From Blautia sp. (lineage in GTDB: Bacteria > Bacillota > Clostridia > Lachnospirales > Lachnospiraceae), in assembly GCA_022769545.1 (NCBI GenBank), contig JALEJS010000013.1, positions 1 to 64,000 on the forward strand: DNA of 64,000 nt, in the 5' to 3' direction. This document shows, one piece after another, positions 1-64,000 of the stretch. The notes below the pieces were generated by a model. The model ran no database searches and had not been told where the DNA came from. It saw only the letters and a list, made by a program, of their open reading frames with translations. Position 1 is the first letter of the stretch; every line of letters starts with the position of its first letter. Both the position numbers and the translations under genes were made by a program.

Positions 1-267
1 ATCCATCATCAGATGAATTCCCTCAATATTCATCGGATCCATACCGATCAGACCCTGTTTAAACAATTTAAGAACTTCCAGAACGGTTGCACTGTTCTCT
101 CCGGTAACCGGTTCAAACGGAGCTGCCTCTCCGATTCCATAAAGTCCCTCGTCTGTCATAACTTTTACCAGAACATTCACAGAATGATCCTGTACGGCAA
201 ATGCAATACGGAACGGCTTCTTCATCGGAATGTGAATCACTTCTACTTTTACATCAGTAATTTTCAT
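1..267 (-). CDS. Enolase-superfamily enzyme (muconate-lactonizing/dipeptide epimerase type), N-terminal part
   Basis: Only the first 89 codons lie in the window; the gene runs off the left edge. The start is the ATG at 265-267, preceded by a strong GGAGG site at about 271-277. The visible part begins MKITDVKVEVIHIP and carries the capping-domain features of the enolase superfamily: an early beta strand, a basic pair followed by FRIAFAVQD, and the GIGEAAPFEPVTGE loop near residues 48-61 that covers the active site in the muconate-cycloisomerase subgroup. The catalytic barrel with its metal ligands lies outside the window, so dipeptide epimerase versus another cycloisomerase-like activity cannot be settled. 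It is transcribed away from the neighbouring IS relic and has its own promoter. Confidence 0.7.
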   Translation of the reverse strand, partial: MKITDVKVEVIHIPMKKPFRIAFAVQDHSVNVLVKVMTDEGLYGIGEAAPFEPVTGENSATVLEVLKLFKQGLIGMDPMNIEGIHLMMD

Positions 268-292
268 AATAGACCTCCATACTGTAAAATTA

Positions 293-326
293 TTTTAAAA
301 TTAGTATAATTTTAAAATTAGTATAA
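293..326. repeat. Two perfect tandem copies of a 17-bp AT-rich unit
   Basis: The unit TTTTAAAATTAGTATAA occurs at 293-309 and again at 310-326 with no mismatch. On the minus strand each copy contains TATACT, so the duplication doubles a possible -10 box between the epimerase start and its main promoter. The surrounding 268-480 stretch is very AT-rich and holds no gene that I can support. Confidence 0.75.
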
Positions 327-354
327 TTTTACTATTGCTAAAATATATAGTCAA
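326..354 (-). promoter_or_regulatory. Sigma-A type promoter for the enolase-superfamily gene
   Basis: Read on the minus strand: -35 TTGACT (349-354), 17-bp spacer, -10 TAAAAT (326-331). It lies about 60 bp upstream of the ATG at 267. Extra TATACT boxes sit downstream in the tandem repeat. Seen directly; activity is inferred. Confidence 0.55.
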
Positions 355-480
355 CCTTTTCCCTTCTAAAATACAAAATTAGGGATTTTACATAAAAATT
401 ACCCGATAAATCTGTGAAAATAAGACGAAAAGGAAGGGGAAATGGAATAAAAAGACGAAGTATAAATTTTAATATTTTTA

Positions 481-1294
481 CTATAAATGAGCAAATATTA
501 AAAATTGCACAAAGTTACCCTGCAAGTTCCAAAACTTCTTCAAAAGTGGCACCATTCTTTATCGCCCGAAACAGATTCTTCAAATATTCTGTTTTTAGCT
601 GCTGCATGTATGCATAGCCTTCATCAAAAGAACAATACGTTCCTTTGCAAGTGCAACACATATAATGGATAAATGACATAATCAGCCAGTATCGTTGAAT
701 TCCTTTTTGGGAACGCAGCTGATATTTATCCAGACCAGGTTTTTTCTTGCTTTGTCGGAAAAACAGTTCAATCTGCCAGCGTTGGGTATAAAGTCTCAGG
801 ATTTCCTGCGTGGATAATGCTGCATTTGTTGAAACAAAGATCCGCAGTGCTTTTGGAATCCCAAAACATTCTGCTGGATAGCTCAGTAGAACCACTGCAT
901 TGGGAACATCGTTCAGATCCCCTTCATACCGGTATACGTAAAACTGCCTTTTATCAACGGTCACAAAGCTGATATTTGGGTCTGTTTTCCGTAAGTGAAG
1001 GGCAAATACACTGGCTTTCTGCCGGATTCCGCAAGGATAGAGGTTTTGCCACGGTATCCACGCAAAAAGACAGAAAGAATGATAGCCATGAAATGCTGCA
1101 AGTAAATATCGGATAAAAAACAATTGAGGTTCAGGGCTCTAAAGTAATTGTAAATCTTATTGGAATGATGTATAATGTTTGCAACAGGCAACCCCTTGTT
1201 CGAGTGAGTAGGTTGTTGGTCGTACTTCAATTATACATCATTCAGCAGAGGGTGTCTTTCTTTTGTGCAAAATTTAGAATTTACTCATTTATAG
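481..1294 (-). mobile_element. Degenerate IS4-family insertion sequence with both ends preserved
   Basis: The ends form imperfect 32-bp terminal inverted repeats: 481-512 begins CTATAAATGAG and ends TTGCACAA, while 1263-1294 begins TTGTGCAA and ends CTCATTTATAG. By eye about 27 of 32 positions match. The 7-bp sequence ATTTTTA directly flanks both ends (474-480 and 1295-1301), which is the expected target-site duplication. The element is only about 0.8 kb, too short for a working IS4 element, and its transposase is broken, so it is an immobile remnant. Family assignment rests on the Y-x2-R-x3-E-x6-K signature in the transposase. Confidence 0.82.
515..1230 (-). pseudogene. Remnant IS4-family transposase, internally deleted and frameshifted
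   Basis: Two reading frames together resemble one transposase. The N-terminal piece (1230 down to about 1030) starts MKYDQQPTHSNKG and contains the helical LQHFMAIILSVFLRGYRGK segment. The C-terminal piece, in another frame from about 1020 to 515, carries the DDE-superfamily end with YTQRWQIELFFRQSKK, an exact fit to the YREK signature of IS4 transposases, where E is the third catalytic acidic residue. The central stretch with the first catalytic aspartates is missing. Total preserved length is about 230 residues against the 350-450 usual for the family. It cannot be functional. Confidence 0.8.
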
Positions 1295-1332
1295 ATTTTT
1301 ATATATATTAAAATTATTCAAAATCTGGTTTA

Positions 1333-1360
1333 TTTACAAAAGCAAATTGTATGGTATACT
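1333..1360 (+). promoter_or_regulatory. Promoter of the XRE-cupin regulator
   Basis: -35 TTTACA (1333-1338), 16-bp spacer, -10 TATACT (1355-1360); both boxes match the sigma-A consensus at five of six positions. The start codon of the regulator follows at 1427 behind a G-rich ribosome-binding site (AGGGGGGA, about 1411-1418). Confidence 0.6.
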
Positions 1361-1426
1361 AATACAGGCAGCGGGATTCCGCTGAAGATCATAGAACATA
1401 GTACATCGAACAGGGGGGATTACAAT

Positions 1427-2011
1427 ATGCTCGGTGAGCAGGTACGCAACATAAGAAAATCAAGAGGCATTACACTAAAAGCCCTGGCTGAACAGACAGG
1501 ACTTTCCATTGGCTATATATCCCAGATAGAGCGCAATCTGACGAACCCGTCCCTGTCAACGCTTCGCAAGATCAGCGCCGCTCTGGATGTTCCCACCTAT
1601 CTTTTTATGGGAGAAGCCGAAACTGACAACACACTGACTACCAGAAAAAATCAGGTCATCACTTTATCACAGCCCCATTCCAACATCCGTTACCATCTGT
1701 TGACACCGATGCCATCGGCAGAATTTGTTCCCCAATCTCTGATTATCGGTTTTGAGCTGGAAGCGTACTCCAAGGATGGTGAACGTCCTGTGATTCACCC
1801 TAGTGAGGAGATCATCATGGTCCAGTCTGGAGAACTGGATGTTATCATCGGAACTGAGAGAATTCACCTGTTGGAAGGAGATTCGACCCTGATCCGCTCC
1901 AACCTTCCCCATATTGTGGAAAACACAACAGACAGGCAAACAACCGGTATTTCCGTATTCACGCCTGCCATCTGGTTTCCATCCCCTCGCAGGGCCGAAC
2001 AGAATAGATAA
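1427..2011 (+). CDS. XRE-family transcriptional regulator with C-terminal cupin domain
   Basis: A 194-residue protein. Residues about 4-60 form a lambda-repressor type helix-turn-helix (LGEQVRNIRKSRGITLKALAE, then the recognition helix around GYISQIERN). Residues about 110-180 form a small cupin barrel, with the glycine/acid-rich QSGELDVIIG turn and a LEGDS ligand-region loop. This architecture is typical of regulators that bind a small metabolite in the cupin and control a nearby catabolic or transport gene. It is transcribed from its own promoter and faces the decayed ABC transporter genes, which may have been its former targets; that link is inference. Ligand unknown. Confidence 0.9.
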   Translation: MLGEQVRNIRKSRGITLKALAEQTGLSIGYISQIERNLTNPSLSTLRKISAALDVPTYLFMGEAETDNTLTTRKNQVITLSQPHSNIRYHLLTPMPSAEFVPQSLIIGFELEAYSKDGERPVIHPSEEIIMVQSGELDVIIGTERIHLLEGDSTLIRSNLPHIVENTTDRQTTGISVFTPAIWFPSPRRAEQNR

Positions 2012-2014
2012 AAC

Positions 2015-2152
2015 TCAGCCCTTTAAAAACTCTTTCGTTTCTTCACACTCCGGCTTTTCCCAGAATGCTTCTGCATCCTTTGTTTGCTTATTATAAAAAT
2101 CAGCTTCCTCAAAACTGGCTTCAAAACCAGATCTTGCTGCTTCAATACTCAT
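2015..2152 (-). pseudogene. Possible N-terminal scrap of a methyltransferase-like gene
   Basis: A 45-codon frame starts at the ATG at 2150-2152 behind a plausible TAGGAAA site. It reads MSIEAARSGFEASFEEADFY, then NKQTKDAEAF, then stops shortly after. The beginning resembles the first residues of class I SAM-dependent methyltransferases found in Firmicutes, but the glycine-rich SAM-binding motif never appears, so most of the gene has been lost. It converges on the XRE-cupin gene with three bases between them. The family call is weak; it could also be an unrelated small protein. Confidence 0.35.
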
Positions 2153-2164
2153 ATTTCCTACCGC

Positions 2165-2287
2165 CTTTTCCCTGATATTCCGGCAATACAAACACAGAGA
2201 GCACATAGCTCTCATCAACACTTCCCCAGTATCCGGTTATCCCCCCACATCCGATAATTTTATTGCCGTATGCAGCAACATAAAATC
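2165..2287 (-). pseudogene. Internal fragment of a GNAT-type acetyltransferase
   Basis: Read on the minus strand in a frame different from the ABC permease, this stretch gives VAAYGNKIIGCGGITGYWG, followed by SVDESYVLCVCIAGISGK. That is the central strand pair and the start of the acetyl-CoA loop of a GNAT fold. There is no start codon, and the frame closes right after. The left side of the permease remnant runs straight into it, so a deletion junction near 2288 appears to have fused two unrelated genes. Similarity was judged by eye. Confidence 0.45.
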
Positions 2288-2998
2288 TTCAAACACACCT
2301 CGAAGCATATGATTTTTAATCAAGGCAGTTCCATATGTCCCCGGAAGATAACTCATGACTTTCTGCAGGCCCTCTCCAAAGTTGGAGATTGGCATATATG
2401 CTCCACAAACAAATCCGTATCCGGCACTGACAATCGTTCCTACTGCTGACATTTGTCCCTGCGTTTTCAGCGGATATCAGACAATGCTGGATAAAACAGC
2501 ACCAAATAATACCAGGATAAGCAGATCCAGAATCAATAGAGCCACATCCGCCACTGTCAGATACCACCCCATCATTCCTATGTATCCAAGGCAAAGCGCC
2601 AGAGCCAATGCATTCACCATCAGGGAATTCCGCACTGTGGAAAAGAAATACCCCAGATAGATCATGGGCCTTCTGATCGGCGATACATCAAAATCCTTCC
2701 GCACTCCAAAGGCGCGGTCCTGTACCATTGTCAGATTGACACAAAAGGTTACCGTCACACAACTGACTGCCAGAAGGGCTGCCGCAAGCTGCCCTGCCAC
2801 CGTTCCGTTGATCAGTTTTTCTGAAATATCCACCACAGCCGGGATATTGGAGGTAAAGGAATCTTTATACACTTTTGCCAGAAATGTGGCATACAAAACA
2901 ATCAGAATCATCGGTGTAATTAATGATGAAAGAAGCATTCCCTTATCTCGGAAAAAGAGTTTCCTATTTCTTTCAATCAGTGCTGCAAATGTTCTCAT
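2288..2998 (-). pseudogene. ABC-2 type transporter permease, interrupted by an in-frame TGA and truncated
   Basis: Starts at the ATG at 2996-2998 and overlaps the upstream ATPase remnant by 4 bp. The first 173 codons (MRTFAALIERNRKLFFRDKG onward) give the cytoplasmic start, TM1, an outer loop and several hydrophobic helices of an ABC-2 permease. A TGA codon at 2477-2479 then interrupts the frame. The same frame continues downstream with family-typical sequence (QMSAVGTIVSAGYGFVCGAY, LPGTYGTALIKNHMLRGVF), so this is a nonsense mutation rather than a frameshift. At about 2288 the homology ends abruptly and an acetyltransferase fragment begins; the last membrane helices are gone. Non-functional. 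Confidence 0.8.
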
Positions 2999-3705
2999 CT
3001 CTGTTCACCTCCCAGTTTTTTTCCTGTCACTGTGATAAAGACATCGTCCATTCCACCTTTGACAATCTCATAATCACGAAATACAGATGCATGGTTTACG
3101 ATCAGACCGGTAGCTGCCAGAGGTGTCTCAATGGCAATCCGGTACCCGTCCCTGATTTCTTCATATGCCATACCCAAGCTTTCCACTTCCTCTCTGGACA
3201 CTCCATAGATAGTGAGATAATCTTTCACATATTCACTCTTCAATTCATACGGAGTACCTTCTGCCGCAATACAGCCGTGATCGATGATCACAATATAGTC
3301 GGCGGATGCTGCTTCCTCCATATAATGGGTCGTCAGTAAAACCGTAAGTCCTTCTTCCTCACGAAGTGTTTCAATAATGCTCCAGATCATTTTTCTGGTC
3401 TGGGGATCCAGGCCGGTGGTCGGTTCATCCAGTATTAATAACTGCGGCCTGTGAATCAAAGCCCTTGCAATATCCACCCTGCGCCTCTGACCGCCTGATA
3501 ATTTTCCTACAGGACGGTCAATAAACTCCTGCAGGTCAAAAATCGTAATCAATTCCTGAAGGCGATCTTCAAACTTTTTCCCTGTGATGGCATACAGTGC
3601 AGCTCTGCTTTTTAAGTTTTCTCTTGGAGTCAATGGTTTATCTAACACACTGTCCTGAAAAACAACACCTGTCATTTCTTTGATCTTATGTCCTGAAGAT
3701 ATCAT
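2995..3705 (-). pseudogene. ABC transporter ATP-binding protein lacking its N-terminus and Walker A
   Basis: The frame begins MISSGHKIKEMTGVVFQD, that is, at the Q-loop. It then has the signature LSGGQRRRVDIARAL, Walker B LLILDEPTTGLD and the H-loop LTTHYMEEA, followed by a C-terminal extension typical of drug or lantibiotic exporters of the ABC-2 class. The first 70-80 residues with the P-loop (Walker A) are absent, and an intrinsic terminator lies only a few bases upstream, so neither ATP binding nor normal expression is expected. It forms a former two-gene operon with the permease remnant (4-bp overlap). Confidence 0.8.
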
Positions 3706-3710
3706 ATTTC

Positions 3711-3745
3711 AAAAAAGAATGACCGGAACCACACGGATTCCGGTC
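3711..3745 (-). terminator. Intrinsic terminator between the MBL gene and the ABC remnant
   Basis: Perfect 8-bp stem GACCGGAA/TTCCGGTC (3721-3745) with a 9-nt loop, followed on the minus strand by ATTCTTTTTT. It would end transcripts coming from the DUF523-MBL pair. Between it and the MBL gene (3746-3899) I see only a short frame ending FYEMLSEFCGGKK, probably another gene scrap. Confidence 0.8.
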
Positions 3746-3899
3746 TGTTTTACACTGGATTCATACTTATATGATCATTCACACCCTAAATCTTTTTTCC
3801 TCCGCAAAATTCGGAAAGCATCTCATAAAAGCGAGTCAGATGTATGGCATCGGAAGCTTCACAGCAGTAGAACGGATCAGACTGCTATGGTTTTGAAGC

Positions 3900-4793
3900 T
3901 TATCTTTCACCTATTGAAACAGATTTCCACCTCATCAGATGATCTGTGAAATCCACACTTAATCTGCCCTTATCTTTCAGCCAGGACAGATAGGAACGAA
4001 CTGTGCTTCCTACCAGTACATATTGTTCAAATGTCATGGTAAGCCCATATCTGTCAAAGGCTTTCTGTAAAATCTTCTCGAATGTCAGCGCCTCCCCGCA
4101 TGTCTCCACCAGGAACTCCGACACTTCATATACTTTTTCCCGATTATACTGAACAAGTTCTTTCATATCCCTGCCGGCATCCGCATGGGCCGGTACAAAC
4201 ATGGCGGCTTCCATCGTCTCAACCTTGTCCAGTGTTTGCAGATAAGCCTCCACATCATAAATAAAAGAAATTGCATATTTATCCAATGTTTCTTTACTGC
4301 TGATGCAGTCAGCCAGAAATACGGTCTGATCCGGCGTACGGAAGCCTACCATATCAAAAAAATGTCCCTTTAAGGGAATAATTTCAATCTCTGCGGGAAA
4401 TCCCTCATCTGAAAAATCTGTAATCTCACTCTCCTGAGCTAACAGAAATTTATGACGCAGATCTTTGCAGGGATAACCGCCATACAGAAATGACGGTTCC
4501 AGAACCGGATACCGTGAAAATGCCGCTTCAATGCCGCCGGAATATATTTTGCATCCGGTCTGATTTTGAAGATAACGGTTCCCGCCGATATGATCTGCAT
4601 TGGAATGTGTACTTAATATCCCCTTAAGCTTCCAATTGTTTTTCTCTAAAATCTGCCGCACTTTTCTTCCGGCATCTTTGTCGTTCCCACTGTCAATCAG
4701 ATAAACGTTATGTTCATCTGCAAGATAAACACCTATTTTTGCCGGACAATTGATATAATAGCTTCGATCGCCGACCTGAACTACTTCATACAT
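3900..4793 (-). CDS. MBL-fold metallo-hydrolase
   Basis: 297 residues; the start at 4793 follows GGAGGAATTCAA. The metallo-beta-lactamase fold shows the VYLIDSGNDKD strand at 30-40 and the metal motif THSNADHIGG at 62-71. Here the second histidine of the usual HxHxDH is Asn65, while His63, Asp67 and His68 are kept. Further ligands are probably in LKGHFFDMVG and FLADC. Such proteins hydrolyse thioesters, lactones or similar small substrates; the exact reaction cannot be read from sequence. A C-terminal helical region (about 215-297) resembles a small winged-helix extension. It follows the DUF523 gene by 32 bp and is likely co-transcribed with it. Confidence 0.85.
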   Translation of the reverse strand: MYEVVQVGDRSYYINCPAKIGVYLADEHNVYLIDSGNDKDAGRKVRQILEKNNWKLKGILSTHSNADHIGGNRYLQNQTGCKIYSGGIEAAFSRYPVLEPSFLYGGYPCKDLRHKFLLAQESEITDFSDEGFPAEIEIIPLKGHFFDMVGFRTPDQTVFLADCISSKETLDKYAISFIYDVEAYLQTLDKVETMEAAMFVPAHADAGRDMKELVQYNREKVYEVSEFLVETCGEALTFEKILQKAFDRYGLTMTFEQYVLVGSTVRSYLSWLKDKGRLSVDFTDHLMRWKSVSIGER

Positions 4794-4825
4794 TTGAATT
4801 CCTCCTGTTCATTTATGTAAGAAAA

Positions 4826-5278
4826 TCATATTGTGAGCGGAATCGCATTCATCGTGCATTTCTCTATATCTTCCACGTCGATCACCTTGATTCCTTCATC
4901 CATCAACATTTTTGCAAATATTCCCTGTCCTTTGATTTTCTTTCCGGAAAAAGAACCGTCATAAATCTCCTTCACGCCACAACTTGGACTTCTGGATTGG
5001 AGAACAGCAAGTTCAACCTTCTGTTTTAACACTTCCGCCAGAACCTTCTCGGCACCAGTCCGGAACTCCTCGTCTACGGATTGTCCGGATTTTGTTTTTA
5101 CAATCCCATCCACTATTTCAGCGGAAGCTCTTGGCACCGGAAGTCCTCCCGCAACTTCGGGACACAATGCCACAACCTCATGCCCTTTGATAAAGGCAAC
5201 GGTCTTTTCACTATAATTATTTCCGCCGTTATATTTACAATTTTCACCTAATAAGCAGGTACTTACAAATATTCTCAT
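4826..5278 (-). CDS. DUF523 family protein
   Basis: 150 residues, close to the usual length of this family. It opens with MRIFVSTCLLGENCKYNGG, the family hallmark with two closely spaced cysteines (C8, C14), followed by VVALCPEVAGGLPVPRASAE and later LQSRSPSCGVKEIYDG. The conserved cysteines suggest metal or Fe-S binding, but no biochemical role is established to my knowledge. It is the first gene of a probable two-gene transcript with the MBL hydrolase. Confidence 0.88.
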   Translation of the reverse strand: MRIFVSTCLLGENCKYNGGNNYSEKTVAFIKGHEVVALCPEVAGGLPVPRASAEIVDGIVKTKSGQSVDEEFRTGAEKVLAEVLKQKVELAVLQSRSPSCGVKEIYDGSFSGKKIKGQGIFAKMLMDEGIKVIDVEDIEKCTMNAIPLTI

Positions 5279-5365
5279 ACGATCGCCTCTCTGATCTCTC
5301 TGATATATTTATATATGATTTTCATTTTTCTGTCTTCCGCTTAGGCGTAGAATATATCCGGAACA

Positions 5366-5441
5366 AAATTATCTTTCTTCTGGTTTACCCTTACTTTTTC
5401 TGTTCTTTTATCATAAATTATGAGAAATTATCTTTCTTCTG
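5366..5441. repeat. Direct repeat of 17 bp flanking 42 bp
   Basis: AAATTATCTTTCTTCTG occurs at 5366-5382 and at 5425-5441. The second copy lies in the 3' end of the ThrE-type remnant (5418-5716), so a local duplication accompanied the decay of this gene. No gene is supported in 5279-5417. Confidence 0.55.
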
Positions 5442-5716
5442 TGGTATCAGAAACAAAAATACCTTTTGCGGTATCTCAAACACAAATACGATTCCCAGCA
5501 CAATGGCAAAGGCAATTTTTACAGCCATATAGCCATTATGCACTGCAAGCCGAAGCTGATCGGTCACAAAATAATACGCTGTCCAATACACATAGGATCC
5601 CGGAACCAGCCTGATTCACCGATTATTCCGCAAAACGGATAGTACTTTCCGGGTACTCCGAACAAAACCGAAAAAGCAAAGGTTCCTGCTGCCGCTGCAA
5701 GTATCTCTTTCATCAT
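5418..5716 (-). pseudogene. ThrE-type threonine/serine exporter, second subunit, internally deleted
   Basis: Starts at the ATG at 5714-5716 behind an AGGAGG site and reads MMKEILAAAAGTFAFSVLFG, then VPGKYYPFCGIIG, the expected first helix of the small DUF3815/ThrE subunit. After roughly 50 codons the frame is lost. Near the 3' end another frame resumes with YWTAYYFVTDQLRLAVHNGY and IAFAIVLGIVFVFEIPQKV, ending at the TAA at 5418-5420. About half of the usual 150-residue protein is missing, so it is not functional. It overlaps the end of the first subunit remnant, which is the normal operon layout for split ThrE transporters. Confidence 0.7.
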
Positions 5717-6197
5717 CCGATCCCTCCTGTCACACAGCCGGATAATGCAGTTCCGATACCCACACCCACCGCAATGCTGATAAAAGCAACCAAAGCATCC
5801 ATCATGCGAACCGTTCCTGAAATTTCCTCTTTCCCGGCATATTTTTTATACGTGTAAGTTCCCGCGCTGCCTCCTGTAAGGTATATGCTCCCTGTTCAAT
5901 CTCACGGGAAAGCTGGTTCACCGCCGTCACACGATCCAGATGGGTTCCGCTCACCGGAATGTGCTGCACCTTTGCAAAAAAATTCTCCCGTTCATTTCCC
6001 GCAGTTATAAAGATTCCATTGCTGAGAACAAACGTACTTCCTGACTCCAACCCATAATGACGACAGATTCTGTCAATGGTTTCCTCCACACGAAAAATCT
6101 CAGCACCGTTTTCCAGTAAAATGTGCCCTGCCTGAAGGGCAAATTCCATAACACGCTTGTCCTCCCCATGCAGCTCTGCTTTCCTTTCCTCTGGCAT
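5713..6197 (-). pseudogene. ThrE-type threonine/serine exporter, first subunit (DUF1212), internally deleted
   Basis: The likely start is the ATG at 6195-6197 (MPEERKAELHGE) with AAAGGAG upstream. The N-terminal cytoplasmic domain is intact: MEFALQAGHILLENGAEIFR, then the ESGSTFVLSNGIFITAG and HIPVSGTHLDRV blocks that mark DUF1212. After MPGKRK the frame runs into a stop near 5802. In another frame the last helix of the same family follows (MMDALVAFISIAVGVGIG) and ends at the TGA at 5713-5715. The middle, with most membrane helices, has been deleted. Both halves of the same transporter are thus broken. Confidence 0.75.
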
Positions 6198-6369
6198 ACC
6201 TGTTTTATCCACTCCTTTCGTCTGGTCTCCTTTGTTACCAGCCAATCTCCTTTCTCTGAATCCCACATGCGACGTACTTTTTTTGCCAATAAAAAGTAAT
6301 ACTTCGTTCATTATATCCTCTTCCCCTGATTTTTGAAATATTTTTTTGCCGGTACATTTTCCGGAATAC

Positions 6370-6403
6370 AAAACCCGCCCGACTTACCACGAAGTCGAGC
6401 GGG
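6370..6403 (-). terminator. Intrinsic terminator downstream of the GGDEF/EAL gene
   Basis: A 12-bp stem with one mismatch, CCCGCTCGACTT/AAGTCGGGCGGG on the minus strand, followed by TTTTG. It lies about 60 bp past the stop codon of the GGDEF/EAL gene. Confidence 0.75.
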
Positions 6404-6463
6404 TCTGTGTAACATCCATCGGACAGAAAAGTCGAATAAGTGCATTTTGCCTGATTACGGCAA

Positions 6464-9298
6464 TCAGACCTGCAATCGGTTTTCTATTTCAATTTTTTCT
6501 GTAATTATTCCGATATCCAGAGGCTTTGCAAAATAGAATCCCTGATAATAAGTAGCCCCCAGATTTTTCAGATATTCGTACTCCTCCTCCGTCTCCAGAC
6601 CCTCCAGACAAGTAAAGATCTTCAATTCATTTCCGGCACGGATAATACTTTCCACAAACAGCTGGTTCGCCGCTTTATTTTGTATATTCCGGATGATGGA
6701 TTTGTCCACCTTCACAACATCAACGGGCAGCTCCAGCATCAGTCCCAAAGATGCGGAACCAATTCCCATATCATCAATGATCACATGAATACCGTTTTTC
6801 CGAAGCATGGCAATCTTTTCTCTCAGAAGTTCACGATCCAGATTTTTACACCGCTCCGTCAGTTCCAGACACAGATCTCCTCCCGGAAATCCTGTCTCAT
6901 CCAGAATTTCTCTTACCTCTTTGATGAATTCCCGATGGAGCAGCTGCTCTGCCGTAATATTCACATTCAGGTGAAGATGGGGATATTTTTTCAAAATAGG
7001 GGCCGTATCCTGAATTGCCTGACGCAAAATCCATTTTCCAAGTTCAAGATAACAGGGGTCACTTTCTATCCAGGGGATAAACTTTCCGGGAGGTACCTCC
7101 CCATACAATGGATTTCTCCACCGCAGAAGTGCCTCCATTCCCGCCGTTTTTTCTGTCTTTGCATCCATGATCGGCTGATACTGCAGATAAAATCCCCTGC
7201 AGCCATGAACCACACTGCGGTTGATTTCCATGTACATTTCAATTCGTTTCCGTTCATCAGCCTGGACCATATCACCCCAGAATACCAGATTTCCATGCTG
7301 TTCATTTCTGGACTGACTCAAAGTATATTCCAGCCCGCTTTTGATCCACTGGTCGTTCATATTTCTCTGGTTAATGATGACCGCACCGCCATAAATCTGC
7401 ATCGGAACCTGCACCGATTCCAGAAACAATTCATGTTCCGCATACTTTTTAATGGTTTCATATATTCCCAGCAGATATTCCCGGTCTGTCTGGAACAGCA
7501 CAAGTGTGAACTTTGCCCCATCCATACGGAACACACTTCCGCCTGCTCCGGAAACATCCCGCAGGAACGTTCCAAACATACGCAGGATTTTGTCTCCCAT
7601 AGCACTTCCGTAAAGCATGTTGATCCGCCCGAAAGAACGGATGCCGATATAAATAACGGCGATCTTTGCATTCTCACCACGGACACGCTCCAGGTAATGC
7701 ATCAGTTCCTGAGCATTTGGCAGATTGGTAACCGGATCAATTCCGTCAACAATGCCGTGATTTACCATCGTACCTGCAAAAAGATCCGGTTCTCCATGCT
7801 CTCCCTTAAGGATTTTTCCCCGACAGGTGCAGATCACATATTTTCCCTCCCGATTGCGGGCACGGTATTCGATATCATGGTATTTCTTTTTTCCTGCAAA
7901 AACATTCTCAATGTCGGTTCGATAAGCATCCCGGTCTTCCGGATGAATATATTCCTCCCAAATGGTTTTCACATCCAACATATATTCCCCCGGCAGCCCG
8001 AAGTAATCCACTGCACTTCTGGACCAGCGGGATACGTTTGTCTTCATATTGCAGAGATACAGATAATTCCTGTCGGATGTGTCGGAAAAAGCCTTAAAAA
8101 TCCGATCATCCAATGCAGTTTTGTCCAGCATAGCCGGATCACTTTCATCTGTATATTCAATCTCGTTTTTCATTTCCCATTTATTTTTATACATATTGTG
8201 ATCCGCGGCATGAAGAACGTCCTTGAAAGATGCATACTGCCTGCCGGACAGGGCAAAGCCCATGGCCACCTCCACACGAAACGGATACTCCCGGCTGACC
8301 TCTTTGCAATATCCCCGGACTTTTTCCATATCTTCCCGAATCTTCTCTTCGCCGGCACCCACATATACCGCCAGAAATTCATCCCCGCCCATCCGGTAAA
8401 TGTTCCGGACGGATTTCATATTTTTCATCAGCGCCTGGGCAACAATTCCGATGTATTCATCTCCGACAATGTGTCCCAGCCGGTCATTCACCTGTTTTAA
8501 TCCATTCAGGTCACAGAAAACCAGCCCCACCGGTGTGCGGTCGTATTTTCCCTGGGCATAATCCTCTTTCATTCCCACAATATCCAGTTCATATGCATTT
8601 CGGCTTTTTACCCCGGTCAATGCATCCATCAATGCTTTTCTCTGCATGACATATACCGGATTTTCCAAAGCAAAAAAAACAGCCACTGTGGCCAATGTGA
8701 CACACCCGCTGGTAAAAAGAAGTTCCGGAATGATAATCTGAATGACTTCGATCACGATCATCGTCACCAAAACAGGAACCAGAGCCTTGCGAATGTGATT
8801 GTCCAGAAGGGAATATTTGGAAAGCATCACCATGACACTTGTAAGGAGAAACAAAAATGCAATTGCATATCCCACAAACGCAGCCATGCCATAGCTGTAT
8901 TTCGTCCCCTTTCCCTGCAGAATTTCCATGGGAAGAACGGGCAATACGAGAAGATAAATGGCCGGCACCCACAAGGTCAGCCTGCGGATACGGATACAGC
9001 TTTCTTTATCATACACAAGAGATACAATATAATTCAGCAGCTCAATGGTGAACATAATTGCACACAGGTAGAAACATACATGCAGAAACCAGTTCAGTCC
9101 ATAAGGAACGGTTTCCGTATGATTGACAGTATATACAGTTATAAAATCAAATACCACATGCCCTATGGCATACAGGCAAATTCGAAAAAAGCAGTCATGA
9201 TCCTTTCCCATCTGATACAGCTGGCTGGTAAAAAACAAAAAAACCAAAATTGCCAGACAGATCATCTCTGCTCGGAACACCAAAATCAGATTTGTCAT
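6464..9298 (-). CDS. Membrane GGDEF-PAS-GGDEF(degenerate)-EAL protein (cyclic di-GMP turnover)
   Basis: 944 residues. Seven or so hydrophobic segments (about 5-25, 38-58, 70-93, 108-125, 136-160, 172-193, 198-212) form a membrane sensor. A diguanylate cyclase domain follows with GGDEF at 304-308 (YRMGGDEFLAVYVG). Next comes a PAS domain (about 395-510), then a second GGDEF-like domain whose motif is degenerate (RMDGAKF). The C-terminal EAL phosphodiesterase domain has AGMEALLRWRNP, the LELTE glutamate, DDMGIGSASL, VVKVDKSII and YYQGFYFAKPL, so its catalytic residues look intact. Synthesis and breakdown of cyclic di-GMP may therefore be balanced by membrane and PAS inputs. It stands alone between terminators. 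Confidence 0.93.
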   Translation of the reverse strand: MTNLILVFRAEMICLAILVFLFFTSQLYQMGKDHDCFFRICLYAIGHVVFDFITVYTVNHTETVPYGLNWFLHVCFYLCAIMFTIELLNYIVSLVYDKESCIRIRRLTLWVPAIYLLVLPVLPMEILQGKGTKYSYGMAAFVGYAIAFLFLLTSVMVMLSKYSLLDNHIRKALVPVLVTMIVIEVIQIIIPELLFTSGCVTLATVAVFFALENPVYVMQRKALMDALTGVKSRNAYELDIVGMKEDYAQGKYDRTPVGLVFCDLNGLKQVNDRLGHIVGDEYIGIVAQALMKNMKSVRNIYRMGGDEFLAVYVGAGEEKIREDMEKVRGYCKEVSREYPFRVEVAMGFALSGRQYASFKDVLHAADHNMYKNKWEMKNEIEYTDESDPAMLDKTALDDRIFKAFSDTSDRNYLYLCNMKTNVSRWSRSAVDYFGLPGEYMLDVKTIWEEYIHPEDRDAYRTDIENVFAGKKKYHDIEYRARNREGKYVICTCRGKILKGEHGEPDLFAGTMVNHGIVDGIDPVTNLPNAQELMHYLERVRGENAKIAVIYIGIRSFGRINMLYGSAMGDKILRMFGTFLRDVSGAGGSVFRMDGAKFTLVLFQTDREYLLGIYETIKKYAEHELFLESVQVPMQIYGGAVIINQRNMNDQWIKSGLEYTLSQSRNEQHGNLVFWGDMVQADERKRIEMYMEINRSVVHGCRGFYLQYQPIMDAKTEKTAGMEALLRWRNPLYGEVPPGKFIPWIESDPCYLELGKWILRQAIQDTAPILKKYPHLHLNVNITAEQLLHREFIKEVREILDETGFPGGDLCLELTERCKNLDRELLREKIAMLRKNGIHVIIDDMGIGSASLGLMLELPVDVVKVDKSIIRNIQNKAANQLFVESIIRAGNELKIFTCLEGLETEEEYEYLKNLGATYYQGFYFAKPLDIGIITEKIEIENRLQV

Positions 9299-9380
9299 GT
9301 CTCCAACTCCATTGTATATTTACATTGATCATCTTTTTGCAGCGCAGTACTCATAGGCATTATATCATATTCTGACCGTA

Positions 9381-9426
9381 AAAAAAGCCCCAAAGACTCA
9401 TCTTTTCCAGGTCTTTTGGAGCTTTT
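9381..9426. terminator. Bidirectional intrinsic terminator
   Basis: AAGCCCCAAAGACT pairs with AGGTCTTTTGGAGCTT around a 10-nt loop, with A-runs before and T-runs after. It follows the TRAP operon on the minus strand. The 9299-9515 gap holds nothing else I can support. Confidence 0.7.
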
Positions 9427-9515
9427 CTTCCGGGATATCCTTTTATCTTCCCTTTCCAGAATAAATCACATTTTCAGGACATCCTCATTTGAATTTTTCA
9501 CATTTATCTGTTCGT

Positions 9516-10796
9516 TCATGGCATCAGCAGGTTCGGAATGAATGTGGAGAATGCCGGAACATATGTTACAAAAAGCAATGCGATGATCGCCACTGCAACG
9601 AACGGCAGGATTGCCCGGTACAGGGCGGATAGCTTGACTTTTCCGACATTCGATATGACGAACAGCATCATACCAACCGGCGGAGTCAGGTTTCCGATCA
9701 TCAGGTTCAGGCACATGATAATACCAAACTGAATCGAATCAATGCCATAACTCTGTGCAACCGGCCAAAGAATCGGAACCATCAGCAGAATCGCCGGTGT
9801 TGCATCCAGCACCATACCAAGGATCAGAAGCAAAATGTTCATGAACAGAAGGAACAGAATTTTCGTGTCAATAAACTGCAGACAGAACGCCGCCAGCCGC
9901 TGTGCGATCTGCAGCGTTGTGATTGCCCAGCCCATTGCCGTAGAAACAGCAATGATGAATAATACATTACCGGCCGCTTTTGCAGAACGGATACAGGAAT
10001 CAACAAAGCCTCTGAATGTCAGTTTTTTCTTCAGAAGTGAAATGATAATTGCATAAACAACCGCCAGAGAACTGGACTCCGTTGCGGTACAGATACCGGT
10101 AATAATCGAACCCATGATAATAACAGGGAGCAACAAAGCCGGCAGTGTTTCTTTCAGTGATTTTGCGATTTCTTTTAATGTTGCACGTCTTTCACGATAT
10201 GGCATCTTATATTTTATTGCCATAAAGTAGCACAGGACCATATAAGTAATTCCCAGAATGATACCAGGAACCGCTCCGGCCAGAAACATCTTGCCCACAG
10301 ATACGGTCCCGATCGCTCCGGCAAAAATGATCATAATATTCGAAGGCGGAATGATCGGTCCGATGATCGCACTTGCTGCAGTAACGGCCGCTGAGAAATC
10401 TCTTTCATATCCGGTCTCTGTCATCATTTCAATCTCCAGAGGTCCAAGGCTGGATGCGTCAGCAATGGCAGATCCGGACAAACCGGCAAAAAGCATACTG
10501 GCCAGAATATTTACATGTGCCAGTCCACCCTTGATATGTCCCACAATTTTTTCACAAAAGTTCAGAATTGCTTTTGTGATACCGCCTTCTGACATCAGAT
10601 CCGTTGCAAGAATAAACAGCAAAATACATACATATGTATAAGAATCAATGCCGGAAAACATTTTCTGAGGAATCATAGACTGATCGCCGCCCAGGAATGC
10701 AAATGAAATATTTGTCAGAGATCCCATTGCAAATCCTACCGGTGTACCGATCAGCATAATTACAAGAAAGAGTCCGAGCAAAAACAAAAGCATCAT
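9516..10796 (-). CDS. TRAP transporter large permease (DctM type)
   Basis: 426 residues with about 12 hydrophobic helices throughout; length and pattern fit the DctM large subunit that carries the Na+-coupled substrate path. Family blocks are easy to see: FAGLSGSAIADASSLGPLEI, ASAIIGPIIPPSNIMIIFAG, GICTATESSSLAVVYAI and LMIGNLTPPVGMMLFV. The start at 10796 overlaps the end of the small permease gene by 4 bp, so the two are translationally coupled. Together with DctQ and the periplasmic-type binding protein it imports an organic acid, probably a sugar acid given the adjacent aldolase and dehydrogenase genes (inference). Confidence 0.95.
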   Translation of the reverse strand: MMLLFLLGLFLVIMLIGTPVGFAMGSLTNISFAFLGGDQSMIPQKMFSGIDSYTYVCILLFILATDLMSEGGITKAILNFCEKIVGHIKGGLAHVNILASMLFAGLSGSAIADASSLGPLEIEMMTETGYERDFSAAVTAASAIIGPIIPPSNIMIIFAGAIGTVSVGKMFLAGAVPGIILGITYMVLCYFMAIKYKMPYRERRATLKEIAKSLKETLPALLLPVIIMGSIITGICTATESSSLAVVYAIIISLLKKKLTFRGFVDSCIRSAKAAGNVLFIIAVSTAMGWAITTLQIAQRLAAFCLQFIDTKILFLLFMNILLLILGMVLDATPAILLMVPILWPVAQSYGIDSIQFGIIMCLNLMIGNLTPPVGMMLFVISNVGKVKLSALYRAILPFVAVAIIALLFVTYVPAFSTFIPNLLMP

Positions 10797-11359
10797 TGTT
10801 CATTCCCTCCCTTCTTTTTCCAAAAAACAAACTGCCTTTTCTGACCTGCATAGAATGGTTCCAATTCTCCCGAGAACACGCCGATTGCTTCCGTAATGAT
10901 CTCATAGCCGGTCAAAACGCAGCCAAAGATCGGAGCGGAATACAGCATATAGCCAGGCGCCCGCATAATAGGCGATTTATAGATCATACGGGTTTTTACA
11001 ATATAGAAACCATATTTTACTGCAATGACAATAAATGCAATGCAGAGAATTCTCGTAAGAACATAAAGTGTCATTTTTCCTTTTTTGCCAAGGCGGTCAA
11101 AGATCAGGTCAAGCTGTGCCATTGCACCCTCGCGATACACGATCGGAAGAATCACATAGCAGAGCCAGATCATCGAAAAACGCGACAGTTCATCTGTCCA
11201 CGGGAAGGAAAGACTTGTAATTTTGACAATGATATAGCGGTTGATTACCTGTAAAAATACGGATCCCGCATTGATCACTACGATTGCAACCGCCAGGATC
11301 GTCAAAATCGTACACACAATGTCTGAGATCTTATTTAATGCAAAATATACTTTTTTCAT
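10793..11359 (-). CDS. TRAP transporter small permease (DctQ type)
   Basis: 188 residues with four predicted membrane helices: about 12-36, 47-68, 85-107 and 125-148. The hallmark FPWTDELSRFSMIWLCYV (about 52-69), with the conserved Trp-x-Asp-Glu pair, identifies the DctQ family. It scaffolds DctM in the membrane. A stem-loop separates it from the binding-protein gene upstream, while it overlaps dctM by 4 bp downstream. Confidence 0.93.
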   Translation of the reverse strand: MKKVYFALNKISDIVCTILTILAVAIVVINAGSVFLQVINRYIIVKITSLSFPWTDELSRFSMIWLCYVILPIVYREGAMAQLDLIFDRLGKKGKMTLYVLTRILCIAFIVIAVKYGFYIVKTRMIYKSPIMRAPGYMLYSAPIFGCVLTGYEIITEAIGVFSGELEPFYAGQKRQFVFWKKKGGNEQ

Positions 11360-11410
11360 AGCACTCTCCAGGTATCAGAGATTGTTTTCTCTACAAAACA
11401 TTCTCTAAAG

Positions 11411-11452
11411 AAAGGGCCGGTCCTTACCCTTTCCGATAAACGCCCGGCCCTT
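11411..11452 (-). terminator. Intercistronic stem-loop between dctP and dctQ
   Basis: Perfect 9-bp stem AAGGGCCGG/CCGGCCCTT around a 23-nt loop. On the minus strand it is followed by TTTCTTTAG, a weak T-tract. Such hairpins after a binding-protein gene commonly give partial termination or 3' protection, so that DctP is made in excess over the permeases; this reading is inference. Confidence 0.6.
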
Positions 11453-11541
11453 CATTTTTTCAGTTACGTCAGATGGCTGACGTTTCATCCAGTTTTATGG
11501 ATGCAAACCTGATACACTCAGGCAAGATTCATAAAATGATA

Positions 11542-12552
11542 TTAAGCACGAATTTCTGCGATAACTTCAAGAAGTCCATCAACCAGTTCATCGCCAACCT
11601 GTTCTCTCATCCAGCTTTCGCAGACAGGGCCATAAGCATCATGCCATCCCTGAAGCTCTTCTTCTGTCGGAACATATACGGTCATGCCATTTTCTTCAAG
11701 CGTTTTGATACCCTCAGCTTCAAGCTTGTTTGTTACTTCTCTTGTTTTAGCCATAGCTTCAGCGTTCGCAGCTTCGATCACAGCCTGCTCTTCTTCTGTA
11801 AGTCCTTCGTAGAATTCATTGTTGATCATGTAGCTCATAACGGTTGGTGTATGGTTGTCCAATACATACCAATCCTGTACTTCGTATGTTTTATCGATCA
11901 CTACGTTCTGGATTGGATTTTCCTGTCCGTCAACAACACCATTCTGCATTGCTACATACATTTCGGAAGAAGCCATCGGAACCGGGTTTGCACCGATTGC
12001 TTTCACGATTTCGATATAAATTGCAGATTCCGGTACACGGAATGTAAGACCTTTCGCATCTTCTACCGATTTCATCTCGTGTCCTTTACATGTAAAGCTT
12101 CTCATACCTGTACAGGAGTTTCCAAGTACACGGATTCCGGTAATATCTTTGCTTGCGTCAAAGATTTCTTTTGCCCAGTCACTGTCACAAACCTTGTTTG
12201 CTTCTTCGATGCTTGTGAAAAGACCCGGCATACTAAAAATCATTGTGTTGAGATCATAGTTGTTCAGCTGAGAAGAGTTCTGGATCGTCATCTCAACAGT
12301 ACCTGCAGCTACAGCACCAACCGTATCTGCCTGGCTGCCCAGCTCAGAACCCGGATACAGTTCAACAACGATATTACTGTTTGCTTCTACATACTCTTTG
12401 AAAGTTTCCGCATACATAACTTCGTCATCTGCTTCACGGTCCGGATTCGCATGTGTAAATCCAAGTTTCATCGTTGTTTCTGCGTGTGCGGTAAAGCTGG
12501 TTGCCATAACCATTGCTGCACCAAGGATCATTGCTAAACTTCTTTTTTTCAT
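11542..12552 (-). CDS. TRAP transporter substrate-binding protein (DctP family)
   Basis: 336 residues; start at 12552 behind GGAGAATAAAT. A signal peptide (MKKRSLAMILGAAMVMATSF, cleavage near THAHAE-like AHA-E at about 25) exports the protein; no lipobox cysteine follows, so membrane attachment is not by a lipoprotein anchor. The mature part has DctP blocks: KLGFTHANPDREADDEVMYA, the ELYPGSELGSQADTVGAV loop, RVLGNSCTGMRSFTCKGHEM with the arginine that usually binds the substrate carboxylate, and MQNGVVDGQENPIQN. It delivers an organic acid to DctQM. It is transcribed after the SDR and aldolase genes in the same direction. Confidence 0.95.
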   Translation of the reverse strand: MKKRSLAMILGAAMVMATSFTAHAETTMKLGFTHANPDREADDEVMYAETFKEYVEANSNIVVELYPGSELGSQADTVGAVAAGTVEMTIQNSSQLNNYDLNTMIFSMPGLFTSIEEANKVCDSDWAKEIFDASKDITGIRVLGNSCTGMRSFTCKGHEMKSVEDAKGLTFRVPESAIYIEIVKAIGANPVPMASSEMYVAMQNGVVDGQENPIQNVVIDKTYEVQDWYVLDNHTPTVMSYMINNEFYEGLTEEEQAVIEAANAEAMAKTREVTNKLEAEGIKTLEENGMTVYVPTEEELQGWHDAYGPVCESWMREQVGDELVDGLLEVIAEIRA

Positions 12553-12593
12553 ATTTATTCTCCTTTCATATCCCTTCCGGGTATTACCATTCC

Positions 12594-13412
12594 TTATTTA
12601 AATTTAGAAAGAGTTTCGTCTCTGATTGTTCGAAGAGCTGATCCGTAATTGCCAAAGTCATTTCCCATGATGATCATATTAACGCCCTTATCGATCAGTT
12701 TCTTGGCATTCTCATAGGTAGGCGGAACTGCCGGTGCCATAACACCGATTCCCTTTGGACGAGCTTTTGCAATGATCTCTTTCATGGCAACATCCGCAGG
12801 GCTGTCGTTCAGATCATAGAAAGAATTTCCACCAGATGTGTTATTTTTGCAGTTCAATGACATTGAGAAGTCTGCCGGTCCGAAGTTGATCGCATCAACA
12901 CCGGGAACTGCCAGCATTTCATCCAGCTGATCCGAAAATTCAAAGTCTTCTGCCATAGGAATAACCAGTTCTGTTCTGTTCGCTTCCTCATAGAATTCAA
13001 CACCATCCATGTCAAATCCGTACTGAGCAGCACGAACATTTACATCATATCCACGACGTCCCAATGGCGGGAATTTTGATCCTTTTACACAGATTTCCAT
13101 TTCTTCGATCGTACGTACATGTGGAATGATAACACCCTCAGCCCCCATCTCAAGCGCTTTACGAAGTTCGATCATATCCGGTTTTGTAACACGTACCAGC
13201 GGGCTGATTCCCACAGAACGAGCTGCCAGAATCGCTTCTCTGAGTCCTGTCGTCTCCCATGGACAATGCTCTGCATCGATAAATGCGAAGTCAAAGCCAG
13301 CATAGCCAAGAAGCTCAATGAACTGTGGGCATCCGGAATAGATCGTGCACCCAAATACAGGTCTTTTTTTCATGGTTTCTTTCAGATGATTCTCATAAAT
13401 TCTGTTTTTCAT
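12594..13412 (-). CDS. HpcH/HpaI family aldolase
   Basis: 272 residues, typical for class II pyruvate aldolases of the HpcH/HpaI family. Key elements are FDFAFIDAEHCPWETTGLRE near residues 39-58, GAEGVIIPHVRTIEEME, the metal-site region VIPMAEDFE and GVDAINFGPADFSMSL, which correspond to the divalent-metal and pyruvate sites. The expected reaction is retro-aldol cleavage of a 2-keto-3-deoxy sugar acid to pyruvate and an aldehyde; the exact substrate is not readable. It sits between dctP and the SDR gene, consistent with catabolism of the transported acid. Confidence 0.9.
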   Translation of the reverse strand: MKNRIYENHLKETMKKRPVFGCTIYSGCPQFIELLGYAGFDFAFIDAEHCPWETTGLREAILAARSVGISPLVRVTKPDMIELRKALEMGAEGVIIPHVRTIEEMEICVKGSKFPPLGRRGYDVNVRAAQYGFDMDGVEFYEEANRTELVIPMAEDFEFSDQLDEMLAVPGVDAINFGPADFSMSLNCKNNTSGGNSFYDLNDSPADVAMKEIIAKARPKGIGVMAPAVPPTYENAKKLIDKGVNMIIMGNDFGNYGSALRTIRDETLSKFK

Positions 13413-13506
13413 TTGTCAATTTCTCCTCCTGCATTGTTCTTTTTCGGAACGTTTTCTCATTTCCGGAACAAGATTATTACTATTATTTGTCGACTTCAGC
13501 CAACAT

Positions 13507-14340
13507 TTACCATGCAGTCCAGCCGCCGTCAATCACGAGATTTGCGCCTGTCATAAAAGAGGAAGCCTTTGAGGCAAGGAAAATAACAGCTCCATTGTAT
13601 TCATCTTCTCTTGACATACGTCCCATCGGCATTCTGTCTGTAAAGTTTTTGATGAATGTCTCATCCTGTGTATCTCTCCAAACCCCTGCCGGTGTCAGAG
13701 TATTTACACGAATACCTTTCTTTCCCCAATATGTCGCACAATATCTGGTCAGGTTATAAACACCTGATTTTGCAGCGGAGTAAGCAACCGGTTTGATAAA
13801 AGGAATACCTGTTCTTTCTTCTTTGTATGCATATATGTCCTGAATAGGAGAAACCATACCGTAGATAGAACCGATATTGATGATAGAGCCTCCTTTGTCT
13901 GCAGCTACCATTCTGGCACCTACCGCCTGGATCATCAGAAAAGTTCCCACCAGGTTCACATCGACAACCTCGCGGAATACTTCTTCCGGAAACTTTTCAA
14001 ACGGTCCGGAGACTTCCGGCGGGGCAGACGGCTGTGTGTCAATCCCGGCACAGTTAACCAAAACATCCGGTGCTTCGTTCCAGGCTGCCATAACTTCATC
14101 TAAAGCAGCTTCGATCGTATCTTTCTGGTTGATGTCTACTTTGTAAACTTTCAAACGATCAGCATCATATTCTGCTGATGGAAAAATACTCTCAATTCTT
14201 TCCGGTGACGGATGAGCAGCGAAAATTGCAACTCTTGCATCTCTTTCATAAAGTGCTCCGGCCAGATTTTTACCAATCTGACCAAGGCCTCCTGTTACGA
14301 TACAAACTTTTCCGGATACGTCAAATAATTCATCTCTCAC
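13507..14340 (-). CDS. SDR-family NAD(P)-dependent oxidoreductase (sugar-acid dehydrogenase type)
   Basis: 277 residues. The start is a GTG at 14338-14340, seven bases after AAAGGAGG. The Rossmann motif is TGGLGQIG (about 16-23), the strand end NCAG is present, and the catalytic Tyr-x3-Lys occurs in PVAYSAAKSGVYNLTRY, preceded by a serine in INIGSIYG. The C-terminal MTGANLVIDGGWTAW is typical of the family. It resembles gluconate/keto-deoxysugar dehydrogenases; substrate unproven. It is the first gene of the minus-strand operon whose promoter faces the FadR-type regulator. Confidence 0.9.
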   Translation of the reverse strand: MRDELFDVSGKVCIVTGGLGQIGKNLAGALYERDARVAIFAAHPSPERIESIFPSAEYDADRLKVYKVDINQKDTIEAALDEVMAAWNEAPDVLVNCAGIDTQPSAPPEVSGPFEKFPEEVFREVVDVNLVGTFLMIQAVGARMVAADKGGSIINIGSIYGMVSPIQDIYAYKEERTGIPFIKPVAYSAAKSGVYNLTRYCATYWGKKGIRVNTLTPAGVWRDTQDETFIKNFTDRMPMGRMSREDEYNGAVIFLASKASSFMTGANLVIDGGWTAW

Positions 14341-14401
14341 AATACATCCTCCTTTGTTTTACGCCTTTATACTTAGTGATATGATGCATGATGTCCTAAC
14401 G

Positions 14402-14440
14402 TCTTACCGATAAGATATCACGTTTTCTTTCCTTTGTCTA
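14402..14440 (-). promoter_or_regulatory. Promoter of the SDR-aldolase-TRAP operon with overlapping dyad operator
   Basis: On the minus strand: -35 TAGACA (14435-14440), 17-bp spacer, -10 TATCTT (14412-14417). The -10 box overlaps the dyad TCTTACCGATAAGA (14402-14415), five-base arms around a 4-bp centre, a position suited to repression. The divergent FadR/GntR-type regulator is the natural candidate to bind it (inference). The rest of the 404-bp intergenic region 14341-14744 is AT-rich and holds no gene that I can support. Confidence 0.5.
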
Positions 14441-14595
14441 TTGTCTAATTTTAACATTATATAAAGGTATTCTTTGTGCATATTATACATTTACAGTATT
14501 CTCACATGCACATAAATCCACCTTATTTGTCTATATTTCACATATTTTACCATTAAAAAATCGAAATATTATACATTTAATAAAATTCCATCGTA

Positions 14596-14627
14596 TTGAC
14601 TTTATTTTGCAATAGGTATAATATAAT
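14596..14627 (+). promoter_or_regulatory. Possible promoter of the FadR-type regulator
   Basis: TTGACT at 14596-14601 is followed by overlapping TATAAT boxes at 14617-14622 (15-bp spacing) and 14622-14627 (20-bp spacing). Neither spacing is ideal. The start codon is more than 110 bp downstream, leaving a long AT-rich leader. Confidence 0.4.
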
Positions 14628-14744
14628 AAAAAATGTATATTCACAAACATTTATTCAGACAATTCGAGAAATCCATTCACTATTCCCGATGGATTTCAAA
14701 TAAACAAAGCTCTTATATAATAAAAGAAATGGCAGGCAAATATA

Positions 14745-15443
14745 ATGGACACAATCAAGAAAAAATCTATCACCCAAATGACGATTGATCGTCTTCATTC
14801 TTACATAATGAGCGACTCTGTTAAAGTCGGCGATCGCTTCCCCACAGAAAAGGATCTTTGCGAACGCCTCGGTATCGGAAGAGGAACCGTTCGCGAAGCA
14901 GTAAAGGTATTGGTTTCTCAGGGATATCTGGAAATCAGAATAGGATTAGGTACATTTATCAAAAGCAAAACCCCAAACCAGACAGATTCTCTTTCAAATT
15001 GGTTTGTGAATAACGAATTAGAATTACAGGATCTGACCGTTGTCCGATCCGCACTTGAACCACTTGCCGTCAAGCTGGCTATTGAACGCTGTACCGATGA
15101 ACAGCTTGCATTACTGAAAAAGAACCAGTCTGAGGCATCCAGAGCAGCCGAAGCATGCGATGCCGCAGCTCTCGCCAAACTCGACGAAGAATTTCATCGT
15201 ACCATATCCATTATTTCCGGTAATCTTCTTCTTATCGAGTTCAACGATTTGATAAACAGGCATCTGGCACAGTTTCGTCAGAACACTTTCAAAATTCAGA
15301 ACAACATTGACAACTTCATTCCTGCCCACAACGCCATCATTCGCGCCTTCGAAAGCCATGACGTATCCATGGGCGAGAAAAAAATGCGCCAGCACCTGAA
15401 AAAAGTTGCAAAAGACCTGGAATCAAGTAAATTTAATTCCTGA
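14745..15443 (+). CDS. FadR/GntR-family transcriptional regulator (FCD domain)
   Basis: 232 residues. The N-terminal winged helix (about 8-72) has the GntR hallmarks GDRFPTEKDLCERLGIGRGT and VREAVKVLVSQGYLEIR. The C-terminal FCD helical bundle (about 95-225) has VRSALEPLAVKLAIERC, LDEEFHRTI and HNAIIRAFESHD; the Asp/His residues in these helices normally bind a metal that coordinates a carboxylic acid effector. It lies between the divergent SDR operon and the DapA-type aldolase gene, and probably controls both in response to a sugar-acid intermediate (inference). Confidence 0.92.
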   Translation: MDTIKKKSITQMTIDRLHSYIMSDSVKVGDRFPTEKDLCERLGIGRGTVREAVKVLVSQGYLEIRIGLGTFIKSKTPNQTDSLSNWFVNNELELQDLTVVRSALEPLAVKLAIERCTDEQLALLKKNQSEASRAAEACDAAALAKLDEEFHRTISIISGNLLLIEFNDLINRHLAQFRQNTFKIQNNIDNFIPAHNAIIRAFESHDVSMGEKKMRQHLKKVAKDLESSKFNS

Positions 15444-15489
15444 AGTTCACTCAATTCAAAAACCTAACGTCAAAACTTTTGAACCTGCT

Positions 15490-15563
15490 CTCATCTTTGT
15501 CAGGAGATTCCCGGCAAAGACGAGTCCGTCACAACCCAAAATAAAAAGGACTGAAAACAGTCC
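15490..15563 (+). promoter_or_regulatory. Two RNA hairpins in the leader of the DapA-type aldolase gene
   Basis: First: CTCATCTTTG (15490-15499) pairs with CAAAGACGAG (15515-15524), nine of ten positions. Second: GGACTG (15548-15553) pairs perfectly with CAGTCC (15558-15563) around AAAA, ending eight bases before the GGAG site of the aldolase gene. No T-run follows either, so they look like translational or mRNA-stability elements rather than terminators. Confidence 0.4.
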
Positions 15564-15575
15564 CGGTAGGAGATT

Positions 15576-16484
15576 ATGAATACACTAGAATTAAACAAAC
15601 TGAAAAAAATTTTTTCTGCCCTGGAGCTCCCTATGAACGAGGATGAGTCCATAAACAACGAAGCACTGGAAAAAGCGATCGAATATCAGATTCGTATTGG
15701 CGTTGAAGGTTTTTACTGCATGGGTTCCTCCGGAGAGGCACTCCTTCTCAGCCTCGAAGAGCGAATGAACGCACTTGAAGAAGTTATGAGAGTTGTAAAA
15801 GGACGTGTTCCGGTAATCGCACATGTCGGTACCGTTCGAACAGAAGATGTCATTACTCTTGCACGTCACGCGGAAAAGGCTGGCGTAAACGCAATCTCTA
15901 TGATTCCGCCATACTACTACAAATTCAGCATGGATGAAATCATCAGATACTATGAAGATGTCATCAATGCTACCGAGAATATTGGTATCATCGTTTATAA
16001 CATTCCACAGTTTACCGGTATTGAATTCAACAAAAACAACGCCGGAAGACTTCTGGGAAATCCGCGTACCATTGGTGTAAAACACACTTCAAACAATCTC
16101 TATTCCTTAGAGCGTATGAAGAATGCTTATCCTGAAATGATCATGTTCAACGGTTTTGATGAACAATTCCTCGGTGCTCTGGCTATGGGCGCAGAAGCAA
16201 CCATCGGAACAACCGTAAACGTATTTGCCCCGCTTTTCATCAAGGTGCGTGATTTATTCTGCGAAAACAATATCCCAGCCGCGCGGAAAATCCAGTCCGA
16301 GATTAACTACTGTGTAGAAGAAATGTGTAAAGTGGGTATTTTCAGCGCCGTAAAGTATGTCATGTCAAAGCGCGGCATTGAATACGGTGGCTGCAGAAAG
16401 CCATTCCATCCTTTAACAGCAGAAGAAGAAGCAAGAATGGATGCGATGATTGATCACTATGATCATTTTCTGAAACAGCTGTAA
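15576..16484 (+). CDS. Dihydrodipicolinate synthase/N-acetylneuraminate lyase family aldolase
   Basis: 302 residues, the usual length for the class I DapA/NanA superfamily. The ligand-binding loop GSSGEALLLSL is at 50-60, the catalytic tyrosine is Tyr141 in IIVYNIPQ, and the Schiff-base lysine is Lys169 in TIGVKHTSNN. Pyruvate is the common product or substrate; context with a sugar-acid TRAP system and a FadR regulator favours a keto-deoxy sugar-acid or similar aldolase over lysine biosynthesis (inference). It is co-directional with the regulator, 132 bp downstream, with its own structured leader. Confidence 0.9.
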   Translation: MNTLELNKLKKIFSALELPMNEDESINNEALEKAIEYQIRIGVEGFYCMGSSGEALLLSLEERMNALEEVMRVVKGRVPVIAHVGTVRTEDVITLARHAEKAGVNAISMIPPYYYKFSMDEIIRYYEDVINATENIGIIVYNIPQFTGIEFNKNNAGRLLGNPRTIGVKHTSNNLYSLERMKNAYPEMIMFNGFDEQFLGALAMGAEATIGTTVNVFAPLFIKVRDLFCENNIPAARKIQSEINYCVEEMCKVGIFSAVKYVMSKRGIEYGGCRKPFHPLTAEEEARMDAMIDHYDHFLKQL

Positions 16485-16489
16485 CCGTT

Positions 16490-16526
16490 AATCGCTGTCA
16501 TCCGCTAAGCGGATGGCAGCGATTTT
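16490..16526. terminator. Terminator after the DapA-type aldolase
   Basis: AATCGCTGTCATCCGC pairs with GCGGATGGCAGCGATT around TAA, with one mismatch, then TTTAT. It separates the plus-strand aldolase from the converging metallopeptidase gene. Confidence 0.8.
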
Positions 16527-16587
16527 ATCGTTCCCTTATCGTTTCCGTAACCGGTGTCTTTCATCCAATATCCTGCCATAATTACCC

Positions 16588-17202
16588 TTATCCCTGCCTG
16601 CGTATAATTCTTCCGCCTTCATTTCTCAGCCATTGAACTTGTCTCTTATAATCCGGAAGAATCTTTGCAACCTCATTCCAGAATGCTTTTGAATGATTCA
16701 TTTCTTTCCTGTGGCACAACTCATGAACCACAACATAATCGATGACCTCCGGCGGAGTCAGCATTAACAAACAGTTGAAATTAAGATTGCCCTTGCTGCT
16801 GCAGCTCCCCCACCGGGTTTTCTGGTTACGAATAGTGATCCTGCCATAGTTCACCCCTACCTGTTTTGAAAAATAAGCAACCCTGCCGGGTATGTACTCC
16901 AAAGCTTTATCTGCCAGCTTCCGAATCTCCGCATAAGATAATGGTTCTGTCTTTTCTGCTTCGTACAGAGCCTTCTTTTCCCGAAGCTTATTCATAGATT
17001 CCCGAATCCAGCTTTCCTTTTCCTGTAAGATTCGTTCTATCTCTTTTGAGGAAGTGCGCATTGGCGCCCTTACCGTTACTGTCAGGTCAGAATTCACCTG
17101 GATCGCCATCGTTTTTCTGTTTGATCTGATAACTGTAATTTCCACGTGAATCCTCCCAAAAGTAAAATCCGGTTCCCGGGTAGAAAAGTCATTCATTTTC
17201 AT
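16588..17202 (-). CDS. YgjP-type (DUF45) M48-like metallopeptidase
   Basis: 204 residues. The zinc site is VVVHELCHRKEMNHSKAFW: HELCH at 160-164 with a third histidine at 170. Upstream lies the conserved family block RNQKTRWGSCSSKGNLNFN (about 126-144). Physiological substrates of this family are not established; a soluble cytoplasmic location fits, because no signal peptide is visible. The ATG overlaps the stop codon of the preceding REC-domain gene by 4 bp (ATGA), indicating translational coupling. Confidence 0.88.
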   Translation of the reverse strand: MKMNDFSTREPDFTFGRIHVEITVIRSNRKTMAIQVNSDLTVTVRAPMRTSSKEIERILQEKESWIRESMNKLREKKALYEAEKTEPLSYAEIRKLADKALEYIPGRVAYFSKQVGVNYGRITIRNQKTRWGSCSSKGNLNFNCLLMLTPPEVIDYVVVHELCHRKEMNHSKAFWNEVAKILPDYKRQVQWLRNEGGRIIRRQG

Positions 17203-18116
17203 TGGAATTTTATCAGACTTCTCAGCAGACGGGCTGAATTAATCGGTTTTACCAGAAAATCATCCATTCCCACATCTGCTGCCATCTCCCGATTCTCAGG
17301 AACTGCATTTGCTGTAAGGGCTATAATCGGAACATTTGCACGCATCCGATTCGGAAGTTCCCGAATCAGCCTTGTTGACTCATATCCATCCATCACCGGC
17401 ATTTCTATGTCCATTAAAACGAAGTGATAGTAACCGGGTTCTTTTGCCTTCATTGCCGCTACCGCTTCCCTTCCGTCACCAGCCTCCTCCACAATGAAAC
17501 CGTGATCCACGAGAATTTCTTTCATAATCTCACGATTCAGTTTGTTGTCATCCACAATCAGAACCCGTCTTCCCACTAACGCATACACATTCTCCGGTTC
17601 TTCTGCTTCCGACTCCTCATCCACTGCTTCACCAAGCGCAGAGGATATGGTTAATTCCATACTGGAAAGAACCAGCTGCATTTTCTCAAGATATTCCTCA
17701 ACCTTAAAGCCATGCCTCCGGCCAAGTTCCGCATACCCCACCGCACTGTTCAGCTCTGTCCGCAAATCCCTCATTGATTTTCTTTGAAACTCCTCCGATT
17801 TTCTCGCAGTCTCCAGCTCTGTTTCCAGCATATCTATTTTTTCCAGGAGTATCTCCTGACTCGTCTGCGAACTTCGGCCATTGCCATCCTTATACCTGAG
17901 ATCAAACTCAATCGCGACCCCCAATACGTCAAGACATTTTTGAAATTCTTCAAATGTCATGCTTTCTCTGGCAAGCTTTCTGTACAAAGATGACGGAAGC
18001 ATTCCCATCCTTTTTGCAAGCTCTGCTTTCGATATTCCAAGGTCAGAACAAACGACATTAATTGTTTCTGCAGTCTTCATATCATCAGTCCCATCTTCAT
18101 CCGAAATATTAAACAT
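17199..18116 (-). CDS. Unusual response regulator: N-terminal HTH, coiled coil, C-terminal receiver
   Basis: 305 residues. Residues about 14-72 look like an XRE-type helix-turn-helix (LGISKAELAKRMGMLPSSLY). Residues 85-160 are rich in Glu/Lys/Leu and likely form a coiled coil. Residues 183-303 are a complete receiver domain with Asp189/Asp190, phosphoacceptor Asp236 in LMDIEMPVMDG, Thr in ALTA and Lys in FLVKPI. The order is the reverse of normal response regulators, in which REC is N-terminal. A start at Met13 is also possible, since neither ATG has a strong ribosome-binding site. It is 135 bp downstream of the RCC1/kinase operon without a clear terminator between them, so it may belong to that system. 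Confidence 0.85.
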   Translation of the reverse strand: MFNISDEDGTDDMKTAETINVVCSDLGISKAELAKRMGMLPSSLYRKLARESMTFEEFQKCLDVLGVAIEFDLRYKDGNGRSSQTSQEILLEKIDMLETELETARKSEEFQRKSMRDLRTELNSAVGYAELGRRHGFKVEEYLEKMQLVLSSMELTISSALGEAVDEESEAEEPENVYALVGRRVLIVDDNKLNREIMKEILVDHGFIVEEAGDGREAVAAMKAKEPGYYHFVLMDIEMPVMDGYESTRLIRELPNRMRANVPIIALTANAVPENREMAADVGMDDFLVKPINSARLLRSLIKFQ

Positions 18117-18251
18117 CCGTTTTTTGGCATCATAACATTTATGACATATTTTTACAAGGAAATCTGTCGATTCTCAGTAACTTTACAGCATCCTTTCGAT
18201 CCATCCTTCGGATCGCTTCTGTGGTCTCAAATATTGTCCGGATAACCTTTC

Positions 18252-20072
18252 TTACCATCCGATCTCACCGGCAATCAACAGTGATCCGTCAGACTGAATC
18301 CCAAGTGTACCATTCTCACCGGCTGCAACATATACTACATCCGTCCAGTTCTCCACATCGCACTGCCCCACATCGTTCCGTCCCGTGGCACAGACGGTTC
18401 CGTCCCCTTTCAATCCCACCGTATGGAAGGTTCCGAGGGCAAGCTGCTTCAGTCCTTTCCAGGAAGATGTATTGTACTGTCCAAAATCATACCCCTCCTG
18501 ATCTTTGATAAAGACGGCCGTGCCGTCGGAGCGAAGTGCCCCTATGGCATAATATCCCGGGTAAAGAGCAACAATATTGTCCCAGTTTTCCACCTCTGCA
18601 TCCACCAGTCCTTCCGCTGTCTCGCAGGCGATGGTTCCATCCTCCCGAAGACCCAGAATCCCATAATCTCTCGCTCTGCTGCAGTAAGTTACTACCTGCC
18701 GGATCCCCGTCCAGTTTTCCGCACCGGCTCCTCCTTGCGCTTCTCCGTACAGATAGCGTACACGAACCGTTCCGTCTGTTTTCAGTTCGACGATATAGCT
18801 GGTTACCAGGCCATGACTGCAGGAAAACTGACGGATTCCATCTTCCATGGCATAATAAATATGATTGTCGTCCATCCCCCACAGCGCACCGTTCTTATCC
18901 AGGTAAAGCAGTTCTTCGCATACTGCACCGGAGGAATGTACACATATGATGGACTCAAATCCAATTCCCTCTCCATATTCCACAGCATACGGATACTGGC
19001 TCATGGAATTCATGGAACTGTCTGTACCATACAGATACACCTGATCGTCATCCGCAACACCAATTACCGCAAATTCATCAAATACTTCACTTCTCACATA
19101 AAATATACGGTTCAGATTCTTCATTTCCGAAAGATCGCAATTTCCATAATTCTCAATCACCGGCACGATCTCCCCGTCCTTTTTTACAATTGCCACAGAA
19201 TGTCCGTTATAGCCGGCACCGGTAATACCTGCCACATTATCTGCTTCTTTCACCCTTGAGACAAAATCCGGCTGCGCAAGGCTTGGGGTCATGTTCCTGA
19301 CCACGATCGTTCCGTCACTTCGCACACCAAAACAGTGCATCTGGGAAACATACAGCTGTACAATATCTGTAAACTCGTCGAGTTCCTGAATTGCTTCACT
19401 GTAGGACTGATATACCATCTGCATTCTCACAGTTCCCTGTTCCGTCAGTCCGAAAATAATTCCTCCGTTGCTGGTAATATATTTCACATCCGTCCAACCG
19501 GCATCAATCTCCAGATATTCTCCATACCATCCGATAATCCGGCCGTCCTCCATCAATACAAACGGTGCCTCCGGCTGTGACATGATCGTAACCGCACGAA
19601 TTCGCCCCGTCTGTGAACAGCTGTACACCTGGTCATACTGCTCCAGATACCAGTTTGTCCGAAGACTTCCGTCCGCAGTCAGACCAATCAGTGTATTCCC
19701 TCTGCCGGCAATCGCCGTGATGTCTGTCCAGCGTTCCACATCTTCCTGTTTCTGCACCTCGCCAGCCACCACAATGGTACCGTCATAGCGCAGGCCTGCC
19801 GTAAAATGTTCTCCGGCTGCCACTGCGGCGATGTCTGTCCAGTCGGACACATCCCGCTGCAGATATTCATTGGATCCGAGCGTTTTCACCGTTCCGTCCT
19901 CCATGCGCATTGCACCATGTCTGTCCCCGGACGCATAACTTGTCTGCGGATTCGGATCCACTCTTGTCTGTGTTTCTCCGGAAACTGCTCTCGCATTCAC
20001 CAAAAGTATAATGCCAAGCAGCAAAATAACCTTTTTTGCCCATCTGAAATATCTTTTTTCTGTCATTTCCAT
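18252..20072 (-). CDS. Exported RCC1-repeat-like protein
   Basis: 606 residues from the ATG at 20070-20072, which follows AAGGG by nine bases; a GTG 27 bp upstream is less likely. An N-terminal hydrophobic segment (about 12-30, KVILLLGIILLVNARAVSG) acts as signal peptide or anchor. The rest is built of about 50-residue repeats of the pattern VAAGxxHTxGLxxDGTVxxxGxNxxGQCDVxxWTDVV, the RCC1-like beta-propeller signature. No kinase or enzymatic domain is visible. The repeats match those in the ectodomain of the adjacent kinase gene, 56 bp upstream, so it may be a co-receptor, decoy or ligand for it (inference). Last gene of the six-gene operon. Confidence 0.85.
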   Translation of the reverse strand: MEMTEKRYFRWAKKVILLLGIILLVNARAVSGETQTRVDPNPQTSYASGDRHGAMRMEDGTVKTLGSNEYLQRDVSDWTDIAAVAAGEHFTAGLRYDGTIVVAGEVQKQEDVERWTDITAIAGRGNTLIGLTADGSLRTNWYLEQYDQVYSCSQTGRIRAVTIMSQPEAPFVLMEDGRIIGWYGEYLEIDAGWTDVKYITSNGGIIFGLTEQGTVRMQMVYQSYSEAIQELDEFTDIVQLYVSQMHCFGVRSDGTIVVRNMTPSLAQPDFVSRVKEADNVAGITGAGYNGHSVAIVKKDGEIVPVIENYGNCDLSEMKNLNRIFYVRSEVFDEFAVIGVADDDQVYLYGTDSSMNSMSQYPYAVEYGEGIGFESIICVHSSGAVCEELLYLDKNGALWGMDDNHIYYAMEDGIRQFSCSHGLVTSYIVELKTDGTVRVRYLYGEAQGGAGAENWTGIRQVVTYCSRARDYGILGLREDGTIACETAEGLVDAEVENWDNIVALYPGYYAIGALRSDGTAVFIKDQEGYDFGQYNTSSWKGLKQLALGTFHTVGLKGDGTVCATGRNDVGQCDVENWTDVVYVAAGENGTLGIQSDGSLLIAGEIGW

Positions 20073-20128
20073 ACTGCCGTACCCTTTCCCAAATATCACA
20101 GCGGTATCCGATTACCGTTATATTCTCA

Positions 20129-22876
20129 TCAATATTGCCCCGGCAGGCATCCTGCAATCAGCAAAGCCCCTTCTGACGTAATTCCATAGGACTGAAAATC
20201 TCCGGCAAAGACAGCTGCCACATCCGTCCATCCACTGACCTCACACTGACCGTTTGCATTGGATCCGGTTGCCACTACGGTTCCGTCCTCCTTTCTCCCG
20301 ATCATATGCTCTTTTCCTGCCGCAATCTGCGTGATTCCTTTCCAGTCCAGCATTTCTCTGGAGATCCCGTCATAGATTCCTGCCTTTCCATCTTCATAAA
20401 GTGCAGACAGATTGGACCGGCCCCAGTAAACCAGTTCTGTGATCCGGCTGTTTTCCCGCTGCAGACCGTCTATCCGACTCTCTCCCATACAGACCGTTCC
20501 GTCTTCCAGAAGAGCATATTTGTTTTCTTTTCTGGACTCACACAATTTTCCCACACGCACCGTGTCATACAGCACTTGTTCCGAAGAATCGGCTCCTGCA
20601 GCCAGGATTCTGCCCTCCTGCGTCACTCCGTAAATCAGATTATCCACGACCATAATATTCTGTATCTGCCGCCACTCTTTCACCTTCTCAAATGCACCGC
20701 CCGCCACTGCCACGGTTCCGTCTTCCAGAAGACCTGCCGCTGTCGTTCCGGATGCCGAGATATCTTTCAGTCCCGTCCAGCTGCGCACCTCATCCATTCC
20801 CTGTGCATCCGGTGCAGTGCTGTAGAGAAGCACCGTCCCGTCTTCTTTCAGTCCAATCAGGAAATTATCTCCGGAAACTGCTTTTTTCAGTTTCTTCATC
20901 TGACCAGGCGAAGTACCCGGATGATGGATTCCCTGAAAAATAATCTGTCCTTCTGTCTTCACGATCAGAGAATCCGCACTGGTTTCAATTGCAGATATAT
21001 GGTTCCATTCTTTCATCCGGTCTTCGTACGTTCCCGCCAGCAGTATCTCTCCATCCCGGCGCAGCCCGGCAATATATCCGTCACTCAGACTGATGTCAAT
21101 GATCTGTGTCCATTCCAGGGCTTTCTCCATGTTCTCGCCAATATTCCCGGCAAGCACCACGTTCCCTTCCTCTGTCAGTCCGGCACTGACATCCTTACAG
21201 GCATCGATGACTGCGATCCCGGACCACGTATTCACCTGACACTGACCACAGCTGTCATCTCCCACGGCAGTGACACGGCCGTCTGACAGTCCCAGTGAAT
21301 GATTCGCTCCTGCCGCCACATATTCCATATCCGTCCAGTCAGAAACCTCCAGCTGTCCGTAATCATTATTTCCTGCACCAAGAACCGTTCCGTTTTCTCT
21401 GCACCCGAGGGTATGATTTTCGCCTGCCGAAACCTGAACCACATCTTTCCAGGTTTCCACGCCGCATTTCCCTCCGGTCTGGTCTCCCACTGCAACAACC
21501 GTATGATCGGCTTTCACCCCCACCGTGTGAGTTTGCCCGCTGGAAATACTGACTGCGCCTTCCCAGGCACTGCTGCCAAAATCCAGCATCCCGTAATCAT
21601 TTGTCCCTCTGCCTGTCACTTTTCCATCTTCTATAGTGACAAAATGATATCCGGAAGCAGAAAATGTCTCCCCTTCCGCTGCCGCCGCGGTGATCAGAGG
21701 CATAAGGTCCGCAGGCTCCGGCTCTGCTCCGGCTTCAATATCCGGTGCTGCTGTCGCTGTTATATCAGCTTCTGCTATGTCCGGCGCTGTTGTCTCTGCC
21801 GGTTTCCGGAACACGTAAAAGCCGGCAGACACCGACAGAAGAAGTACTGCCAGAACACCGGCAAGCTTCCCGTAAAATGCGAAGCCTCGGGATCTGCTTT
21901 TGCGATACAGATCCTCATACATCTCCTCCACATTTTGATACCGCTGACGGAGCTGGATTGCCAGACCTTTTTTTATCACATTGTTCAGAGCATCCGGTAC
22001 AGAACATCCCAACTGTGAAAACGTCCGCAGATTATCTTTTGTCAGACGTTCCACAGCGGAAGGAGGAGTCTCTCCCGAAATCATCCGGTACAGCACAGCG
22101 CTGACGGCATAAATATCCGTCCATGGTCCCTGCCGGCCTGCAGACTGATACTGTTCCGGCGGTGCGTAGCCCTGCTTCAGTACAATCGTAAAGGTTCGGC
22201 TTCTGTCATTTCCCGTCATACGGGCAGCACCGAAATCAATCAGCTTCGCATCCCCGGATGGAGTAATCATAATATTATCCGGACTGATGTCCCGATGAAT
22301 GATTCCTGCCCTGTGTACCACTTCCAGTGCCTGCAGCACCGGCCGCATCAGCTCCAGAGCAGTCTCGGCTTCCAGACGTCCGCCCCGGTCATTCAGAAAC
22401 TGCTTCAGCGTCACGCCTTCTACAAATTCCATGACCATGTAAGCCGTCCTGTTTTCGAAGAAAAAATCTTTTACCGACACGATTCCCTCCAGATGATCAA
22501 ACCTGGAAAGACTTCTGGCCTCCTCCATAAACCGTTCCAGACCATGTCTGTAGCCGTCCTCGTTCTCCCCCATCAGCACGGACAGACTGTAATGACCATG
22601 CCCCATCACGGTCCTAGAAGCCATACCAACGGGAAAATATTCTTTGACGGCCACACGTACCTCCAGAATCTGATCCCATCCCACATAGGTAACGCCGAAT
22701 CCGCCTTCCCCGAGCACCTTTCCGATCATATATTTCCCGTTTAAAACATACCCCGGCGGCAGCCACCTGGAATTTCTCTCATAGTTTCGCAGATCAAATC
22801 CGCAGTATGGACAGGCGTTTTCCGTTTTCGTATACTCTCTCATACAGCCCATACATCTCTTTTTCGGCTCAGGCAT
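20129..22876 (-). CDS. Membrane Ser/Thr protein kinase with RCC1-like extracellular repeats
   Basis: 915 residues. A zinc ribbon comes first (C8, C11, C22, C25). The kinase domain (about 48-325) has the glycine loop GEGGFG at 56-61, catalytic Lys78 in VAVKEY, HRDISPDN at 194-201 with the base Asp196, and DFG at 214-216, so it looks active. One membrane helix follows (about 335-356, YGKLAGVLAVLLLSVSAGFY), then an acidic/Ala-Pro linker. The C-terminal 500 residues are RCC1-like propeller repeats (VAAGANHSLGL, GAGNNDYGQLEVSDW). Kinase inside, propeller outside gives a receptor-kinase layout like PASTA kinases but with another sensor. It is 52 bp downstream of a paralogous kinase with a leucine-rich ectodomain. 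Confidence 0.92.
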   Translation of the reverse strand: MPEPKKRCMGCMREYTKTENACPYCGFDLRNYERNSRWLPPGYVLNGKYMIGKVLGEGGFGVTYVGWDQILEVRVAVKEYFPVGMASRTVMGHGHYSLSVLMGENEDGYRHGLERFMEEARSLSRFDHLEGIVSVKDFFFENRTAYMVMEFVEGVTLKQFLNDRGGRLEAETALELMRPVLQALEVVHRAGIIHRDISPDNIMITPSGDAKLIDFGAARMTGNDRSRTFTIVLKQGYAPPEQYQSAGRQGPWTDIYAVSAVLYRMISGETPPSAVERLTKDNLRTFSQLGCSVPDALNNVIKKGLAIQLRQRYQNVEEMYEDLYRKSRSRGFAFYGKLAGVLAVLLLSVSAGFYVFRKPAETTAPDIAEADITATAAPDIEAGAEPEPADLMPLITAAAAEGETFSASGYHFVTIEDGKVTGRGTNDYGMLDFGSSAWEGAVSISSGQTHTVGVKADHTVVAVGDQTGGKCGVETWKDVVQVSAGENHTLGCRENGTVLGAGNNDYGQLEVSDWTDMEYVAAGANHSLGLSDGRVTAVGDDSCGQCQVNTWSGIAVIDACKDVSAGLTEEGNVVLAGNIGENMEKALEWTQIIDISLSDGYIAGLRRDGEILLAGTYEDRMKEWNHISAIETSADSLIVKTEGQIIFQGIHHPGTSPGQMKKLKKAVSGDNFLIGLKEDGTVLLYSTAPDAQGMDEVRSWTGLKDISASGTTAAGLLEDGTVAVAGGAFEKVKEWRQIQNIMVVDNLIYGVTQEGRILAAGADSSEQVLYDTVRVGKLCESRKENKYALLEDGTVCMGESRIDGLQRENSRITELVYWGRSNLSALYEDGKAGIYDGISREMLDWKGITQIAAGKEHMIGRKEDGTVVATGSNANGQCEVSGWTDVAAVFAGDFQSYGITSEGALLIAGCLPGQY

Positions 22877-22928
22877 CTTTGGTTTCCCTCCCCGTTCTTT
22901 TTACAGCGGGCTTTCACACTCCGCATTG

Positions 22929-24617
22929 CTACCTGTTGATCTGTATCCCGTCATCTGTTTCGACAACGATCAACATACGGTTCCTGCCGATATCCAGCAG
23001 TTCCATTCTGTTTTCCCTGCAGTCCAGCATCGTAAGCGCGGTATTGCCGTCCAGATTCAAAGTACTCAGCTGATTGGAGCTGCAGTCCAGCCACTCCAGA
23101 TTTTGGTTTCTGTCCAGTTTCAGTTCCGTCAGCTGGTTTCCATAACAATCCAGTCTTTTCAGATCCGTATTTTCATTCACATCCAGGCTGTCCAGCTGAT
23201 TCCCGGAACAGTCGAGACGCTCCAGAGCGGAAAACAGTTCCACCCCCTGAAGGTTCTGTATGGCTCCATAGCCCGCCATCCCGGAAACATCGATCTCCGT
23301 CACGGAAAGCAGTTCTTCCTGGGTCAGCTGTCCGTCTTTATCCTGATCAATATACTCCTGCACATAGCCGCGAAATCCTTCATCCGGAAAAACAGCCTCA
23401 TCCACGGCATAACACACTTCCGGAACCGATTCCGGTTCCGGCTCTGCTTCCGGCTTCGGCTCTGCTTCCGGCTCCGGCTCTGCTTCCGGCTCCGGCTCTG
23501 TCCGTTCCTCCACTGCAGCCGTATTTTTCCCACCTCCGCGAAGCAGAGATACTCCTGCAAAAAACGCAGGAATCCCTGCCGCAATCATTCCGGCCAAAAC
23601 CGCCAGACACAGATAGCGCTTTCTTTTCTTTTTATGGTTCCGATACAGGTCCTCATACAGCTCCTCTATGCTCTGATAACGCTGCCGCAGCGATAATGCC
23701 AGTCCCTTCTTCAGAATGGCATTGGCAGCACCGGATGGTACGCGAACATCAAACATGGAAAAGGGTGCCAGTGTATCCTTACTCATCCGGTCCATGGCCC
23801 CCGGCGGAAGTTGTCCTGTGATCATCCGGTACATGGTTGCACAGATGGCGTATACATCTGTCCACGGGCCCTGATTTCCTTTGGAAAGATACTGTTCCGG
23901 CGGTGCATATCCATGCTTGAGCACAATCGTAAAAGTATGATTCAAACCATTTCCGGTCATTCTGGCTGCGCCAAAATCAATCAGCTTCGCCTCTTTGGAA
24001 GGTGTGATCATGATGTTGTCCGGGCTGATATCCCGGTGAATAATTCCTGCCTTATGTACCACTTCCAGCGACTGCAGCACCGGCTGCATCAGCTCCAGCA
24101 CCTCGTCTGCCGGAATGAACTCCCCCCGGCTCTTCAGATACTGCTTCAGGGTTACTCCGTCAAGGAACTCCATAACCATATAAGCTGTCTCATTTTCGAA
24201 GAAAAAATCTTTAACGGCAACGATTCCGTCCAGATGATAGAATCTGGACAGGCTCCGTGCTTCCTCCACAAAACGCTTCAGCTCATGCTGATAAATCTCT
24301 CTTTTTTCCCCCGTCAGTGCCAACAGGCTGTAATGATGATCCTCTGTCACCTCTCTGGTGGCCAGGCCGACCGGGAAATATTCCTTGATGGCAACCCGAA
24401 CTTCCAGATTCAGATCCCATCCGATATAGGTAATGCCGAAGCCGCCTTCTCCCAGAACCTTTCCGAGCAGATATTTTCCGTTCAGAATATGCCCGGGCAG
24501 AAGCCATCTGGGGTTTTCTGCACAATTTTCCGGATCAAAACCACAGTAAGGGCAGGGGCCGTTTTTCTCCTTCCGCTCCTTCATACACCCCAGACATAAT
24601 TTTTCCGGATTCAACAT
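22929..24617 (-). CDS. Membrane Ser/Thr protein kinase with leucine-rich-repeat ectodomain
   Basis: 562 residues, start behind AAAGGAG. The first 325 residues align position by position with the neighbouring RCC1 kinase: zinc ribbon (C8, C11, C22, C25), GEGGFG 56-61, Lys78, HRDISPDN 194-201, DFG 214-216. A membrane helix lies at about 335-358. Outside are a Pro-Glu linker (373-400), a Ca-binding-like DQDKDGQLTQEE loop (424-435) and about four 21-residue leucine-rich repeats with a cysteine in each (LERLDCSGNQLDSLDV type, 465-555), similar to InlJ-class LRRs. It is probably a sensor kinase with a protein or glycan ligand; the ligand is unknown. Cytoplasmic targets may include the downstream HTH-REC protein or the AAA+ protein (inference). 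Confidence 0.92.
   Translation of the reverse strand: MLNPEKLCLGCMKERKEKNGPCPYCGFDPENCAENPRWLLPGHILNGKYLLGKVLGEGGFGITYIGWDLNLEVRVAIKEYFPVGLATREVTEDHHYSLLALTGEKREIYQHELKRFVEEARSLSRFYHLDGIVAVKDFFFENETAYMVMEFLDGVTLKQYLKSRGEFIPADEVLELMQPVLQSLEVVHKAGIIHRDISPDNIMITPSKEAKLIDFGAARMTGNGLNHTFTIVLKHGYAPPEQYLSKGNQGPWTDVYAICATMYRMITGQLPPGAMDRMSKDTLAPFSMFDVRVPSGAANAILKKGLALSLRQRYQSIEELYEDLYRNHKKKRKRYLCLAVLAGMIAAGIPAFFAGVSLLRGGGKNTAAVEERTEPEPEAEPEPEAEPKPEAEPEPESVPEVCYAVDEAVFPDEGFRGYVQEYIDQDKDGQLTQEELLSVTEIDVSGMAGYGAIQNLQGVELFSALERLDCSGNQLDSLDVNENTDLKRLDCYGNQLTELKLDRNQNLEWLDCSSNQLSTLNLDGNTALTMLDCRENRMELLDIGRNRMLIVVETDDGIQINR
23431..23501 (-). repeat. In-gene 18-bp tandem repeat encoding the Pro-Glu linker
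   Basis: About four imperfect copies of TCCGGCTCTGCTTCCGGC lie in the coding strand region of the LRR kinase and encode the EPEPEAEPEPEAEPKPEAEP linker between membrane helix and ectodomain. Such repeats change length by slippage in 18-bp steps without breaking the frame. Confidence 0.7.
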
Positions 24618-24659
24618 AATTTGTTACTCCTTTATCTCTGTCAGCAAACATACCGTCAT

Positions 24660-24839
24660 TTATGACAGTATGGAATACTGCATAAATTCATACAGAAGTT
24701 TTGTTCCTTCTGCAATCTCCGCAGGAAGAAGTGCCCGGGCCACCATCTTCTCTTCCGTTTCCGGCTCATCCAGTCTCCGGAGCATGGCATAGTCTCCGTC
24801 AATTCTTTCCACCACATACTCACAGGTAACAAACTCCAT
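24660..24839 (-). CDS. Small protein, DUF3006-like (59 aa)
   Basis: Start ATG at 24837-24839 directly follows AAGGGGGAAGGAAAA, a strong ribosome-binding site; stop TAA at 24660-24662. The protein starts MEFVTCEYVVERIDGDYAML and later has ALLPAEIAEGTKL. The pattern of a short beta strand, RIDGDYA, and LPxxIxEG resembles DUF3006, a family of tiny beta-barrel proteins of unknown role. It lies 14 bp after the acyltransferase gene and 42 bp before the LRR kinase gene, so it is almost certainly co-transcribed. It has no signal peptide. Confidence 0.7.
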   Translation of the reverse strand: MEFVTCEYVVERIDGDYAMLRRLDEPETEEKMVARALLPAEIAEGTKLLYEFMQYSILS

Positions 24840-24853
24840 TTTTCCTTCCCCCT

Positions 24854-26119
24854 TTATCGATTTCTGACAATTTTATACAATTCTTCGGCAGCAAGTCTTG
24901 TTTTTGCCACAACATCCATTCCCTCTGCCGGAAAACAGTAATACAGTATTTTTCTGTCTCCGATACAGATCATATCTCCGATCTCATACCAGAAATAATC
25001 CGAGTACAGGCTGTAAGAAGCCTCCGGCGACAGCCTGACCTTAAGCTTTCCGTCACATCCGGTCAGCGAAAACCCGTCTCTGTCGTGGTGCAGACGGCCG
25101 GTTCCCACACGGTAAATGCATTTCATATCCTTCATCATGCAGATTGTCACTTCGATATCCAGACAATAGCTTCCTTCCAGAAGCTCCTGCCGCACACATT
25201 CCCTTTCCCACTGATACCAGTCCGGAATGTGTGTAAAGTATACATCTCCCTCATCTGCGACAAGCTCACCATACTCCGAAAGTTCCCACGTCTTCCCGCA
25301 CTTTTTGCAGGTAAGATGAATTCCCGTGCCTTCCATGCTTCCTTCCTCCAGACAGTGGGGACATTTGTAGAGGACGCGGTTCAGGCCATCTGCCCGGAAC
25401 GGTTCCCGGATCGAAACCTGATTTTCCTTCTGCCAGCGAAAATGATCAAACGTAAAATGTTTTTTCAATATATCATTCAGTTCCTCCACACTTTTCTCCC
25501 GGATTTCCTCCGGAGTGAGAATGTAATCCATTCTGGCAGAAACGTCTGTGCTTCTTACCTGAAGGTTGTTGTAGAGCGGATCCCGGGCAAACGCGCCAAA
25601 GGTCCGGATCATCACCACCGGAACCCCCAGTATTTTCAGACATTTTCCCAGTGATTCCGGCAGCGGTGTCGCCGTGCCGTCAAAGCTGTAGCTGGCTTCC
25701 GGGTACATCAACACAGAGCTTTTCAGTTCCCGTACCGCATAAACCATATCCCGCACCAGTGTGATATCTGTCATGAATTTCTTCGTCGGAATACAGCCCA
25801 GACGCCTCATCAGCCAGTCCTTTCCCACAAATCCATCGGACGTACAGACAATGTGAAAAGGCCTTGGGTACAGCAGCCGGAATGCAATTTTGAGATCCAG
25901 AAAACTGGAATGGTTCATCAGAAACAGCGCCGGCTCCGCCTTGTCCAGTTTTTCCATCTCATATGTATCATACCGGAAATTTACTTTTTTCAGTTCCGGT
26001 CCGGACAGCAGCCTCACAAGTGTTCGAAAAAACAGCCCCTGCTTCTGAGGCGGAATATGCTTCGGTACCGGCAGTTTCATGACTTCTTCATACGGCAGAT
26101 CCCTGACTTTGATTTTCAT
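24854..26119 (-). CDS. PlsC-type lysophospholipid acyltransferase with C-terminal zinc ribbon
   Basis: 421 residues. The acyltransferase motif ALFLMNHSSFLDLKIAF carries the catalytic NHxxxxD-type arrangement (about 65-81); a second block MYPEASYSFDG resembles the PlsC EGTR-region. Unusually, after the acyltransferase domain there is a zinc ribbon with CPHC and CKKC (about 268-300), and then a further beta-rich region of about 120 residues (VDVAKT etc. to the end). Ordinary 1-acylglycerol-3-phosphate acyltransferases are about 240 residues and lack this ribbon. It sits inside the kinase operon, so it may acylate something other than a standard phospholipid precursor (inference). Confidence 0.85.
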   Translation of the reverse strand: MKIKVRDLPYEEVMKLPVPKHIPPQKQGLFFRTLVRLLSGPELKKVNFRYDTYEMEKLDKAEPALFLMNHSSFLDLKIAFRLLYPRPFHIVCTSDGFVGKDWLMRRLGCIPTKKFMTDITLVRDMVYAVRELKSSVLMYPEASYSFDGTATPLPESLGKCLKILGVPVVMIRTFGAFARDPLYNNLQVRSTDVSARMDYILTPEEIREKSVEELNDILKKHFTFDHFRWQKENQVSIREPFRADGLNRVLYKCPHCLEEGSMEGTGIHLTCKKCGKTWELSEYGELVADEGDVYFTHIPDWYQWERECVRQELLEGSYCLDIEVTICMMKDMKCIYRVGTGRLHHDRDGFSLTGCDGKLKVRLSPEASYSLYSDYFWYEIGDMICIGDRKILYYCFPAEGMDVVAKTRLAAEELYKIVRNR

Positions 26120-26177
26120 ACATTTTCTCCCTCTTTTTCATAACAGGAAATCATTTCTTCTCATGAAACAGACCAGG

Positions 26178-27665
26178 CTAAGAAATCAGAAGATTTCTGA
26201 CCATTTCCGAATCAAATACCACCTGTGATACATGGTTTACCTCAATCTGATACAGCGCATTTGCCGCAATATGTTCTGCTGCCTGTTCCAGATCGCGGAT
26301 TCCTGTCGTTCCAGCACATGTCTCGATCACGGTATCCAGTGCCTCCCTGGACACAATGCATTCTTCCTCTCTCATACTCATACGTTTCAGCACCTTTGGA
26401 AGAGCAAACTTCGAAAAGATTATTTTCTTTTCCTCTGCTGTGTAGTCCGGAATATCGATCACTGCAAAACGGGACATCAAGGGTGCACTGATCTGCTCCT
26501 TATCGTTTGCCGTAGCAATGGGATAAACCCCTACCGTCGGAATCATACATTCCATATAATTATCGGTAAAGCCAAGATTGTCCAAAAGTGTCAGAAGAAC
26601 ATCTGCCGGATTTCCGTTTCCTTTTCCGGATGCTGCTTTATCCAGCTCATTGATGATAAAAACCAGATTGGATTCTCCTGCCATGGAAAACGCTTCCATA
26701 ATGATACCCGGTTTTGCATTTGCATAAATGCGGGAGCTTCCGGTTAGCTGCTCCGGGTCGTTGATGGAACTCATATCCAGCGTTGTCCATGGAAGCTTTA
26801 AAATCCTGGCAACTGCGTAGGCAATCTGTGATTTACCGGTTCCCGCAGGTCCCACCAGCAGAAGTCCATACGCCGGAAGTGTATGCGTACGGTTGATCTG
26901 TATGATCGTTTCCATGATTCTCTGTTTTACCCGCTCCAGTCCATACAATTCTTCATCCAGGATTCTACGTGCCTCCTGGGGATCGATGGATTCAAAATAA
27001 TTGCTCTTCCACTGGATATTCATCATAATGGACAGTGCTCTCTGTGCATGACGCCGCTCTTCCGGAGACACCTCGTGGGAACGGGCAACTGCAAGGTTCC
27101 GGCGCGCCCACAGCCGGATATTATCCGGCATGGTCCTGCCCGCACAGGTCATAAAATCTGTAATACTCTGAAGGCTGGTAAGCTTCATTTCATCCCCGGT
27201 TTCTTCCTGTTCATCCTCCTCTGTCTCGTCTGCAAGTGCGCTGCTGGCCAGAAGACGCTCAATCATAAACTGGAGAAATCCATCTTCCGCAGACAGCTTT
27301 GTTCCTCCTCCGAATGCAATTTCCCGTATTTTATAAACAGCATAGCCGTCCGGTGTATTTGCTCCGGACAGACGGACTTTGATGTGATTTTCTCCAAGCC
27401 ATTTCAGAAGACTGACAAATCGGGCATCGATTTTCAGAATATCTGCACTGACCGTTCCGTCTTCCTCTTCAAACTCAAATGCGGTACGTTTTACCGGATT
27501 GGTAAAAATTCCGCTGGAATGATGCTTCCACTCACGCACACGATTGTCCAGTACCATAATCGGTTTCTCCGGTGATGTGTCTGACTCGTCTGACCGAAAA
27601 GTGGTATAGGTACATTCCGGCTGGTTTTTTTTATCTGGTGTGCTTTTAAAGTCAAATACTGGCAT
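26178..27665 (-). CDS. Lon-like AAA+ ATPase without protease domain
   Basis: 495 residues, start behind AGAAGGAG. The N-terminal 230 residues show no family that I recognise, with an acidic stretch (148-160). The AAA+ module follows: LYGLERVKQRIMETI (240-254) as in Lon, Walker A GPAGTGKS (272-279), Walker B LVFIINELDK (334-343), sensor 1 PIATANDKE, and the arginine finger/sensor 2 region FAVIDIPDYTAEEK to GTTGIRDLEQA. It ends there: the Ser-Lys protease domain of Lon is absent. It is probably a remodelling or unfolding ATPase working on a partner, and is the first gene of the six-gene kinase operon. Confidence 0.88.
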   Translation of the reverse strand: MPVFDFKSTPDKKNQPECTYTTFRSDESDTSPEKPIMVLDNRVREWKHHSSGIFTNPVKRTAFEFEEEDGTVSADILKIDARFVSLLKWLGENHIKVRLSGANTPDGYAVYKIREIAFGGGTKLSAEDGFLQFMIERLLASSALADETEEDEQEETGDEMKLTSLQSITDFMTCAGRTMPDNIRLWARRNLAVARSHEVSPEERRHAQRALSIMMNIQWKSNYFESIDPQEARRILDEELYGLERVKQRIMETIIQINRTHTLPAYGLLLVGPAGTGKSQIAYAVARILKLPWTTLDMSSINDPEQLTGSSRIYANAKPGIIMEAFSMAGESNLVFIINELDKAASGKGNGNPADVLLTLLDNLGFTDNYMECMIPTVGVYPIATANDKEQISAPLMSRFAVIDIPDYTAEEKKIIFSKFALPKVLKRMSMREEECIVSREALDTVIETCAGTTGIRDLEQAAEHIAANALYQIEVNHVSQVVFDSEMVRNLLIS

Positions 27666-27727
27666 TTGCGACAGCTCCTTCTATCTTATTTTCTGCATAT
27701 TTATGCTCAATTTTTTGTTCATTTTGG

Positions 27728-27736
27728 ATTATATCA
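27728..27736 (-). promoter_or_regulatory. Extended -10 promoter for the AAA+/kinase operon
   Basis: Minus strand TGATATAAT, an extended -10 element about 60 bp upstream of the AAA+ start codon. The -35 region is only a T-tract. The preceding terminator (27772-27816) shows that a new transcript must begin here. Confidence 0.55.
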
Positions 27737-27771
27737 TAATTTCCCGTAAAAAAAAATCCTGCGCGGATATC

Positions 27772-27816
27772 AAAAAAAGCTCCGGTCCACCTTTTCATGG
27801 ATTTTCGGAGCTTTTT
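27772..27816 (-). terminator. Terminator of the ECF transporter gene
   Basis: AAAGCTCCG/CGGAGCTTT stem (27776-27784 with 27806-27814) around a loop of about 21 nt, followed on the minus strand by TTTTTTTG. It separates the ECF gene from the AAA+/kinase operon. Confidence 0.75.
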
Positions 27817-27839
27817 CATAAAAGCAACTGTATTTCGTA

Positions 27840-28433
27840 TTATTTTGGCTGTACCAAAAGGCCTGCCTTGGCAAGTGCCGGACGGAGAATACTGTAAAGC
27901 AGTGTGACGAGAATCACGGAAACCACTGCATTGACAAATGTCGTCATGGTACTCCACTTTGCCAGAACCGCTGCCATCTCCTGCGGCTGTCCCAGAATGT
28001 ACTGCTTGTAAAAATATCCCACAAGCGGATCAAATATCACGTTGAAGCCAAGTCCGCAAACCGATGCGATGACACTCCATTTCGTAATATAGCGCTGGTC
28101 TTTGCTCTCACCGATTTTTGCATATTTATGAGCTACCAGTCCGGTAATCAGACCGATACAGAACTTCAGCACAAACGTTTTCGGTGCTCCGACAATGTAT
28201 ACAGGATCCAGAATATCCGCAATTGTCATTCCCACAGCGCCGGCAAGACCGCCATGGACACCGCCCAGAAGCAGTGCGGCAAGCACACAGAATGCATTTC
28301 CGATATGAAGGGAGGTTGCATCGCCGCCCGGCATCGGAATTTTAATCTGCAGAAACGTAAAGGATACAAAGCACAGGGCAGCCAGAAGAGCTGTCTGCGC
28401 CCATCTTAAAATGTTCGTATTTTTTGTGTCCAT
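27840..28433 (-). CDS. ECF transporter S component
   Basis: 197 residues from the ATG at 28431-28433 (MDTKNTNILRWAQ), chosen because AGAGGGAAAG precedes it. Six hydrophobic helices fill the protein. The first block with TALLAALCFVSFTFLQIKIP followed by GDATSLHIGNAFCVLAALLL, and the AGAVGMTIADI motif, are typical of substrate-binding S components that pair with the EcfA/A'/T energizing module encoded elsewhere. The vitamin or metabolite bound cannot be told from sequence; no riboswitch is visible in the short leader. Confidence 0.85.
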   Translation of the reverse strand: MDTKNTNILRWAQTALLAALCFVSFTFLQIKIPMPGGDATSLHIGNAFCVLAALLLGGVHGGLAGAVGMTIADILDPVYIVGAPKTFVLKFCIGLITGLVAHKYAKIGESKDQRYITKWSVIASVCGLGFNVIFDPLVGYFYKQYILGQPQEMAAVLAKWSTMTTFVNAVVSVILVTLLYSILRPALAKAGLLVQPK

Positions 28434-28506
28434 ATTCTTTCCCTCTTTCTTTTTCTTTGAGGGTATCCTATCACACATCTGACTTCCGGAAAATATACAG
28501 ATCTGA

Positions 28507-30354
28507 TTATTTTTCAGGGGACAGTTGATACAGAAGACTTCCCATGGAAGGAATGGTTACCGACAGCGTATAATCCTTCCCGTAAACACCTCCCTCGGTT
28601 GTTTCCAGGATCTGCTTGGCATGGTTTTCTCCTCCCCAGCAGGGAGCCTCACTGTCCAGAAGAAGCACAGCTCTGGAAGGGCTTCGCAGATACATCGGGA
28701 AATCCTCCCATGTCTGATTCTGGGTATTCATGATGCACAGAACCGTACTGCCCTCATAATTTCTTCGAAGCCATGCATAGACTCCCTGGGACAGACTTTC
28801 ACATGCCACCCACTCAAAGCAGGAGCTGTCATATTCCTCTTTGTACAAGGCTTCCTGCGAACTGTATAATTCCCCCAGACGTGCAATATATTTCTGAAAA
28901 GCATCGTGGAAAGGAAACGTCAGAAGATTCCAGTTCAGTTCTTTTTTCTCATCCCATTCACGAAAATGAGCCGTCTCATTTCCCATAAAATTCAGCTTCT
29001 TCCCGGGATGGGTATACATATAGAAGTAAAGTGTCCTGAGCTGACTACATTTTTCCTCGTAGGTTCCCCAAAGCTTGTCAATGATCGTCTTTTTCCCATG
29101 AACCACCTCATCATGACTGAAGCAGAGCATGTAAAGTTCATTATAAAAATACGCCATGCTGAAGGTAAGCATGTGATAGCGGTCCTTTCGTTCCCAGAAT
29201 GGAGTGGCAAAATAATCCAGCGTATCATGCATCCAGCCAAGATCCCATTTATAGTCAAATCCCAGTCCCCCATATCTGGTCGGTGCAGTCACCTTCAGAT
29301 AATTCGTGCTGTCCTCTGCAATGTATATCCCCGTTGGCCAGTGTGCGTTCAGATGGTGATTCATTTTCTGAAGGAACCTGACAGCCCCCTCATTTACACC
29401 GCGGTTTGGATCACCCATCCAGTAAATGGCCCGGGATATGGCATCCATACGGATTCCGTCACAATGATATACATCCATCCACATTGCAGCCGCACTGAGC
29501 AGGAAACTGCAGACCTCCCCCCGGTAGAAATTGAAATTGTGCGTCCCCCACTCACTGTATCCCACATCACTGTCATATTCATACAAAGGTGTTCCGTCAA
29601 GACGCTCCAGTCCGTCTGCATTGGCCGCAAAATGAACCGGGACAAAATCCATGAGCACTCCGATTCCCGCTTTATGACAGGCATTGACAAACGCGGCAAA
29701 CTGTGCCGGACTTCCATATCTGCCGGTCACCGCAAAATATCCTGTAGTCTGATACCCCCAGCTTCCGTCGAATGGATGTTCCGAGAGGGGCAAAAGTTCC
29801 ACATGTGTATAATGATGCTCCAGAAGCCACGGGATCAGAAGATCTGCCAGTTCCTCATAGCTGTACCAGCTGTCCGGCCCGTCTTCCTCCTCCATCCCCG
29901 GTTTATGCTTCCAGCTGCCGGCGTGAAGCTCATAAATATTCACCGGCTTGCGGTGACATTTCGTCCGCGCTTTCATCCACGCCTCGTCTTCAAAGATAAA
30001 TGACAGATCCACGAGACGGCTGGCCGTCCCCGGGCGCAATTCTGCCGCAAAAGCATAGGGATCTGAATGCATCATCCAGTGTCCGTTCTGATCCTGTATA
30101 TTATATTTATACAGTTGTCCTTCCCTGGGTTCCTGCAGATACAGATTCCACACTCCGCAGTCTGTGCCGACCATCGGAGTGCCCTTCCATTCGTTAAAAT
30201 CTCCGCATACCTCCACGGCTTTTGCGTTCGGCGCCCAGATTCGGAAGCTCCAGCCGGATACTCCGTCCTCTGAAACCGGATGTGCTCCAAGGAAATGATA
30301 CGCGTCCACACAGTCTCCCATATGGAATTCTTTTGGAATTGGCGAAAATTTCAT
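28507..30354 (-). CDS. glgB: 1,4-alpha-glucan branching enzyme
   Basis: 615 residues from the ATG at 30352-30354, which follows AGAGGAGAG; an in-frame start seven codons upstream would overlap that site. An N-terminal CBM48 domain ([24 protein letters not shown]) precedes a GH13 barrel: [20 protein letters not shown], nucleophile Asp in [12 protein letters not shown], acid Glu in [17 protein letters not shown], and a C-terminal beta domain. It makes alpha-1,6 branches in glycogen. No other glg genes are next to it here. A hairpin precedes the ribosome-binding site. Confidence 0.95.
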
Positions 30355-30374
30355 AGTTCTCTCCTCTTCTTTCA

Positions 30375-30395
30375 AAAATGACCTATAGTCATTTT
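30375..30395. promoter_or_regulatory. Perfect inverted repeat just upstream of glgB
   Basis: AAAATGAC (30375-30382) and GTCATTTT (30388-30395) form an 8-bp stem with a 5-nt loop, about 20 bp before the glgB start. It could be a weak terminator for the upstream cysteine-cluster gene or an operator/leader hairpin of glgB. Confidence 0.45.
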
Positions 30396-30449
30396 ACGAC
30401 ACAGAAACATCTTCTGGCAAGAGGAAATTCATATTTTTCATTTTTCTGT

Positions 30450-31124
30450 TTATATTTCACCGGCCAGAAGACTTCGCCCTTCCTGCAGTCTCCGATAAAA
30501 TTCCCGGTAAAAATCCTGTTCCCCATCGTAAGGCTGCAAATAGAAGCGATTCAGAACATACAGGTTCAGGTTCCGGATCAGCTGTTCCTCTGACGCATGA
30601 TACAGTACCTCCTGAACATCCAGCAGAAAATAGTGCCAGTCTCTCACAAACGCATGATAGGTCTCTGCCTGCGGAACATCCAGCCACTTTTTCACCTTTA
30701 CTTTGCTGCGGTTTTTCCGGCTGCACTCATGCACCTGCAGAAAATACCGGAAATCCTGATCCTCATAGAAACGCCCCAATGGGAAAAGGCGGCAGATTCC
30801 CGGCCGGAAAGAATGTATACTGCAGCGTCCTTCTGCATTCAGAAATCTGCAGCGCTCCTCCTCTCCCTCTGCCATCCGCAGATGGGGCAGAATGTTTCCA
30901 TCGCAGATACCCAGCTCCAGACAGCTGTCCAAAAGCTGTTCCACCGGCAGCTCCAGGCCGACAGACAGACGATGTACATCCAGAGGATCCAGAATCACCG
31001 TATCTCCCATTCCCCGGCAGCAGTCACAGCATCCTTCACAGTCATGACAGTCCGCCTTCACCATATCATTTAATCCATACAGTTTTCCGTCTGAAATTTC
31101 TTCCAGAGTCACTTCACGCCGCAC
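30450..31124 (-). CDS. YkgJ-family cysteine-cluster protein
   Basis: 224 residues. The N-terminal part has a dense cysteine cluster (ADCHDCEGCCDCCRGMGDTV, about 24-43) and further cysteines in RCRFLNAEGRCSIHSFRPGICRLFPLG, the hallmark of the YkgJ/Fe-S-like zinc/iron cluster family (PF03692). The C-terminal 90 residues are helical and more variable. Such proteins are suggested to bind Fe-S or zinc, with no defined reaction. It begins 16 bp after topB and is likely co-transcribed with it. Confidence 0.85.
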   Translation of the reverse strand: MRREVTLEEISDGKLYGLNDMVKADCHDCEGCCDCCRGMGDTVILDPLDVHRLSVGLELPVEQLLDSCLELGICDGNILPHLRMAEGEEERCRFLNAEGRCSIHSFRPGICRLFPLGRFYEDQDFRYFLQVHECSRKNRSKVKVKKWLDVPQAETYHAFVRDWHYFLLDVQEVLYHASEEQLIRNLNLYVLNRFYLQPYDGEQDFYREFYRRLQEGRSLLAGEI

Positions 31125-31140
31125 ATCAGGATCCCCCTTT

Positions 31141-33336
31141 CTAATCCAGCTTCAGGCCGGCCAGTGCCTGGGCAAACGCATTGTTTACCGGTTCGGCGGC
31201 CTCTTTCTGCTGCTGTTTCATGTATTTCTGCACATCCCGTTTGTTCACGCCTGCACCTTCCTTCTCCCTGCGGGCCTGGAAAGCCGAAAGCTTTTCCTTA
31301 TATCCGCACACGCAGACAAAGGTTTCTTCTTTTCCCTTAACCAGCATTTCCATGCGTTTGTGACACTTCGGACAGCGGGCGTTGGTGGTTCTTGCAACGG
31401 TCTCACGATAACCACATTCCCTGTCCTGACAGACAAGCATTCTGCTGTTCTTCCCATTTACTGCCAGAAGCTTCTTTCCGCACCTGGGACAGGTTTTACT
31501 GGTCATATTGTCATGGCGGAAGGTTCCCTGCCCCGCCCGGATCTCATCCACGATCTCACGGGTGTATTCGCGGATTTCTCCGAGAAATGCCTTCTGGCTG
31601 GCCTGGCCTTTTGCAATCTGAGAAAGCTTCATCTCCCACGTTGCCGTAAGCTCCGGCTTTTTCAGATCCTCCGGCACAAGCTCCAGAAGCTGTCTTGCCT
31701 TTGAAGTAAGATGGATTTCATTTCCCTTTTTCTCCATCAGAAATGTGTGGAATAATTTCTCGATGATGTCTGCTCTGGTCGCAACCGTGCCAAGCCCGCC
31801 TGTCTCCCCCAGTGTCTTCACCATTCTGGAATCTCTGCTCTGCATGTATTTTACAGGGTTCTCCATCGCTGCCAGAAGTGTGGCTTCGGTAAAACGGGCC
31901 GGCGGTGTGGTTTTTCCAGTCGTAATACTGATATTTTCAATCGAAAGGCGTTCCTTTTCCCGCATCGAAGGGAGCTTCTGTTCCTTCAGCTGTTCTGTCT
32001 GGCTGTCCTCTTCCTCATCCTCCCAGGAGCCCTCATACACGTCCTTCCATCCGCTGCACTTCACAGTCTTTCCGCTGGCGACGAATGTCTCATTTGCCGC
32101 TCTGGCTTCGATTGTCACCTGTTCATATTCAAAAGGCGGATACAGAACACTGAGAAACCGCCGTACAACCATGTCGTAAATTTTCCGTTCTTCGTTCGTC
32201 ATGTGATCCAGCTGTACAAACTGTTCGGTGGGGATGATTGCATGATGATCACTCACCTTTTTGTCGTCCACAAAACTGCTGTTCACACAGATCGGCTTAT
32301 TGATCAGCATCCCTGCCAGCTTTTTATAAGGTCCTGTTCCACATGCCTTCAGACGTTCCTTTATAGTGGGAACCACATCCTTCCCGATATATCTGGAATC
32401 GGTTCTCGGATAAGTCAGAACCTTATGGTTTTCATACAGTCTCTGCATGATATTCAGTGTTTCCTTGGCAGAGAATCCGTATTTCCGGTTTGCTTCCCTC
32501 TGAAGTGTCGTCAGATCATACAGCCCCGGTGCCGGCATCTTTTTCTGCTTTCCGGATACGGATGTGATCACCAGCGTTTCCCGTTTCAGTTTTTCTGCAA
32601 TTTCTTCCATTCGTTCTTTCTGAAACGAACGATAGCCCTTGCTTTTCTCATCTCTCCAGGTAAAGCGGATTCCCTTTGCCTTTACGGAAATGCCATAATA
32701 TTCCCTGGGAACAAATTTCCGGATTTCTTCCTCTCTCGCCGCGATCATTGCCAGAGTAGGCGTCTGAACGCGCCCGCAGGACAGCTGCGCATTGTACCTG
32801 CAGGTAAGCGCCCGTGTCCCGTTCATTCCAACCAGCCAGTCTGCCTGGGCCCGTGCCACCGCCGCACGATACAGATTATCGTACTCTTTTCCGTCCTTCA
32901 GGCTGGAAAACCCCTCCCGGATCGCCTTATCTGTCACCGAAGAGATCCAGAGCCTGCGAAGCGGCTTTTTGCACTGTGTTTTTTCCAGAATCCATCTGGC
33001 AACCAGTTCTCCTTCTCGTCCCGCATCTGTGGCAATGATAATATCGCGGATATCCTTTCGAAAAAGCTGTGTCTTAACTGCCTGAAACTGCCTGGAGGTC
33101 TGTTTGATCACCACCAGCTTCATCGGCTCCGGCATCATGGGAAGTGTCTGCATATCCCATTTGACATATTTTTTATCATATTCTTCCGGATCCGCCAGGG
33201 TCACGAGGTGTCCCAGCGCCCAGGTTACCACATATTCTTTTCCCTCCAGACAGCCGTTTCCCTTTTCCGGACAGTGAAGAACCCGGGCAATATCCCTGGC
33301 CACCGAAGGTTTTTCCGCTATTACCAATGACTTCAT
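31141..33336 (-). CDS. topB: DNA topoisomerase III
   Basis: 731 residues. The TOPRIM domain begins MKSLVIAEKPSVARDIARVL and contains IIATDAGREGELVARWIL. The active-site tyrosine is in LTYPRTDSRYIGKD. DWLVGMNGTRALTCRY and SCGRVQTPTLAMIA are typical of the type IA fold. The C-terminus carries zinc-binding elements (CPRCGKKL, CQDRECGY, CPKCHKRM), used to bind single-stranded DNA. It decatenates replication and recombination intermediates in the cytoplasm. First gene of a topB-ykgJ-like transcript. Confidence 0.96.
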   Translation of the reverse strand: MKSLVIAEKPSVARDIARVLHCPEKGNGCLEGKEYVVTWALGHLVTLADPEEYDKKYVKWDMQTLPMMPEPMKLVVIKQTSRQFQAVKTQLFRKDIRDIIIATDAGREGELVARWILEKTQCKKPLRRLWISSVTDKAIREGFSSLKDGKEYDNLYRAAVARAQADWLVGMNGTRALTCRYNAQLSCGRVQTPTLAMIAAREEEIRKFVPREYYGISVKAKGIRFTWRDEKSKGYRSFQKERMEEIAEKLKRETLVITSVSGKQKKMPAPGLYDLTTLQREANRKYGFSAKETLNIMQRLYENHKVLTYPRTDSRYIGKDVVPTIKERLKACGTGPYKKLAGMLINKPICVNSSFVDDKKVSDHHAIIPTEQFVQLDHMTNEERKIYDMVVRRFLSVLYPPFEYEQVTIEARAANETFVASGKTVKCSGWKDVYEGSWEDEEEDSQTEQLKEQKLPSMREKERLSIENISITTGKTTPPARFTEATLLAAMENPVKYMQSRDSRMVKTLGETGGLGTVATRADIIEKLFHTFLMEKKGNEIHLTSKARQLLELVPEDLKKPELTATWEMKLSQIAKGQASQKAFLGEIREYTREIVDEIRAGQGTFRHDNMTSKTCPRCGKKLLAVNGKNSRMLVCQDRECGYRETVARTTNARCPKCHKRMEMLVKGKEETFVCVCGYKEKLSAFQARREKEGAGVNKRDVQKYMKQQQKEAAEPVNNAFAQALAGLKLD

Positions 33337-33458
33337 CCTTTTTCTCCTGTTTCTGTCACATATTTTGCTCTGTCATAGCATTACTGTTCACATTGTTCTC
33401 AGTACCAGTAAACAGTAACATCATAGCATATCTGTCCGCGTTTTGCCATAAATTCTAT

Positions 33459-33487
33459 TTGTCAAATATCCGTGTCGATGGTATGAT
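33459..33487 (+). promoter_or_regulatory. Promoter of the lipid kinase-PAP2 pair
   Basis: -35 TTGTCA (33459-33464), 17-bp spacer, -10 TATGAT (33482-33487), ending 24 bp before the start codon; GAAAGGA serves as ribosome-binding site. Confidence 0.65.
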
Positions 33488-33511
33488 AACTTTGAAAGGA
33501 CGGATAAATTC

Positions 33512-34444
33512 ATGTATTATTTTGTTGTAAATCCCAATTCCCGTTCCGGAGCCGGACGGATGATCTGGGGGCAGATCCACGCTCAGCTGCTCCGCAGAAA
33601 AATTAAATTCCAGTATTATTTCACACAATATGTGGGACATGCCAAAAAGCTGACTTCTGAAATCTGCCGGAATGCATCTCCCGATTCCCCCCTTACTCTG
33701 GTTGCTGTCGGAGGAGACGGAACCATCTGTGAAGTACTGACCGGGCTTTCGCATCCGGAGAATATTCTGTTCGGTTTTATTCCGACAGGTTCCGGAAACG
33801 ATTTCTGCCGCAGCATGCATCTTCCCACAGATCCCATGGAGGCACTGAACTCCATTCTGGAAAAAAAACGTGTCATCTCCATGGACCTTCCAAGGCTGAT
33901 GACCGGCAAACGCGGATGCCGTTTCGGAATCAGTGCCGGAATCGGCTATGACGCAGCAGTATGTCAGGAGGTCGCCGCCTCCCCGGCAAAAAAAATGCTG
34001 AACCGGCTCGGCCTGGGAAAACTGATCTATCTGGCCGTTGCTCTGAAACAGCTGGCATTCATCACACCAACACCGATGCAGCTTACTCTGGACGGCAATC
34101 GGTGCTGCCATTTTTCCAGAGTGTATTTCTGTGCCGTCATGAACCAGAAATACGAAGGCGGCGGATTTAAGTTCTGCCCTGCAGCCCGTCCCGGTGACGG
34201 AGTTCTGGATGTGATCGTCGTGGAGGGCATCAGCAAGCTGAAGCTTCTGCTTTGTCTGCCTACCGCTTTTTTCGGGAAGCATACGCATTTCAGGGGCATA
34301 CATATTCTGCGCTGCCGCAGCATAAATGTAAAAAGTGCAGTCCCCCTCGCCGTCCACAGAGACGGAGAATCCGGCGGAATCCGGGACAATTTTACAGTTT
34401 TTTTAGAAAAAACCTCTTTAAAAATCATTATGCCTGTGTTATAA
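33512..34444 (+). CDS. YegS/DgkB-type lipid kinase (diacylglycerol kinase family)
   Basis: 310 residues. The nucleotide-binding motif VAVGGDGTICEVLTG (about 68-82) and the second glycine motif FIPTGSGNDFCRSM define the diacylglycerol kinase catalytic family, and MNQKYEGGGFKFCPAARPGDGVLDV marks the C-terminal beta domain. It phosphorylates diacylglycerol or a related lipid at the membrane. The next gene, 58 bp downstream, encodes a PAP2-type phosphatase of the opposite activity, which suggests a shared role in lipid-phosphate recycling (inference). Confidence 0.92.
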   Translation: MYYFVVNPNSRSGAGRMIWGQIHAQLLRRKIKFQYYFTQYVGHAKKLTSEICRNASPDSPLTLVAVGGDGTICEVLTGLSHPENILFGFIPTGSGNDFCRSMHLPTDPMEALNSILEKKRVISMDLPRLMTGKRGCRFGISAGIGYDAAVCQEVAASPAKKMLNRLGLGKLIYLAVALKQLAFITPTPMQLTLDGNRCCHFSRVYFCAVMNQKYEGGGFKFCPAARPGDGVLDVIVVEGISKLKLLLCLPTAFFGKHTHFRGIHILRCRSINVKSAVPLAVHRDGESGGIRDNFTVFLEKTSLKIIMPVL

Positions 34445-34502
34445 TTTCCGAAGTCTTAAGGTAACACTGTTTGTTTTTTCAATCAATAAAGGAGTTGTTA
34501 TA

Positions 34503-35198
34503 TTGGCAAAATTCATCCGGAAATACAAACACGGCCTGGCGATTATATTATATGCACTCCTGTACATCATATTGTTTGCATGGCTGGAAAACCGCCCGGT
34601 GCATATGTACCATGTCATTCACACGGTGTTTGATGATATGATTCCGTTCTGTGAATATTTCATTGTGCCGTACATGCTGTGGTTTCCATATATGATAATG
34701 GCTGTGTTTTATTTCATTTTTATCAACAAAAACAAACATGAATACTGGCAGCTGGCACTGAATCTGATGATGGGTATGACTGTCTTCCTGATCGTGTCTT
34801 TTCTGTATCCCAATATTCAGCATTTGAGGCCATCCGAATTTCCCCGTGACAATGTCTTCACGGATGCTGTGCGGTGGCTTTACAGCACGGATACCCCTAC
34901 CAACATTCTTCCGAGTATTCATGTATTTAACTCACTTGCCATTCATATGTCTCTGACAAACTGTGAAGCACTTCGGGAACGCCGGGCAATCCGGTATTCA
35001 TCTCTGACACTGACCATTCTGATCATTCTGTCGACCATGTTCCTGAAACAGCATTCGGTCATGGATGTGTGTCTCGGTGCAACGATGGCATTGTTTGGTT
35101 ATCTGATCTTCTATCCGCAGAAAGCAGCGGAGCGGGAGCGCCATATGGCTTACGACCGGGTGAGTGACAACAAACGAAAAAGATACAAATATCACTGA
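34503..35198 (+). CDS. PAP2-family membrane phosphatase
   Basis: 231 residues. The start is a TTG at 34503-34505, supported by AAAGGAG 8-9 bases upstream; no ATG with a ribosome-binding site is nearby. Five to six hydrophobic helices. The phosphatase motifs are present in shortened form: YPNIQHLRP, LPSIHVFNSL and KQHSVMDVCLG with the catalytic histidines. The spacing resembles inositol-phosphoceramide synthase-like PAP2 proteins more than PgpB. It likely dephosphorylates a lipid phosphate or transfers a head group. Terminates at the hairpin at 35207. Confidence 0.88.
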   Translation: MAKFIRKYKHGLAIILYALLYIILFAWLENRPVHMYHVIHTVFDDMIPFCEYFIVPYMLWFPYMIMAVFYFIFINKNKHEYWQLALNLMMGMTVFLIVSFLYPNIQHLRPSEFPRDNVFTDAVRWLYSTDTPTNILPSIHVFNSLAIHMSLTNCEALRERRAIRYSSLTLTILIILSTMFLKQHSVMDVCLGATMALFGYLIFYPQKAAERERHMAYDRVSDNKRKRYKYH

Positions 35199-35206
35199 TT
35201 ACGCAG

Positions 35207-35234
35207 AAAATCCCGGCAGTCCGCCGGGATTTTT
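35207..35234. terminator. Terminator between converging PAP2 and glycosyltransferase genes
   Basis: AAAATCCCGGC (35207-35217) pairs perfectly with GCCGGGATTTT; T- and A-runs on both sides allow action in both directions. Confidence 0.85.
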
Positions 35235-35242
35235 CATTTCCG

Positions 35243-36259
35243 TTAATTAAATCCGTAAAATTTCTGTGTGATCTTGTATGCCGCTACAGAAACCTTTCTT
35301 CCGCCTTTTCCGGGAAGATTCATCACTCTTCCGAACAGACTGTGACGAAGCTTGCTGTACAGCCCCCTGTTTTCCATCCGGATATATTCCAGCAATTCCT
35401 TCTTTTTATCCAGCGCCTCCTGTGTATCCGCGCGGATCAGAAGAATGGAAGATATGGTCGTGATAATGTCCAGATAGCTGAACATATACTTCCTGAGCCC
35501 TTTGTTGGTAAAATTATTTTTGTTGTACACATCAACCATCAGCTTGTTGACTTTAATCTGCTGATCGATTCTTCCGATCATCACCTTCTCATTTACAGAC
35601 TGATCCGATCTTCCGATAAAATAACGGTAAAAATTCACATCCAGATAATACATGTTTTCCACATACGGAAGCGGTTCATAAGCGAACAGATTATCCACAT
35701 AAAATGTGTGCTTCGGCAGCTCCATGCCGCTTTCCCGAAGCAGCTCCGTGCGATAGATCAGAGAATGCATCAGCAGATATTTTCCTTTGGGCATATGACG
35801 GATATCATTCCATCCGAAAATCTGTTCCTTCGGGAAGCAATGGCGATACTGCATCACTTTTTTTCTGGCTGCTCCCTGCTTTTCATATACAAAATTACTG
35901 ATCAGAAGATCTACCGTCTTCGGACCGCGGATCAGGCGTTCCAATGTGGAGAGAATCTTTTCATAGGCTTCTTTATTTACCCAGTCATCACTGTCCACAA
36001 CTTTGAAATAAAGACCTGTCGCATTACGGATTCCGGCATTCACAGCCTCTCCGTGCCCTCCGTTTTCCTGATGTATCGCGCGGATGATCGAGGGATATTT
36101 TTCCGCATAATCATCTGCGATCTGGGCAGTCCGGTCGGACGAACCATCATCCACGATCAGTATTTCCACATCCTCTCCTCCTGCCAGAAGCGATTCCACA
36201 CACTTTTCCATGTAGGCTTCTGAATTGTAACATGGTATGGCAATACTCAATAATTTCAT
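35243..36259 (-). CDS. Family 2 glycosyltransferase
   Basis: 338 residues. The GT-A domain starts MKLLSIAIPCYNSEAYMEKC, with EILIVDDGSSDRTAQIAD and the metal-binding VVDSDDWVN (about 92-100). No membrane helix is obvious, so it probably works on the cytoplasmic face, adding a sugar to a lipid-linked or envelope glycan precursor; the donor is unknown. Its start overlaps the end of mutY by 4 bp, so it is translated from the sfsA-mutY transcript although functionally unrelated. Confidence 0.92.
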   Translation of the reverse strand: MKLLSIAIPCYNSEAYMEKCVESLLAGGEDVEILIVDDGSSDRTAQIADDYAEKYPSIIRAIHQENGGHGEAVNAGIRNATGLYFKVVDSDDWVNKEAYEKILSTLERLIRGPKTVDLLISNFVYEKQGAARKKVMQYRHCFPKEQIFGWNDIRHMPKGKYLLMHSLIYRTELLRESGMELPKHTFYVDNLFAYEPLPYVENMYYLDVNFYRYFIGRSDQSVNEKVMIGRIDQQIKVNKLMVDVYNKNNFTNKGLRKYMFSYLDIITTISSILLIRADTQEALDKKKELLEYIRMENRGLYSKLRHSLFGRVMNLPGKGGRKVSVAAYKITQKFYGFN

Positions 36260-37311
36260 CTGCTTTCCTCCTTCATGTACTTCACATATGCTCCAAATGC
36301 TGACGGTATCGCATATCGTTCTTTCGATTCCCTTTTATCCACAAACAGCATATCGCTGTCAGCCCCAGCTGTCAATGAGGAAACACGAATGCGATATGCC
36401 TTCATCTGCCACTCAATATGAGAAAAAATATGTCTGGCTTCTTCCAGCGGTTCGATGAACAATGGTTCCAGCCGAAGGCCTTCTACATATTTCAGAGCTT
36501 CCTCACGCTTCAGATGGCCCGGTACATTCGGCAGCTCATAAAGGCCTGCCAGAAGTCCTTTTTCCGGTCTTTTCCGTATCATGGTCCGCTGCCCGTCCTG
36601 AATCACAAGGACTGTCCGCTCTTCTTTTTTCCTTGCCTTTTTGGGAGCTTTCACCGGTATTTCTCCGATGGAATGACGTCTGCGTGCCAGACACAGCTGT
36701 CCCACCGGACAATGTTCACAATCCGGCGCTCCGTTTGGAACACACACTACTGCTCCCAGCTCCATCAGCGCCTGATTAAAATCGCCCGGCTCTTCCCGGG
36801 GCATGATCTGCTGCAGCGTCTGCTGCATTTTTCTGCGTACGGACTGCTGCATGATATCCTCTCTGCTCTCGGTAATCCTGGAAATGACCCGAAGAACGTT
36901 TCCGTCCACTGCAGGTACCGGAATTCCATAGGCAATGGATGCAACGGCACCCGCTGTGTAGCTTCCGATCCCCTTCAGCTTCAGCAGTTCCTCATAGGAT
37001 GCCGGCAGTTTTCCTTCATATTCCTCCATCATCTGAAGCGCTGCTTTCTGCATGTTCCGGACACGGCTGTAATATCCCAGACCTTCCCAGAGCTTCAGAA
37101 GCTTTTCCTCCGGACAGGCTGCCAGAGCTTCCACATCCGGCAGTTCCCGGACAAAACGAATAAAGTATGGCTTTACCGCTTCCACCCTGGTCTGCTGCAG
37201 CATTATTTCCGAGACCCACGTATAGTAGGCATTTTTCTGATCCCGCCACGGCAGGATCCTCTTTTGCGTATGATACCATTCAAGAAGCGGTTTTACAATA
37301 TCAATCAGCAT
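36256..37311 (-). CDS. mutY: A/G-specific adenine DNA glycosylase
   Basis: 351 residues. The helix-hairpin-helix domain has the catalytic Glu in EIMLQQTRVEAVKPYF, the KGIGSYTAGAVASIAYG hairpin and the catalytic Asp in PGDFNQALMELGAVVC. The Fe-S cluster ligands follow as C-x6-C-x2-C-x5-C (CVPNGAPDCEHCPVGQLC). A C-terminal NUDIX-like domain recognises 8-oxoguanine. It removes adenine mispaired with 8-oxoG. It overlaps sfsA by 11 bp and the glycosyltransferase gene by 4 bp. Confidence 0.96.
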   Translation of the reverse strand: MLIDIVKPLLEWYHTQKRILPWRDQKNAYYTWVSEIMLQQTRVEAVKPYFIRFVRELPDVEALAACPEEKLLKLWEGLGYYSRVRNMQKAALQMMEEYEGKLPASYEELLKLKGIGSYTAGAVASIAYGIPVPAVDGNVLRVISRITESREDIMQQSVRRKMQQTLQQIMPREEPGDFNQALMELGAVVCVPNGAPDCEHCPVGQLCLARRRHSIGEIPVKAPKKARKKEERTVLVIQDGQRTMIRKRPEKGLLAGLYELPNVPGHLKREEALKYVEGLRLEPLFIEPLEEARHIFSHIEWQMKAYRIRVSSLTAGADSDMLFVDKRESKERYAIPSAFGAYVKYMKEESR

Positions 37312-38005
37312 TTTCGCATTTTCCTTCCAGATTTACAGGGACAGAGCTGCGGATCACAATCTCTTTTTCTCCTACCTGACAGTCTACTGCCAGAATCTTT
37401 ACTCCGCAGGCGGCAGCTTTTCTCAGCGTCTGTCCAAACTGCGGATGCGTCTTCCAGTTTGGTTCCAGCTGCCGGACTCCTCCCATCTGTATCACAAAGA
37501 TAAGCCAGGCACCGTATCCCTGTTCTTTACATTTGATCAGTTCCTCGATATGTTTGATTCCCCGAAGTGTCGGTGCATCCGGAAAGAGCGCCGTGTGATT
37601 TTCTTCCAGTGTCACACCCTTTACTTCTATATACACTTTCTGCCCGTGGTCTTCCACATACAGATCAAATCTGGAATTGCCAAATGCCTTTTCCATCCGG
37701 ATGTTCGCATCCTCTGAAAAACCGCCGTTTCCCGGCAGCCACTCCCGCACCAGCTTATTCGGCATCTGCGAGTCGATGTTGACCCACTGATTTTCTTTTT
37801 TTACACAGATCAGATCAAATCTGGTTTTTCTTGCAGGATTTCTGCTTTCTTCCAGAATCACTTCCGCCCCCGGAATCAGAAGCTCTCTGCAGCGGCCTGT
37901 ATTCTTTACATGAACTGTTTCTTCCCGCCCTTGAAGCATCACCTGTGCAATAAATCGGTTGGGACGGCTCAGAAAGACTGCCTTTTTCGTATCTTTGTAT
38001 TTCAT
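37301..38005 (-). CDS. sfsA: SfsA family protein (DNA/RNA nuclease)
   Basis: 234 residues, full family length. An OB-like N-terminal domain (FLSRPNRFIAQVML, HVKNTGRCRELLIPGAEVIL) is followed by a nuclease-like core with KVYIEVKGVTLEE and FPDAPTLRGIKHIEEL, the strand-acid pattern of PD-(D/E)XK enzymes. The gene was first linked to sugar fermentation in E. coli; nuclease activity is reported for the family. First gene of the sfsA-mutY-glycosyltransferase operon. Confidence 0.93.
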   Translation of the reverse strand: MKYKDTKKAVFLSRPNRFIAQVMLQGREETVHVKNTGRCRELLIPGAEVILEESRNPARKTRFDLICVKKENQWVNIDSQMPNKLVREWLPGNGGFSEDANIRMEKAFGNSRFDLYVEDHGQKVYIEVKGVTLEENHTALFPDAPTLRGIKHIEELIKCKEQGYGAWLIFVIQMGGVRQLEPNWKTHPQFGQTLRKAAACGVKILAVDCQVGEKEIVIRSSVPVNLEGKCENAD

Positions 38006-38054
38006 AATCCTACCTCGCAGCTTCCATCATATCACACTTCCGGGAAAATAGCAG

Positions 38055-38083
38055 TTGCTTTTTTATTTTTTGTGCCTTAGAAT
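38055..38083 (+). promoter_or_regulatory. Probable promoter of the HAD hydrolase
   Basis: TTGCTT (38055-38060), 17-bp spacer, TAGAAT (38078-38083), about 55 bp before the start codon. The spacer is T-rich. Confidence 0.45.
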
Positions 38084-38138
38084 GGATACAGTATTTTCCA
38101 TCAGATTATTATTTCAAAGTTACGAAAGGATTTATCAC

Positions 38139-38759
38139 ATGGACAGCATAATCTTTGATGTGGACGGAACCCTCTGGGATTCCACAGATATTGTTGCAGA
38201 TGCATGGACAGAATGTCTGAAGGAGGAATTTCAGATTCCTCTGCATCTTACTTCCGAAAAATTAAAACCTCTTTTCGGTCAGCTGCTTCCCGACATTGCC
38301 CGGCAGCTTTTCCCGGAATACCCTGAGGAAAAACAGCTGGAGATCATCGGTGCCTGCTGTGATGCAGAGCACCGCGCACTTCTGAAGACCTGTGCACCTT
38401 TATATCCGAGGCTTGAAGAAACGCTTCGGGCACTGAAGGAACGCTATCCCCTTTTCATTGTCAGCAACTGCCAGGCCGGATATATTGAAGTTTTTCTGGA
38501 AGCCACCGGATTTTCCCATCTGTTTCAGGGACATCTGTGTCCCGGAGATACCGGAATGGCAAAAGCGGAAAATATCCTCAAAATCAAACAGAATTATTCT
38601 CTGAAAGATCCTGTCTATGTCGGAGACACCATGGGAGATTTCCAGGCCTGCCAAAAAGCCGGCGTTCCGTTTATTTTTGCTTCCTATGGCTTCGGTTCCG
38701 TCACAGAGCCGGACCATACCATTCTTCAGCCGGCAGATCTTCTGGATATCTGTCTCTGA
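38139..38759 (+). CDS. HAD-superfamily hydrolase (phosphoglycolate phosphatase-like)
   Basis: 206 residues from the ATG at 38139, which follows GAAAGGA; an upstream in-frame ATG at 38055 lies inside the promoter and is rejected. HAD motif I is IIFDVDGTLWDSTD (nucleophile Asp7 and acid Asp9), motif II FIVSNCQAG, motif III lysine in GMAKAENI, and motif IV VYVGDTMGDFQAC. The helical cap domain marks it as subclass I. Substrate likely a small phosphorylated metabolite. It is monocistronic, between sfsA and a terminator. Confidence 0.9.
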   Translation: MDSIIFDVDGTLWDSTDIVADAWTECLKEEFQIPLHLTSEKLKPLFGQLLPDIARQLFPEYPEEKQLEIIGACCDAEHRALLKTCAPLYPRLEETLRALKERYPLFIVSNCQAGYIEVFLEATGFSHLFQGHLCPGDTGMAKAENILKIKQNYSLKDPVYVGDTMGDFQACQKAGVPFIFASYGFGSVTEPDHTILQPADLLDICL

Positions 38760-38784
38760 CAGATGTCTTCCCAAAAACAGATCC

Positions 38785-38825
38785 GGGTGCCGGAAATCTT
38801 CTTCTGGATTTCCGGCACCCTTTTT
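38785..38825. terminator. Strong terminator between the HAD gene and the KdpE-like gene
   Basis: A 14-bp stem GGGTGCCGGAAATC/GGATTTCCGGCACCC with a T5 tract on the plus strand. A pyrimidine-rich stretch with TTTCTTTCTG repeats follows up to 38895. Confidence 0.85.
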
Positions 38826-38895
38826 CTGTCCGTTCTTACACTGTATTTTCTGTTTTTTCTTTCTGTTTTTTCTTTCTGCCTTTCTTTCTGTCTTT

Positions 38896-39597
38896 CTATT
38901 CTACCTTCATCATACGATATCCCACTCCGATATGTGTCTGAATATACTGCGGAGAGTCCGGCTCCGCCTCCAGTTTTTTCCGCAGAGTTGCCATAAACAC
39001 CCGCAGAGAAGCAATATCCTTATCCCAGCTTCTTCCCCAGATATTCTGCGTGATAAAGGTATGTGTCAGCACCTTTCCCACATTTTTCGAGAGCAGGCAC
39101 AAAAGCTTATATTCAATGGGTGTCAGATGAAGTTCCTGTCCATCCAGATACGCGCAGCCGCCTGCATAATCGATCCTCAGCTTTCCGTTCACAAAAACAG
39201 AATTGACTGCCAGCATCTCTGATGTCATATAGGAGAGCCGTCTCTGTGTCACACGGATTCTTGCCAGAAGTTCCTCCACGGAAAACGGCTTGATCAGATA
39301 ATCGTCTGCACCTGCATCCAACGCCTCAATTTTATCTGCATCCTCGCTTCTGGCGCTGATCACAATAATCGGCATGTTGGACCATGAACGTATTTTTCGG
39401 ATAACCTGTACCCCATCCAGATCCGGCAGTCCCAGATCCAGAAGAACAATATCCGGATTATGGGAGGATGCTTCCAGAATCGCCGCCTCTCCACTGGATG
39501 CGACCAGATAACGGTAATCATTCGTTTTCAGTATGGTAATCATCAGATTTCGGATGGGAGCGTCATCTTCCACCACGAGTATCAACGGTTTATTCAT
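38896..39597 (-). CDS. KdpE-like response regulator
   Basis: 233 residues. Receiver domain with acidic pocket VVEDDAP, phosphoacceptor Asp54 in IVLLDLGLPDLDG, and KPFSVEELLARI; C-terminal OmpR/PhoB winged helix (LHLTPIEYKLLCLLSKNVG, GVGYRM). Sequence and pairing with a DUF4118 histidine kinase identify the KdpE type, which responds to potassium limitation or turgor. No kdpFABC genes lie here; a Ktr-type uptake system sits directly upstream, so that may be the target. Overlaps the kinase gene by 8 bp. Confidence 0.92.
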   Translation of the reverse strand: MNKPLILVVEDDAPIRNLMITILKTNDYRYLVASSGEAAILEASSHNPDIVLLDLGLPDLDGVQVIRKIRSWSNMPIIVISARSEDADKIEALDAGADDYLIKPFSVEELLARIRVTQRRLSYMTSEMLAVNSVFVNGKLRIDYAGGCAYLDGQELHLTPIEYKLLCLLSKNVGKVLTHTFITQNIWGRSWDKDIASLRVFMATLRKKLEAEPDSPQYIQTHIGVGYRMMKVE

Positions 39598-41155
39598 TCA
39601 GTTCCACCTCTCCTACCGGCAATGTAAACGTAAAAACAGTTCCTGTCGGATGATTGTCTGACAAAGTAATGCTTCCTCCATGAGCCTCTACGATTGATTT
39701 GCAGAGGGCAAGTCCCAGTCCGAGACTCCGTCTGCTGTCTGCGATCTTATTTGCGCCGGTATAAAACATCTCAAAAACCTTTTCTTTCTGATTATCAGGA
39801 ATTCCCGGTCCATTATCTGAGACAGAAACCTCCACCATCCCTTCCACTTCCCGGGTATCGATCTCTATGACGGATCCGGCCGGTGTATATTTCACGGCAT
39901 TGTCCACAATATTGATGATGACCTGGACGATCAGCTTGACATCAATTCTGGCAAGGATCAGTTCTTTTGCGCTGTTCACACGAATGGTATGCTCACGGAT
40001 TTTTCGGTTCACATGCTGCAGCGCCTCCGAGATCACTTCGTCCATCAATTCCACCGACTGGTTCAGCTTCACCCGGTCCTCCTCGATCCTTGTGACTGCC
40101 AGCAGATTTTCCACCAGACTGATCAGCCACATGGAATCATCGTATATATCCATAAAAATTCCGGAGCGCGCCTCATCATCCAGCTTCTGATAATTTGTCA
40201 GAAGATTGCTCGCATTTCCGGAAATAGAGGTAAGCGGCGTCCTGAGGTCATGGGAAATCGCCCGGAGAAGATTGGCACGCATCTGCTCATTTCTGGCAAG
40301 AATCGCCGCTTCTTCCTTTTCCTTTGCATTGCGTATATTCTCCAGGGCCAGCGCACATTCTCCAAGAATCGACAGAAGAACATCATTTTCAAAGGAATCC
40401 AGAGACTTTTCCCCCATCACTATGCCGATGACTCCGTACACGCGCTGATTCACATGAAATGCCAGATAGAGACATTTCACATCCGGCATGATATCGGTTG
40501 TCGCCCCTGCCGGTTTTCTGTTCTTCAGGACCCATTCTGCCGCTGTCTTCTCCTTCTCTGAAAAAAGAGCGGCGGAAGCCTCTTCTTTTATTCCGTAGAT
40601 TCCGACCTCCATCAGTCCGTCTTCCTGTACAAGATACATGACAATCGTCCGGTTCAGGAGCTTTAAAAGCTGACCGGCTGTGGCCGAGATCACAGATGTC
40701 TCATCCGTTTTCTTTTGCAGGAGCTGATTGGTATTCAGCAGAATTTCCGTCCGGTAAGCCGCCTCCGCCGACTGCCTGGCATTATCTTTTAATTTCGAAG
40801 CCAGCGAGCCCGTCAGAAAGGATGCCATAAACATAATCAGAAATGTAACCGGATAGCTGGTATCATGGAACCGGAAGGTAAACCGCGGCACGGTGAAAAA
40901 AAAGTTAAATACAAACACACTTACAATGGATGCCACAAGACTGCAGATCCAGTTTGTGGTAATCACCGAGACAATCAGAACACCCAGTATGTAGACGGTG
41001 ATAATGTTTGCCTCCGTAAACCCGAGTGAATAAAAAACATATCCCACCAGAGTCACTGCCAGCAGAACGAGAATGGATTTTCCCATATCCCGCAGGGAAA
41101 TAAGAATATGATCCGCAATTTTTCGTTTTCGGTTATTGTGTGCTGCTTCTTTCAT
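39590..41155 (-). CDS. KdpD-like sensor histidine kinase, short form
   Basis: 521 residues, against about 890 in classical KdpD. It begins directly with the four-helix DUF4118 membrane domain (about 26-118), then a GAF-like region (about 150-275), the dimerisation helix with His302 in AISHDLRTPLTSISGN, and a full HATPase domain (NIVDNAVKYTPAG, SDNGPGIPDNQ, LGLGLALCKSIVEAHGG). The N-terminal KdpD/USP domains, which bind nucleotide and c-di-AMP in other bacteria, are missing. It phosphorylates the KdpE-like partner encoded next. Confidence 0.93.
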   Translation of the reverse strand: MKEAAHNNRKRKIADHILISLRDMGKSILVLLAVTLVGYVFYSLGFTEANIITVYILGVLIVSVITTNWICSLVASIVSVFVFNFFFTVPRFTFRFHDTSYPVTFLIMFMASFLTGSLASKLKDNARQSAEAAYRTEILLNTNQLLQKKTDETSVISATAGQLLKLLNRTIVMYLVQEDGLMEVGIYGIKEEASAALFSEKEKTAAEWVLKNRKPAGATTDIMPDVKCLYLAFHVNQRVYGVIGIVMGEKSLDSFENDVLLSILGECALALENIRNAKEKEEAAILARNEQMRANLLRAISHDLRTPLTSISGNASNLLTNYQKLDDEARSGIFMDIYDDSMWLISLVENLLAVTRIEEDRVKLNQSVELMDEVISEALQHVNRKIREHTIRVNSAKELILARIDVKLIVQVIINIVDNAVKYTPAGSVIEIDTREVEGMVEVSVSDNGPGIPDNQKEKVFEMFYTGANKIADSRRSLGLGLALCKSIVEAHGGSITLSDNHPTGTVFTFTLPVGEVELNE

Positions 41156-41184
41156 CTGAACTCTCCCGTTAATTTGTGTCCCTT

Positions 41185-41193
41185 ATCATAGCA
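41185..41193 (-). promoter_or_regulatory. Possible extended -10 promoter for the KdpD/KdpE-like pair
   Basis: Minus strand TGCTATGAT in the 97-bp gap between the 38-residue peptide gene and the kinase gene. It could give the two-component genes a transcript of their own in addition to read-through from the Ktr genes. No good -35 box is seen. Confidence 0.35.
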
Positions 41194-41252
41194 CTTTTTC
41201 AGATGTTTTGCCATATATAAAGCAGGCATTCTCCGTTTGCCCTGCCGCACGC

Positions 41253-41369
41253 TCAAAAGCGCCGGTCCCTGTGCGTATTATTCTTCAGATAATCATCCAG
41301 CCTTCGGATTCTGAAATAGCCAAAGACGAGTACCCCTGCCGTTGTTATCACCATCACAAGCTCTGACAT
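41253..41369 (-). CDS. 38-residue single-helix membrane peptide in the potassium operon
   Basis: ATG at 41367-41369, TGA at 41253-41255, with GGAGGGAGG 10-18 bases upstream. The product starts MSELVMVITTAGVLVFGYF and continues RIRRLDDYLKNN: one membrane helix (about 3-19) then a basic, charged tail. It lies 42 bp after the KtrA-like gene and 97 bp before the KdpD-like gene. In size and position it recalls KdpF, the small stabilising subunit of KdpFABC, but sequence similarity is not claimed. Its location suggests a small regulatory subunit of the Ktr transporter or of the kinase (inference). Confidence 0.65.
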   Translation of the reverse strand: MSELVMVITTAGVLVFGYFRIRRLDDYLKNNTHRDRRF

Positions 41370-41411
41370 CTCTGGCGCCTCCCTCCGACATCCTGTATCT
41401 TCTTCCCGAAT

Positions 41412-42059
41412 CTATATGTGGAAGCATTTCTGCAGATCCTTATATCTTCCCAGCACCAGCATGGTCTCTCCCTCTGTGAGAACCGTGTCCGGCGTGATCG
41501 ACAGCTCCAGCCTTCCGTTTTTCTTAATACCCATAATGTTGATGCTGTATTTCTTGCGGATATCGATTTTTCCAACCGATTTTCCAACCCAATCTGCCGG
41601 GATCGGAACCTCAAATACGGCATGATCTCCATCCAGCTCAATATAGTCCAGAATATGATCGGCACTGTACCGGATCGCTGTCCATCTGGCCAGCTGCTTC
41701 TCCGGATAGACCACCTCATCCGCCCCGTTTCGCAAAAGAAATTTAGCCTGCACACCCCGGGATGCCCTGGAGACAACCAGTCTGGCACCCAGTTCCTTCA
41801 GCAGTGACGTAGTCTCCAGCGAACTCTGAAAATTTTTCCCAATGGCAACAAAGCACACATCAAAGTTCCGGATTCCCAGTGATTCCAGGAAATCCGCATT
41901 CGTACTGTCTCCGATCTGTGCGGTTGTGACAAACGGCAGAATCGCATCCACTCTTTCCTCCACGAGATCCACTGCCATAACCTGATGTCCCAGCTGATTC
42001 AGCTGCATGGCAATATGTTTTCCAAATCTGCCCAATCCAATTAACAGTATTGATTTCAT
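41412..42059 (-). CDS. ktrA: TrkA/KtrA-type potassium uptake regulatory subunit
   Basis: 215 residues. An RCK-N Rossmann domain (SILLIGLGRFGKHIAMQLNQ, MAVDLVEERVD) binds NAD(H) or ATP/ADP, and an RCK-C domain occupies about 135-215 (VPIPADWVGKSVGKIDIRKK). The glycine motif GLGRFGKH and the acidic Asp at the end of the second strand are intact. It gates the membrane subunit encoded 15 bp upstream. Start behind AGGAGAAAAAT. Confidence 0.92.
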   Translation of the reverse strand: MKSILLIGLGRFGKHIAMQLNQLGHQVMAVDLVEERVDAILPFVTTAQIGDSTNADFLESLGIRNFDVCFVAIGKNFQSSLETTSLLKELGARLVVSRASRGVQAKFLLRNGADEVVYPEKQLARWTAIRYSADHILDYIELDGDHAVFEVPIPADWVGKSVGKIDIRKKYSINIMGIKKNGRLELSITPDTVLTEGETMLVLGRYKDLQKCFHI

Positions 42060-42074
42060 ATTTTTCTCCTTTAA

Positions 42075-43412
42075 TCATCCAACTGTGATTTTTTCCTGCG
42101 GAAGCATTGATACATTTCTTCTTGTCCCGGATACTGCGGCAAATACAAGGGTAAGACCTCCTACCCTTCCCAAAAACATCAGAAGAATCAGAATGATCTG
42201 TGAAAACGCACCAAGCTGAGGCGTGATTCCCAGTGTAAGTCCAACCGTTCCCACCGCCGAAGCAGTCTCAAACAGACAGGTAAGCATGGGGAGCCCCTCA
42301 CTGATACTGATCATCAGTGCTCCCGTCCAGAACATTGTGATATACATGAGCAAAACTGTGGCGGCATTTTTCACCACATCATCTCCCAGCCGTCTTCCGA
42401 AGAAATGCGGATGCTCTTTCCTGCAGAACGTGGCAATCGCCGTAGCAAACAGAACAGCTACGGTTGTCACCTTCATACCGCCGGCCGTGGAACCGGGAGC
42501 GCCGCCCACCAGCATCATGACAATCATGATACACTTTCCGGCGTCACTCATCGCATTCAGATCCATTGTGTTAAACCCGGCCGTTCTCGGAGTAACCGAC
42601 TGGAACATGGACGCAAGAATTCTCTTCATCACCGGAAGAGAATCAAATTCGAAAAAGAAAAAATACAGTGCCGGTATCGTCAGAAAAAGAAAGGTGGCAG
42701 ACAGGATCACCTTACTCTGCATCCGGTACTGGTGCAGCCGGAACCGTTTGGTCCGGATGTCATCCCAGGTCAGGAATCCGATTCCGCCTGTCACGATCAG
42801 AAACATCACTGTCAGATTGATCACCGGATTGGAAGCATACCCTGTCAGGGAAGAAAATGGCTGTCCGCCTGCTCCCAGCAGATCAAATCCCGCGTTACAG
42901 AACGCGGATATGGAGTGAAACACTGCCATCCACAGACCACGGATTCCATAGTCCCTGCAAAACACCGGTGCCATCAGAACCGCTCCGAGAAATTCCAGCA
43001 AAAATGCACTTTTTATGATAAACCCTGTCAGACGTACAATTCCGCCGACCTTTGGCGCCGCAATGGCTTCCTGCATTGTGCTGCGCTGCATCAGGGAAAT
43101 TTTTTTTCCGGAAATAATGGCAAGGGATACGGCTACCGTAATCACGCCCATTCCCCCGATCTGAATCAGAAGAATGATCACCCCCTGTCCAAATCTTGAC
43201 CAGTACGATGCTGTATCGTGCAGGACAAGTCCTGTCACACAAACCGCAGAAGTGGATGTAAACAGACTGTCCAGGAAGGGGGTTATCTGCCTTTCCCTGC
43301 TGGATATCGGCAGCATCAGGACCAGTGCTCCCAGTATAATCACTGCCGCAAAGCCGAAAATAATAATCTGAAAAGAATTCAGTCTTTTTCTCCGGCCACC
43401 AAATGCCTTCAT
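42075..43412 (-). CDS. ktrB: TrkH/KtrB-type potassium channel subunit
   Basis: 445 residues, about 10 hydrophobic helices forming four M1-P-M2 repeats. The four selectivity-filter loops are visible: TSAVCVTGLVLH, ISAFCNAGFDLLG, VTPRTAGFNTMDL and ASAVGTVGLTLG, each with the conserved filter glycine. Length fits KtrB (about 450) rather than the longer TrkH. It forms the membrane part of a Na+/K+ uptake system with the KtrA-type subunit. First gene of the potassium operon. Confidence 0.93.
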   Translation of the reverse strand: MKAFGGRRKRLNSFQIIIFGFAAVIILGALVLMLPISSRERQITPFLDSLFTSTSAVCVTGLVLHDTASYWSRFGQGVIILLIQIGGMGVITVAVSLAIISGKKISLMQRSTMQEAIAAPKVGGIVRLTGFIIKSAFLLEFLGAVLMAPVFCRDYGIRGLWMAVFHSISAFCNAGFDLLGAGGQPFSSLTGYASNPVINLTVMFLIVTGGIGFLTWDDIRTKRFRLHQYRMQSKVILSATFLFLTIPALYFFFFEFDSLPVMKRILASMFQSVTPRTAGFNTMDLNAMSDAGKCIMIVMMLVGGAPGSTAGGMKVTTVAVLFATAIATFCRKEHPHFFGRRLGDDVVKNAATVLLMYITMFWTGALMISISEGLPMLTCLFETASAVGTVGLTLGITPQLGAFSQIILILLMFLGRVGGLTLVFAAVSGTRRNVSMLPQEKITVG

Positions 43413-43516
43413 AAAGCCGGCTCCTCCTTTATACCTCTTTATTTTATCTTTATAATAGCGCCAATCATCTTAAGAGAGTAAAAGGGTATCTCCGTTTGTG
43501 TTAAGGCCGCATAAAG

Positions 43517-43557
43517 AAAAACGCTGTGCAGACCATTCTCTGTCTGCACAGCGTTTT
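43517..43557 (-). terminator. Terminator after the DUF3784-like gene
   Basis: AAAACGCTGTGCAGA pairs with TCTGCACAGCGTTTT around about 10 nt, with T-run on the minus strand. It lies between the DUF3784-like gene and ktrB, which start separate transcripts. Confidence 0.85.
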
Positions 43558-43571
43558 CATTTTCAGCGATG

Positions 43572-43868
43572 TTATTTTCTGCATTTCTTTCTTACATATA
43601 TCATGGCCGCAGCAAATATTATGATGAGCAGCACGGTATAGACGATGGATGACCAGGCCGCCGTGAACACATATGAATCAAGTACCGTCAGAATTCCGGA
43701 TAAAAGAAACGCAATTCCGAAAACCTTCGACATCTTTTTCTCATCGTAAATCGATTTTCTTTTATTGCGGTCCCCTCCATTCATAATAAAATCACTGTGT
43801 CCGGTAAGAAGCATTGCTGCGGCCGCAAAAGATACAACAATTACAAAAATATCAAATGTTTTTCCCAT
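43572..43868 (-). CDS. Small membrane protein, DUF3784-like
   Basis: 98 residues with three hydrophobic helices (about 4-22, 47-66, 70-92). The middle has the motif YDEKKMSKVFGIAFLLSGIL (about 41-60), which resembles DUF3784 proteins of Firmicutes. No function is known. It starts 21 bp after the L,D-transpeptidase gene behind AGGAGAG, so the two are co-transcribed. Confidence 0.7.
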   Translation of the reverse strand: MGKTFDIFVIVVSFAAAAMLLTGHSDFIMNGGDRNKRKSIYDEKKMSKVFGIAFLLSGILTVLDSYVFTAAWSSIVYTVLLIIIFAAAMIYVRKKCRK

Positions 43869-43889
43869 ATTTTTCTCTCCTGTGTTTTT

Positions 43890-45683
43890 TTAATAAAAGC
43901 AGACGATCGGAACATCATACTGAATCAGATCATACAGTACAGCCGCACTGTTGTAAGGCAGGTTGATACACCCATGCGATCCGCTGTACAGATAGATATC
44001 TCCTCCGAAGGAATCTCTCCACGTGGCATCATGGAAGCCCACACCCCCGTTAAAAGGCATCCAGTACGTAACCTTCTGCTCATATTCATAAGTTCCATCC
44101 GGTTTTTTTGTTCCGCGCAGCACATCCGGGCTCTTCTTGTAATACAAGGTATAAATTCCGGAAGGAGTCTGACGGTCGGCATAGTTCATACTGCCGGACA
44201 CAAAATCCGAATCAAAAATCAGACTGCCGTACTGATAATAATACATGTGCTGTGTACTCAGATCCACTTCAATATAAGTATCTCCCAGGTCATTGTAGCC
44301 GTGAGAATTTGCACGCATACTGTACATCGGCTCACGGGTGACCTGAACACCATTTGCAATTTCCTGCATCAGCTGATCCGTTTCGGATACCTGGTCGATC
44401 TGCCAGCCGTAAACGGAGCTGTAAACATAAACCGCCCGTCCGCTGGTCGTATAGAATTCCCGGTCTGTTCCCACCGTATCGTATTGTGCTGCCAGCTGGG
44501 CAACAAATTCCGCCACATGCTGACGGAAGGAATTATCATCCTTGATCAGCTGACCCTTTTCATCCAGCTGCAGCCAGTTTCGGATGGTCGTGCCATCCAG
44601 AACCACCGATTCGTCTCCGAATGTATACGTGATGCTTGCCCTGGCAAAATTGTTATATGCATCTGCCTTGGCTTTCAGTTCCGGATCATCCTTTGTGACT
44701 TTCGCCGATTCATAAACCTGCGGTTTTTCATTAAAATTGACCAGTGAAGCGCTGGCGGATATGGCATCATTCAGTTCCCGGTAGGCTTCCTTAATGTTCA
44801 GTTCACTGCCCTGCGTCTCCGGGATGATTTCAAACATGGTATCTGTATATGCCACATATGCATCCTCCGGCGGAACCTGATTTTCCTCTTTGGCGCATTC
44901 CAGTTCTTTCACCTGTGTCTCCAGCATTGTCCGGTCAAACGTAATGTTTCCGGAAACCTGATAGTCTCTTTGCTCGAAAAAGCCTCTCACCCATTCATAA
45001 GGCTTCTGCTCTTTCAGAAGGCGCAGAACCTCACCGGTGGAAAGATACCGATATCCGATATCCTCTCCGTCTATTACCTGCGGTGCCAGATTTCTCGACT
45101 GCACTTCCACGGAATAATCTTCCACGACAGACGCAATGAGCTGTTCCACTTCGTAGGGCGTTTTACCGGAACAGTCCATCCCGTTAATGGTCGTCCCTTC
45201 AAAAAAGCGGTCTGAATAGTAATACGAAATTCCCGCATACGTACAGCCCGCCGCCACAAGCAGCATACCAAGAACCACACCCGTAATTTTCAGTCCCTTG
45301 TGCTTCTTTTTTCTGACGGCCTGCGCAAGCAGCTCCTGCGGCAGATCCTCTTCCTCCTCATAGGGGATATAGACAATTTTCCCGGGACGTGCCGAACGTC
45401 TGACCTGTGGACGCACAGGTACGGAAGCTGCCGGCTGAATTTCCGGTTCCTCTTCCTCTGGCTTGGCGGCTTCCGGTTCACTGTTCAGAGCCTCCTCTTC
45501 CGGTGAAAACTCTTTTTCCGTTTCCGGCTCCACATGTTCCGGCAGCTCCTCCCCGACTGGATCTGCCACGATCCTGGACATGGCAGCTTCAATGCTGGCT
45601 TCCACCCGGTCCTCTTCCGACAGGGAATCTGCCGCTGTCTCCGGCTGTTCTTCCCCAGGAAGTTTTTCCCTCTTATCTTCCAT
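43890..45683 (-). CDS. L,D-transpeptidase with membrane anchor and peptidoglycan-binding domains
   Basis: 597 residues from the ATG at 45681-45683; an in-frame TTG two codons upstream (45687-45689) is better spaced from GAGGAG and may be the real start. An acidic cytoplasmic tail (about 1-130) precedes one membrane helix (about 137-156). The outer part has two PG-binding-4 type domains (about 165-440), then the YkuD domain, with HDATWRDSFGG and the catalytic motif SGSHGCINLPYNSA. It forms 3-3 crosslinks or attaches proteins in the cell wall. The long acidic intracellular tail is unusual and could be a regulatory handle. Confidence 0.92.
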   Translation of the reverse strand: MEDKREKLPGEEQPETAADSLSEEDRVEASIEAAMSRIVADPVGEELPEHVEPETEKEFSPEEEALNSEPEAAKPEEEEPEIQPAASVPVRPQVRRSARPGKIVYIPYEEEEDLPQELLAQAVRKKKHKGLKITGVVLGMLLVAAGCTYAGISYYYSDRFFEGTTINGMDCSGKTPYEVEQLIASVVEDYSVEVQSRNLAPQVIDGEDIGYRYLSTGEVLRLLKEQKPYEWVRGFFEQRDYQVSGNITFDRTMLETQVKELECAKEENQVPPEDAYVAYTDTMFEIIPETQGSELNIKEAYRELNDAISASASLVNFNEKPQVYESAKVTKDDPELKAKADAYNNFARASITYTFGDESVVLDGTTIRNWLQLDEKGQLIKDDNSFRQHVAEFVAQLAAQYDTVGTDREFYTTSGRAVYVYSSVYGWQIDQVSETDQLMQEIANGVQVTREPMYSMRANSHGYNDLGDTYIEVDLSTQHMYYYQYGSLIFDSDFVSGSMNYADRQTPSGIYTLYYKKSPDVLRGTKKPDGTYEYEQKVTYWMPFNGGVGFHDATWRDSFGGDIYLYSGSHGCINLPYNSAAVLYDLIQYDVPIVCFY

Positions 45684-45904
45684 GCTCAATGATACTCTCC
45701 TCAAATTTTTATTCTGCCGCAGAAATCCTGCATCCGGTTCCCGGAAAAATCCGCAGGAGCTCTTCGCGGTAAATAAAAAGTACATGCTAACAGATAGTAG
45801 TATACCACATTTCCATGTTTTTGTAGGCAACATACCACATTTTATCTTTTTTTAATACTTTTGTAACAACAGAACAAGTTGGAATTATTTCCTGAGAAAC
45901 AAAT

Positions 45905-45930
45905 AATCCCCTGCCGCAGTGACAGGGGAT
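45905..45930 (-). terminator. Terminator of gpmI
   Basis: ATCCCCTG/CAGGGGAT perfect 8-bp stem, 10-nt loop, followed on the minus strand by TATTTGTTT. It is followed by a 17-nt sequence that is repeated after tpiA. Confidence 0.75.
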
Positions 45931-45949
45931 CATATTGTTTCATCCGTTA

Positions 45950-47491
45950 TTATTTTTCCACAAGAAGAGAAGTTCCGGTCATTTCTGCAGGCTGTTCTTT
46001 TCCCATCAGCTGAATCATGGTCGGAATGATATCTGCAAGGCATCCGTTCTCACGCAATGTGTATTTCGGATCTGCATTCACCAGGATGAATGGAACAGGA
46101 TTGGTCGTATGCGCGGTAAATGGTTCCCCGGTATTGTAATCTACCAGCTGCTCTGCATTTCCGTGATCTGCGCAGATAAACATCTGTCCATCCACTTCTT
46201 TGATGGCATCCACTGCCTTGCCAACGCAGGTATCTACTGCCTCCACTGCTTTCACAGCCGCTTCCATCACACCGGTATGTCCAACCATATCCGGGTTTGC
46301 AAAGTTGATGATGATCACATCATATTTATCGGACTTAATCGCCTCCACCAGCTTTTCACAAACCTGAGGAGCGCTCATCTCCGGCTGCAGATCATAAGTT
46401 GCAACCTTCGGAGACTTCACAAGAATTCTGTCTTCACCCTCATTCGGTTCCTCAATACCGCCATTGAAGAAGAACGTCACATGCGCATATTTTTCGGTTT
46501 CGGCAATACGTGCCTGTGTCATATGATTGTTTGCAAGCCACTCGCCGAACGTATTGTGAAGCTGAACCTTATGGAACGCAACCAGTTTGTTCTGAATGGT
46601 ATCGTCATAGTCCGTAAAGCAGACATAAGTCAGAGGAAGTCTGGAGCCCCTGTCAAATCCGCTGAATTCATCGTCACAGAATGCACGTGTAATCTCACGG
46701 GCACGGTCCGGGCGGAAGTTAAAGAATACGATGGAATCCTTTTCGGAAATCACGGTTACCGGTTTTCCATCCTTCTCGATCACGGTCGGAAGAACAAACT
46801 CATCCGTCTTTCCATCATCATAAGAAGCCTGAACCGCCGCCGCTGCATCGGTTCCTTTTACGCCTTCTCCCTTTGTCAGAGCTTTGTAGGCCATCTCCAC
46901 GCGATCCCAGCGGTTATCGCGGTCCATCGCATAATAACGTCCGGAGACAACCCCGATCTGTCCCACACCGATTTCCTTCATTTTCGCTTCCAGCTGTTCG
47001 ATATAACCTTTTCCGGACGCCGGAGGAGTATCTCTTCCGTCCAGGAAGCAGTGTACATATACCTTGGAAAGGCCTTCCCGTTTTGCCATTTCCAGAAGTC
47101 CGTACAGATGTGTGATATGGCTGTGTACACCGCCGTCAGAAAGAAGTCCCATAAAATGAATGGAAGAATCATTCTCCTTTGCATTGTTCATTGCTGCAAG
47201 AAGCGCTTCGTTTTTGAAGAAATCTCCGTCCTGAATTTCCTTCGTAATTCTGGTAAGCTCCTGGTATACGATACGTCCGGCACCCATGTTCAGATGTCCT
47301 ACTTCCGAGTTTCCCATCTGTCCATCCGGAAGACCTACCGACAGACCGCTTGCATATCCCTTTACAAATGGATATTCAGCCATCAGTTTGTCCATTACCG
47401 GTGTCTTTGCCTGTGCCACTGCATTTCCTTCTGTCTTCTCATTCAGGCCATAGCCGTCGAGAATCATTAAAACGGTTGGTTTTTTGCTCAT
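45950..47491 (-). CDS. gpmI: 2,3-bisphosphoglycerate-independent phosphoglycerate mutase
   Basis: 513 residues, the normal length. It begins MSKKPTVLMILDGYGLNEKT with the first metal ligand Asp, the nucleophile Ser in MGNSEVGHLNMGAG (about residue 62), and HFMGLLSDGGVHSHI; the second metal site is in ICADHGNAEQL. It interconverts 3- and 2-phosphoglycerate with two Mn2+ ions in the cytoplasm. Separate from the tpiA-pgk-gap cluster 2 kb away, with its own promoter and terminator. Confidence 0.97.
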   Translation of the reverse strand: MSKKPTVLMILDGYGLNEKTEGNAVAQAKTPVMDKLMAEYPFVKGYASGLSVGLPDGQMGNSEVGHLNMGAGRIVYQELTRITKEIQDGDFFKNEALLAAMNNAKENDSSIHFMGLLSDGGVHSHITHLYGLLEMAKREGLSKVYVHCFLDGRDTPPASGKGYIEQLEAKMKEIGVGQIGVVSGRYYAMDRDNRWDRVEMAYKALTKGEGVKGTDAAAAVQASYDDGKTDEFVLPTVIEKDGKPVTVISEKDSIVFFNFRPDRAREITRAFCDDEFSGFDRGSRLPLTYVCFTDYDDTIQNKLVAFHKVQLHNTFGEWLANNHMTQARIAETEKYAHVTFFFNGGIEEPNEGEDRILVKSPKVATYDLQPEMSAPQVCEKLVEAIKSDKYDVIIINFANPDMVGHTGVMEAAVKAVEAVDTCVGKAVDAIKEVDGQMFICADHGNAEQLVDYNTGEPFTAHTTNPVPFILVNADPKYTLRENGCLADIIPTMIQLMGKEQPAEMTGTSLLVEK

Positions 47492-47555
47492 GTCGTTCTC
47501 CTTATTCTGTGTTGATTCATTCTATATCTGCCGTTACTCTGGCTTTTTTATTTTC

Positions 47556-47570
47556 TACTATATTATAGTA
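47556..47570 (-). promoter_or_regulatory. Palindrome over the -10 region of gpmI
   Basis: TACTATA T TATAGTA is a perfect 7-bp dyad (47556-47570) and contains, on the minus strand, TATAAT (47562-47567). TTGAAA lies 19 bp upstream as a possible -35. The dyad may be an operator or only an AT-rich coincidence. Confidence 0.4.
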
Positions 47571-47605
47571 TCAAAATTCAGAATTTTTTCAATTCTTTTT
47601 TTTGT

Positions 47606-48901
47606 TTATTTCCCATAAACACGAAGCATGCTGGATATGCTGCGGATAGACTCTCTCGTCTGAAGCTCTTCCATGGCTGTCCGGAAATCACCTTCCCGTA
47701 CCTTCGCCGTAATCACAACAACTTCTGCCCAGCCCTCCTGACGGGTTTCCTTCTGAATCATCTGCTCCACACTCACATCATATTTCGCAAAGACGGCAGT
47801 CATTTCTGCCAGAACACCGGAACGGTCGTCCACCTTCATTCTCAGGAAATAGCGATGGTATGTATCCTCCATTTGCTTTACCGGGATTTCTTTATAGCAG
47901 GTACATCCGATCCGGCCGTTACAGCCAGCCAGAATGTTCCGTGCAATATCAAACACATCTCCCACCACCGCACTGGCTGTGGGCAGTTCCCCGGCACCTC
48001 TTCCGAAGAACATGGCATCCTCCACAGCGTCTCCGTGTACGAAAACCGCATTGTAAGAATCGTTTACCGATGCAAGCGGGTGACTGCTGGGAATCAGCAT
48101 AGGACATACAAACGCTTCAATACCTTCTTCCGTATTTCTGGCCATTCCAATCAGCTTAATATCACATCCCATTTCCTTTGCGTAACGAATGTCCTTCGCA
48201 GAAATCTTCGTGATTCCTTCTGTGTACACATCATCAAACACAACTCTGGAATTAAAGCCCACACAGGCAAGGATCGCAACCTTTCTTCCCGCATCCAGTC
48301 CCTCGATATCCGCCGTCGGGTCTGCCTCCGCATATCCCAGTTCTGTGGCAAGTGCCAGTGCGTCCGAAAATTCCATCCCCTCCTGTGTCATCTTTGTAAG
48401 AATGAAATTTGTGGTACCGTTCACAATTCCCATAATCTCGGTCATATGGTTTCCGGCCAGACACTGCTTCAATGGACGGATGATAGGAATTCCGCCTGCA
48501 ACTGCCGCCTCAAACAGAAAATCTGCCTGATTGTCTCCTGCCGTATCCAGAAGCTCTTTTCCATATACGGCGATCAGATCCTTATTAGCAGATACGACAT
48601 TCTTATGTGCCCGAAGCGCATCCAGAATATAGGTTCTTGCCGGCTCAATGCCACCCATCAGTTCCATCACGATGCTGATCTCGGGATCGTTCAGAATCTC
48701 TGACCAGCTGTTTGTGAGAATGGACGCATCTTCTACCCTGGCAGCTGCCTTTTCCAGATTTCTCACAAGAACTTTTTTAATTCTCACATTACAGCCAAGC
48801 TTGGCTTCCATCTCATCTTCCTGTTTTTTTAACACCTTATATACGCCTGTCCCTACGGTTCCAAGCCCCAGCAAAGCTGCATAAATCGTTTTTTTACCCA
48901 T
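47606..48901 (-). CDS. hom: Homoserine dehydrogenase
   Basis: 431 residues. The Rossmann motif GLGTVGTGVYKVL is near the start; SANKDLIAVYG, GGIPIIRPLKQCLAGN, NGTTNFILTKM and ADPTADIEGLDAGRK mark the catalytic domain, with the conserved lysine in DAGRKVAIL. An ACT domain at the C-terminus (about 355-430, RMKVDDRSGVLAEMTAVFAK) allows feedback control by threonine. It reduces aspartate semialdehyde to homoserine, the branch to threonine and methionine. Monocistronic in appearance; no T-box or attenuator was seen in the short leader. Confidence 0.96.
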   Translation of the reverse strand: MGKKTIYAALLGLGTVGTGVYKVLKKQEDEMEAKLGCNVRIKKVLVRNLEKAAARVEDASILTNSWSEILNDPEISIVMELMGGIEPARTYILDALRAHKNVVSANKDLIAVYGKELLDTAGDNQADFLFEAAVAGGIPIIRPLKQCLAGNHMTEIMGIVNGTTNFILTKMTQEGMEFSDALALATELGYAEADPTADIEGLDAGRKVAILACVGFNSRVVFDDVYTEGITKISAKDIRYAKEMGCDIKLIGMARNTEEGIEAFVCPMLIPSSHPLASVNDSYNAVFVHGDAVEDAMFFGRGAGELPTASAVVGDVFDIARNILAGCNGRIGCTCYKEIPVKQMEDTYHRYFLRMKVDDRSGVLAEMTAVFAKYDVSVEQMIQKETRQEGWAEVVVITAKVREGDFRTAMEELQTRESIRSISSMLRVYGK

Positions 48902-49003
48902 TTTGGGAATCCCCTTTCCGGTATTTATTCACATCCAGCCGCACCTTTTGGCGGATTATATGCATCTTATACTAGGATAGATATACCATTTTGTCAAGCT
49001 GTC

Positions 49004-49252
49004 TCAGCCTTCTGTCCTGTTTTTCAGACATTCCTGCAGCTGCTCCACTTTTTTCTGCAATGTATGAATATGACACAGCGCCCCGGTAAGAAGCCCGCCG
49101 GTGAGAAGAGAAAAGCCCAATGCACAGAAAACGTATCCGCCAAGACGGCCCGAACCGGGCTGCGGCGCTCCGGCCACAAGACAGAAAAACAGACATGCGG
49201 AAAATCCCAGGTCAAGTATACAGCAAATGATATATTTTCCAGTCTTTTTCAT
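49004..49252 (-). CDS. Small two-helix membrane protein
   Basis: 82 residues, ATG at 49250-49252 immediately after GTAGGAGGAATT. Two hydrophobic helices (about 8-28 and 39-60) and a short C-terminal coiled-coil-like stretch (LQKKVEQLQECLKNR). Not recognised. It is transcribed from a strong promoter divergently from a small XRE regulator, with a perfect inverted repeat in its leader, so the regulator may control it. Confidence 0.7.
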   Translation of the reverse strand: MKKTGKYIICCILDLGFSACLFFCLVAGAPQPGSGRLGGYVFCALGFSLLTGGLLTGALCHIHTLQKKVEQLQECLKNRTEG

Positions 49253-49265
49253 GAATTCCTCCTAC

Positions 49266-49289
49266 ACAGTGTCATGAACAGGACACTGT
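49266..49289. promoter_or_regulatory. Perfect inverted repeat between divergent small genes (putative operator)
   Basis: ACAGTGTC (49266-49273), 8-bp centre, GACACTGT (49282-49289): an exact 8-8-8 dyad. It lies just downstream of the minus-strand promoter and next to the ribosome-binding site of the membrane-protein gene, and upstream of the XRE gene. It could be the XRE binding site or, as RNA, a hairpin next to the ribosome-binding site. Confidence 0.55.
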
Positions 49290-49299
49290 TACTGAATTC

Positions 49300-49328
49300 A
49301 TTTTACATTGATAATGAGTATATATCAA
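49300..49328 (-). promoter_or_regulatory. Promoter of the two-helix membrane protein gene
   Basis: Minus strand -35 TTGATA (49323-49328), 17-bp spacer, -10 TAAAAT (49300-49305). Confidence 0.6.
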
Positions 49329-49351
49329 GAACAAATCGGGCAGGCTATGAT

Positions 49352-49558
49352 ATGTTTAAATACGACCGACTGTGGGAGACCATGAAGAAAAAGGGAATTT
49401 CCCAGTATGATTTATATACGCACTACGGCGTTTCCAAATCTCTCCTGGACAAATTCCGCAAAAACAAAAATATGGAAATATATACAATTGACCGGATCTG
49501 CTCCATTCTGGACTGCGACATCGAGGATGTCGTAGAACACGTTCCGGATGAAGAATGA
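49352..49558 (+). CDS. Small XRE-family regulator (YozG-like)
   Basis: 68 residues from the ATG at 49352; upstream in-frame ATGs lie inside the opposite promoter and operator and are rejected. The whole protein is one helix-turn-helix: LWETMKKKGISQYDLYTHYG, recognition helix VSKSLLDKFRKNKN, then DRICSILDCDIEDVVEHV. Such minimal Cro/CI-type proteins bind DNA as dimers. It probably autoregulates and controls the divergent membrane-protein gene through the 8-8-8 dyad (inference). The ribosome-binding site is weak. Confidence 0.8.
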   Translation: MFKYDRLWETMKKKGISQYDLYTHYGVSKSLLDKFRKNKNMEIYTIDRICSILDCDIEDVVEHVPDEE

Positions 49559-49671
49559 GTATTTCCCTTTTTTAATCATTGTGCTGTTTTTTCTGATTTT
49601 ATACAGAACGATTTGCTCTCACGATCTTTCGATATTCGAATAGAATAAAGCGGAGCAATTTCCTGAGAAAC

Positions 49672-49714
49672 AAAAAAAAGAGTGTAAACCCTCTAAGAAA
49701 GCTGGGTTTACACT
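49672..49714. terminator. Terminator of the tpiA transcript
   Basis: AGTGTAAACCC/GGGTTTACACT perfect 11-bp stem, 12-nt loop; on the minus strand it is followed by CTTTTTTTTG. Directly after comes the 17-nt sequence shared with the gpmI terminator. Confidence 0.85.
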
Positions 49715-49735
49715 CTTTTCTGGTATTCGTCTGTT

Positions 49736-50485
49736 TTATTTGTAATTTACGATTTTGCCGAAATCCGGTTTCAACGCTGCTCCGCCGACAAGACCGCCAT
49801 CGATATCCGGCTGAACAAACAGTTCCGGAGCGGTAGCTGCATTTACAGATCCGCCGTACTGGATGCGGATTGCTTCAGCAGTAGCCTCATCATAGATCTC
49901 AGCGATGCACTCACGGATGCCCTTGCAAACTTCCTGAGCCTGCTCAGTAGTAGCTGTTTTTCCTGTTCCGATTGCCCAGATCGGCTCGTAAGCGATGACA
50001 GCTGTCTTTGCCTGATCTGCTGTTACATTCAGGAAGCCAACCTTAACCTGCTGACGGATCCAGTCCATTGTGATTCCCTGCTCTCTCTGCTCCAGAGACT
50101 CACCACAGCACATGATCGGTGTGATGCCATGCTCAAATGCTTTCAGCATTTTTTTGTTCACTGTCTCAGATGTTTCTGCAAAGTATTCTCTTCTCTCAGA
50201 ATGACCAAGAACAACATATTTTACTCCGACATCTGTAAGCATTGCCGGAGAGATTTCTCCTGTGTATGCACCTTTTTCTTCAAAGTACATATTCTCAGCA
50301 CCTACCTGGATATTGGAGCCCTTGCATGCTTCCATAACCGGAATGATGTCGATAGCCGGAACACAGAATACAACATCCACTTCGTCATTTGCAACAAGCG
50401 GTTTCAGTGTATTTACCAGTTCCACTGCCTCACTCGGAGTCATGTTCATTTTCCAGTTACCAGCGATAATTTTCTTTCTTGCCAT
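49736..50485 (-). CDS. tpiA: Triosephosphate isomerase
   Basis: 249 residues from the ATG at 50483-50485 ([14 protein letters not shown]); the ATG 15 bp upstream overlaps the GGAGG site and is rejected. Catalytic residues are visible: Lys in NWKMN, His in VLGHSERRE, Glu in [18 protein letters not shown], and the phosphate loop QYGGSV. It converts dihydroxyacetone phosphate to glyceraldehyde 3-phosphate. Last gene of the gap-pgk-tpiA cluster, 73 bp after pgk. Confidence 0.97.
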
Positions 50486-50558
50486 CTTTTTATCCTCCAT
50501 GAATAAAATATAAACTTGCCGGACCCTGCATTCTTATGCGGGTCAGTCAACTGATGAA

Positions 50559-51767
50559 TTATTTATCGTTTGCTGCAGCAACACCGGGAAGTTCTTTTCC
50601 TTCCAGGAATTCCAGAGATGCGCCGCCGCCTGTGGAAATGTGGCTCATCTTATCACCAAATCCAAGCTGATTTACAGCTGCTGCGGAATCACCGCCGCCG
50701 ATGATCGTCGTTGCGTCTGTCTCTGCCAGAGATTTTGCCACTGCAATCGTTCCTTTTGCAAGAATCGGATTCTCAAATACGCCCATCGGTCCGTTCCATA
50801 CAACGGTCTTCGCAGATTTCACAGCATCTGCATACAGCTTCGCGGTCTCGGTTCCGATATCCAGACCCATCTTGTCAGCCGGGATTGCATCGGAAGGTAC
50901 CACTTCCACTGCAATTTCAGCATCGATTGGGGACGGGAATTCTGCTGCAATCGTGGTATCGATCGGGAGAAGAAGCTTCTTGCCGAGCTTTTCTGCTTTT
51001 TCCATCATTTCCCTGCAGTAGTCAATCTTTGTATCATCCACCAGAGAAGTACCTACTTCCAGTCCTTTTGCTTTCAGGAAGGTGTAAGCCATACCGCCGC
51101 CGATGATCAGAGTGTCGCATTTTTCCAGAAGGTTGGAAATTACATTCAGCTTATCTGCAACTTTCGCACCGCCAAGAATTGCAACGAACGGTCTTACCGG
51201 AGTTTCTACTGCATTTCCCAGGAAATCGATTTCTTTCTGCATCAGATATCCGACAACACAGGTATCGATATACTCTGTCACACCAACGTTGGAGCAGTGT
51301 GCTCTGTGAGCAGTACCAAATGCATCGTTCACGAATACTTCTGCCAGAGAAGCCAGATCCTTGCTGAACGCTTCTCCGTTCTTTGTCTCTTCTGCACGAT
51401 AACGGGTATTTTCAAGAAGGATGATCTCACCGTCCTTCATGGCATCTACCGCTGCCTTAACGCTGTCATCCACAACGACCGGGCTGGCAACAAATTTCAC
51501 TTCCTGTCCGAGAAGCTCGGAAAGACGTACTGCTACAGGAGCCAGAGACAGTTCCGGCTTCGGCTCTCCCTTCGGTTTTCCAAGATGAGAGCAGAGAATG
51601 ATTCTTCCGCCGTCTGCAACCAGTTTTTTAATTGTCGGAAGAGCTGCAACCAGACGGTTTTCGTCTGTGATTTTTCCTTCTTTTAACGGCACATTAAAGT
51701 CGCAGCGAACCAGGACTTTCTTGCCGTTTACATTGATATCATCAACAGATTTTTTATTTAATCCCAT
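50559..51767 (-). CDS. pgk: Phosphoglycerate kinase
   Basis: 402 residues. [43 protein letters not shown] (substrate-binding basic residues), [30 protein letters not shown] and the nucleotide motif [11 protein letters not shown] are all present. It makes ATP from 1,3-bisphosphoglycerate. It is separated from gap by a terminator-like hairpin, which probably sets gap above pgk-tpiA expression. Confidence 0.97.
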
Positions 51768-51791
51768 GATTCTATACCTCCGTATAATATG

Positions 51792-51826
51792 AAAAAACGA
51801 GCCCGGTCCTATTCAGACCGGACCCG
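51792..51826 (-). terminator. Hairpin between gap and pgk (partial terminator)
   Basis: On the minus strand CCGGTC TGAATAG-type loop GACCGG (51803-51821), followed by GCTCGTTTTTTC. Being inside a gene cluster, it likely attenuates rather than stops transcription; a TATAAT-like sequence (51784-51789, in TATATTATAC context) near pgk may allow re-initiation. Confidence 0.6.
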
Positions 51827-51856
51827 TATCTGAGTCTATTAACGCTCTATGATGAC

Positions 51857-52876
51857 TTAAGCTCCAAGAAGTTTGCCAAAGTGTTTGATTGTACGAACCA
51901 TCTGGCTTGTGTAGGAGTTTTCGTTGTCATACCAGGAAACAACCTGTACCTGTGTTGTGCCGTTGTCCAGCGGAAGAACCATTGTCTGAGTAGCATCAAA
52001 CAGGGAACCGAATTTCATACCAACGATATCGGAAGAAACGATTTCGTCTTCGTTGTAGCCGAAGGATTCGTTGGAAGCTGCTTTCATAGCCGCGTTGATC
52101 TGTTCTTTTGTAACAGTTCCTTCAACAACTGCTGTAAGGATTGTGGTAGAACCTGTCGGGGTCGGTACACGCTGAGCAGCGCCGATCAGTTTTCCGTTCA
52201 GTTCCGGAATAACAAGACCGATTGCATTAGCAGCACCTGTGCTGTTCTGAACGATGTTCACTGCAGCTGCGCGGGATCTTCTCAGATCGCCTTTTCTCTG
52301 CGGTCCGTCAAGTGTCATCTGATCGCCTGTGTAAGCGTGGATTGTGCACATGATACCGGATTTGATTGCTGCCAGGTCATTCAGAGCTTTTGCCATCGGA
52401 GCAAGACAGTTTGTTGTACAGGAAGCAGCGGAGATGATCTTGTCTTCGCTTGTAAGACCTTCGTGGTTTACATTGTAAACGATTGTCTTAAGATCGTTTC
52501 CAGCCGGAGCGGAAATGATAACGTGTTTAGCACCTGCATCGATATGAGCCTGTGCTTTGTCTTTGGATGTATAGAAACCTGTACATTCCAGAACTACATC
52601 AACACCGATTTCTCCCCACGGAAGATCAGCTGCTTTTGCTTCTGCGTAGATTTTGATTTCTTTTCCATCAACTGTGATAGAATCTTCTCCAGCAACAACA
52701 GTGTCTGCAAGTGCATATCTGCCCTGTGTGGAGTCATATTTCAGTAAGTGAGCAAGCATTTTCGGGGATGTTAAATCGTTGATTGCTACGATTTCAAATC
52801 CTTCTGCTCCGAACATCTGACGGAATGCAAGACGACCGATACGGCCGAATCCGTTAATTGCAACTTTTACTGCCAT
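51857..52876 (-). CDS. gap: Glyceraldehyde-3-phosphate dehydrogenase, type I
   Basis: 339 residues. The NAD-binding start [19 protein letters not shown], the active-site [15 protein letters not shown] with the nucleophilic cysteine, [25 protein letters not shown], and [19 protein letters not shown] are all typical. It catalyses the oxidative step of glycolysis in the cytoplasm. Expressed from a near-consensus promoter, as expected for one of the most abundant proteins. No CggR-like regulator gene lies next to it. Confidence 0.97.
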
Positions 52877-52952
52877 GATAAATTCCTCCTATGAATTAAA
52901 TGGTAATTATGACATTTTCCGGGTTTGTTCAAAAAATGTCAACCTACGAAGT

Positions 52953-52981
52953 ATTGTACAAAATTCCAAACAAAAATTCAA
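52953..52981 (-). promoter_or_regulatory. Strong promoter of gap
   Basis: Minus strand -35 TTGAAT (52976-52981), 17-bp spacer, -10 TACAAT (52953-52958), giving a leader of about 70 nt with TAGGAGG before the start codon. Confidence 0.75.
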
Positions 52982-53017
52982 GACTATTTTTAAAAATCCT
53001 CACAAAAAAGTAATTTA

Positions 53018-53026
53018 TGATATAAT
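53018..53026 (+). promoter_or_regulatory. Extended -10 promoter of the PHP phosphatase gene
   Basis: TGATATAAT (TG at 53018-53019, TATAAT at 53021-53026), about 90 bp before the ATG at 53115. Between them lies ACCCGGTAATCCATGACGGATTTTACC, a short imperfect dyad broken here only for description: GGTAATCC/GGATTTTACC. Confidence 0.5.
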
Positions 53027-53114
53027 GCACATGTAACCCGGTAATCCATGACGGATTTTACCAGAAACACACCGCGGATATCCTGTGATATATCCGCAGA
53101 GAAAGGACCCAACC

Positions 53115-53933
53115 ATGAACCAGCCAGCTTACTGGGACTGCCATATGCATTCCGAATTCTCCTCAGATTCTCCCACTCCCATGGAAGAGATGATCCGCGC
53201 ATCCATCGACAGGCATCTGAGCGGAATCTGCTTCACCGAACATCTCGACCCGGATTTCCCAACGACCCCGGATGGACTTGACTTTTCCCTGGACATTCCG
53301 GCATACAGCCGGAAGCTTAGAAAGCTTCAGGAAACCTACCGGGACAAAATATCCATCCGCTTCGGAATCGAGCTGGGGCTTCAGCCTCATCTCGGAGAAT
53401 ATTTCCGTTCACTGATAAGCTCCAATTCCTTTGATTTTGTGATCGGCTCTTCTCACCTGATCCACGGCTGTGATCCCTACTACCCGGAGTATTTCCGGCA
53501 CTGCAGTGAAGCCGAAGGATACCGGGAATATTTTTCATCCATTCTGGAAAATCTTTCTGCTTTTGACGGAATGGATGTCTATGGACACATTGATTACATC
53601 GTCCGATATGGTCCAAACAAAAACAGAGATTATTCTTATGAGAAATACCGGGATATCCTGGATGAGATTCTGCTCACTCTGATCCGGAAGCATGTCGGTA
53701 TTGAGGTGAACACCGGCGGCCTGCACTACGGTCTGGGAGAGCCCAATCCCTGCACCGACGTGATCCGCCGCTACCGTGAGCTTGGCGGCGAAATCATCAC
53801 CATCGGTTCGGATGCACATACTCCTGAAAAAATCGCCTGGGAATTTCCAAAAGCTACTTCCATAATAAGAGAATGCGGTTTCCGATACTATACCGTATTC
53901 GAAAACCGCAAACCATTTTTCATAAAACTATAG
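53115..53933 (+). CDS. hisK: PHP-domain phosphatase (histidinol-phosphatase HisK/HisJ type)
   Basis: 272 residues from the ATG at 53115, behind AGAAAGGA. The PHP fold has WDCHMHSEFSSDS near the start (metal ligands HxH), ICFTEHLDPDF, FVIGSSHLIHG, YGHIDYIVRYG and ITIGSDAHTPEKIA. The usual product of the family hydrolyses histidinol phosphate in histidine synthesis, but related PHP proteins have other phosphoester substrates; no his genes are nearby. It ends 1 bp before the end of the converging P-type ATPase gene with no terminator visible. Confidence 0.88.
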   Translation: MNQPAYWDCHMHSEFSSDSPTPMEEMIRASIDRHLSGICFTEHLDPDFPTTPDGLDFSLDIPAYSRKLRKLQETYRDKISIRFGIELGLQPHLGEYFRSLISSNSFDFVIGSSHLIHGCDPYYPEYFRHCSEAEGYREYFSSILENLSAFDGMDVYGHIDYIVRYGPNKNRDYSYEKYRDILDEILLTLIRKHVGIEVNTGGLHYGLGEPNPCTDVIRRYRELGGEIITIGSDAHTPEKIAWEFPKATSIIRECGFRYYTVFENRKPFFIKL

Positions 53934-53934
53934 A

Positions 53935-56304
53935 TTATTTTCTGAGCCTGTCCACAAAAGCTCTGAATTTTCCGGGTGACTCGCTGTCCAGCGAACGCTG
54001 GTACAGCTTCCGGATCCATTCTGTGATCACTTCGATCAGAATCGGGGAGAACGTCATCAAAAGGAACACCCAGATAATCATTCCAAACTGCAGCTCGCCC
54101 AGAACCAGCAGCTTCTGCAGCAAAATTGCGGAAGCAAAGAAGATGATCTGCATTCCATAGATGACTGCCATACGGAATTTATTCAGAGGCGCATATACCG
54201 TTTTCAGTGCCGCCATATAATTCCACCCGGTAACCAGAACACAGGCCGTCCCAAGCATGGCGTTGGAATGATATATTCCCTGACAGATCAGCATGATGGA
54301 AAATACACATCCGGTGATGGTCACTGCCGCAGGAAATGCATTCATAAAAACATGACGCAGAAATGTGTGATCGATTTTTTCATAATTATTTTCCTGCGCC
54401 AGAAGGAATGTGGGAATCCCTACTGCGCAGGCACTGATCAGTGACATCTGAATGGGCTCGAATGGGTAGGAGCTTCCGAAGAAGATGGTAATCAGCGCAA
54501 GAAATACGGAAAACATGGTTTTGATCAGAAACATGGACGCCGCTGTACGGATATTGTTGACGACCCGACGTCCCTGGTTGACAATGTCCGGCATGGAAGC
54601 AAAATTGGAATCCAGAAGGACCACATTGGCAATATTTTTCGCTGCATCGCTTCCTCCGGCTACTGCAATGCTGCAGTCCGCCTCCTTCAGCGCGAGCACA
54701 TCATTTACACCATCTCCGGTCATTGCAACTGTGTGCCCATTTTCCCTGAGAATCTGTACCATCTGCTTTTTCTGCTGCGGTGTCACACGGCCAAATACAC
54801 TGCATTCCTGCACGGCCTGCACCAGCTCCTCCGGTGTTTCCAGCCGGGAGGCATCCACATACTTCTCCGCATTTTTTAATCCTGCACGCTTTGCTATGGA
54901 AGACACTGTCACCGGATCATCACCGGAAATAATTTTCAGATCCACGCCCTGCTCATAAAAATAAGCCAGCGTATCCGGTGCTTCCTCACGGATCACATCG
55001 GTAATCAGAATCATCCCTTCCGGTTCCAGTGCTCCCGGAAGCTGTGTGCCCCCTGTCATTTCCGGACTGTGTGCCAGTACCAGCACACGGTATCCTTCCG
55101 CGCCATACTCCGCACACCGTGCTTCCAGTTCTTCTATTCCTTCCGGAAACAGAAACTGTACAGCGCCGATCAGATAGGTTCCCTCGTTTTCAAAAGAAGC
55201 ACCGCTGTATTTCCGATCCGAAGAAAACGGGATCACATTGACTGCATTCCACGCATGTTCCGGCCGGAACCGGTCATGAAGCGCATCCGCCGTGGCATTT
55301 TTGTCGCTCAGGACCGCCATCAGGTTCCGCAGAGCCTTTTCCATGTCCGCTCCGTCACGTTCTTCGGAATCCCATGGTTCCAGGCATTCCACACACATGG
55401 TTCCCTCTGTAATGGTCCCGGTCTTATCCAGACAGAGTGTATCCACCCTGGCAAGCGTCTCAATGCAGTACAGTTCCTGAACAAGTGTATTTTTCGCGGC
55501 AAGCTTCATCGTCCCAATCGTCAGAGCCACACTGGTAAGCAGCACAAGTCCTTCCGGGATCATTCCGATCACAGCTGCGACCATATTCACCACCGCCCCC
55601 TGAAGGGTGTCATGCATCACAAAATACTGCTTATAAAACAGAAGAAATCCCAGAGGAACGATGATGATGCTGATGATTTTCAAAATCGCATTCAGAGAAT
55701 TTCGAAGTTCCGAGTTATGACGTTTAAATTCCTTTGCCTCACTGGTAATTCTCGATGCATAGTTATCCGCTCCCACATGGGTGACCTGGCAGTAGGCTTC
55801 TCCGGCTGTCACAAAGCTTCCGGAGTAAAGATCGTCTCCGTTGTTTTTCACCAGATTGTCTGCCTCGCCCGTAAGCAGGGATTCGTTTACCTCCAGATTT
55901 CCCTCCAGCACCTGTGCGTCTGCCGGAACCTGATCTCCTGTTTTCAGGAAAATAATATCATCGATTACCAGCTTCTCTGTGGCAATCCTCCATTTTTTTC
56001 CCTCTCTTAAGACGACTGTCTTATTTTCTGTCAGAATGGCCAGCTTATCCAGCGTTTTCTTCGCCCGTATCTCCTGGATGATTCCAATCACCGTATTAAT
56101 CAGAATAATTCCGATGAAAAGAGAGTTTTTGAAGGATCCGACCAGTATCACCATTGCCGACAGAACAATATTGAGAAAATTAAAAAATGTCAGCGTATTC
56201 TCCAGAATGATCTGCTTATATGTTCTGGTATTAAGATTATCGCTGACATTTACCTTTCCCTGTGCGATCCGCTCCTGAATCTGTTCATTCGTAAGACCTG
56301 TCAT
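53935..56304 (-). CDS. Cation-transporting P-type ATPase (P2-like)
   Basis: 789 residues. An N-terminal cytoplasmic region, the actuator (LLTGEADNLVKNNG), the M4 motif GMIPEGLVLLTSVALTIGTM, the phosphorylation site LCLDKTGTITEGTM with the Asp nucleophile, and the hinge TGDGVNDVLALKEADCSIAV are all intact, with about ten membrane helices. The PEGL motif points to cations such as Ca2+, Mg2+ or a transition metal rather than copper, since no CPC is present. The start overlaps the end of mnmA by 20 bp, so it is translated from the Fe-S/thiolation operon; the link may be metal supply or just read-through. Confidence 0.92.
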   Translation of the reverse strand: MTGLTNEQIQERIAQGKVNVSDNLNTRTYKQIILENTLTFFNFLNIVLSAMVILVGSFKNSLFIGIILINTVIGIIQEIRAKKTLDKLAILTENKTVVLREGKKWRIATEKLVIDDIIFLKTGDQVPADAQVLEGNLEVNESLLTGEADNLVKNNGDDLYSGSFVTAGEAYCQVTHVGADNYASRITSEAKEFKRHNSELRNSLNAILKIISIIIVPLGFLLFYKQYFVMHDTLQGAVVNMVAAVIGMIPEGLVLLTSVALTIGTMKLAAKNTLVQELYCIETLARVDTLCLDKTGTITEGTMCVECLEPWDSEERDGADMEKALRNLMAVLSDKNATADALHDRFRPEHAWNAVNVIPFSSDRKYSGASFENEGTYLIGAVQFLFPEGIEELEARCAEYGAEGYRVLVLAHSPEMTGGTQLPGALEPEGMILITDVIREEAPDTLAYFYEQGVDLKIISGDDPVTVSSIAKRAGLKNAEKYVDASRLETPEELVQAVQECSVFGRVTPQQKKQMVQILRENGHTVAMTGDGVNDVLALKEADCSIAVAGGSDAAKNIANVVLLDSNFASMPDIVNQGRRVVNNIRTAASMFLIKTMFSVFLALITIFFGSSYPFEPIQMSLISACAVGIPTFLLAQENNYEKIDHTFLRHVFMNAFPAAVTITGCVFSIMLICQGIYHSNAMLGTACVLVTGWNYMAALKTVYAPLNKFRMAVIYGMQIIFFASAILLQKLLVLGELQFGMIIWVFLLMTFSPILIEVITEWIRKLYQRSLDSESPGKFRAFVDRLRK

Positions 56305-57370
56305 GTTTCACTGCTCCTTTAATCATACCGCCTCCAAGCACGTGATCCTTCTCATAAAATACAACCGCCTGTCCCGGTGTGATCGCTCTTTGCGGTTCTT
56401 TGAATTCAACGAGAAGTGTATCCGCACGGACTTCTTTTATTATAGCAGGTGCTCCTTTATGATTGTAACGAATCTTTGCCCAGATTTCTGTACCGGCCTG
56501 AAACTCCGGAACAGACATGGGATTCAGATGGTCACAGACCAGCTGTGAAGCAAAAAGATCTTCCCCTTCCCCGATTACCACCTCATTGGTGTCGGGACGT
56601 ATCTCCGTAACAAATACGGGATGTCCCATCGCAAGATTCAGCCCTTTGCGCTGCCCGATCGTATAATGAATAATTCCTTTGTGCCGTCCCAGTATATCCC
56701 CGTTTCGGTTCACGTAATTTCCGGCAGGCGGAACCGACCCGGTATGCGTTTCTATATAACGCGCATAATTTTTGTCCGGAATAAAACAGATTTCCATACT
56801 GTCCGGTTTTTCTGCTACCGGAAGTCCGATCTGTCCTGCGATCGCACGAACCTGCTCTTTCGTGTAATCCCCCAGCGGCATCCGGGTCCGTGACAGCTGC
56901 TCCTGGGTAAGATTGTAAAGAGCATATGTCTGATCCTTTGCCGATGTGGCCGAACACTGCAGAGAATATCGTCCGTTTGGCAGCTGTATCACACGTGCAT
57001 AATGTCCTGTGGAAAGCAGCGTCGCGCCAAGGCGCTCTCCCTGCTCCATCATTGCCTGCCACTTGATACGGCGGTTACAGATCACACAGGGATTCGGCGT
57101 TCTGCCGTTGAGATATTCTCCCGTAAAATAATCAATGACTTCTGCCTGAAACGGCTCACAGAAGTCTGCGACATAATGAGGAATTCCCAGAAATTCCGCG
57201 ACGCGGGCCGCTTCAGCCGCAATATTCTGCCCGCTTTCTGCGGACGCGTCGTCACGGAAATGAACCATTGTCACACCAATCACATCATACCCCTGCTCCT
57301 TCAGCAGGTAGGCGGCGACAGAGGAATCCACACCGCCGGACAGACCAACAATGATTTTCTGCTTCTCCAT
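56285..57370 (-). CDS. mnmA: tRNA 2-thiouridine(34) synthase MnmA
   Basis: 361 residues. The start is the ATG at 57368-57370, which shares one base with the nifU stop (TGATG); a TTG codon just before it is less likely. The PP-loop SGGVDSSVAAYLL binds ATP, the first catalytic cysteine is in TPNPCVICNRRIKW and the second in DSMEICFIPD. It thiolates U34 of Lys, Glu and Gln tRNAs. It receives sulphur from the NifS-type desulfurase encoded in the same operon, a common arrangement in Firmicutes. Confidence 0.96.
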   Translation of the reverse strand: MEKQKIIVGLSGGVDSSVAAYLLKEQGYDVIGVTMVHFRDDASAESGQNIAAEAARVAEFLGIPHYVADFCEPFQAEVIDYFTGEYLNGRTPNPCVICNRRIKWQAMMEQGERLGATLLSTGHYARVIQLPNGRYSLQCSATSAKDQTYALYNLTQEQLSRTRMPLGDYTKEQVRAIAGQIGLPVAEKPDSMEICFIPDKNYARYIETHTGSVPPAGNYVNRNGDILGRHKGIIHYTIGQRKGLNLAMGHPVFVTEIRPDTNEVVIGEGEDLFASQLVCDHLNPMSVPEFQAGTEIWAKIRYNHKGAPAIIKEVRADTLLVEFKEPQRAITPGQAVVFYEKDHVLGGGMIKGAVKHDRSYE

Positions 57371-57810
57371 CAATATTCTTCCTCTTCTTCCCCTTCATGA
57401 ATATCCGACTTGGGTTTCTCCAGGCCTTCGATGGTAATGTGATGCTTCTGTGCGTAATCCCAGAGAGCCGCATGAATGGCTTCCTCTGCCAGCAGAGAAC
57501 AATGAATCTTCACCGGCGGAAGTCCATCCAGTGCTTCCATAACTGCCTTGTTTGTCACCTTCATTGCCTCTTCGATGGTTTTTCCGATTACCAGCTCTGT
57601 TGCCATGCTGCTGGTAGCCACTGCGGCACCGCAGCCAAAGGTTTTGAATTTACAGTCTCTGATGATGTGTGTCTCATCATCGATATCCAGAAAAATTCTC
57701 ATGATATCTCCGCACTTTGCGTTTCCGACAGTACCTACTCCGCTGGCATTTTCAATTTCTCCCACATTGCGCGGATGCTGAAAATGGTCCATAACTTTCT
57801 CACTATACAT
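57370..57810 (-). CDS. nifU: NifU/IscU-like Fe-S cluster scaffold
   Basis: 146 residues. Starts MYSEKVMDHFQHPRNVGEIE, and has the three cluster-ligand cysteines in GNAKCGDIM, TFGCGAAVATS and KIHCSLLAEEA. It assembles Fe-S clusters with sulphur from the NifS-type desulfurase. It is 36 bp after nifS. The C-terminus ends in an acidic EGEEEEEY tail. Confidence 0.95.
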   Translation of the reverse strand: MYSEKVMDHFQHPRNVGEIENASGVGTVGNAKCGDIMRIFLDIDDETHIIRDCKFKTFGCGAAVATSSMATELVIGKTIEEAMKVTNKAVMEALDGLPPVKIHCSLLAEEAIHAALWDYAQKHHITIEGLEKPKSDIHEGEEEEEY

Positions 57811-57846
57811 TCTTTTTTCCTCCTGACTGATTCCCTATCATTTTAT

Positions 57847-59031
57847 CTATTTCTGTTTTTTCATAAAGTCTTCATACAGCGGAGACATGCTTCTGAGATT
57901 CTGAACGATCTCCTTGAGCTTATCCACTGTGAAATCCGCATCCTCTTTTGTGATTTCCTCACTCAAAGTCATTCTGAGAGAGCCGTGTGCGATCTCATGA
58001 GGAAGGCCGATTGCCAGAAGCACATGGGACGGATCCAGAGAACCGGACGTACATGCAGATCCGCTGGATGCGCAGATTCCGTAATTGTCCAGCATCAGAA
58101 GCAGGGATTCTCCCTCAATAAACTGAAAGCTGACATTGATATTGTTCGGAAGACGTCTCTTAAGATCTCCGTTTACCTTCACATACGGAATTTCATCGGT
58201 AATTCTGCGGATCATATAATCACGGATCTCAATCTCTTTTGCCGTACGTTCTTCCATCGTGCGTTCCGCCCGTTCCGCAGCCACACCGTATCCGACGATT
58301 CCGGGAACATTTTCCGTTCCTGCACGGCGCTTTCGCTCCTGGGCACCGCCATGTACGAAGGAGCGGTTTTTGATACCCTTGCGGATGTAAAGGAATCCGA
58401 TTCCTTTCGGTCCGTTGATTTTATGTGCACTGGAACTGAGCATATCGATTCCGAGCTCATCCACTTTGATGGGAACCTGGCCGAATGCCTGCACGGCATC
58501 GGTGTGAAACAGAATTCCATGTTCCTTCGCGATCATGCCGATCTCACGAATCGGCTGAATGGATCCGATTTCATTGTTTGCAAACATCACAGAAATCAGG
58601 ATCGTCTCCGGAGTGATGGCTTTTTCCAGATCCTCCAGCTTCACGATGCCATTCTCATCCACATCCAGATATGTGATTTTTGCACCGCGCTCCTTCTCCA
58701 GATATTCACAGGTATGAAGGATGGCATGGTGTTCGATCTTTGTGGTGATGATGTGGTTGCCTTTTGCCTTATATGCTTCAAAGGTTGCCTTCAGCGCCCA
58801 GTTGTCTGATTCCGAACCGCCGGCCGTAAAATATATCTCCTCTTTTTTTGCTCCGAGGACATTCGCGATCTGCTCTCTGGCAGTCGTGATCGCCTCTTTT
58901 CCTTTTGCCGCAAAATCATATACACTGGAGGGGTTTCCGTAATATTCTGTAAAATACGGAAGCATCGCCTGTACCACCTCCGGTGCCGTTCTGGTCGTTG
59001 CTGCATTATCCAAATATATCATTTTCCCCAT
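57847..59031 (-). CDS. nifS: Cysteine desulfurase (NifS type)
   Basis: 394 residues from the ATG at 59029-59031 (MGKMIYLDNAATT), which follows GCAGGAGGATAATAAA; a TTG 18 bp upstream overlaps this site. PLP-lysine in SSSAHKINGPKGIGF, PLP-site HTDAVQAFGQVP, and the active cysteine in SSGSACTSGSLDP are present. It supplies sulphur to the scaffold and to MnmA. 24 bp after the Rrf2 regulator gene. Confidence 0.95.
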   Translation of the reverse strand: MGKMIYLDNAATTRTAPEVVQAMLPYFTEYYGNPSSVYDFAAKGKEAITTAREQIANVLGAKKEEIYFTAGGSESDNWALKATFEAYKAKGNHIITTKIEHHAILHTCEYLEKERGAKITYLDVDENGIVKLEDLEKAITPETILISVMFANNEIGSIQPIREIGMIAKEHGILFHTDAVQAFGQVPIKVDELGIDMLSSSAHKINGPKGIGFLYIRKGIKNRSFVHGGAQERKRRAGTENVPGIVGYGVAAERAERTMEERTAKEIEIRDYMIRRITDEIPYVKVNGDLKRRLPNNINVSFQFIEGESLLLMLDNYGICASSGSACTSGSLDPSHVLLAIGLPHEIAHGSLRMTLSEEITKEDADFTVDKLKEIVQNLRSMSPLYEDFMKKQK

Positions 59032-59055
59032 TTTATTATCCTCCTGCAATGGTTT

Positions 59056-59487
59056 TCATTGATTATTCTGTACTCTGCGGCTCTCTTCAATCAGTTCATA
59101 AAGAGTCATGGAATCCGCCGCCGCATTGATGCTGTCATTGATTCGCTTCCACACATATCTGGCCACGCAAAGATCCGCACCCTGACAGCTTCCCTCATCC
59201 TCGTTCCCCGGACACACCGCCGCTTCCAGGCCGCCCTCCAGGACACGCAGGATATCTCCCACAGAAATCTCCTGTGCCGGCCGGCCAAGACGATATCCGC
59301 CGGAAGCGCCTCTGCTGCTGGTGACGATACCGGCTTTTTTCAGAAGCGCCATCAGCTGTTCCAGATAGCTGACGGAAATCTTCTGTCGAGATGCAATACT
59401 CTGAAGAGAGACAGTTTCTATTTCACTGTGAAGTCCCAGATCGATTAACGCTCTGAGACCATATCGCGCTCTTGTAGAGAGTTTCAT
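59056..59487 (-). CDS. Rrf2-family regulator (IscR-like)
   Basis: 143 residues. The winged helix starts MKLSTRARYGLRALIDLGLH; the recognition region is KISVSYLEQLMALLKKAG and the wing SSRGASGGYRLGRP. Three cysteines, C92, C101 and C107, match the Fe-S ligand pattern of IscR (C-x8-C-x5-C here). It likely senses Fe-S status and represses its own operon (nifS, nifU, mnmA, P-type ATPase) through the dyad at 59505-59529. CymR-type cysteine sensing is an alternative, but the cysteine triplet favours Fe-S binding. Confidence 0.93.
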   Translation of the reverse strand: MKLSTRARYGLRALIDLGLHSEIETVSLQSIASRQKISVSYLEQLMALLKKAGIVTSSRGASGGYRLGRPAQEISVGDILRVLEGGLEAAVCPGNEDEGSCQGADLCVARYVWKRINDSINAAADSMTLYELIEESRRVQNNQ

Positions 59488-59504
59488 ATTCCCACCTCAT
59501 TTTT

Positions 59505-59529
59505 AATTCCGAGTGTTTCCCTCGGATTT
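59505..59529. promoter_or_regulatory. Dyad operator upstream of the Rrf2 operon
   Basis: AATTCCGAG (59505-59513), 7-bp centre, CTCGGATTT (59521-59529): eight of nine positions symmetric. It lies 18 bp upstream of the regulator start, in the divergent gap to spoVB, and is the natural binding site for the Rrf2 protein (inference). Confidence 0.6.
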
Positions 59530-59610
59530 CAAAGATACTCTATCAGAAAACGCCTGTTCTGTCAAGGTCATTTCCCGCATATATTGTCAAAAACAGAATG
59601 GATTTAGGAT

Positions 59611-60930
59611 ATGTCAAAAAGACTTTTCATCAAAAGCACTCTGATCCTGATTCTGGCCGGTTTCTCATCCCGGATTATGGGCTTCTTTTATAGAATATTC
59701 CTCTCACAGACCATCGGTGCACAGGGAATGGGAATTTACCAGCTTCTCATGCCGCTCCAGGTACTGATCATGGCCGTCACCACTTCCGGAATTCAGACGG
59801 CTCTGTCCAGACTGTGTGCCGCAAAAATCGCGCTGAAGAAGAAAAATCTTGCCAGGGACTACCTGTGCATCGGCACTTCCCTGGCTTTTTTTCTTTCGGT
59901 ACTTCTTTCGGTACTGGTCCGCCGTCACAGTATTTTCCTCGCGGAACAGATTTTAAAAATCCCCGATGGCGGAAGCTATGTCTTTCTTCTTTCCTGGTCA
60001 TTTCCGTTCGGTACACTTCACTCCTGTATCACCAGTTATTATTATGCCCGGAAAAAGACACTGATCCCATCGGTCATTCAGCTTCTGGAACAGTTTACGC
60101 GGGTGGGAAGCACCTGGATCATTTATCAGATCCTCCTGTCCAGAGAGCAGCCGGTCACCCCTTCCATTTCCATCGGCGGCACTCTGATCAGTGAAATGGC
60201 GGCGGTTCTGATCATATTGTTTTTTATTGGCATGGATTTTCAAAAAGATCATTACCGCCCTGGATCTGCCGAAAACCTCCCTGCTATTCTGAACGATATT
60301 CTGCAGATGTCCGTGCCGCTTTCTCTGAACCGGATTCTTTTGACCCTTCTTTCTGCCGCCGAGGTAACGCTGATTCCGCAAATGCTGATGAAATCCGGGC
60401 TGGATCAGAGCAGTGCTCTGAGTGTTTACGGCATTTTTACCGGAATGGCACTACCGGTCATCCTCTTTCCCTCTGCGGTCACAAATTCCGTCTCCGTTCT
60501 GCTCATGCCATCCATTGCGGAACTGCAGGCGCTGGGACAGAATAAAAAGATTCAGGACGCTGCATTAACCATCTGCAGCATGTGTCTGCTTCTCGGTATC
60601 CTGTGTACCTTTCTTTTTTTCCTGCTGGGACCCTTTGCCGGCTCACTGCTTTTTCACAATTCCACTGCCGGTACATATATCCGGACGTTATCCTTCGCCT
60701 GCCCCTTCCAGTATCTGAACGTCACCTTATCCGGGATTCTGAACGGACTGGGAAAATCCGGGCGCAACCTTCTGCACAATGCCGCTGCGATCAGTCTGCG
60801 TATCTTTTTTGTTGTCAGAATCATTCCGGCTGTGGGAATCCGGGGATATTTTTTCGGACTTCTTTTTGGCGAGCTCCTCCTTTGTGTACTGCACACTCTG
60901 TCTCTTCGAAGCGTATTTCTACGTCCGTAA
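59611..60930 (+). CDS. spoVB: SpoVB-type polysaccharide/lipid flippase
   Basis: 439 residues with about 12-14 hydrophobic helices. The start MSKRLFIKSTLILILAGFSS, followed by RIMGFFYRIFLSQTIGAQG, is highly typical of SpoVB, a member of the MVF/MATE-like flippase superfamily related to MurJ. It is thought to flip lipid-linked precursors for the spore cortex in the mother cell. Shorter than B. subtilis SpoVB (518) but close to the length seen in other Clostridia. Its ribosome-binding site is weak (TTTAGGAT). Divergent from the Rrf2 operon. Confidence 0.85.
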   Translation: MSKRLFIKSTLILILAGFSSRIMGFFYRIFLSQTIGAQGMGIYQLLMPLQVLIMAVTTSGIQTALSRLCAAKIALKKKNLARDYLCIGTSLAFFLSVLLSVLVRRHSIFLAEQILKIPDGGSYVFLLSWSFPFGTLHSCITSYYYARKKTLIPSVIQLLEQFTRVGSTWIIYQILLSREQPVTPSISIGGTLISEMAAVLIILFFIGMDFQKDHYRPGSAENLPAILNDILQMSVPLSLNRILLTLLSAAEVTLIPQMLMKSGLDQSSALSVYGIFTGMALPVILFPSAVTNSVSVLLMPSIAELQALGQNKKIQDAALTICSMCLLLGILCTFLFFLLGPFAGSLLFHNSTAGTYIRTLSFACPFQYLNVTLSGILNGLGKSGRNLLHNAAAISLRIFFVVRIIPAVGIRGYFFGLLFGELLLCVLHTLSLRSVFLRP

Positions 60931-60950
60931 CGAAAAACCTGTGAAAACTA

Positions 60951-60979
60951 TCGACTTTTTTTTCGGAATCGTTTATAAT
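60951..60979 (+). promoter_or_regulatory. Promoter of the DAHP synthase gene
   Basis: TCGACT (60951-60956), 17-bp spacer, TATAAT (60974-60979); start codon 34 bp downstream behind AAGGAGA. The leader is too short for an attenuator. Confidence 0.6.
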
Positions 60980-61012
60980 AATTGCCGAAATCATAAAACG
61001 AAGGAGAATATC

Positions 61013-62047
61013 ATGGGACTTGAATTTATTACGAAACTGCCGACTCCTCAGGAAATCCGCAGCCAGTATCCAATCGATGCGCAGATTCGTGAACTGAAGA
61101 AAAAAAGAGACCAGGAAATCCGTGACGTTTTTACGGGAAACAGCAGCAAATTTATTGTCATTATCGGACCATGCTCTGCAGACAATGAAGATGCGGTCTG
61201 CGACTACCTCCTGCGCCTGCGCAAGGTACAGGAAAAAATTTCCGACAAAGTGCTGATCATCCCCCGTGTCTATACAAATAAACCACGTACCACCGGCGAA
61301 GGATATAAAGGAATGGTTCATCAGCCGGATCCGGAAAAGAAGCCTGACATGCTTGCCGGGCTGATCGCCATTCGGAAAATGCATATTCGTGCCATACGGG
61401 AAAGCGGCTTTACCTGCGCAGATGAGATGCTTTATCCGGAAAACTGGAGATATCTGTCCGATCTTCTGTCTTATGTAGCGGTCGGTGCCCGCTCTGTGGA
61501 GGATCAGCAGCATCGTCTGACGGTCAGCGGTATGGATGTTCCTGCGGGAATGAAAAACCCCACCAGCGGTGATTACAGTGTGATGCTGAATTCCATCGTT
61601 GCTGCCCAGAGCTCCCACCGCTTTATCTACAGAAGCTGGGAAGTGGAGTCCTCCGGAAATGAGCTGGCTCACTGTATCCTCAGGGGAGCGGTAAACAAAC
61701 ACGGAGAGGCCATTCCAAACTACCATTATGAGGATCTTCGTCTCCTCCTGGAAAAATATCAGCAGAAAGACCTTCTGAACCCGGCTGTAATTATTGACAC
61801 CAATCATTCCAATTCCAACAAGCAGTACAGACAACAGGTACGAATTGCGCGGGAGGTACTGCACAGCCGCATGCTGGATCCGGAGCTTCATCAGCTGGTT
61901 AAAGGACTGATGATCGAAAGCTATCTCGAACCGGGTAATCAGAAAATCGGCTGCGAACATCATGTTTACGGAAAATCTATCACAGACCCCTGCCTGGGCT
62001 GGGAAGAATCCGAACAGCTGCTCTACACAATTGCAGAAATGTGCTGA
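61013..62047 (+). CDS. aroG: 3-deoxy-7-phosphoheptulonate synthase, class I
   Basis: 344 residues from the ATG at 61013; in-frame ATGs upstream belong to the spoVB region and are rejected. The core has FIVIIGPCSADNEDAV, RVYTNKPRTTGEGYKGMVHQ, ADEMLYPENWRYLSDLLSYV, VGARSVEDQQHR, SGMDVPAGMKNPTSG and VIIDTNHSNSNKQY, all in class I alpha enzymes of the E. coli AroFGH type. It starts the shikimate pathway from PEP and erythrose 4-phosphate. No separate ACT domain is fused. Symbol chosen by class only; isozyme inhibition is unknown. Confidence 0.93.
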   Translation: MGLEFITKLPTPQEIRSQYPIDAQIRELKKKRDQEIRDVFTGNSSKFIVIIGPCSADNEDAVCDYLLRLRKVQEKISDKVLIIPRVYTNKPRTTGEGYKGMVHQPDPEKKPDMLAGLIAIRKMHIRAIRESGFTCADEMLYPENWRYLSDLLSYVAVGARSVEDQQHRLTVSGMDVPAGMKNPTSGDYSVMLNSIVAAQSSHRFIYRSWEVESSGNELAHCILRGAVNKHGEAIPNYHYEDLRLLLEKYQQKDLLNPAVIIDTNHSNSNKQYRQQVRIAREVLHSRMLDPELHQLVKGLMIESYLEPGNQKIGCEHHVYGKSITDPCLGWEESEQLLYTIAEMC

Positions 62048-62073
62048 GCATTCTGATCGGTGTGACATTCAAA

Positions 62074-62116
62074 AGGGAGCTATGGCTTTGTGTAAGCCAT
62101 AACTCCCTCTTTTTTT
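62074..62116. terminator. Terminator between aroG and xerD
   Basis: AGGGAG-TATGGCTT/AAGCCATA-CTCCCT stem with one bulge pair, loop of about 5, then CTTTTTTT on the plus strand. Serves the plus-strand gene and probably also the converging xerD. Confidence 0.85.
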
Positions 62117-62126
62117 CACGAATGTT

Positions 62127-63011
62127 TCAATGTCGGGGATGCGCCCTCATATATACATCTCTCATTTTATTCATATTAAAATTCAGATATACCTGCGTGG
62201 TGGAGATGTCGGAATGTCCCAGCATTTCCTGCACACTTCTCACATCCGCCCCGTTTTGAAGCATGTGCACCGCAAAAGAATGACGCAGTGTATGTGGTGT
62301 GATATCCTTTCGGATCCCTGCCTCATCCGCATATCCTTTCAGCACCTTCCAGAACCCCTGACGGCTCATGGGCTTTCCGCTGCAGTTCGTAAACAGTGCC
62401 GTCTCCGCTTCACTTTTTGCAAAAGCGGCCCGTGCCTCAAAGACATACTGGGTCAACGCCTTCCGGCTCACATTCCCAATGGGGATAACCCGCTCTTTTC
62501 CGCTTTCATGACAGGTAACATACCCCAGCTTCAGATTGACATCCCTGATCTCCAGATGGATCAGCTCGCTCACCCGCATGCCGGTCGCATACAAAAGCTC
62601 CAGCATTGCCGTATCGCGGATTCCTTTGGGTGTATTCTGATTTGGCTGACGCAAGAGTGCATCTACCTCATCCACTGACAATATCTCCGGAGGTCTTTTC
62701 TCAACCCTGGGCGATTTCAGTTCTTCTGACGGATCCGATTTAATCTTTCCCATACGGAACAGATAACGGAAAAATGCCCTCATGGATGCCACACTCCTGC
62801 TGACACTGGATGACGCGAAGTGTCTGTCCTGCATTTCCTGAATATATGCCTGCAGATCCGAATCCAGTACCTCCCCCACTTCCCGGATTCCTCTCTCTCT
62901 CAGAAACAGAATGATTTTTTTCAGGTCCCTCTCGTACGACACTTCCGTATTTTTTGATGTTTTCTTCGTATTATGAAGATATGATATAAATTCCCGAACT
63001 TCTCTTTCCAT
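62127..63011 (-). CDS. xerD: Tyrosine recombinase XerD
   Basis: 294 residues, exactly the normal Xer size. An N-terminal SAM-like domain (VREFISYLHNTKKTSKNTEV) precedes the catalytic domain with Arg in YATGMRVSELIHLEI, Lys in HESGKERVIPIG, HTLRHSFAVHML, LGHSDISTTQVYLN with the final His and the nucleophile Tyr. It resolves chromosome dimers at dif with XerC. Its neighbours spoIIM and rny on the same strand fit the usual Clostridial order. Confidence 0.93.
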   Translation of the reverse strand: MEREVREFISYLHNTKKTSKNTEVSYERDLKKIILFLRERGIREVGEVLDSDLQAYIQEMQDRHFASSSVSRSVASMRAFFRYLFRMGKIKSDPSEELKSPRVEKRPPEILSVDEVDALLRQPNQNTPKGIRDTAMLELLYATGMRVSELIHLEIRDVNLKLGYVTCHESGKERVIPIGNVSRKALTQYVFEARAAFAKSEAETALFTNCSGKPMSRQGFWKVLKGYADEAGIRKDITPHTLRHSFAVHMLQNGADVRSVQEMLGHSDISTTQVYLNFNMNKMRDVYMRAHPRH

Positions 63012-63073
63012 TACTCTTACTTCCGCTTTTCTGTAGATTGTAAAAGTATTTTATCCTTCAAAAACGTATTGTT

Positions 63074-63102
63074 ATTATACTTTGAATTTTACATAAAATC
63101 AA
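63074..63102 (-). promoter_or_regulatory. Promoter of xerD with adjacent palindrome
   Basis: Minus strand -35 TTGATT (63097-63102), 17-bp spacer, -10 TATAAT (63074-63079). Five bases further upstream is the 14-bp perfect palindrome TTTTTCGCGAAAAA (63108-63121), a possible regulator site. Confidence 0.65.
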
Positions 63103-63210
63103 ATACTTTTTTCGCGAAAAATCCTTTAAAATCAAGGGTTTTCGGCATCCAACCACCAAATGTCGCATCCGTGTGCGCAGTCCGGCACCACATCTTGTAA
63201 AAAATTTTTT

Positions 63211-63813
63211 TCAAAATAATTTCAGCACTTCCGTCATTTTTTCCACAAGCATCGGATTTACATAACATTCCAGAAGAATGCCCAAAAAATACGCCAGACT
63301 CAGAACTGCTGTCCTTAAGCAGTATTCTCTGAACCTTACGGAAAGCATCCCGTCCTTTACCCAGATTTCCCTGGACTTCCGGTAAATTTCTTCCATGATC
63401 ATCAGCCATACCGGCACATAGACCAGATACTGCGGCATCAGAAACCCAAGGCCAACCAGTCCGCCTGTCAGACCAAACTGCAGGACGGAAACGCTCAGGA
63501 CAGCGCCTGTCTGCAGCCCTGATATGCAGCTGGAAACCACAGAAAGCGGTACCCCGAATATAGAAAAGCCGCACAGCACACACAGCACCAGATAGCTTCC
63601 GCGCACTTTGAGAATTTCAAGCAGATATTCCTTTCCGGATATTCCGGTATCCATAAATGTTGTCAGAAAATACAGCGACGCAGCTGCCTCCTGACCGGTT
63701 TTTGTTTTCCACAGAACATTCGGTAATATGGTTCCCAGAAGAAATCCGATCAGAAAGAAAAGGATCATGACCGAATTCTGCTCTCTGTTTTCCCGCCTCT
63801 TAAGTCTCCCCAT
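63211..63813 (-). CDS. spoIIM: Stage II sporulation protein M
   Basis: 200 residues with five hydrophobic helices (about 17-36, 75-96, 102-127, 131-150, 168-186). The start MGRLKRRENREQNSVMILFF, the FMDTGISGKEYLLEIL loop and the VPLSVVSSCISGLQTGAVLS segment fit SpoIIM, the scaffold of the DMP complex that drives engulfment of the forespore. Its presence indicates that the organism descends from spore formers. Expressed after rny, separated by a terminator. Confidence 0.85.
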   Translation of the reverse strand: MGRLKRRENREQNSVMILFFLIGFLLGTILPNVLWKTKTGQEAAASLYFLTTFMDTGISGKEYLLEILKVRGSYLVLCVLCGFSIFGVPLSVVSSCISGLQTGAVLSVSVLQFGLTGGLVGLGFLMPQYLVYVPVWLMIMEEIYRKSREIWVKDGMLSVRFREYCLRTAVLSLAYFLGILLECYVNPMLVEKMTEVLKLF

Positions 63814-63857
63814 AACCTCACCCCGTACATCTTACGTCTCCCAGTAATGGATTAGAC

Positions 63858-63916
63858 CAAAAAAAGAGAGAGCCTCGCTTCACAAACTGACGAATCAGTT
63901 TGTTTGCGAAACTCCC
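63858..63916 (-). terminator. Terminator of rny
   Basis: ACAAACTGA (63882-63890) pairs exactly with TCAGTTTGT (63895-63903) around a 4-nt loop; the stem extends with GC-rich partial pairs (TTTCGC/GCGAGG region), and a CTTTTTTT tract follows on the minus strand. Confidence 0.8.
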
Positions 63917-63948
63917 TTTTATGTTTCTTATGAACTCTTCTGCCAAGT

Positions 63949-64000
63949 CTATTTCGCGTAATCCACAGCTCTGCTTTCGCGAATGACATTGACCTTGATC
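63949..64000 (-). CDS. rny: Ribonuclease Y, last 16 codons
   Basis: Only the 3' end is in the window. The minus-strand frame closes with IKVNVIRESRAVDYAK and a TAG at 63949-63951. This ending is the conserved C-terminus of RNase Y (the HD-domain endonuclease that starts mRNA decay), and a spoIIM gene follows, which supports the call. The rest of the gene lies beyond the right edge. Confidence 0.75.
   Translation of the reverse strand, partial: IKVNVIRESRAVDYAK

Follow-up and report, generated by a model that had tools for sequence, protein, structure and literature searches.

The six co-directional genes described here lie in a 64,000-nucleotide stretch of Blautia sp. DNA (the window) and probably form a lineage-specific string: the last three (K_LRR, K_RCC1, and an exported propeller protein) would be a receptor trio derived from arrays of PpkA-like kinases in Lachnospiraceae-type Clostridia, the AAA+ ATPase, the PlsC-type acyltransferase, and the DUF3006-like protein would be unrelated passengers, and the readout would lie on another contig of the same genome, C13. 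A reading of the window from its sequence only had proposed a single six-gene module that couples the kinases to an AAA+ remodeler and an acyltransferase. Co-occurrence in other genomes had been set beforehand as the test that could refute it, and there we found AAA+, PlsC, and kinases each in different contexts. Since the parts do not travel together, reading the run as a six-gene machine would mislead.

All six ORFs of the run were open on the minus strand at the coordinates first given (Table 1). The gaps, 58, 14, 42, 52, and 29 bp from AAA+ to propeller, were likewise reproduced, and purine-rich ribosome-binding sites precede most of the ORFs. For the exported propeller, the ATG at 20072 (GGGAAAGGG upstream) is a more likely start than the GTG at 20099. 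The terminator said to stand just ahead of the run was recognized by eye as a hairpin followed by a T-run that closes the preceding gene; it is absent from the list of the terminator scan, whose loop limit was 8. Of the single front promoter, the −10 box is perfect, but no recognizable −35 was seen upstream of the AAA+ gene, and the promoter scan did not list it. Co-transcription of the six genes is a plausible prediction, because no terminator was found in the gap 3′ of the AAA+ gene. The shared orientation is weak evidence here, since 38 of the 50 window ORFs of at least 100 amino acids lie on the minus strand. Linkage of the downstream HTH-REC gene to the run was considered and rejected: the gene is present in 4 of 64 genus genomes, its own included, and the flanks of up to 1.5 kb a side in three relatives gave no YgjP or RCC1 match.

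Table 1. Genes of the run in order of transcription, and the signals ahead of them.
Feature	Positions	Strand	Basis
Lon-type AAA+ ATPase without protease domain, 495 aa, first in run	26178..27665	-	Lon AAA match
PlsC-type acyltransferase, C-terminal Cys-rich (zinc-ribbon-like) segment, 421 aa	24854..26119	-	PF01553, E 2.6e-9
DUF3006-like protein, 59 aa	24660..24839	-	PF11213, below curated cut-off
K_LRR: Zn-ribbon, PpkA-type kinase, one TM, LRR ectodomain, 562 aa	22929..24617	-	
K_RCC1: Zn-ribbon, PpkA-type kinase, one TM, RCC1-type propeller ectodomain, 915 aa	20129..22876	-	
Exported RCC1-type propeller protein without kinase domain, 615 aa (probably 606)	18252..20099	-	
-10 box TATAAT before AAA+ gene, no clear -35	27728..27733	-	sequence
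Intrinsic terminator of preceding ECF-type transporter gene	27772..27812 (approximate)	-	by eye

The first gene was correctly described as encoding a Lon-like ATPase that lacks the protease. It shares with Lon protease the AAA+ module (residues about 152 to 483; TIGR00763, E 5e-53), but the TIGR00763 match stops at residue 477 of 495, scores 180.7 bits against a cut-off of 608, and leaves no protease domain. The usual Walker B motif carries Asp; here it reads Asn339-Glu340, and Asn replaces the Asp in all 80 aligned AAA+ sequences, the window's included. A single-sequence fold model was unusable (pLDDT 33.5). Matches to the gene occur in 82 of 299 family genomes. Outside its own genome there were 88 loci, from which 80 were taken after omission of 8 at contig ends or with split matches; one of these yielded no AAA+ ORF (L137), which left 79 usable neighborhoods. 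Neither PlsC nor DUF3006 stood beside AAA+ in any of the 79, and distant kinases alone were present in two: at L124, AAA+ is followed on the same strand, 2 to 3 ORFs downstream, by a PP2C-like ORF and by a Ser/Thr kinase of 27% identity, and at L134 a PknB-like kinase lies about 2.4 kb upstream. These two loci leave some room for a link between AAA+ and kinases. On the evidence of its neighborhoods, the AAA+ protein is a widespread, independent family with no conserved partner.

Two other accounts of this gene were rejected. A conserved promoter of its own was not borne out, as TATAAT occurred within 100 bases upstream in 14 of 70 regions; the 80 bases downstream held a terminator in 12 of the 70, both tests being crude, with guessed start sites. 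A phage origin found no phage match at E 1e-40 and no viral contig with patterns derived from the one protein; PHROGs returned ATPase-type and unknown families for AAA+ and no match for PlsC, DUF3006, or the exported propeller. One copy of AAA+ is on a Roseburia plasmid. A RecA comparison covered 80 chosen genomes.

PlsC matches were obtained in 46 of 299 family genomes, counting weak ones down to 24% identity, and in a single one of 64 genus genomes, its own. Forty PlsC loci were taken, of which three gave no PlsC ORF by BLAST; none of the 37 usable loci held AAA+, DUF3006, or a kinase. PlsC is accordingly placed, from gene context, as an independent family. The DUF3006-like call is itself below the curated cut-off (PF11213, E 1.6e-4; 22.3 bits versus 32.3). 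Relatives of AAA+, PlsC, or DUF3006 were also missing from all of the best 80 of 576 kinase loci. One conserved system of six genes is thus not supported by the sequence comparisons, as the families did not keep together at the AAA+, PlsC, or kinase loci, and it is more likely that the first three genes mostly occur elsewhere apart from the trio.

A true six-gene signaling system assembled recently in this lineage, in which the kinases would control AAA+ and PlsC and so remodel or acylate membrane targets, has in its favor the same strand, the gaps of 14 to 58 bp, the terminator before the run, the lack of one found after the AAA+ gene, and locus L124. The tight gaps and the missing terminator do leave room for co-regulation of all six. 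With 0 of 79 AAA+ loci, 0 of 37 PlsC loci, and 0 of 80 kinase loci behind it, and with PlsC in just its own among 64 genus genomes, we regard such a system as unlikely.

The sequence-only reading of the two kinases as receptor-like Ser/Thr kinases with repeat domains outside the cell is supported. The G-loop, the VA[IV]K lysine, HRD-N, and DFG are intact in both, and each has four Cys in an N-terminal ribbon and a single strongly hydrophobic helix; ribbon, kinase, and helix are common to the pair, whereas the ectodomains differ (LRR versus RCC1). Among solved kinases, PpkA comes closest in sequence and, in a PDB comparison with a predicted model, in fold as well. Both are PpkA-type kinases. 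In a tree of 142 rows, built by a quick method with SH-aLRT support only and with 96 of the 142 kinases pooled as "other" in its ectodomain labels, K_LRR is sister to K_RCC1 within an RCC1 clade. Because of this grouping, the simplest reading is that K_LRR would have arisen by duplication of K_RCC1 with exchange of the ectodomain. Of 120 kinases with ectodomains (the window's two and 118 listed ones), 60 were covered by the ectodomain scan. The exported propeller has its nearest relatives in the ectodomains of later RCC1 kinases of tandem RCC1-kinase loci, in a tree where it and L267a are long branches and the deep forks are weak (75/75). Since it is closest to the ectodomain of another tandem kinase, it is a predicted kinase-less receptor, and the last three genes do form a group, probably a trio of related sensors.

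Relatives of the window kinases have a recurrent company. FHA or PP2C genes were found at 52 of 80 related kinase loci versus 3 of 120 control loci, and both at 33; the 28 loci without either include some on short contigs. Being the best of 576, these 80 loci do not make up a random sample, and two of them share a contig (L273 and L262). The window itself yielded neither an FHA nor a PP2C gene. The FHA/PP2C hub of this genome lies on contig C13, with 11 further kinases matched and with parts of the kinase, PP2C, vWA, or FHA kinds; its kinases fall in other subclades of the 142-row tree than the window pair. The link between the window kinases and C13 is a guess, because the window holds neither FHA nor PP2C.

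The same absence, together with a trio member that has no kinase domain, could mark a kinase array in decay, a remnant without present function. All six ORFs are open, however, most with ribosome-binding sites, and the catalytic motifs tested are intact in both kinases, which makes decay quite improbable. For the kinases, a part in regulating a type VII secretion variant is highly doubtful, too; kinase, PP2C, and FHA genes are thought to play such a part in some T7SSc to T7SSj systems. Components of the kinase, PP2C, vWA, or FHA kinds occur in several of these loci (PMC11217815), and C13 resembles them in this respect; it differs in that no WXG100 protein was found in this one genome, where a miss is possible because the genome is 91% complete. 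An anti-phage defense island of kinase plus ATPase deserves very little credence: the window kinases match PADLOC models such as PD-T4-6 and mad6, and AAA+ matches DolB (E 9e-11), but PADLOC kinase models match the kinases by the dozen, as do general kinase families; the kinases carry outside sensor domains and have relatives with FHA/PP2C neighbors, and the acyltransferase, DUF3006, and the exported propeller had no PADLOC match at E 0.1. Against NF047741 the two kinases score 128.8 and 151.7 bits, the cut-off being 460.

If the trio is a receptor set with its readout on C13, a propeller or LRR would bind a protein or cell-wall ligand outside the cell, and the ligand would gather the kinases together. 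The gathered kinases would phosphorylate Thr residues inside, FHA proteins from the C13 hub would bind the phospho-Thr, and PP2C would reset the signal. The exported propeller might act as a soluble co-receptor or decoy, and AAA+, PlsC, and DUF3006 would at most share a transcript.

A broader proposition, which is conceivable though we incline against it, gives Lachnospiraceae-type Clostridia a bacterial version of the receptor-kinase repertoire of plants. Tandem arrays would share one Zn-ribbon/PpkA-type chassis (a single contig of this genome has 11 matches) and exchange their ectodomains freely (RCC1, LRR, Sel1, F5/8-type, and C-type lectin), secreted receptors without a kinase would include the last gene of the run, and one common FHA/PP2C/vWA hub would read them out. 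The value of the run is that of a pointer: it directs attention to a large group of PpkA-type receptor kinases of gut Clostridia, and its last three genes would hold both a swapped ectodomain and a kinase-less receptor. What these bacteria perceive outside the cell, and whether a single FHA hub serves many receptors, thereby become testable. Among the literature matches listed, with subscription journals mostly outside the scope, we found neither these kinase arrays nor bacterial kinases with an RCC1 ectodomain described, which is not proof of absence.

Several known systems resemble parts of the run. Plant receptor-like kinases and proteins combine one kinase chassis with many ectodomains and a kinase-less receptor; the likeness would be one of analogy only, the window system being bacterial and homology not being claimed. 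The PASTA kinases PknB, StkP, and PrkC also join a Hanks-type kinase, one TM, and an outside repeat domain, but the window kinases have no Pfam match to PASTA and stay under the cut-off of NF033483 (170.1 and 190.3 versus 450). The first propeller of K_RCC1 (residues 404 to 642) has the predicted fold of the BLIP-II and UVR8/RCC1 propellers; it differs in being a kinase ectodomain, at about 22% identity, and no match is claimed past model residue about 651, where testing was slight. The bpMoxR ATPase of the MoxR-vWA-propeller ternary system is not matched by the window AAA+ (PF20030, 16 bits versus 27). A further comparison is the PpkA/PppA/Fha pathway of threonine phosphorylation in type VI secretion, which shares with the window the PpkA-type kinase domain and, with the relatives of its kinases, the clustering of kinase, PP2C, and FHA genes. 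PpkA sits in the membrane and has its sensor domain outside (PMC3224232; PMC5995506), as do the window kinases. The ectodomain there is vWA, whereas the window kinases bear RCC1 or LRR, have an N-terminal Zn-ribbon, and are of a kind with many kinases per genome; PP2C and FHA genes were found on C13 of this genome and not in the window.

The observation itself was confirmed. The six ORFs are present in the order and with the spacing first described (see table), and the two receptor-like Ser/Thr kinases reported by the sequence-only reading each carry the catalytic motifs (GEGGFG, VA[IV]K, HRDISPDN, and DFG), one helix with a mean hydropathy near 2.3, and an LRR or RCC1 ectodomain. Both also have an N-terminal CxxC...CxxC ribbon. 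In the promoter claimed at the front of the run, the -10 element is good, but the -35 is not clear.

Features of the window, of the fetched loci of relatives (L), and of contig C13 of the own genome
Feature	Location	Strand	Description
AAA+	window 26178-27665	minus	Lon-type AAA+ module without protease (Pfam, NCBIfam)
PlsC	window 24854-26119	minus	PlsC-type acyltransferase with Cys-rich segment (Pfam, NCBIfam)
DUF3006-like	window 24660-24839	minus	59 aa; score below family cut-off
LRR kinase	window 22929-24617	minus	Pkinase, LRR_4 (Pfam, NCBIfam)
RCC1 kinase	window 20129-22876	minus	Pkinase, RCC1_2 (Pfam, NCBIfam)
Exported RCC1 protein (ORF6)	window 18252-20099	minus	RCC1_2, hydrophobic N-terminal segment; start probably ATG 20072
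HTH-REC protein	window 17199-18116		
RCC1 kinase	L267:2567-5809		Ectodomain, best match of ORF6 (37% over 592 aa)
Later RCC1 kinase	L265:11331-14357		32% to ORF6
Later RCC1 kinase	L266:12965-16159		31% to ORF6
AAA+, then PP2C-like ORF (by eye) and kinase	L124:9834-15096	same for all three	PP2C-like ORF and 760-aa kinase (27% identity), 2-3 ORFs downstream of AAA+
AAA+ (60%), ECF transporter (51%), and YgjP (45%) relatives	L129:4662-7964		Adjoining
Kinase array	C13 ~15051-48821 (L260, L261)		11 Zn-ribbon kinases, four with Sel1 ectodomains
GDSL-like ORF	L260:15251-15679		142 aa, inside the array; below Pfam cut-off
Transposase-like ORF	L260:17911-18279	opposite	122 aa, inside the array; resembles a transposase start (by eye)
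LRR ORF	L327:9842-11227		Carried on a kinase contig; not itself called as kinase; 45% over 141 aa to the window LRR ectodomain

The six genes had been taken for one membrane signalling module. A co-occurrence search across genomes did not support such a six-gene system, since the genes do not travel together and lie apart elsewhere, with one partial exception. AAA+ orthologues (73-87% identity) occur in 40 of 60 genus genomes, the own genome included, and 82 of 299 genomes of the family (81 of 298 genera) have an AAA+ match. Eighty of the 88 AAA+ places listed outside the own genome were fetched; among the 79 usable neighbourhoods, none had PlsC or DUF3006 beside AAA+, and two (L124 and L134) had a distant kinase nearby. 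L124 alone has it close downstream of AAA+, and the PknB-like kinase of L134 lies ~2.4 kb upstream. The commonest neighbour families of AAA+ recur at 14, 11, and 10 of the 79 loci, scattered in place and strand. Within the genus, PlsC was found only in the own genome (1 of 64), and a further search gave one weak match; in the family it was found in 46 of 299 genomes, weak matches included. Of 40 PlsC loci fetched, the 37 usable ones had no ORF labelled AAA+, DUF3006, or kinase, and a kinase profile search over all 40 detected no kinase. Likewise, BLASTP at 1e-4 found relatives of AAA+, PlsC, or DUF3006 in 0 of 80 named kinase loci (the best 80 of 576). At a single locus in one genus, L129, AAA+ adjoins relatives of the ECF transporter and YgjP genes found on either side of the window's run, an arrangement hinting that AAA+ is the older occupant of this place and that the genes following it arrived later. 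The PlsC relatives at L186, L187, and G165:C28 (30-33% identity) are ORFs of ~886-946 aa with a large additional part. The HTH-REC protein occurs in 4 of 64 genus genomes (own included); in two relatives it adjoins genes resembling solute-binding proteins (by eye).

Kinship has little influence on how closely an AAA+ copy matches that of the window. In 80 genomes that we picked (19 within the genus, 61 outside), AAA+ identity ranged from 81 to 87% for genus members and from 67 to 87% for the others, of which 31 of 61 reach the genus minimum; the corresponding RecA values were 87-95% and 76-87%, with 1 of 61. A plasmid of Roseburia sp. 831b also carries a copy (79% identity). Because identity is little tied to kinship, neighbourhoods shift, and a plasmid copy exists, horizontal movement of the gene is likely, although its identity retains a rank correlation with that of RecA (0.50 among genus members, 0.30 among the other genomes) and is higher inside than outside the genus (p 4e-5). 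The usual Walker B residue is Asp, which Asn replaces in these sequences: the motif is I-N-E-L-D-K in all 80 aligned. The family has this invariant Asn and no conserved partner gene. A second, more distant AAA+ copy (~55-63%) is present in L127, L130, L131, L134, and L136, in longer ORFs of up to >700 aa.

The kinases keep different company. All 14 scored candidates in the own genome matched the RCC1 kinase (9 further candidates fall outside this count): contig C13 holds 11 of them, the window two, and contig C11 one. C13 also encodes five FHA proteins (one with vWA), two PP2C phosphatases, and one further kinase-like protein. The GDSL-like and transposase-like ORFs of its array are possible remnants of array turnover. 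Among the best 80 of 576 kinase loci, 52 contain FHA or PP2C genes and 33 both, versus 2 of 80 AAA+ loci and 1 of 40 PlsC loci used as controls of similar size; at least two kinases occur in 46 of the 78 with a recognised kinase. In 160 full kinase domains, a few of them duplicated sequences, the ribbon is present in 145, and one TM with an ectodomain ≥60 aa long in 117. Ectodomains of 60 scanned kinases included LRR_4 (6), Sel1 (5), RCC1_2 (5), NADase_transloc F5/8-type (5), DUF5050 (4), and C-type lectin (4). Same-kind kinases (40-46% identity) were also seen far from Clostridia, in Azospirillum plasmid records (H2-H7) and Competibacter-type MAGs (L307, L313).

A tree of 142 kinase domains pairs the two window kinases as sisters (99) and groups them with RCC1 kinases from three loci, L265, L266, and L268 (98), all of which adjoin FHA and PP2C genes. 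The simplest reading of this tree is an ectodomain swap in the LRR kinase, with RCC1 replaced by LRR, since the kinases around it carry RCC1. Across the tree, the minimum number of changes in ectodomain label is 30 against a shuffled mean of 43.2, a coarse count with "other" labels pooled, suggesting that ectodomains are clustered yet turning over. The closest relative found to the window LRR ectodomain, the L327 ORF, is a possible donor type.

The best match of the exported RCC1 protein is not the neighbouring RCC1 kinase (27%) but an ectodomain at L267, followed by later RCC1 kinases of L265 and L266; L266 has an extra kinase between its two RCC1 kinases. In a small tree, whose deeper forks are weak (75/75) and in which ORF6 and L267a are long branches, ORF6 groups with L267b (100/99). 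The RCC1 kinase of the window joins the kinases that come first at L265, L266, and L268, also at 100/99. Match ranking and this tree suggest that the two kinases and the exported protein resemble the RCC1 kinases found in tandem at those loci, with the first kind represented by a duplicated, swapped pair and the later kind by a protein that has no kinase domain. We consider it reasonably probable that these three genes form a trio of receptors from a PpkA-like kinase family whose members swap ectodomains. A ligand would bind outside and activate the kinases inside; FHA proteins of the C13 hub could then read phospho-Thr, PP2C would reset the signal, and the last gene may supply a soluble receptor or decoy.

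Several T7SS variants, according to PMC11217815, use parts of these kinds; a search of the own genome (91% complete) found no WXG100 protein. The window kinases are kin to PpkA by sequence and models. In T6SS threonine phosphorylation, as described in PMC5995506 and PMC3224232, PpkA, which has an outside vWA sensor, phosphorylates, PppA reverses, and Fha responds. The window ectodomains differ from that sensor, and neither FHA nor PP2C was found in the locus; we therefore do not claim membership in the pathway, and offer it as an analogy for how the window kinases might signal.
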